DNA of 14,468 nucleotides. Source: an uncultured Solirubrobacterales bacterium. Its GTDB lineage: Bacteria > Actinomycetota > Thermoleophilia > Solirubrobacterales > Solirubrobacteraceae. The notes beneath the pieces are model-generated. The model was not told the origin of the DNA and did not search any database. It worked only from the letters and a program-made list of their open reading frames with translations. The stretch spans positions 1 through 14,468 of the forward strand of contig CAIKSH010000177.1 of assembly GCA_903830015.1 (NCBI GenBank). The letters are read 5' to 3'. The position numbers and the translations under genes were made by a program. Shown here one piece after another: positions 1 through 14,468 of the stretch. How positions within the stretch are numbered: the first letter of the stretch is position 1; each line of letters starts with the position of its first letter.

Positions 1-1046
1 ACGTGCACCCCGGGCTCGGCGAGCGCTTCGGGTAGCCGCTCACGCGGGTCCGACCCGTCGGCGGCGCCGACGACGTTCACCATGGCCACCGCCGGCGCGG
101 TCAGCTCCGTGACTCCCAGCGGCCAGCCCAGCACTCCCCTGAGGTGCTGTTCGAACTGGGAGGTCTCGGCCCCCTCGATGGTGAAGTGGCCGGAGTTGTG
201 AGGCCTCAGGGCCAGCTCGTTGACCAGTAGCCGGCCGTCGACCAGGAAGAGCTCCAGGGCGATGATGCCGCTGGCTCCCGGAACGTCGGTGATCGCCAGC
301 GCCAGCTCGCGGGCCGCTTCGGCGATCTCGGGGTCGACCGGGGCCGGCACTAGAATCTCGCGGCACATGGCGTCCCGCTGGACCGTCTCGGCCACCGGAT
401 AGGCCCGCGCCTCCCCGCTCGCCGAGCGCGCCACCACCACCGCGAGCTCACGCTCGATCGCCAGCATCGGCTCGAGGAGCAGGCCGTCGGGGCTCTCCGC
501 GAGCAGGGCCAGGGCGTCCTCCGGGCCGTCGACGACGCTCACGCCCCGCCCGTCGTAGCCGCCGCGCGGGGCCTTGGCGACGATCGGCCAGCCGTGCTCG
601 GCGGCGAACGCCGAGATCCCGTTCCCGGTGGTGGCAAGCGCGAAGGGCGGCACCGGAAAGCCCTGCGCCGCGAGCTCGCGGCGGGCGTGGAGCTTGTCCT
701 GGGCCAGCAGCTTGGCGGCGGGAGCCGGCTGCAGGTTCAGGCCCTCGGCGGCGAGATCCTCGAGCAGCTCCGGTGGTACCTGCTCGTGGTCGAAGGTGAG
801 CACGTCGGCCCCGTCGGCGAGCTCGCGCAGGTCTTCGGCCCGGCGGCTGCTGCCGATTACCGCCCGTGCCCCGGCCCGTACGGCGGCGTCCTGCGGCGAG
901 GCGGCGAGCACGGTCAGCTCGATCCCCAGGTCGATGGCGGCACGGTGGGTCATCCGGGCCAGCTGGCCGGCGCCGACCATGGCCACGCGCGGGGCGGCGC
1001 CCTCCCGTACCGACTCTCCGGCGGCCGGCTGAGTCACGGGTCCCAC
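1..1046 (-). CDS. purK: N5-carboxyaminoimidazole ribonucleotide synthase PurK (3' end cut by window edge)
   Basis: PurK is a cytosolic ATP-grasp enzyme of de novo purine synthesis that joins bicarbonate to AIR, with ATP hydrolysis, giving N5-CAIR for PurE. Translating the minus strand from 1046 gives 348 residues before the edge. Visible are a Rossmann-like start (VAMVGAGQLARM, about 21-32), FDHEQVP (84-90), the ATP-grasp loop APRGGYDGRG (158-167), the metal/ATP region NELALRPHNSGHF (275-287) and TSQFEQHLRGVLGWPLG (294-310). Full-length PurK is about 370-390 aa, so perhaps 30-40 residues are missing. I chose GTG at 1046 because GGGGAG lies 5 bases upstream; an in-frame GTG at 1037 is the alternative. 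The start lies 1 base past the stop of the permease gene, so the two are probably cotranscribed and coupled. PurK usually reads NELAPRPHNSGH; here the Pro is Leu. Confidence 0.95.
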   Translation of the reverse strand, partial: MGPVTQPAAGESVREGAAPRVAMVGAGQLARMTHRAAIDLGIELTVLAASPQDAAVRAGARAVIGSSRRAEDLRELADGADVLTFDHEQVPPELLEDLAAEGLNLQPAPAAKLLAQDKLHARRELAAQGFPVPPFALATTGNGISAFAAEHGWPIVAKAPRGGYDGRGVSVVDGPEDALALLAESPDGLLLEPMLAIERELAVVVARSASGEARAYPVAETVQRDAMCREILVPAPVDPEIAEAARELALAITDVPGASGIIALELFLVDGRLLVNELALRPHNSGHFTIEGAETSQFEQHLRGVLGWPLGVTELTAPAVAMVNVVGAADGSDPRERLPEALAEPGVH

Positions 1047-1047
1047 G

Positions 1048-2013
1048 TCAGCTCCCCGCCACGAGCTTGGCCAGCTCGAGATAGAGGGGTATCCCGACGA
1101 TCAGGTTGAACGGGAAGGTCACGCCGATGGCCAGCGGCAGGGTGAGGCCGGGGTTGGCTTCCGGAAGCGCGAGCCGCATGGCCGCCGGGGCGGCGATGTA
1201 CGAAGCGCTGGCTGCCAGCGTGGCCAGCAGGGCGGTGTCGACGGCGTTCATGCCGATCGACCAGCCGAGCAGGATTCCCATCGCGGCGCCGATCAGCGGC
1301 ATGTAGACGGCGAAGGCGATCAGCCGCCAGCCGGCCTCCTTCAGCGCGCCGATCCGGCTGAAGGCGAGCAGGCCCATGTCGAGCAGGAAGAGGGCAAGCA
1401 CCCCGGTGAAGGGGGCGACGAAGAACCCGTCCATGCTCTCCATGCCCTTGGCGCCGAGCGCCATCCCGATGACCGTCGCCCCAAGGAGCACTACGACGCT
1501 GCCGGTGGTGAGGGCCTCGCGCAGGACCTCGCCGGTGCTCTGGCCGGTGTTCTCGCCCGAGCGGCGGGCAAGCATCACGCCGACGGCGATCGCCGGGGCC
1601 TCCATCAGGGCCAGGACGGCCGGCATGTATCCGGAGGGCGGGTTGCCGAGCTGCTCGTAGAGGGCGACGGCGGCCCCGAAGGTGACGAGGCTGACCGATC
1701 CGTAGTGGGCGGCGATCGAGGCGGCATCGACCCGCTTGACCGGAGCGAAGCGTCGCAGGAGCGCAAAGGCCACGAACGGAATGGCGAACCCGAGGACCGC
1801 ACCGGCTCCCAGCGCAAGGAAGGCGTCCGAGCCGAAACCGGATTCCCGCAGCTGCGCGCCGCCCTTGAACCCGATCGCCGCCATCAGGTAGATGGCCAGG
1901 GCCTGGGCGACCTGCTGGGGCAGCCCGACGTTTGAGCGGATGGTGGCCGCAAAGGCTCCGAGGGCGAAGAAGAGAACGCCGGGCGACGCGAGGTTTCCGA
2001 GGGCCGCGCTCAC
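1048..2013 (-). CDS. SbtA/DUF897-type (sodium-dependent bicarbonate transporter family) permease
   Basis: This is a 321-aa polytopic inner-membrane protein of the family that includes cyanobacterial SbtA, a Na+/HCO3- symporter. About ten hydrophobic segments are visible. Family landmarks are LMAAIGFKGG (43-52), AAHYGSVS (101-108), GYMPAVLALMEAPAIAVGV (128-146), FLLDMGLLAFSRIG (209-222), ASASYIAAPAAMR (268-280) and PEANPG (284-289). I chose GTG at 2013 because GGAG lies 8 bases upstream and the first hydrophobic segment follows. Open reading continues upstream across the promoter and into the divergent gene, where a longer start is implausible. The protein lacks the long hydrophilic middle loop of cyanobacterial SbtA, and the segment I recall there as SSSDISGPP is replaced. 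Bicarbonate as substrate is therefore inferred from family and from purK downstream. No SbtB/PII-like gene is adjacent. Confidence 0.85.
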   Translation of the reverse strand: MSAALGNLASPGVLFFALGAFAATIRSNVGLPQQVAQALAIYLMAAIGFKGGAQLRESGFGSDAFLALGAGAVLGFAIPFVAFALLRRFAPVKRVDAASIAAHYGSVSLVTFGAAVALYEQLGNPPSGYMPAVLALMEAPAIAVGVMLARRSGENTGQSTGEVLREALTTGSVVVLLGATVIGMALGAKGMESMDGFFVAPFTGVLALFLLDMGLLAFSRIGALKEAGWRLIAFAVYMPLIGAAMGILLGWSIGMNAVDTALLATLAASASYIAAPAAMRLALPEANPGLTLPLAIGVTFPFNLIVGIPLYLELAKLVAGS

Positions 2014-2048
2014 GAACCGGGCTCCGGACGGGAATTCATATGCCTCAC

Positions 2049-2078
2049 AATACACGATTAATAAGACGTGTAATACAA
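2049..2078 (-). promoter_or_regulatory. Candidate promoter of the permease-purK unit
   Basis: On the minus strand a -35-like TTGTAT (2078-2073) is followed after 18 bases by a -10-like TGTATT (2054-2049, 4 of 6 matches to TATAAT). The expected transcription start near 2041 leaves a leader of about 28 bases before the GTG at 2013, enough for the GGAG ribosome site. The segment is strikingly AT-rich for this genome. Assigned by eye only. Confidence 0.45.
2051..2072. promoter_or_regulatory. Inverted repeat, probable operator of the divergent wHTH regulator
   Basis: TACACG (2051-2056) and CGTGTA (2067-2072) are perfect inverted copies separated by 10 AT-rich bases. The 22-bp site lies almost entirely in the spacer of the predicted permease promoter and about 10 bases upstream of the regulator's -35 region. 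That is where a dimeric winged-helix repressor would block the permease-purK promoter. The symmetry is seen directly; binding by the neighbouring regulator is inference. Confidence 0.55.
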
Positions 2079-2105
2079 AGCCTGTCTTCTCGGGCGTACT
2101 TACTC

Positions 2106-2111
2106 TATTCT
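2106..2111 (+). promoter_or_regulatory. Candidate -10 element giving a leaderless wHTH transcript
   Basis: TATTCT lies 8 bases before the ATG at 2120, so transcription would begin at or very near the start codon. A weak -35-like CTGTCT (2082-2087, 3 of 6) lies 18 bases further upstream. No Shine-Dalgarno sequence separates this element from the ATG, which fits a leaderless mRNA of the kind common in actinobacteria. Confidence 0.4.
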
Positions 2112-2119
2112 CGGGGCCT

Positions 2120-2401
2120 ATGGCTGAGTGGACCTTCCTGACCAACCACGCGCACGTGATGATCTGCGTGGCGCAGGACCCGAACATCCGGCTTCGGGAC
2201 GTGGCCGACCGCGTGGGCATCACCGAGCGTGCCGCGCAGCGGATCGTCGCCGAGCTCGTCGACGCCGGCTACCTCGAACGCACCCGGGAGGGACGCCGCA
2301 ACAGCTACTCGCTCAATCCCGGGCTTCCCCTTCGCCACCCGCTCGAGCGCCAGCACTCGGTGGGGGAGATCATCGACGTGCTCGCCGGCACCCCGGCCTG
2401 A
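2120..2401 (+). CDS. Small winged helix-turn-helix transcriptional regulator
   Basis: A 93-aa protein that is essentially one winged-helix DNA-binding domain of MarR/ArsR type. The helix-turn-helix covers about residues 25-46 (RLRDVADRVGITERAAQRIV) and the basic beta-wing about 51-66 (YLERTREGRRNSYSLNP). The C-terminal 25 residues could form a dimerisation helix. No cysteine-rich metal site or ligand domain is visible, so the signal it senses is unknown. The ATG at 2120 is the first codon after the AT-rich promoter; open frame continues upstream but lies antisense in the permease gene. It is divergent from the permease-purK unit with an inverted repeat between them, which suggests that it controls that unit and perhaps itself. 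It ends 1 base from the convergent tadA stop. Confidence 0.85.
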   Translation: MAEWTFLTNHAHVMICVAQDPNIRLRDVADRVGITERAAQRIVAELVDAGYLERTREGRRNSYSLNPGLPLRHPLERQHSVGEIIDVLAGTPA

Positions 2402-2402
2402 T

Positions 2403-2870
2403 TCAGCCGTCTCCCCGCCGCTCGGCAAAGAAGGCCGTGAGCAGGGCGCCGCACTCCTCCTGGCGCACCCCGGATGTGGTGGCCGGGCGGTGGTTGAGCC
2501 GCTGGTCGGCCAGTACGTCGAGAACGCTGCCGGCCGCGCCGGCCTTCGGGTCCTCGGCGCCCCAGACCACCCGGGGGATGCGCGCGAGGACGATCGCCCC
2601 GGCGCACATCGCGCAGGGCTCCAGCGTCACGTAGAGCGTGCTGTCCAGTACCCGCCAGGAACCGAGTTCAGCGGCCGCCTGGCGAAGCGCGGTGACCTCG
2701 GCGTGCGCCGTCGGGTCGCCGGCCGCCTCGCGCTCGTTATGGCCGCGGCCGATCACCCGGCCCTCGTGCACGACCACGGCGCCGACCGGCACGTCCCCGT
2801 GCCCGGCGGCGAGCGCGGCCTCGGCGAGGGCCTCGCCCATCCAGCGCTCGTCCTCTTCCTGGCCGTCCAT
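2403..2870 (-). CDS. tadA: tRNA adenosine(34) deaminase TadA
   Basis: TadA is a zinc-dependent deaminase that converts A34 to inosine in the tRNA-Arg(ACG) anticodon in the cytosol, allowing wobble reading of CGN codons. The 155-aa product has the full cytidine/deoxycytidylate deaminase signature: HAE (His56 zinc ligand, Glu58 proton shuttle) and PCAMC (Cys86 and Cys89 zinc ligands). The GAEDPKAGAAGS segment near 104-115 is typical of TadA rather than of free-base deaminases. Length matches the family. I chose ATG at 2870; an in-frame TTG at 2879 would add three residues, and neither has a strong ribosome site. It is convergent with the wHTH gene and divergent from the protease gene. Confidence 0.93.
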   Translation of the reverse strand: MDGQEEDERWMGEALAEAALAAGHGDVPVGAVVVHEGRVIGRGHNEREAAGDPTAHAEVTALRQAAAELGSWRVLDSTLYVTLEPCAMCAGAIVLARIPRVVWGAEDPKAGAAGSVLDVLADQRLNHRPATTSGVRQEECGALLTAFFAERRGDG

Positions 2871-2941
2871 GGTCGCCAATCTTCGCCTATCGGCCAGAAA
2901 GACCGTAACTTTGGGGCCTGCGGAGTGTCCCTTCTGTTGAC

Positions 2942-2955
2942 GGGCGACGCCGCCC
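2942..2955 (+). promoter_or_regulatory. Small hairpin just before the protease start codon
   Basis: GGGCG (2942-2946) pairs perfectly with CGCCC (2951-2955) around a 4-base loop and ends 9 bases before the ATG at 2965. No Shine-Dalgarno sequence is visible in front of that ATG. The hairpin could limit ribosome access, or in such GC-rich DNA it may be chance. Confidence 0.25.
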
Positions 2956-2964
2956 GCCGCGCCG

Positions 2965-4254
<1,290 letters not shown>

Positions 4255-4266
4255 CCGCGCGGCCGC

Positions 4267-4710
4267 TCAGGTCGTGCGGATGATCAGCACCGAGCAGGGT
4301 GCGTGGTGGCTGACCTTGTTCGGCACCGAACCCAGCAGGAAGCGCTTGGCCCCGGTCATCCCCTTGTTGCCGACCACGATCAGGTCGGCCGAGGTCTCTT
4401 CGGCAACGTCGAGGATCGCGTCCGCCGGGTCGCCCTGCCGGGCGTGGGTCGAGCATTCGAGCCCCTTGGCGCCGGCAGAGTCGACCACCTCCTGGAGCGT
4501 GGCCTCCACGTCCTCGCGGGCGTGAATCGTCCACTGGATGTCCTCAGGGGCCTGCTGGGCCTCCTGCTTGAGCCTCGAGCGCGGGACCGGCTCGTAGGCG
4601 CTCACGATCTCCAGCTTGGCCCCGGTTTCGGCGGCGAGGTCCACGGCCTGGCGGACCGCCTCGCTGGCGGTCTCGGAGCCGTCGGTTCCTACGACGATCG
4701 TCTTGAACAC
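4267..4710 (-). CDS. Universal stress protein, UspA family (ATP-binding type)
   Basis: A 147-aa single-domain Usp fold, normally a cytosolic dimer linked to stress survival. The start FKTIVVGTDGSETA (2-15) is the conserved first strand and loop. The ATP-binding signature G-2X-G-9X-G-S is intact: Gly114, Gly117, Gly127 and Ser128 in GNKGMTGAKRFLLGSV. This places it in the nucleotide-binding subgroup (MJ0577-like) rather than the E. coli UspA-like non-binding subgroup. The start is GTG at 4710 with AGGGAG 7 bases upstream. It is the last gene of the long minus-strand run, 58 bases after the 30-aa peptide gene, and a candidate promoter in that gap may let it be expressed alone. Confidence 0.93.
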   Translation of the reverse strand: MFKTIVVGTDGSETASEAVRQAVDLAAETGAKLEIVSAYEPVPRSRLKQEAQQAPEDIQWTIHAREDVEATLQEVVDSAGAKGLECSTHARQGDPADAILDVAEETSADLIVVGNKGMTGAKRFLLGSVPNKVSHHAPCSVLIIRTT

Positions 4711-4741
4711 GGATGCGCTCCCTCGGTCGGCGACGCCGCCG

Positions 4742-4772
4742 ATGCTAACGGGCGGGCAGGAACTCCTGTCAA
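4742..4772 (-). promoter_or_regulatory. Candidate internal promoter for the universal stress protein gene
   Basis: A perfect consensus -35, TTGACA (4772-4767), is followed after 19 bases by TAGCAT (4747-4742, 4 of 6 matches to TATAAT). The start point would be near 4735, giving a leader of about 25 bases with AGGGAG before the GTG at 4710. The TTGA of the -35 overlaps the TGA stop of the upstream 30-aa reading frame. The 19-base spacer is longer than ideal. Confidence 0.4.
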
Positions 4773-4861
4773 TAGAGCTTGACCACGGCGATGGCCATCC
4801 CGATCACCACGAAGATGACGATCAGGATCTGCACCACTATCCAGAACCGCGACATGCCCAT
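4769..4861 (-). CDS. 30-residue single-pass membrane peptide, unrecognised
   Basis: The ATG at 4861 shares its A with the TGA stop of the phosphofructokinase gene (TGATG), the classic arrangement for translational coupling. The product has 30 residues. It begins MGMSRFW with Arg5, continues as one long hydrophobic helix of Ile, Val, Leu, Phe and Met over about residues 8-27 broken only by Gln11 and Gly21, and ends VVKLY with Lys28. An in-frame ATG at 4855 (MSRFW) is a possible second start. I recognise no family. The positive N-terminus suggests that the N-end faces the cytosol, so this looks like a tiny membrane-anchored modulator, perhaps of a neighbouring membrane protein. Coding status rests on the coupled start, the clean hydrophobic pattern and the absence of any competing gene; it is easily missed by gene callers because of its size. 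Confidence 0.6.
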   Translation of the reverse strand: MGMSRFWIVVQILIVIFVVIGMAIAVVKLY

Positions 4862-5895
4862 CAGCCGAAGAACACCTCCGCGGCGTCGTAGAGCTGGGGG
4901 TCGAGCAGCTTCGGTGCGGCGAGGGCCTCAGAGAGCGGGACGGTGACGATCTGAGTCCCGTGGAGGGCGACCATCACGCCGCGCTCGCCGCGGTCCCAGG
5001 CGTCGATCGCACCCACTCCGTAACGCGTGGCGAGAATCCGGTCGTAGGCGGTGGGCGTGCCGCCGCGCTGGACGTGGCCCAGCACGACCATCCGGGTCTC
5101 GTAGCCGGTCTCCTCCTCGATCTCCCGCTCCAGCCAGGCACCGATCCCCCCGAGCCTCGGGTGGCCGAACTCGTCGAGGTCGTCCTCGCGCGCGGTGAGG
5201 CCGCCGCCGGCCGGAACGGCACCCTCGCTGGCCACGATGATCGAGTACCTGCGCCCGCGGTCGTGGCGCGCCCGGATCACGTCGCAGAGCGCGCCCATGT
5301 CGAAGGGCTTCTCGGGAACGAGGATGGCGTGGGCGCCGCCGGCCATCCCGGCCGAGCAGGCGATCCAGCCGGCGTGGCGCCCCATCACCTCGACGACGAT
5401 CACGCGGTCGTGGGACTCCGCGGTGGTGTGGAGCCGGTCGATCGCGTCGCTGGCGATCTGGACCGCGGTATCGAAGCCGAAGGTGTAGTCGGTGCCGGCG
5501 AGGTCGTTGTCGATCGTCTTGGGCACCCCGATCACCGGCACGTCGTCGGCGGCCAGCCGGCTGGCTACCCCGAGGGTGTCCTCGCCGCCGATGGCGATCA
5601 GCCCGTCGAGCCCGAGCCGCTCCATCGCCGCGCTCACCAAAGCCGTCCCGTCACCGCCGTCCCGGTAAGGGTTGGTCCGTGACGTGCCGAGGATTGTGCC
5701 GCCGCGGGGTAGGAGGCCCGCTGTCTCCTCGCGGCCCAGCGGCCGGCCTTGGCCCTCCAGGACGCCGGCCCACCCGTGCGACAGGCCGACGAACTCGTGG
5801 TCGCCGTCCTCGATTCCCTTCCGCACGACGCCCCGGATTACCGCGTTCAGGCCGGGGCAGTCACCGCCGCCGGTGAGGATTCCGATGCGCGCCAT
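4861..5895 (-). CDS. 6-phosphofructokinase, predicted PPi-dependent type
   Basis: A 344-aa cytosolic glycolytic enzyme that phosphorylates fructose 6-phosphate at C1. Seen are the phosphodonor loop TGGGDCPGLNAVIRG (8-22), IGGEDT (102-107), PKTIDND (125-131) with catalytic Asp129, and the F6P site VEVMGRHAGW (168-177). In ATP enzymes the residues equivalent to E. coli Gly104 and Gly124 are glycines; here they are Asp106 and Lys126, the pair associated with pyrophosphate use in PPi-PFKs such as that of Amycolatopsis methanolica. Streptomyces ATP enzymes, as I recall, keep Gly at the first site (GGEGT). PPi dependence would make the step reversible. ATG at 5895 is the obvious start, 18 bases after the AI-2E family gene, and the stop overlaps the start of the 30-aa peptide gene. 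Confidence 0.93.
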   Translation of the reverse strand: MARIGILTGGGDCPGLNAVIRGVVRKGIEDGDHEFVGLSHGWAGVLEGQGRPLGREETAGLLPRGGTILGTSRTNPYRDGGDGTALVSAAMERLGLDGLIAIGGEDTLGVASRLAADDVPVIGVPKTIDNDLAGTDYTFGFDTAVQIASDAIDRLHTTAESHDRVIVVEVMGRHAGWIACSAGMAGGAHAILVPEKPFDMGALCDVIRARHDRGRRYSIIVASEGAVPAGGGLTAREDDLDEFGHPRLGGIGAWLEREIEEETGYETRMVVLGHVQRGGTPTAYDRILATRYGVGAIDAWDRGERGVMVALHGTQIVTVPLSEALAAPKLLDPQLYDAAEVFFG

Positions 5896-5913
5896 CGGCG
5901 CATCGTAGTGGCC

Positions 5914-7068
5914 TCAGGTGCCTGCAGGCTCGGGAGCCGGCGGCTCCCCTTCGCCGGTCCCCTCGACGATCTGGCGGTCGAGGCGAAAGCGCCACCACTC
6001 CTGGGCGCCGATCTGGATCGAGGCGGCGATCGGGATCGCCAGCAGCGCGCCCACGATGCCGAAGAGCACGCCGCCGCAGATCACCGAGATGAGGACCACG
6101 AACGGTTCCAGCTGGACGGCGCGCTTGTGGATCTGCGGCTGGATGACGTAGTTCTCGAACTGCTGGTAGGCGATCCCGAAGATGACCCAGACGATCGTGG
6201 CGGTCGGGAAGTCGTGGAAGAGGGTGACGACCAGGACGATGAGTCCTGCGATCGTCGCGCCGATCAGCGGGATCAGGTCGAAGAGGGCGACGAGCACGGC
6301 GAGCGCCCCGGCGAAGGGAACCCCGAGGATCGAGAGCACGATGAAGGCGGCCAGGCCGGCGATCGTTGCCTGTACGGCGGCCCCGGCCACGTAGTGGCCG
6401 ACCGCGTTGGCGATTCGGTCGAGAGCCACGCCCACCGCCTGGGCCTCCTTTCCGCCGTGGAGCCTCAGGGCCCCGTCTATCCAGACGCGCCCGCGCGCAG
6501 TCATGAAGATGCTGAGCACGAAGATCGTCAGGGCCGAGAAGAGCCCGCTGAACAGGCCACTGCCGACGTCGCGTACCACCCCGGCGGCCTCGCCTATGTG
6601 GTCCGGCGCGTTCTCGGCGAGCCGCTGGAGCTCGTTGGTGACTCCGAAGTTCCGGTTGATCTCGGCGAGCCGGTCGTTGCTCTCGACCGCCTCCTGGAGG
6701 TCGTTCGTGTAGCGCGGGAGGTCGTTGACGAAGTTGACCCCCTGCTCCACCACCGGCGGAATCACCGCGGCCGCAATACCGGCCGGGATGAGGATCAGGA
6801 GGAGGTAGACCAGCCCGATGGCCAGGGCGCGGGGCATCCGCTTCTCGAGCAGGCTGACCGGCCCCGAGACGGCGACCGCGATGAAGGCCGCGATGACCAC
6901 CCATCCGATCGGCTGCCAGAGCAGCCGCACGAGGAGGACCGTGCCGATGACCACCAGGACGATCGCGATGACGCGCAGGATCGTCCGCGTGGAGAGGATC
7001 TCCTCGGGCTTTGGCCGGCCGGCCGGGGGCTCGCCGGCCCCGGAGCTCTGGGCGGGAATGGTCGTCAC
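5914..7068 (-). CDS. AI-2E family transporter (PerM/UPF0118)
   Basis: A 384-aa polytopic inner-membrane protein of the family named after the E. coli autoinducer-2 exporter TqsA. Members also include Na+/H+ antiporters, so the substrate is not predictable. After a proline-rich cytosolic start (1-27) come hydrophobic segments at about 30-49, 53-70, 80-105 and 170-190. A soluble, presumably external region spans about 106-165, and further segments lie at about 225-285, 288-303 and 322-355. Family landmarks are DLIPLIG (264-270), FENYVIQPQIHKRAVQLEP (304-322) and GALLAIPIAA (340-349). The start is GTG at 7068 with GAAGG about 10 bases upstream. It sits 55 bases after the DUF1295 gene and 18 bases before the phosphofructokinase gene. 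Confidence 0.9.
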   Translation of the reverse strand: MTTIPAQSSGAGEPPAGRPKPEEILSTRTILRVIAIVLVVIGTVLLVRLLWQPIGWVVIAAFIAVAVSGPVSLLEKRMPRALAIGLVYLLLILIPAGIAAAVIPPVVEQGVNFVNDLPRYTNDLQEAVESNDRLAEINRNFGVTNELQRLAENAPDHIGEAAGVVRDVGSGLFSGLFSALTIFVLSIFMTARGRVWIDGALRLHGGKEAQAVGVALDRIANAVGHYVAGAAVQATIAGLAAFIVLSILGVPFAGALAVLVALFDLIPLIGATIAGLIVLVVTLFHDFPTATIVWVIFGIAYQQFENYVIQPQIHKRAVQLEPFVVLISVICGGVLFGIVGALLAIPIAASIQIGAQEWWRFRLDRQIVEGTGEGEPPAPEPAGT

Positions 7069-7123
7069 CGTCAGCGCGCCTTCGACGCCGGCCGGCGGCT
7101 CCCTCCTCGCTGGGCGGCTTCGT

Positions 7124-7903
7124 TCAGCGCCGCCGTGGCGGCAGGGGGAAGAAGCCGCTGGTGCGGGCTACGTACTCGTCGTAGCCCTCCCGCTTCTTGC
7201 TCAGCGACTTCTCGAGCAGCCCGGCCCCGCTCACCTTGATCAGCAGCAGCGACATGACCAGCGGCCCGACCACCGTCCACCACGCGCCGGCCGAAAGGGC
7301 CACCAGCCAGATTCCCCACCAGACGCTGAAGTCGCCGAAGTAGTTGGGGTGGCGCGTGTAGCGCCAGAGGCCCTGATCCATCACCTTGCCGCGGTTGGCC
7401 GGATCGGCGATGAAGCGGCTGAGCTGCAGGTCGCCGACGGTCTCGAAGAAGAGGCCCACGCCCCAGACGGCGACGCCGACCCAGGCAAGCCAGTCCGGCG
7501 ACCCCTCGCCGAGCTGCTGGCCGGCCTGGACCGGGAGCGAGACCACCCACATCAGCGCCCCCTGTACCCAGTAGACCGACCAGAGGCTTCGCAGCGGCCA
7601 GCGCGAGCCGTGGCGCTCGCGCATCTTCGCGTAGCGGAAGTCCTCTCCGTGGCCGAGGTTGCGGTTGGCCAGGTGGACGGTGAGCCGCAGCCCCCAGAGC
7701 GTGGTGAGCGCGACGAGCAGCCAGCGGTAGCCCTCCGAACCGTCGGCCACCACGAAGGTCACCCAGGCCACGACGACGAAGCCCGAGCCCCAGAAGATGT
7801 CGACGATCGAGGTGTCCTTCACCGCCACGCTCACCGCCCAGAGCGCGGTGACCATCACGAGGATCGCCGCCGCGTTCACGCCGAGTACGCCGAGCGTGCT
7901 CAC
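7124..7903 (-). CDS. DUF1295 membrane protein (steroid 5-alpha-reductase/ICMT-like fold)
   Basis: A 259-aa integral membrane protein with about six or seven hydrophobic segments. The signature region near 167-190 (DPANRGKVMDQGLWRYTRHPNYFGD) and the C-terminal LLEKSLSKKREGYDEYVARTSGFFP (229-253) are characteristic of DUF1295. This family shares its fold with steroid/enoyl reductases and isoprenylcysteine methyltransferases, so a redox or methyl transfer on a lipid or isoprenoid is plausible but unproven. The conserved RHPNYFG segment is where such enzymes bind NADPH or AdoMet. GTG at 7903 overlaps the TGA stop of the acyltransferase gene by 4 bases (GTGA), and AAGGGG lies about 10 bases upstream. 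That coupling supports a shared role in membrane lipid chemistry. Confidence 0.88.
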   Translation of the reverse strand: MSTLGVLGVNAAAILVMVTALWAVSVAVKDTSIVDIFWGSGFVVVAWVTFVVADGSEGYRWLLVALTTLWGLRLTVHLANRNLGHGEDFRYAKMRERHGSRWPLRSLWSVYWVQGALMWVVSLPVQAGQQLGEGSPDWLAWVGVAVWGVGLFFETVGDLQLSRFIADPANRGKVMDQGLWRYTRHPNYFGDFSVWWGIWLVALSAGAWWTVVGPLVMSLLLIKVSGAGLLEKSLSKKREGYDEYVARTSGFFPLPPRRR

Positions 7904-8934
7904 CGGGCCGACGCCCCTTCCATCTGCTCGCCGACCCACCGGTCGGCCTCGGCCCAGACGCCGTCGAGCCACTCGACGCGCTCGTCGCGGCCCTCGGGAA
8001 TGTCGGAAGCGGGTATTCGCGTCATGCGTACCCGGATTACGCGCCCGGCCAGCTCGCCGGCCCAAATGTCGGATATCAGCCGCATGCCGTCGAAGCCCTG
8101 GTGGGCCAGGACTACGACGTCGGTACAGGGGGCTCCTTCCAGCACGGCGAGCAGGCCGCCGACCTTTGGCGGCAGCAGGTGCTGGATCCCCGAGACCCGC
8201 TCGGCCCGGTCCGGGTCGCGCTCGGCGATCTTCTCGATGGCGCGCTCGCGGCGCTCGGGGGTAAAGCGGGTGCCCTCGGGGTAGAGGAGGAAGCCGTCGT
8301 CGGGGCCCATGCCCTCGGCGAGCTGGCGTACCCGCTCGCGCTCGGCCTCCTCGCCGGTGTCGCGGCGGACGAAGTAGTTGGGCAGCCGCTGGCCGGCGAT
8401 GTCCAGGCACGGCTCGGAGAGCAGCTCCCGCTTGAGCACGTAGCGCAGCCGGATCCGTTCGCGGTTGGCCACGAAGACCGAAGGGAGCAGGTTGTCGACG
8501 ATCGAGGCGTGGCGGATCAGCACGATCACCGGGCCGGGGCGCACGCACTCCTCGCCCTCGACCTCGACCTTGAGCCCGAGGAGGACGCGGACGACGTCAA
8601 AGAAGAACCCGACCCAGAGCTGTTGGAAGCGCCAGGTCCAGTCGAGCATCCGATCCCGGTCACGGCCGAAGCCGCTCAGCAGCCAGACGGCGAAGAGCGA
8701 GAGGATGCCGACGGCATCGCCGGCCAGGTAGACCCAGAGGAACAGGACGAGCCGAACCGCCATCCAGGTGCTGCGCTTCGTCACCCAGCGGAAGAGATCG
8801 ACTACGAATGCGCCGACCAGCAGCACCGGCAGCAGGGCGGTCACCACGACCAGCCCCACGAAGATCAGCGTTATCGACTTGACCCGCCGCGCGACCTTCT
8901 GGCCGCGCGGCTCTCTCCAGGCGGTCTCGCTCAC
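7900..8934 (-). CDS. PlsC-like 1-acylglycerol-3-phosphate acyltransferase family protein
   Basis: A 344-aa membrane-bound acyltransferase. Two or three hydrophobic segments (about 21-48, 58-87 and possibly 104-120) precede the catalytic domain. The HX4D motif is RHASIVDN (His142, Asp147) and the glycerol-phosphate-binding motif is LYPEGTR (217-223). An intervening block NYFVRRDTGEEAERERVRQL fits the family. The reaction would be acyl transfer to lysophosphatidic acid or a related lipid on the cytosolic face. The N-terminal membrane part is longer than in minimal PlsC (about 240 aa) and recalls the eukaryotic LCLAT/AGPAT-like and actinobacterial long forms, so the acceptor could differ. Start is GTG at 8934, 26 bases after the acylase stop; the ribosome site is weak (AGG and GGGCGG). 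It overlaps the DUF1295 gene by 4 bases. Confidence 0.9.
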   Translation of the reverse strand: MSETAWREPRGQKVARRVKSITLIFVGLVVVTALLPVLLVGAFVVDLFRWVTKRSTWMAVRLVLFLWVYLAGDAVGILSLFAVWLLSGFGRDRDRMLDWTWRFQQLWVGFFFDVVRVLLGLKVEVEGEECVRPGPVIVLIRHASIVDNLLPSVFVANRERIRLRYVLKRELLSEPCLDIAGQRLPNYFVRRDTGEEAERERVRQLAEGMGPDDGFLLYPEGTRFTPERRERAIEKIAERDPDRAERVSGIQHLLPPKVGGLLAVLEGAPCTDVVVLAHQGFDGMRLISDIWAGELAGRVIRVRMTRIPASDIPEGRDERVEWLDGVWAEADRWVGEQMEGASAR

Positions 8935-8960
8935 CCGCCCAGCCTATGCGCCGCAGGCGC

Positions 8961-11474
8961 TCAGTCGCTGAAGTCCATCACCTGATGGATACCGCTCGGG
9001 CGGTTGGTGTAGTTCATGGTGAACAGGCTCACGGGCGAGAACTTGATCTGCTCGGGCTGCTCGCTCTTGCGCCAGGCCGCCGGGTTGGAGCCCTGCTGGT
9101 TGGAGAGCGTCTCGACCCCGCTCTGGAAGGCCTTCCAGAGGTCGCCGGCGCAGGTGTTCACGTTCCCCTTGCCGCAGTAACTGACCTTGTAGGCGCCGGA
9201 GACCTTCTCGCCCAGGGCCTTGCGCAGGTCCTTCCACATGTACTGGTGCCAGCCGCCGTACTGTCCGCCGGGCGGGGCGTCGAAGCGGTCGTCGCCGCCG
9301 CTGCGGTTGGCCAGGTTGTTACAGAGCTTGCCGAGCCGGCCGCACATCGCCGCGTTGGCCATGCCGACCCAGGTGGCGTCGATGATCGCCGCCCCCGGCG
9401 AGTCGATGACCCCGTTCTGGTCGGAGTCGACCCGGCTGGAACCCTGCGCGTACCACTCGTCGAGCTGCTGAACGGCCTGGGTGGCCAGCGCGCTCGGCGG
9501 CTGCACCTTGTCGAGCACCTTCTTCAGGGTCGGCCACAGGAGGGCGACGCGGACATCCTGGGTGGCCCCGGCGTTGGAGGCCGACAGGAGGCTGGTCAGC
9601 GTCTGGGTCTGCTGGCGGGCCAGCTCGTTCTCCAGTAGCTGCGTGCGCTGGAGCGACTGCTCGGACCAGCGCTCGTCGCCGGCCGGGAAGTCCTTGGCCG
9701 GCTTGTTGTTCCAGTTGACGATGTAGCCGCTGGACGGGTTGATCACGTGCGGCTGCTTGTTCTTGGCCTGGTAGCCGGTCCACTCGTACTTGCCGCGTCC
9801 GTCGACCGGAAGGTCGGGGTTGACGCCCTTGGGCCGCAGCGGGAAGCGACCGGAGGTGTAGAACGCGATCTCCTTGTCGCTCGCGTAGAACGAGTTGAAT
9901 GTCTGCGGCGTCTTCTGGGCCGCCTTGACGAAGTCGGCCGCGCTCTTGACGCGCCCGTAGGTCATCTGCTGGTTGAAGAGCAGGTCGGTGGTCTCACGGC
10001 CGTAGCTCGAGCGGCGCTGCGAGAGGGCAACGGTCTTGCTGCCGCTCTTGGCGTAGCCGACGACCGGCCCGTGGACGGTGGTGTAGAAGCTGGCCTTGAC
10101 CGACTGGCCGCCCTTGCTGATCGTGCCGGCGTCGACCTTGGTCATCTTCTGGCACTTGCCCTTGTAGGTGTACTTGTACTTGCTGCCCCCGCAGAGGATC
10201 TCGGCGTAGGTGTCGATGATGTCGTTGCCGGCCGAGGTGAGCGACCAGGCGTAATTATCGGCCCGACCGATGAGCATGTAGCCGGGGAACGGGGCCGAGG
10301 TGGCGCCCCGGACCCTGATGCTCGGGCCCTGGAGGTCCATCTCCAGCGTCAGGCCCGGGTAGTTGTAGCCGATCTGCGGGCCGCCGACCATCAGCGGCTT
10401 GCCGGTGTTGCTCTTCGAGCCGGCGGCGATCACGATGTTGCTCGCTTCCTGGCGGCCGGGGCCGGGCGGGCGAAGAGCGCTCGCGGAGGCGCTGGCGCCG
10501 GGGAGCTTGATGTAACGGTTCTTGAACGAGCCGTCCTTGATCCGGACCAGGCCCTTGGGATTGGAGACGCTGACGCTGGTCTGGTAGTCGAACTTGGCGT
10601 CGGTGGTGGTGGCGGTCTCCGGGTCGTAGCGGCCCCGCATGTCCTGGTAGACGCTGTTGCCGGTGCTGTTGCCGAGCTGGCGGCGGGCGGCGTCGAGGAA
10701 GACGGCGTTGGAGATCTCCTCGCCGCCACCCTGGCCGAGGAACTGGGCCTTGATGCCGTTGAAGGCGAAGATGTCGATCCGCTCGAACTTCTTGGCCGTC
10801 GGCTGGTTCTCCCCGTACCACTTGTTGATCCCGGCCAGGAAGGTGTCGATGTCGGTGAGGACCTGGCGCCCTTCGGCGCCGGCGTCGTTCAGCGCTTTCT
10901 CCTGGAGCCTGGCGGCGTCACGCTTGACCTTCTCGGTCGGCTGGTAGTCGTAGAGGCCGAGGACCAGGTTGATGCCGGAGACCCCCGGCATGTCGATCAG
11001 CGACGCCACGCCGTTGGTGCGGGCCTGGGAGAGCAGGAGGCTGCGGTCCTGGGCGGTCACGTAGCCGGCGCCGAAGATCACGCCGGCGTCGGTGCTCGAG
11101 TAGATGTGCGGCACGCCGTAGGCGTCGCGGCGGATGCGGGCCGTGACGGCATTCCCGTTGGCGGTGCCGGAGATGGTGAGGTCGGTGATCAGCGACGGGT
11201 CGTCGGCGGGCACCAGCGCCGCCGACTTGAAGTAGCCGGTCCCGTTGGCGCTGGGAGTGAGCGCCGGGCCGACGTCGCGGAAGAGGGGGGTGAGGCGGTT
11301 GTACATCTCGGCCTGGGTCTGGGCCGGAAGGATTCCGGGCTCGCTCAGCCAGCTCACGCCGGGCTGCGACTGCCCGTGGGGGACGATGTTGAGCTGCGTG
11401 CCGGCCGACGCGGAAGGCGCGGCGACGGCGAGGATGGCGGCGCTGAGGCCGAGAACGTGGCGGTAACGGAACAC
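8961..11474 (-). CDS. Exported penicillin acylase family Ntn-hydrolase
   Basis: An 837-aa precursor of the penicillin G acylase/acyl-homoserine-lactone acylase family, which hydrolyses amide bonds of acylated amines outside the cytoplasm. Residues 1-24 are a signal peptide ending ASA. IRRDAYGVPHIYSSTDAGVIFGAGYVTAQDR (114-144) is the typical alpha-chain start. Predicted autocleavage exposes Ser345 (EASNIVIAAGS) as the N-terminal nucleophile of the beta chain. VHGPV (467-471) and Asn527 in TFNSFYASDKEIAFYTSG fit the oxyanion region. Six cysteines sit in three close pairs (428/441, 711/718, 767/775). DSDQNGVID (683-691) resembles a calcium loop. Where most members have SNNW, this one has SNIV, so its substrate is uncertain. 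GTG at 11474 is preceded by AAGGGAG, 7 bases away. It is the first gene of the minus-strand run. Confidence 0.92.
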   Translation of the reverse strand: MFRYRHVLGLSAAILAVAAPSASAGTQLNIVPHGQSQPGVSWLSEPGILPAQTQAEMYNRLTPLFRDVGPALTPSANGTGYFKSAALVPADDPSLITDLTISGTANGNAVTARIRRDAYGVPHIYSSTDAGVIFGAGYVTAQDRSLLLSQARTNGVASLIDMPGVSGINLVLGLYDYQPTEKVKRDAARLQEKALNDAGAEGRQVLTDIDTFLAGINKWYGENQPTAKKFERIDIFAFNGIKAQFLGQGGGEEISNAVFLDAARRQLGNSTGNSVYQDMRGRYDPETATTTDAKFDYQTSVSVSNPKGLVRIKDGSFKNRYIKLPGASASASALRPPGPGRQEASNIVIAAGSKSNTGKPLMVGGPQIGYNYPGLTLEMDLQGPSIRVRGATSAPFPGYMLIGRADNYAWSLTSAGNDIIDTYAEILCGGSKYKYTYKGKCQKMTKVDAGTISKGGQSVKASFYTTVHGPVVGYAKSGSKTVALSQRRSSYGRETTDLLFNQQMTYGRVKSAADFVKAAQKTPQTFNSFYASDKEIAFYTSGRFPLRPKGVNPDLPVDGRGKYEWTGYQAKNKQPHVINPSSGYIVNWNNKPAKDFPAGDERWSEQSLQRTQLLENELARQQTQTLTSLLSASNAGATQDVRVALLWPTLKKVLDKVQPPSALATQAVQQLDEWYAQGSSRVDSDQNGVIDSPGAAIIDATWVGMANAAMCGRLGKLCNNLANRSGGDDRFDAPPGGQYGGWHQYMWKDLRKALGEKVSGAYKVSYCGKGNVNTCAGDLWKAFQSGVETLSNQQGSNPAAWRKSEQPEQIKFSPVSLFTMNYTNRPSGIHQVMDFSD

Positions 11475-11494
11475 TTTCTCTCTCCCTTGGTCCG

Positions 11495-11516
11495 GCCCGC
11501 AGGTCCGTCTGCGGGC
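11495..11516 (-). promoter_or_regulatory. Perfect 8-bp stem-loop in the acylase leader
   Basis: GCCCGCAG (11495-11502) and CTGCGGGC (11509-11516) are perfect inverted copies with a 6-base loop. If transcription starts near 11520 the stem begins a few bases from the 5' end of the acylase mRNA and ends about 20 bases before its GTG, leaving the AAGGGAG ribosome site free. It could protect the mRNA end, or be a DNA operator. It has no T-tract, so it is not a typical terminator. Confidence 0.45.
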
Positions 11517-11526
11517 TGCGCCGGAG

Positions 11527-11556
11527 CATATACCCCGGGGGGCGCCGGTGTGCCAG
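11527..11556 (-). promoter_or_regulatory. Candidate promoter of the acylase and the downstream run
   Basis: On the minus strand CTGGCA (11556-11551, 4 of 6 to TTGACA) is followed after 18 bases by TATATG (11532-11527, 4 of 6 to TATAAT). It is the only AT-rich spot in the 118-base gap between the acylase and the divergent GHKL-GNAT gene. It gives a leader of about 45 bases. Confidence 0.4.
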
Positions 11557-11592
11557 GTGCGGCCCGGGCCCGCGCTGTCGTAGGCTGCGCGC

Positions 11593-13062
11593 GTGGCCAA
11601 CCGGGTACGCATCGCCGTAGGCAGTGACCGCCGCGACCTATTCCTCGTCGACGATCTCGTGGAGGGCTTTGCCCGGGCCCGCGGCCTGGCCGACGACGAC
11701 CGCGGGCGGCTCGTTGAGGTGGTGCACCGCCTCGTGACCTGGGTCAACGACAGCGCCTACCCCAACGACGAGACCGGCGAGATCGCCGTCCAGCTGGAGC
11801 TGGCCGAGGGCGCCGTGCGGGTTCTGGTGGAGGACTGGGGAGAGCCGCTGGCCGCGTTCGGAGGCTCCCTCGGCGAGGTCCCGGAGGAGCTCGCCGGGGT
11901 GGACGCCCTGACCGACGACCTGCGGCTGGTGAACCTCGGGCGTGACGGCAAGCGGCTCAGCGCCTCGGTTCCGGCCGAGGGGGTGGAGCCCGAGGAGCTG
12001 GTGGCCCTGGCCGATTTCGCCCGCGAGGCACCGCCCGGCGACGTCACCGCCGACGAGGTGGAGATCGTTGAGGCGGGCCCCGAGCACGCCGAGGACATCT
12101 CGCGGCTCCTCTACGTCAACTACGGCCTCGGCTACGGCCACCCCGACTTCTACCGGCCGCGCTGGGTGGCCGAGCAGATCGAGTCCGGCCAGGTCTTCTC
12201 CACCGTCGCCATGCTCGGCGGCGAGGTCGTCGGCCACCACGCCATGCTTCGCGAGGAGGGCATGGAGGCCGGGGAGACCGGCGTGGCCGTGGTCCACCCC
12301 GCCTATCGCGGGCTGGGGATCTTCAACCGGCTCTTCGAGCGCACGGTGGAGCGGGCCCGGGGCGCCGGCGTGCCCTCGGTCTTCGGGCGCGCGGTGACCA
12401 GCCACCCGTACAGCCAGCGCGCCGAGCACTCCCGCGGCTACCGGGAGACCGCCCTGATGCTCGGCTCGGTCCCGCCCGGCGACAGCCACGACGACGAGCC
12501 GGTCCCGCGCGGGGCCTCGCTGCTCACCTACCTGCCGATCGACCTTCGCGAGCACCCGGTCTCCTTCCCGGAGCGCTACCGCGAGCTGCTCGCCGCCGCC
12601 TACGCCAACCTCGAGCTCCAGACCGCCGAGGCCGACACCGCCCGTGCGCTGGCCGAGCTGGAGGGGCTGCCGGCGATCGCCCGCGAGCGCGACGAGCAGC
12701 GGGAGAGCACCGTGATCACGGTCGGGGCCTGGGGCGAGGAGACCAGGAAGGAGCTCCTCGACGGGCTCCGCGACGCGGTGCGCCACCACGACGACGTCGC
12801 CTACTGCGACCTGGACCTCGAGGCGCTGACCGCCGAAGAGCTCGACGAGGCGGTCGAGATCCTCGGCAACTACGACTTCTTCTACTCGGGCCTGGTGCTC
12901 GACGGGCGTCTCGGCCACGACCACCTGCGGATGCAGGCGATCCTCTCGGACAACGTCGAGCTCGAGGCGATCGTGCTGGATTCCGACTACGCCCAGGGCC
13001 TGAAGAAGGCGATCTTTGCCGACCGGGGCTGGCTTCCCGACGGCGACGCCTCAGCTGCCTGA
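11593..13062 (+). CDS. Fusion of RsbW-like GHKL ATPase domain and GNAT acetyltransferase domain
   Basis: A 489-aa soluble protein in three parts. Residues 1-125 resemble the anti-sigma-factor (RsbW/SpoIIAB-like) GHKL fold: a start VRIAVGSDRRDLFLVDDL, a helix ending in WVNDSAYPND (50-59) at the N-box position and VEDWGEPL (79-86) at the D-box position. The Glu four residues before the N-box Asn, normally the catalytic base, is Val here, so kinase activity is doubtful. Residues 155-290 form a GNAT domain with the acetyl-CoA loop VVHPAYRGLGIFNRLFE (233-249; R239-G-L-G242). Residues 300-480 are an acidic region of unknown fold. The start is GTG at 11593 with only a partial AGG ribosome site. The stop overlaps the glycosyltransferase start (TGATG). 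The acetyl acceptor is unknown. Confidence 0.8.
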   Translation: MANRVRIAVGSDRRDLFLVDDLVEGFARARGLADDDRGRLVEVVHRLVTWVNDSAYPNDETGEIAVQLELAEGAVRVLVEDWGEPLAAFGGSLGEVPEELAGVDALTDDLRLVNLGRDGKRLSASVPAEGVEPEELVALADFAREAPPGDVTADEVEIVEAGPEHAEDISRLLYVNYGLGYGHPDFYRPRWVAEQIESGQVFSTVAMLGGEVVGHHAMLREEGMEAGETGVAVVHPAYRGLGIFNRLFERTVERARGAGVPSVFGRAVTSHPYSQRAEHSRGYRETALMLGSVPPGDSHDDEPVPRGASLLTYLPIDLREHPVSFPERYRELLAAAYANLELQTAEADTARALAELEGLPAIARERDEQRESTVITVGAWGEETRKELLDGLRDAVRHHDDVAYCDLDLEALTAEELDEAVEILGNYDFFYSGLVLDGRLGHDHLRMQAILSDNVELEAIVLDSDYAQGLKKAIFADRGWLPDGDASAA

Positions 13063-14024
13063 TGGTGGGGCCCTCCGTCCTCATAGTGCCCGCCGTCAGC
13101 CCCGCGGTGGCCCCGGCCGGGCCCCTGGCCGACTCGATCCGTGGCGCCGACGCCTCGGTCGAGGTTTGTTTCGCCGATTCGCCCGGCCCCCGTGCGGCGG
13201 CCGGCGGCCGCCTCTCCCGGGTTGCCCTGCCTCTCGCATCGCGTTCGGCGGCCCGGGAGCTGCCGGGGCTGGTCACGCTGCACGGCGCCCAGGCGGTGGT
13301 CTCCGACGACCCTGCCGTGATCCGGGCGATGGCGACGCTGCGCCGCTCCGGGGGTATGCGCGTGCCGGCGGTGGCGCTGGTGACCCGCAGCTCCGACCCG
13401 GCGGCGCAGGCGGCCGAGGGAATCGACCTGCACCTTCTCGCCGACCCGGGCTTCGCGTCTGTTGTGACGCGGGTCGCCCCCGATTCCCGCGTGGTGGCCG
13501 TCCGCGGCCTGGTCGATCCCCGTTACGAGGCCGGGAGCGAGCGCGAGCAGGCCCGGCGGGCGATCGGCGTTCCCGAGGGGAGCCCGCTGGTGGTGATCCA
13601 CGGCGGCGAGGAGGCCAGCGGCGACCTGGCCGGCGCCGGAGAGGTCGCGCTGGCGGCCGACCCGGCGGCGCGGGTGGTGATTCTCTGCGGGGAGAACGCC
13701 GAACGGCTGGCCGAACTGCAGGCCTGGTTTGCCCGGGCGGCGCGGCTGCGCGCCGTCGGCGTAACCGACCGCGTCCCCGAGCTGCTGGCCGCCACCGACG
13801 TGCTCGTCGAGACCGCCGGCGGTCTGGCGGTCCTTGAAGCCAGCTCGCGCGGGGTCGCCGTCATCGCCTACGGCTGGCGGGGGGCCGGTGACCGCCAGGC
13901 CCTGGCCGACGCGCTGATCGAGGCCCTGCAGAGCCCCCGCCCCGAGGCGGAAGGCCTGGCCGGCCGGCCTTCGGCCGCCGACGAGGTGCTGGCGGTGGCC
14001 GGGCTCGAGCCGGTCCCCGCCTGA
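13062..14024 (+). CDS. GT-B glycosyltransferase-like protein (MurG/MGDG-synthase C-terminal domain), divergent
   Basis: A 320-aa protein without a signal peptide. The first half (1-150) is a low-similarity Rossmann-like half with a hydrophobic start (VLIVPAVSPAV). The second half looks like the nucleotide-sugar-binding domain of MurG/MGDG-synthase-type enzymes: SPLVVIHGGEEASGDLAGAGEVAL (174-197), RVVILCGEN (204-212), VGVTDRVPELLAATDVLVE (232-250), TAGGLAVLEASSRGVAVIAYG (251-271). Family members usually show STGGVTCLEA and, after AYG, a GH-N segment; here these are TAGGLAVLEA and WRGAGDRQA, so donor or acceptor residues are changed. It may use a different sugar or be catalytically weak. ATG at 13062 overlaps the previous stop by one base. 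No ribosome site of its own is visible, so translation probably depends on the GHKL-GNAT gene. Confidence 0.68.
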   Translation: MVGPSVLIVPAVSPAVAPAGPLADSIRGADASVEVCFADSPGPRAAAGGRLSRVALPLASRSAARELPGLVTLHGAQAVVSDDPAVIRAMATLRRSGGMRVPAVALVTRSSDPAAQAAEGIDLHLLADPGFASVVTRVAPDSRVVAVRGLVDPRYEAGSEREQARRAIGVPEGSPLVVIHGGEEASGDLAGAGEVALAADPAARVVILCGENAERLAELQAWFARAARLRAVGVTDRVPELLAATDVLVETAGGLAVLEASSRGVAVIAYGWRGAGDRQALADALIEALQSPRPEAEGLAGRPSAADEVLAVAGLEPVPA

Positions 14025-14027
14025 CCG

Positions 14028-14053
14028 GGCCGCCTTCGCGCGGTTAGGCGGCC
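14028..14053. terminator. Weak convergent hairpin, possible bidirectional terminator
   Basis: GGCCGCC (14028-14034) pairs with GGCGGCC (14047-14053) around a 12-base loop. It lies between the convergent ends of the glycosyltransferase and the DUF1330 gene and overlaps the TAA stop of the latter. There is no T-run on either strand, so it is not a canonical intrinsic terminator. Confidence 0.3.
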
Positions 14054-14406
14054 GAAAGGGGGTGGAGCTCGGCCCTGTCGAGCCCCTCGGTGCGCAGGTG
14101 GGTGATCGCCTGGTAATCCTCGCTGGTCACCATGTCCAGGAAGGCCTGGACACTCGGGTAGCGGACGAGGATCACGCTGTCCCAGTTGGCGCTCTCCTCG
14201 CCGATCAGCGGCGAGGCCGCCTCCCCGGCGAAGAGGATCTCGGCTCCGGCCTCCTGCAGGAAAGGCAGGGCCTTGGCCCCGTAGGCCTCGTAGCTCTCCC
14301 GGCCGCCGTCGGGCTTGTAACTCAGGAGGTTGAGCATCACCACCGGGCCACCGGTGTCTTCCTGGACCAGGCGCGAGACCTGCTCGGGAGTGGGGTCTAC
14401 CGGCAT
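14044..14406 (-). CDS. DUF1330 domain protein (dimeric alpha/beta barrel)
   Basis: A 120-aa soluble protein of the DUF1330 family, small ferredoxin-like folds that pair into a barrel as in antibiotic monooxygenase and EthD proteins. Visible are the first strand GGPVVMLNLLSYKPDG (19-34), YEAYGAKALPFLQEAGAEILFAGE (39-62), WDSVILVRYPSVQAFLDMV (75-93) and the typical ending SEDYQAITHLRTEGLDRAELHPL (95-117). The family has no settled function; it could bind a small hydrophobic ligand. The start is ATG at 14406 with AGGA 5 bases upstream. An apparent gene end 28 bases upstream on the same strand suggests an operon that continues beyond the window. Confidence 0.88.
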   Translation of the reverse strand: MPVDPTPEQVSRLVQEDTGGPVVMLNLLSYKPDGGRESYEAYGAKALPFLQEAGAEILFAGEAASPLIGEESANWDSVILVRYPSVQAFLDMVTSEDYQAITHLRTEGLDRAELHPLSAA

Positions 14407-14434
14407 CGGGTGTCCTTTCGTCTCCTGCAGGTCC

Positions 14435-14468
14435 TCAGTCGATCGGGCGCCCCGACGGATCGAGGTGC
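14435..14468 (-). CDS. Possible C-terminal end of a gene entering from the right edge
   Basis: On the minus strand one frame reads HLDPSGRPID then TGA at 14437-14435, 28 bases before the DUF1330 start. The spacing and the ribosome site between them fit an upstream cotranscribed gene. Only 10 codons are present, so no function can be given and the frame itself is uncertain. Confidence 0.3.
   Translation of the reverse strand, partial: HLDPSGRPID

Follow-up and report, generated by a model that had tools for sequence, protein, structure and literature searches.

A bicarbonate-permease-like gene leads purK and purE in a Solirubrobacterales bacterium: a possible purine operon for low inorganic carbon

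The window, that is the whole stretch of 14,468 nucleotides analysed here, comes from an uncultured Solirubrobacterales bacterium whose genome is 85% complete. At the beginning of the window an sbtA-like permease gene is followed by purK, and a putative winged-helix regulator gene is transcribed divergently from the permease gene (Table 1). The window edge is a contig end that cuts purK. Despite the missing 3' end, purK scores 378.7 bits against the NF004680 equivalog (cut-off 327), while the truncated gene falls just under the cut-off of TIGR01161 (313.5 against 318.4 bits). Another contig of the same genome, C87 (L038), has an exact 141-nt overlap with purK and continues with the remaining part of purK and with purE. 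The PurE encoded there contains the loop histidine of the GGAAHLPG motif, and its nearest solved structures are of class I.

Table 1. Features of the sbtA-purK locus and of the adjoining contig C87
Feature	Coordinates	Strand	Basis or remark
purK, N5-carboxyaminoimidazole ribonucleotide synthase, 5' part	3..1046	-	NF004680; overlap with C87; synteny with G001
sbtA-like Na+/bicarbonate permease, 321 aa, start GTG 2013	1048..2013	-	PF05982, SbtA matches, relatives
purK ribosome-binding site GGGGAG	1052..1057	-	in last sbtA codons; read directly from sequence
Intergenic region, divergent sbtA/winged-helix genes	2014..2119		
Operator-like site	2049..2072		AATACACGA (2049-2057) and inverted repeat TACACG-N10-CGTGTA (2051-2072)
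Divergent winged-helix regulator (putative), 93 aa	2120..2401	+	Pfam HTH_24, MarR_2, MarR, HTH_IclR over cut-off
Class I purE	L038:268-777		outside window, on C87, after purK

A 391-aa ORF for the permease is overlong, and comparison with relatives places the start at the GTG given in Table 1. The protein matches PF05982 with an E-value of 1.3e-107 (360.1 bits, curated cut-off 27) and the sequence of Slr1512/SbtA (7cye) with 5.2e-25, and it is 71-94% identical in three genus mates. The five best PDB matches of the predicted model (pLDDT 91.3, pTM 0.89) are all SbtA chains (E 3.8e-14 to 6.5e-12, query TM 0.69-0.79), followed by bile-acid symporters at 1.6e-5. Family and predicted fold are thus those of SbtA, as the earlier note had proposed.

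It has been proposed from docking that S114, Y140, S324, and S327 form the HCO3- site of Synechocystis SbtA (PMC8352866). When these positions are mapped from the 7cye alignment, S114 and S324 are kept in all 114 aligned sequences, while Y140 and S327 are found in none. The replacement of the latter two throughout the sampled subfamily would fit a permease that carries another anion or a purine-related solute, the bicarbonate label then being wrong for this subfamily, and so would the absence of sbtB beside sbtA at all four genus loci. We consider this improbable, since the two serines are invariant, the SbtA structures rank well ahead of the bile-acid symporters, and members of the same subfamily go with sbtB in 74 of the 80 named loci (the best 80 of 585 stretches), the position being odd in two, and with carbonic anhydrase in 17 of 77. 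A glnB-amtB pair is found divergent from sbtA in genome G008, and likewise in G015 from ORF reading only; it is a candidate SbtB substitute.

The permease stop codon TGA (1050-1048) is separated by the single base 1047 from the purK start codon GTG (1046-1044), both on the reverse strand. A good ribosome site, GGGGAG (1057-1052), is found five bases ahead of this GTG and inside the permease gene, so that the coordinates agree with the tight junction described in the earlier note. Another in-frame purK GTG is found at 1037. G008 and G015 have the same one-base gap, as has G001, where purK starts with ATG; in G264 the two genes overlap by 8 nt.

When the adjacency of permease and purK was sought in relatives, it was found in all four genus genomes where the permease was found, and beyond the genus it occurs, with new gene orders, in further families and phyla; lack of conservation can therefore not be held against the pairing. 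In the phylum of the window, purK or purE adjoins sbtA in nine of the 38 distinct genomes with PF05982 over the cut-off, and 29 have neither gene beside it; for many loci of the class and the phylum the flanks extend over no more than about 1.5 kb, and looser links are missed there. In G124, which was seen with a longer flank and is outside these counts, purE-purK is located about 4 kb downstream of sbtA on the same strand. Among the 80 named loci (the best among 585 confirmed stretches, with a bias to Alphaproteobacteria), five are linked, in Verrucomicrobiota and Gammaproteobacteria, and 75 are not. Altogether the linkage occurs in four gene arrangements. A binomial estimate for the five of 80 (eight slots, 1500-3000 genes) gives P from 7e-5 to 3e-6 on the assumption that the loci are independent; three of the five, however, belong to one clade.

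On an SbtA tree of 73 sequences, 13 of them linked, the linked label takes nine changes, of which seven are forced by starred branches, and it is partly clustered, with five of 500 shuffles giving as low a number; the tree was made by a quick method from 73 of 120 rows, three long-branch rows being flagged, and leaves out rows shorter than 230 aa and five long paralogues, while of the unlinked rows in L102-L181 it includes every other one. In the class of the window, which we take to be Thermoleophilia, purK is present in 19 of 22 genomes with sbtA versus 76 of 377 without (Fisher P 2.6e-10, ignoring descent), the counts for the two genes being taken as one set of 399 genomes with G015 outside it.

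No sbtA was found in 12 of 16 purK-bearing relatives. G005 (73% complete) has purK-purE and the winged-helix gene, with sbtA not detected, while in the purK-bearing G040 and G026, which are without sbtA, the block reads purK-purE-reductase, and sbtA was therefore probably added upstream. Such an addition, together with the fact that most sbtA genes elsewhere are found away from purK, might mean that the genes are chance neighbours, with sbtA inserted in front of a purK-purE operon that was already there and simply using its surroundings. This explanation is disfavoured and has very little probability in our judgement: the linkage recurs in several lineages, with the genes in four arrangements relative to each other, genus mates have kept the tight junction, and sbtA and purK co-occur across the class. 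Judged by gene order, the junction and the cross-phylum linkage are more than chance.

A 169-aa ORF from 1892 was rejected as the winged-helix gene in favour of the 93-aa ORF with its HTH_24 and MarR_2 matches. A 90% identical copy occupies the same place in G001, and the identity is about 60% in G264 and G217. The gene accompanies sbtA in three phyla. The motif AATACACGA in the intergenic region is the sole match in the window at one mismatch or fewer, yet such a match also turns up in 79 of 200 shuffles. One AATACACGA-like copy is located just upstream of sbtA in all six order loci scanned, and the motif occurs in eight of 11 sbtA/winged-helix intergenic regions, the best of 30 resampled sets reaching five; it was derived from these 11 regions, including four of the six order loci, and the fresh test consists of G008 and G015 only. 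No sigma-70-like promoter was found by a simple scan. The suggestion in the earlier note that the divergent protein controls the operon stands in part. It is favoured by G501, where the winged-helix gene is inside a differently arranged sbtA-purK-purE cluster, and by the operator-like site, which remains upstream of sbtA in G008 and G015 though the winged-helix gene is elsewhere in these genus mates; this displacement and the mostly purine-free company of the gene in the three phyla speak against it. A purine-specific regulator was ruled out, as the gene adjoins sbtA without purK in other groups and homologues in relatives are found beside varied genes.

The genus is further characterized by two types of PurE. 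While purK was found in five of 17 genomes, 15 of the 17 have another PurE, here called type B, and four carry both types. The genome of the window, too, has a second PurE besides the one encoded on C87; neither was visible to the earlier note. GAGGAAHLPG is present in all 16 PurEs beside purK in relatives and in all five from other linked clusters; the loop histidine, presumably His75 in E. coli numbering, is missing in all 18 type B PurEs examined. Type B has no PurK beside it and occurs in genomes that yielded no PurK. It is not a plain class II enzyme, since the G011 copy is nearer the class I structure 1o4v (146 bits) than the class II structure 3rg8 (39 bits). In G264, G217, and G187 only class I PurE was seen, and the idea of two routes is therefore local.

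The cytosolic bicarbonate pool is shared, and SbtA might thus be a general supplier to acetyl-CoA carboxylase, carbamoyl-phosphate synthetase, pyruvate carboxylase, and PurK, sharing an operon with purK-purE only through a common need at low carbon or fast growth. Most sbtA loci indeed adjoin sbtB, carbonic anhydrase, or LysR genes without purine genes. The gene after sbtA(-sbtB) was carbonic anhydrase in 17, LysR in four, purK in three, and purE in one of the 77 cases scanned; neighbouring genes were identified by a simple rule based on the longest ORF in 77 of 78 downstream flanks (L123, with a 5-kb ORF, excluded) and in 76 upstream flanks. In G217, purK-purE is found on another contig than sbtA. 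Locus L132 reads carbonic anhydrase-sbtA-sbtB-purK-purE-pyruvate carboxylase, the last by Pfam scan. It brings together genes whose products make or use bicarbonate, and its pyruvate carboxylase speaks for a role wider than purines. That the supply is dedicated to purines, as the earlier note suggested, is at most a possibility, as imported bicarbonate would join the common pool, and because of this locus our confidence in a purine operon was lowered slightly and that in a general supply raised slightly. On the other hand, a biotin-carboxylase signature was found in none of the 80 named loci (best 80 of 585) except L132, and purK/purE are the commonest bicarbonate-using biosynthetic neighbours of sbtA among the families listed (25 of 68; 25 of 56). 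We regard a general supply as possible, though well short of an even chance.

PF00484 carbonic anhydrase matches (24-133 bits, mostly weak) were found in 56 of 61 relatives including all four sbtA carriers; bicarbonate therefore need not come via a transporter, and no simple rule makes SbtA a carbonic anhydrase replacement. RuBisCO was found in none of ten genomes, several of them incomplete; nine of these carry sbtA and eight the linkage. A carbon-fixation link via this enzyme was rejected on the basis of these ten.

We lean, by a little, towards the explanation that the window holds a purine operon for low inorganic carbon. When CO2 and bicarbonate are scarce, a promoter upstream of sbtA would fire, and one transcript would give the SbtA-like importer, PurK, and class I PurE, with purK translationally coupled to the sbtA end. 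The importer would bring in bicarbonate together with Na+, AIR would be carboxylated by PurK with this bicarbonate and ATP, and the product would be turned into CAIR by class I PurE. The winged-helix protein may act at the AATACACGA/CGTGTA site. In the genus the operon would add a bicarbonate route beside type B PurE, which presumably takes CO2. The pairing in unrelated bacteria suggests that bicarbonate uptake and purine synthesis may be turned on together in some of them. It is a more speculative thought, to which we give roughly one chance in three at most, that this is a carbon-status switch, type B PurE working with CO2 when this is plentiful and the regulator at AATACACGA bringing in imported bicarbonate, PurK, and class I PurE when it is scarce, and that the sbtA-purKE unit was assembled several times, at least partly in bacteria without RuBisCO. 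In the literature, bicarbonate is described as a substrate of PurK, and high CO2 as a requirement of cyanobacterial purK mutants (PMC10880623); absence of PurK is said to fit high-CO2 niches (PMC3261824), and for Firmicutes the import of bicarbonate is linked with carboxylations, among them that of purine synthesis (PMC6689103).

The recurrent sbtA-purK-purE arrangement, found also without RuBisCO, offers a testable reason for SbtA, namely that purine synthesis is sustained at low inorganic carbon, and points to a candidate regulator and to a site where it may bind. Few genomes of the class have sbtA without purK, so that the arrangement is also relevant to the question why PurK is kept by some lineages and dropped by others.

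SbtA-type transporters are discussed mostly for CO2-fixing organisms. The cyanobacterial SbtA-SbtB system (Synechocystis Slr1512; 7cye, 8zor) belongs to the same PF05982 family, both halves align, and the fold, predicted here, is the same. Two of its four docked bicarbonate residues are kept and two replaced in the permease of the window, which has no adjoining sbtB, no RuBisCO in the genomes tested, and purK-purE as operon partner. The transporter proteins of Staphylococcus MpsAB are presumably unrelated to the SbtA-like permease. The likeness would be that bicarbonate is imported for biosynthetic carboxylations in a non-autotroph, but the available part of the MpsAB source names no purine enzyme in that operon, unlike the one described here (PMC6689103). 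Like the PurK-less PurEs described in two papers (class II of human PAICS and Treponema denticola, and archaeal; PMC9376930, PMC3261824), type B is met in genomes that yielded no PurK and lacks the class I loop histidine, while its overall sequence is nearer class I structures than class II. The E. coli-type purK-purE operons also have adjacent PurK and class I PurE; here a bicarbonate-permease-like gene leads the operon, and the genus has a second PurE type elsewhere.

The window spans the entire contig C177, and its source draft genome (G000) is estimated to be 85% complete. The ribosome site of purK lies inside the permease gene, at the junction between the two genes, as the earlier note described. 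The one-base gap is also found in G001, G008 and G015, and in G264 the two genes overlap by 8 nt. Contig C87 of G000 starts with 141 bases identical to the end of C177, followed by the remaining purK, purE, a short-chain reductase gene and a TerC-family gene. The continuation of purK into C87, read from the bases shared by the two separate contigs, is supported by G001, where the same order is present on a single contig.

Features of the window, with the basis for each assignment
Feature	Position	Strand	Basis or remark
PF05982 permease gene (sbtA)	1048-2013	-	Pfam
purK	one base downstream of sbtA, past contig end	-	
AATACACGA, operator-like site	2049-2057		
Winged-helix gene, 93 aa	2120-2401	divergent from sbtA	
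Subtilase-family protease gene	2965-4254		Pfam
Penicillin-amidase-family gene	8961-11747		PF01804, 306 bits

The earlier note proposed searching relatives for the permease beside purK. Among 61 genomes, the window's own counted, PF05982 was found in four, all from the window's genus, and purK and purE adjoin the gene in all four, the purE of G000 being on C87. Sixteen of the 61 carry purK (14 score above the TIGR01161 cut-off, and contig ends truncate the other two), and these also encode a high-scoring PurE adjoining purK by coordinates. Within the genus (17 genomes, many incomplete) five have purK and four of these have sbtA; G005 has purK-purE, and sbtA was not detected there. The association of sbtA with purK in the 61 genomes gives a Fisher P of 0.0035, descent ignored.

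A draw from the class gave PF05982 in 22 of 399 genomes and, at a threshold of E 1e-60, purK in 95. All PF05982 genomes except G140, G171 and G288 have purK (19/22; P = 2.6e-10, descent ignored), and purK/purE immediately adjoin sbtA in six of the 22 (G000, G001, G008, G264, G209, and G187). In G209 (L184, contig C42) the sbtA beside purK-purE is seen only as fragments, representing a decaying copy or an assembly error. In G124 (L186, contig C89, 1491-7845) sbtA is followed by same-strand 2-oxoacid oxidoreductase-like genes, named by eye, with purE-purK around 4 kb downstream of sbtA. A phylum draw gave a PF05982 match in 22 of 396 genomes, 19 above the cut-off, with purK/purE beside the gene in G000, G008, G501, and G530. 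The genomes searched from the phylum include 38 distinct ones above the cut-off, nine of them linked, namely the six class genomes, G015, G501, and G530.

Among the 80 named loci, the best 80 of 585 confirmed stretches, five are linked. The order is sbtA-sbtB-purK(-purE) in three Verrucomicrobiota loci (L127, L132, and L175, the last ending at a contig edge), sbtA-sbtB-purE-purK in L157, and purK-purE-sbtA-sbtB in L153, from a Pseudomonadales MAG. When sbtB is disregarded, the arrangements are sbtA-purK-purE, sbtA-purE-purK (G187, L157), purK-purE-sbtA (L153, G530), and sbtA divergent from purK-purE (G501). The linked label, carried by 13 of the 73 SbtAs placed in a tree, requires nine changes there, seven forced by starred branches, and shuffled labels require 12.2 on average. 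The nine changes indicate that the linkage arose, or arose and was lost, repeatedly. L157 and G187 have their gene order in common, sit at the same unresolved fork and might represent one event.

Both halves of the permease align with Synechocystis SbtA, and the best PDB matches of its predicted structure (pLDDT 91.3) are five SbtA chains. Of the residues named for the proposed HCO3- site of Synechocystis SbtA (PMC8352866), S114 and S324 are conserved in 114/114 aligned sequences, while Y140 and S327 are found in none, the sbtB-linked ones included. Bicarbonate is the likely substrate because of the SbtA family, the SbtA fold and the gene neighbours, not because of site identity.

In the same best 80 of 585, sbtB is found in 74/80 loci. 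The next gene encodes carbonic anhydrase in 17/77, LysR in four, PurK in three, and PurE in one; the upstream gene encodes a lipoyl-synthase-type radical SAM protein in 18/76, LysR in nine, and PurE and carbonic anhydrase in 1/76 each. L132, from a Verrucomicrobia MAG, has the order carbonic anhydrase-sbtA-sbtB-purK-purE-pyruvate carboxylase (5219-12518), and no biotin-carboxylase signature was found in the rest of the 80 named loci. All these carbonic anhydrase, purine and carboxylase genes are neighbours to be expected for a bicarbonate importer, and the pyruvate carboxylase warns against a purine-only role. In class genomes of family f5 (L084-L086, L088, L090, and L096) a beta carbonic anhydrase gene directly follows sbtA (Pfam-checked for L084).

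Within the genus, the five genomes that carry purK are also the ones in which the winged-helix gene occurs; they may form one subclade, and they include G005, where sbtA was not found. The earlier note suggested looking for it beside sbtA-purK in relatives; it is there in G001 and G264, and in G008 and G015 the gene is located elsewhere in the genome. There sbtA is instead divergent from genes for PII and an ammonium transporter (L007:10544-12162 in G008, and L006 in G015; Pfam scan for G008 only). The winged-helix gene adjoins sbtA in G000, G001, G264, G217, G603, G520, G428, and G637, on the same strand in G637, and is near sbtA in L124, L130, L144, and L179 (Pseudomonadota and Planctomycetota, among the best 80 of 585). 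Just three of these 12 loci (G000, G001, and G264) have purK beside sbtA. In G501, from another family of the phylum, the winged-helix gene comes after purE in the divergent cluster (L236, 3549-6795), and the upstream sequence differs.

Allowing at most one mismatch, each of six order loci (the window, L005, L006, L007, L182, and L183) holds a single copy of AATACACGA, 12-48 bases upstream of where sbtA is assumed to start, G008 and G015 included; around 0.5-0.6 copies per locus are expected by chance at any position. It is found in eight of 11 sbtA/winged-helix intergenic regions, from which the motif was derived and which include four of the six order loci, compared to at best five in 30 resampled sets. 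The same scan did not find it in the G501 locus.

Two types of PurE are present. GAGGAAHLPG is found in all 16 PurEs beside purK and in the five of other linked clusters (class I), while a second type, B, has GAG(L/M/I)(S/A)AALPG, lacking that histidine, in 18/18 copies examined. The SAH histidine is present in every PurE row aligned. The type B copies form one clade, mostly from genomes where no purK was found (for example L188 on G000:C279, L187, L189, and L191), and type B PurE is for this reason probably PurK-independent; we infer that it uses CO2. Overall, one type B copy resembles the structures of class I more closely than those of class II. Type B, which scores lower for PF00731, is found in 15 of the 17 genus genomes, the motif being checked in nine. 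Both types occur together in G000, G005, G008 (on one contig), and G015, and class I is the sole type found in G264, G217, and G187.

The sbtA-purK pairing is real and recurrent, and it is biochemically sensible. No description of purK/purE linkage to SbtA was found in titles and abstract openings of the openly licensed papers listed, and the available part of PMC10880623 treats SbtA and PurK separately. We regard the locus as a new operon role, predicted from sequence, for a transporter family that is already known.
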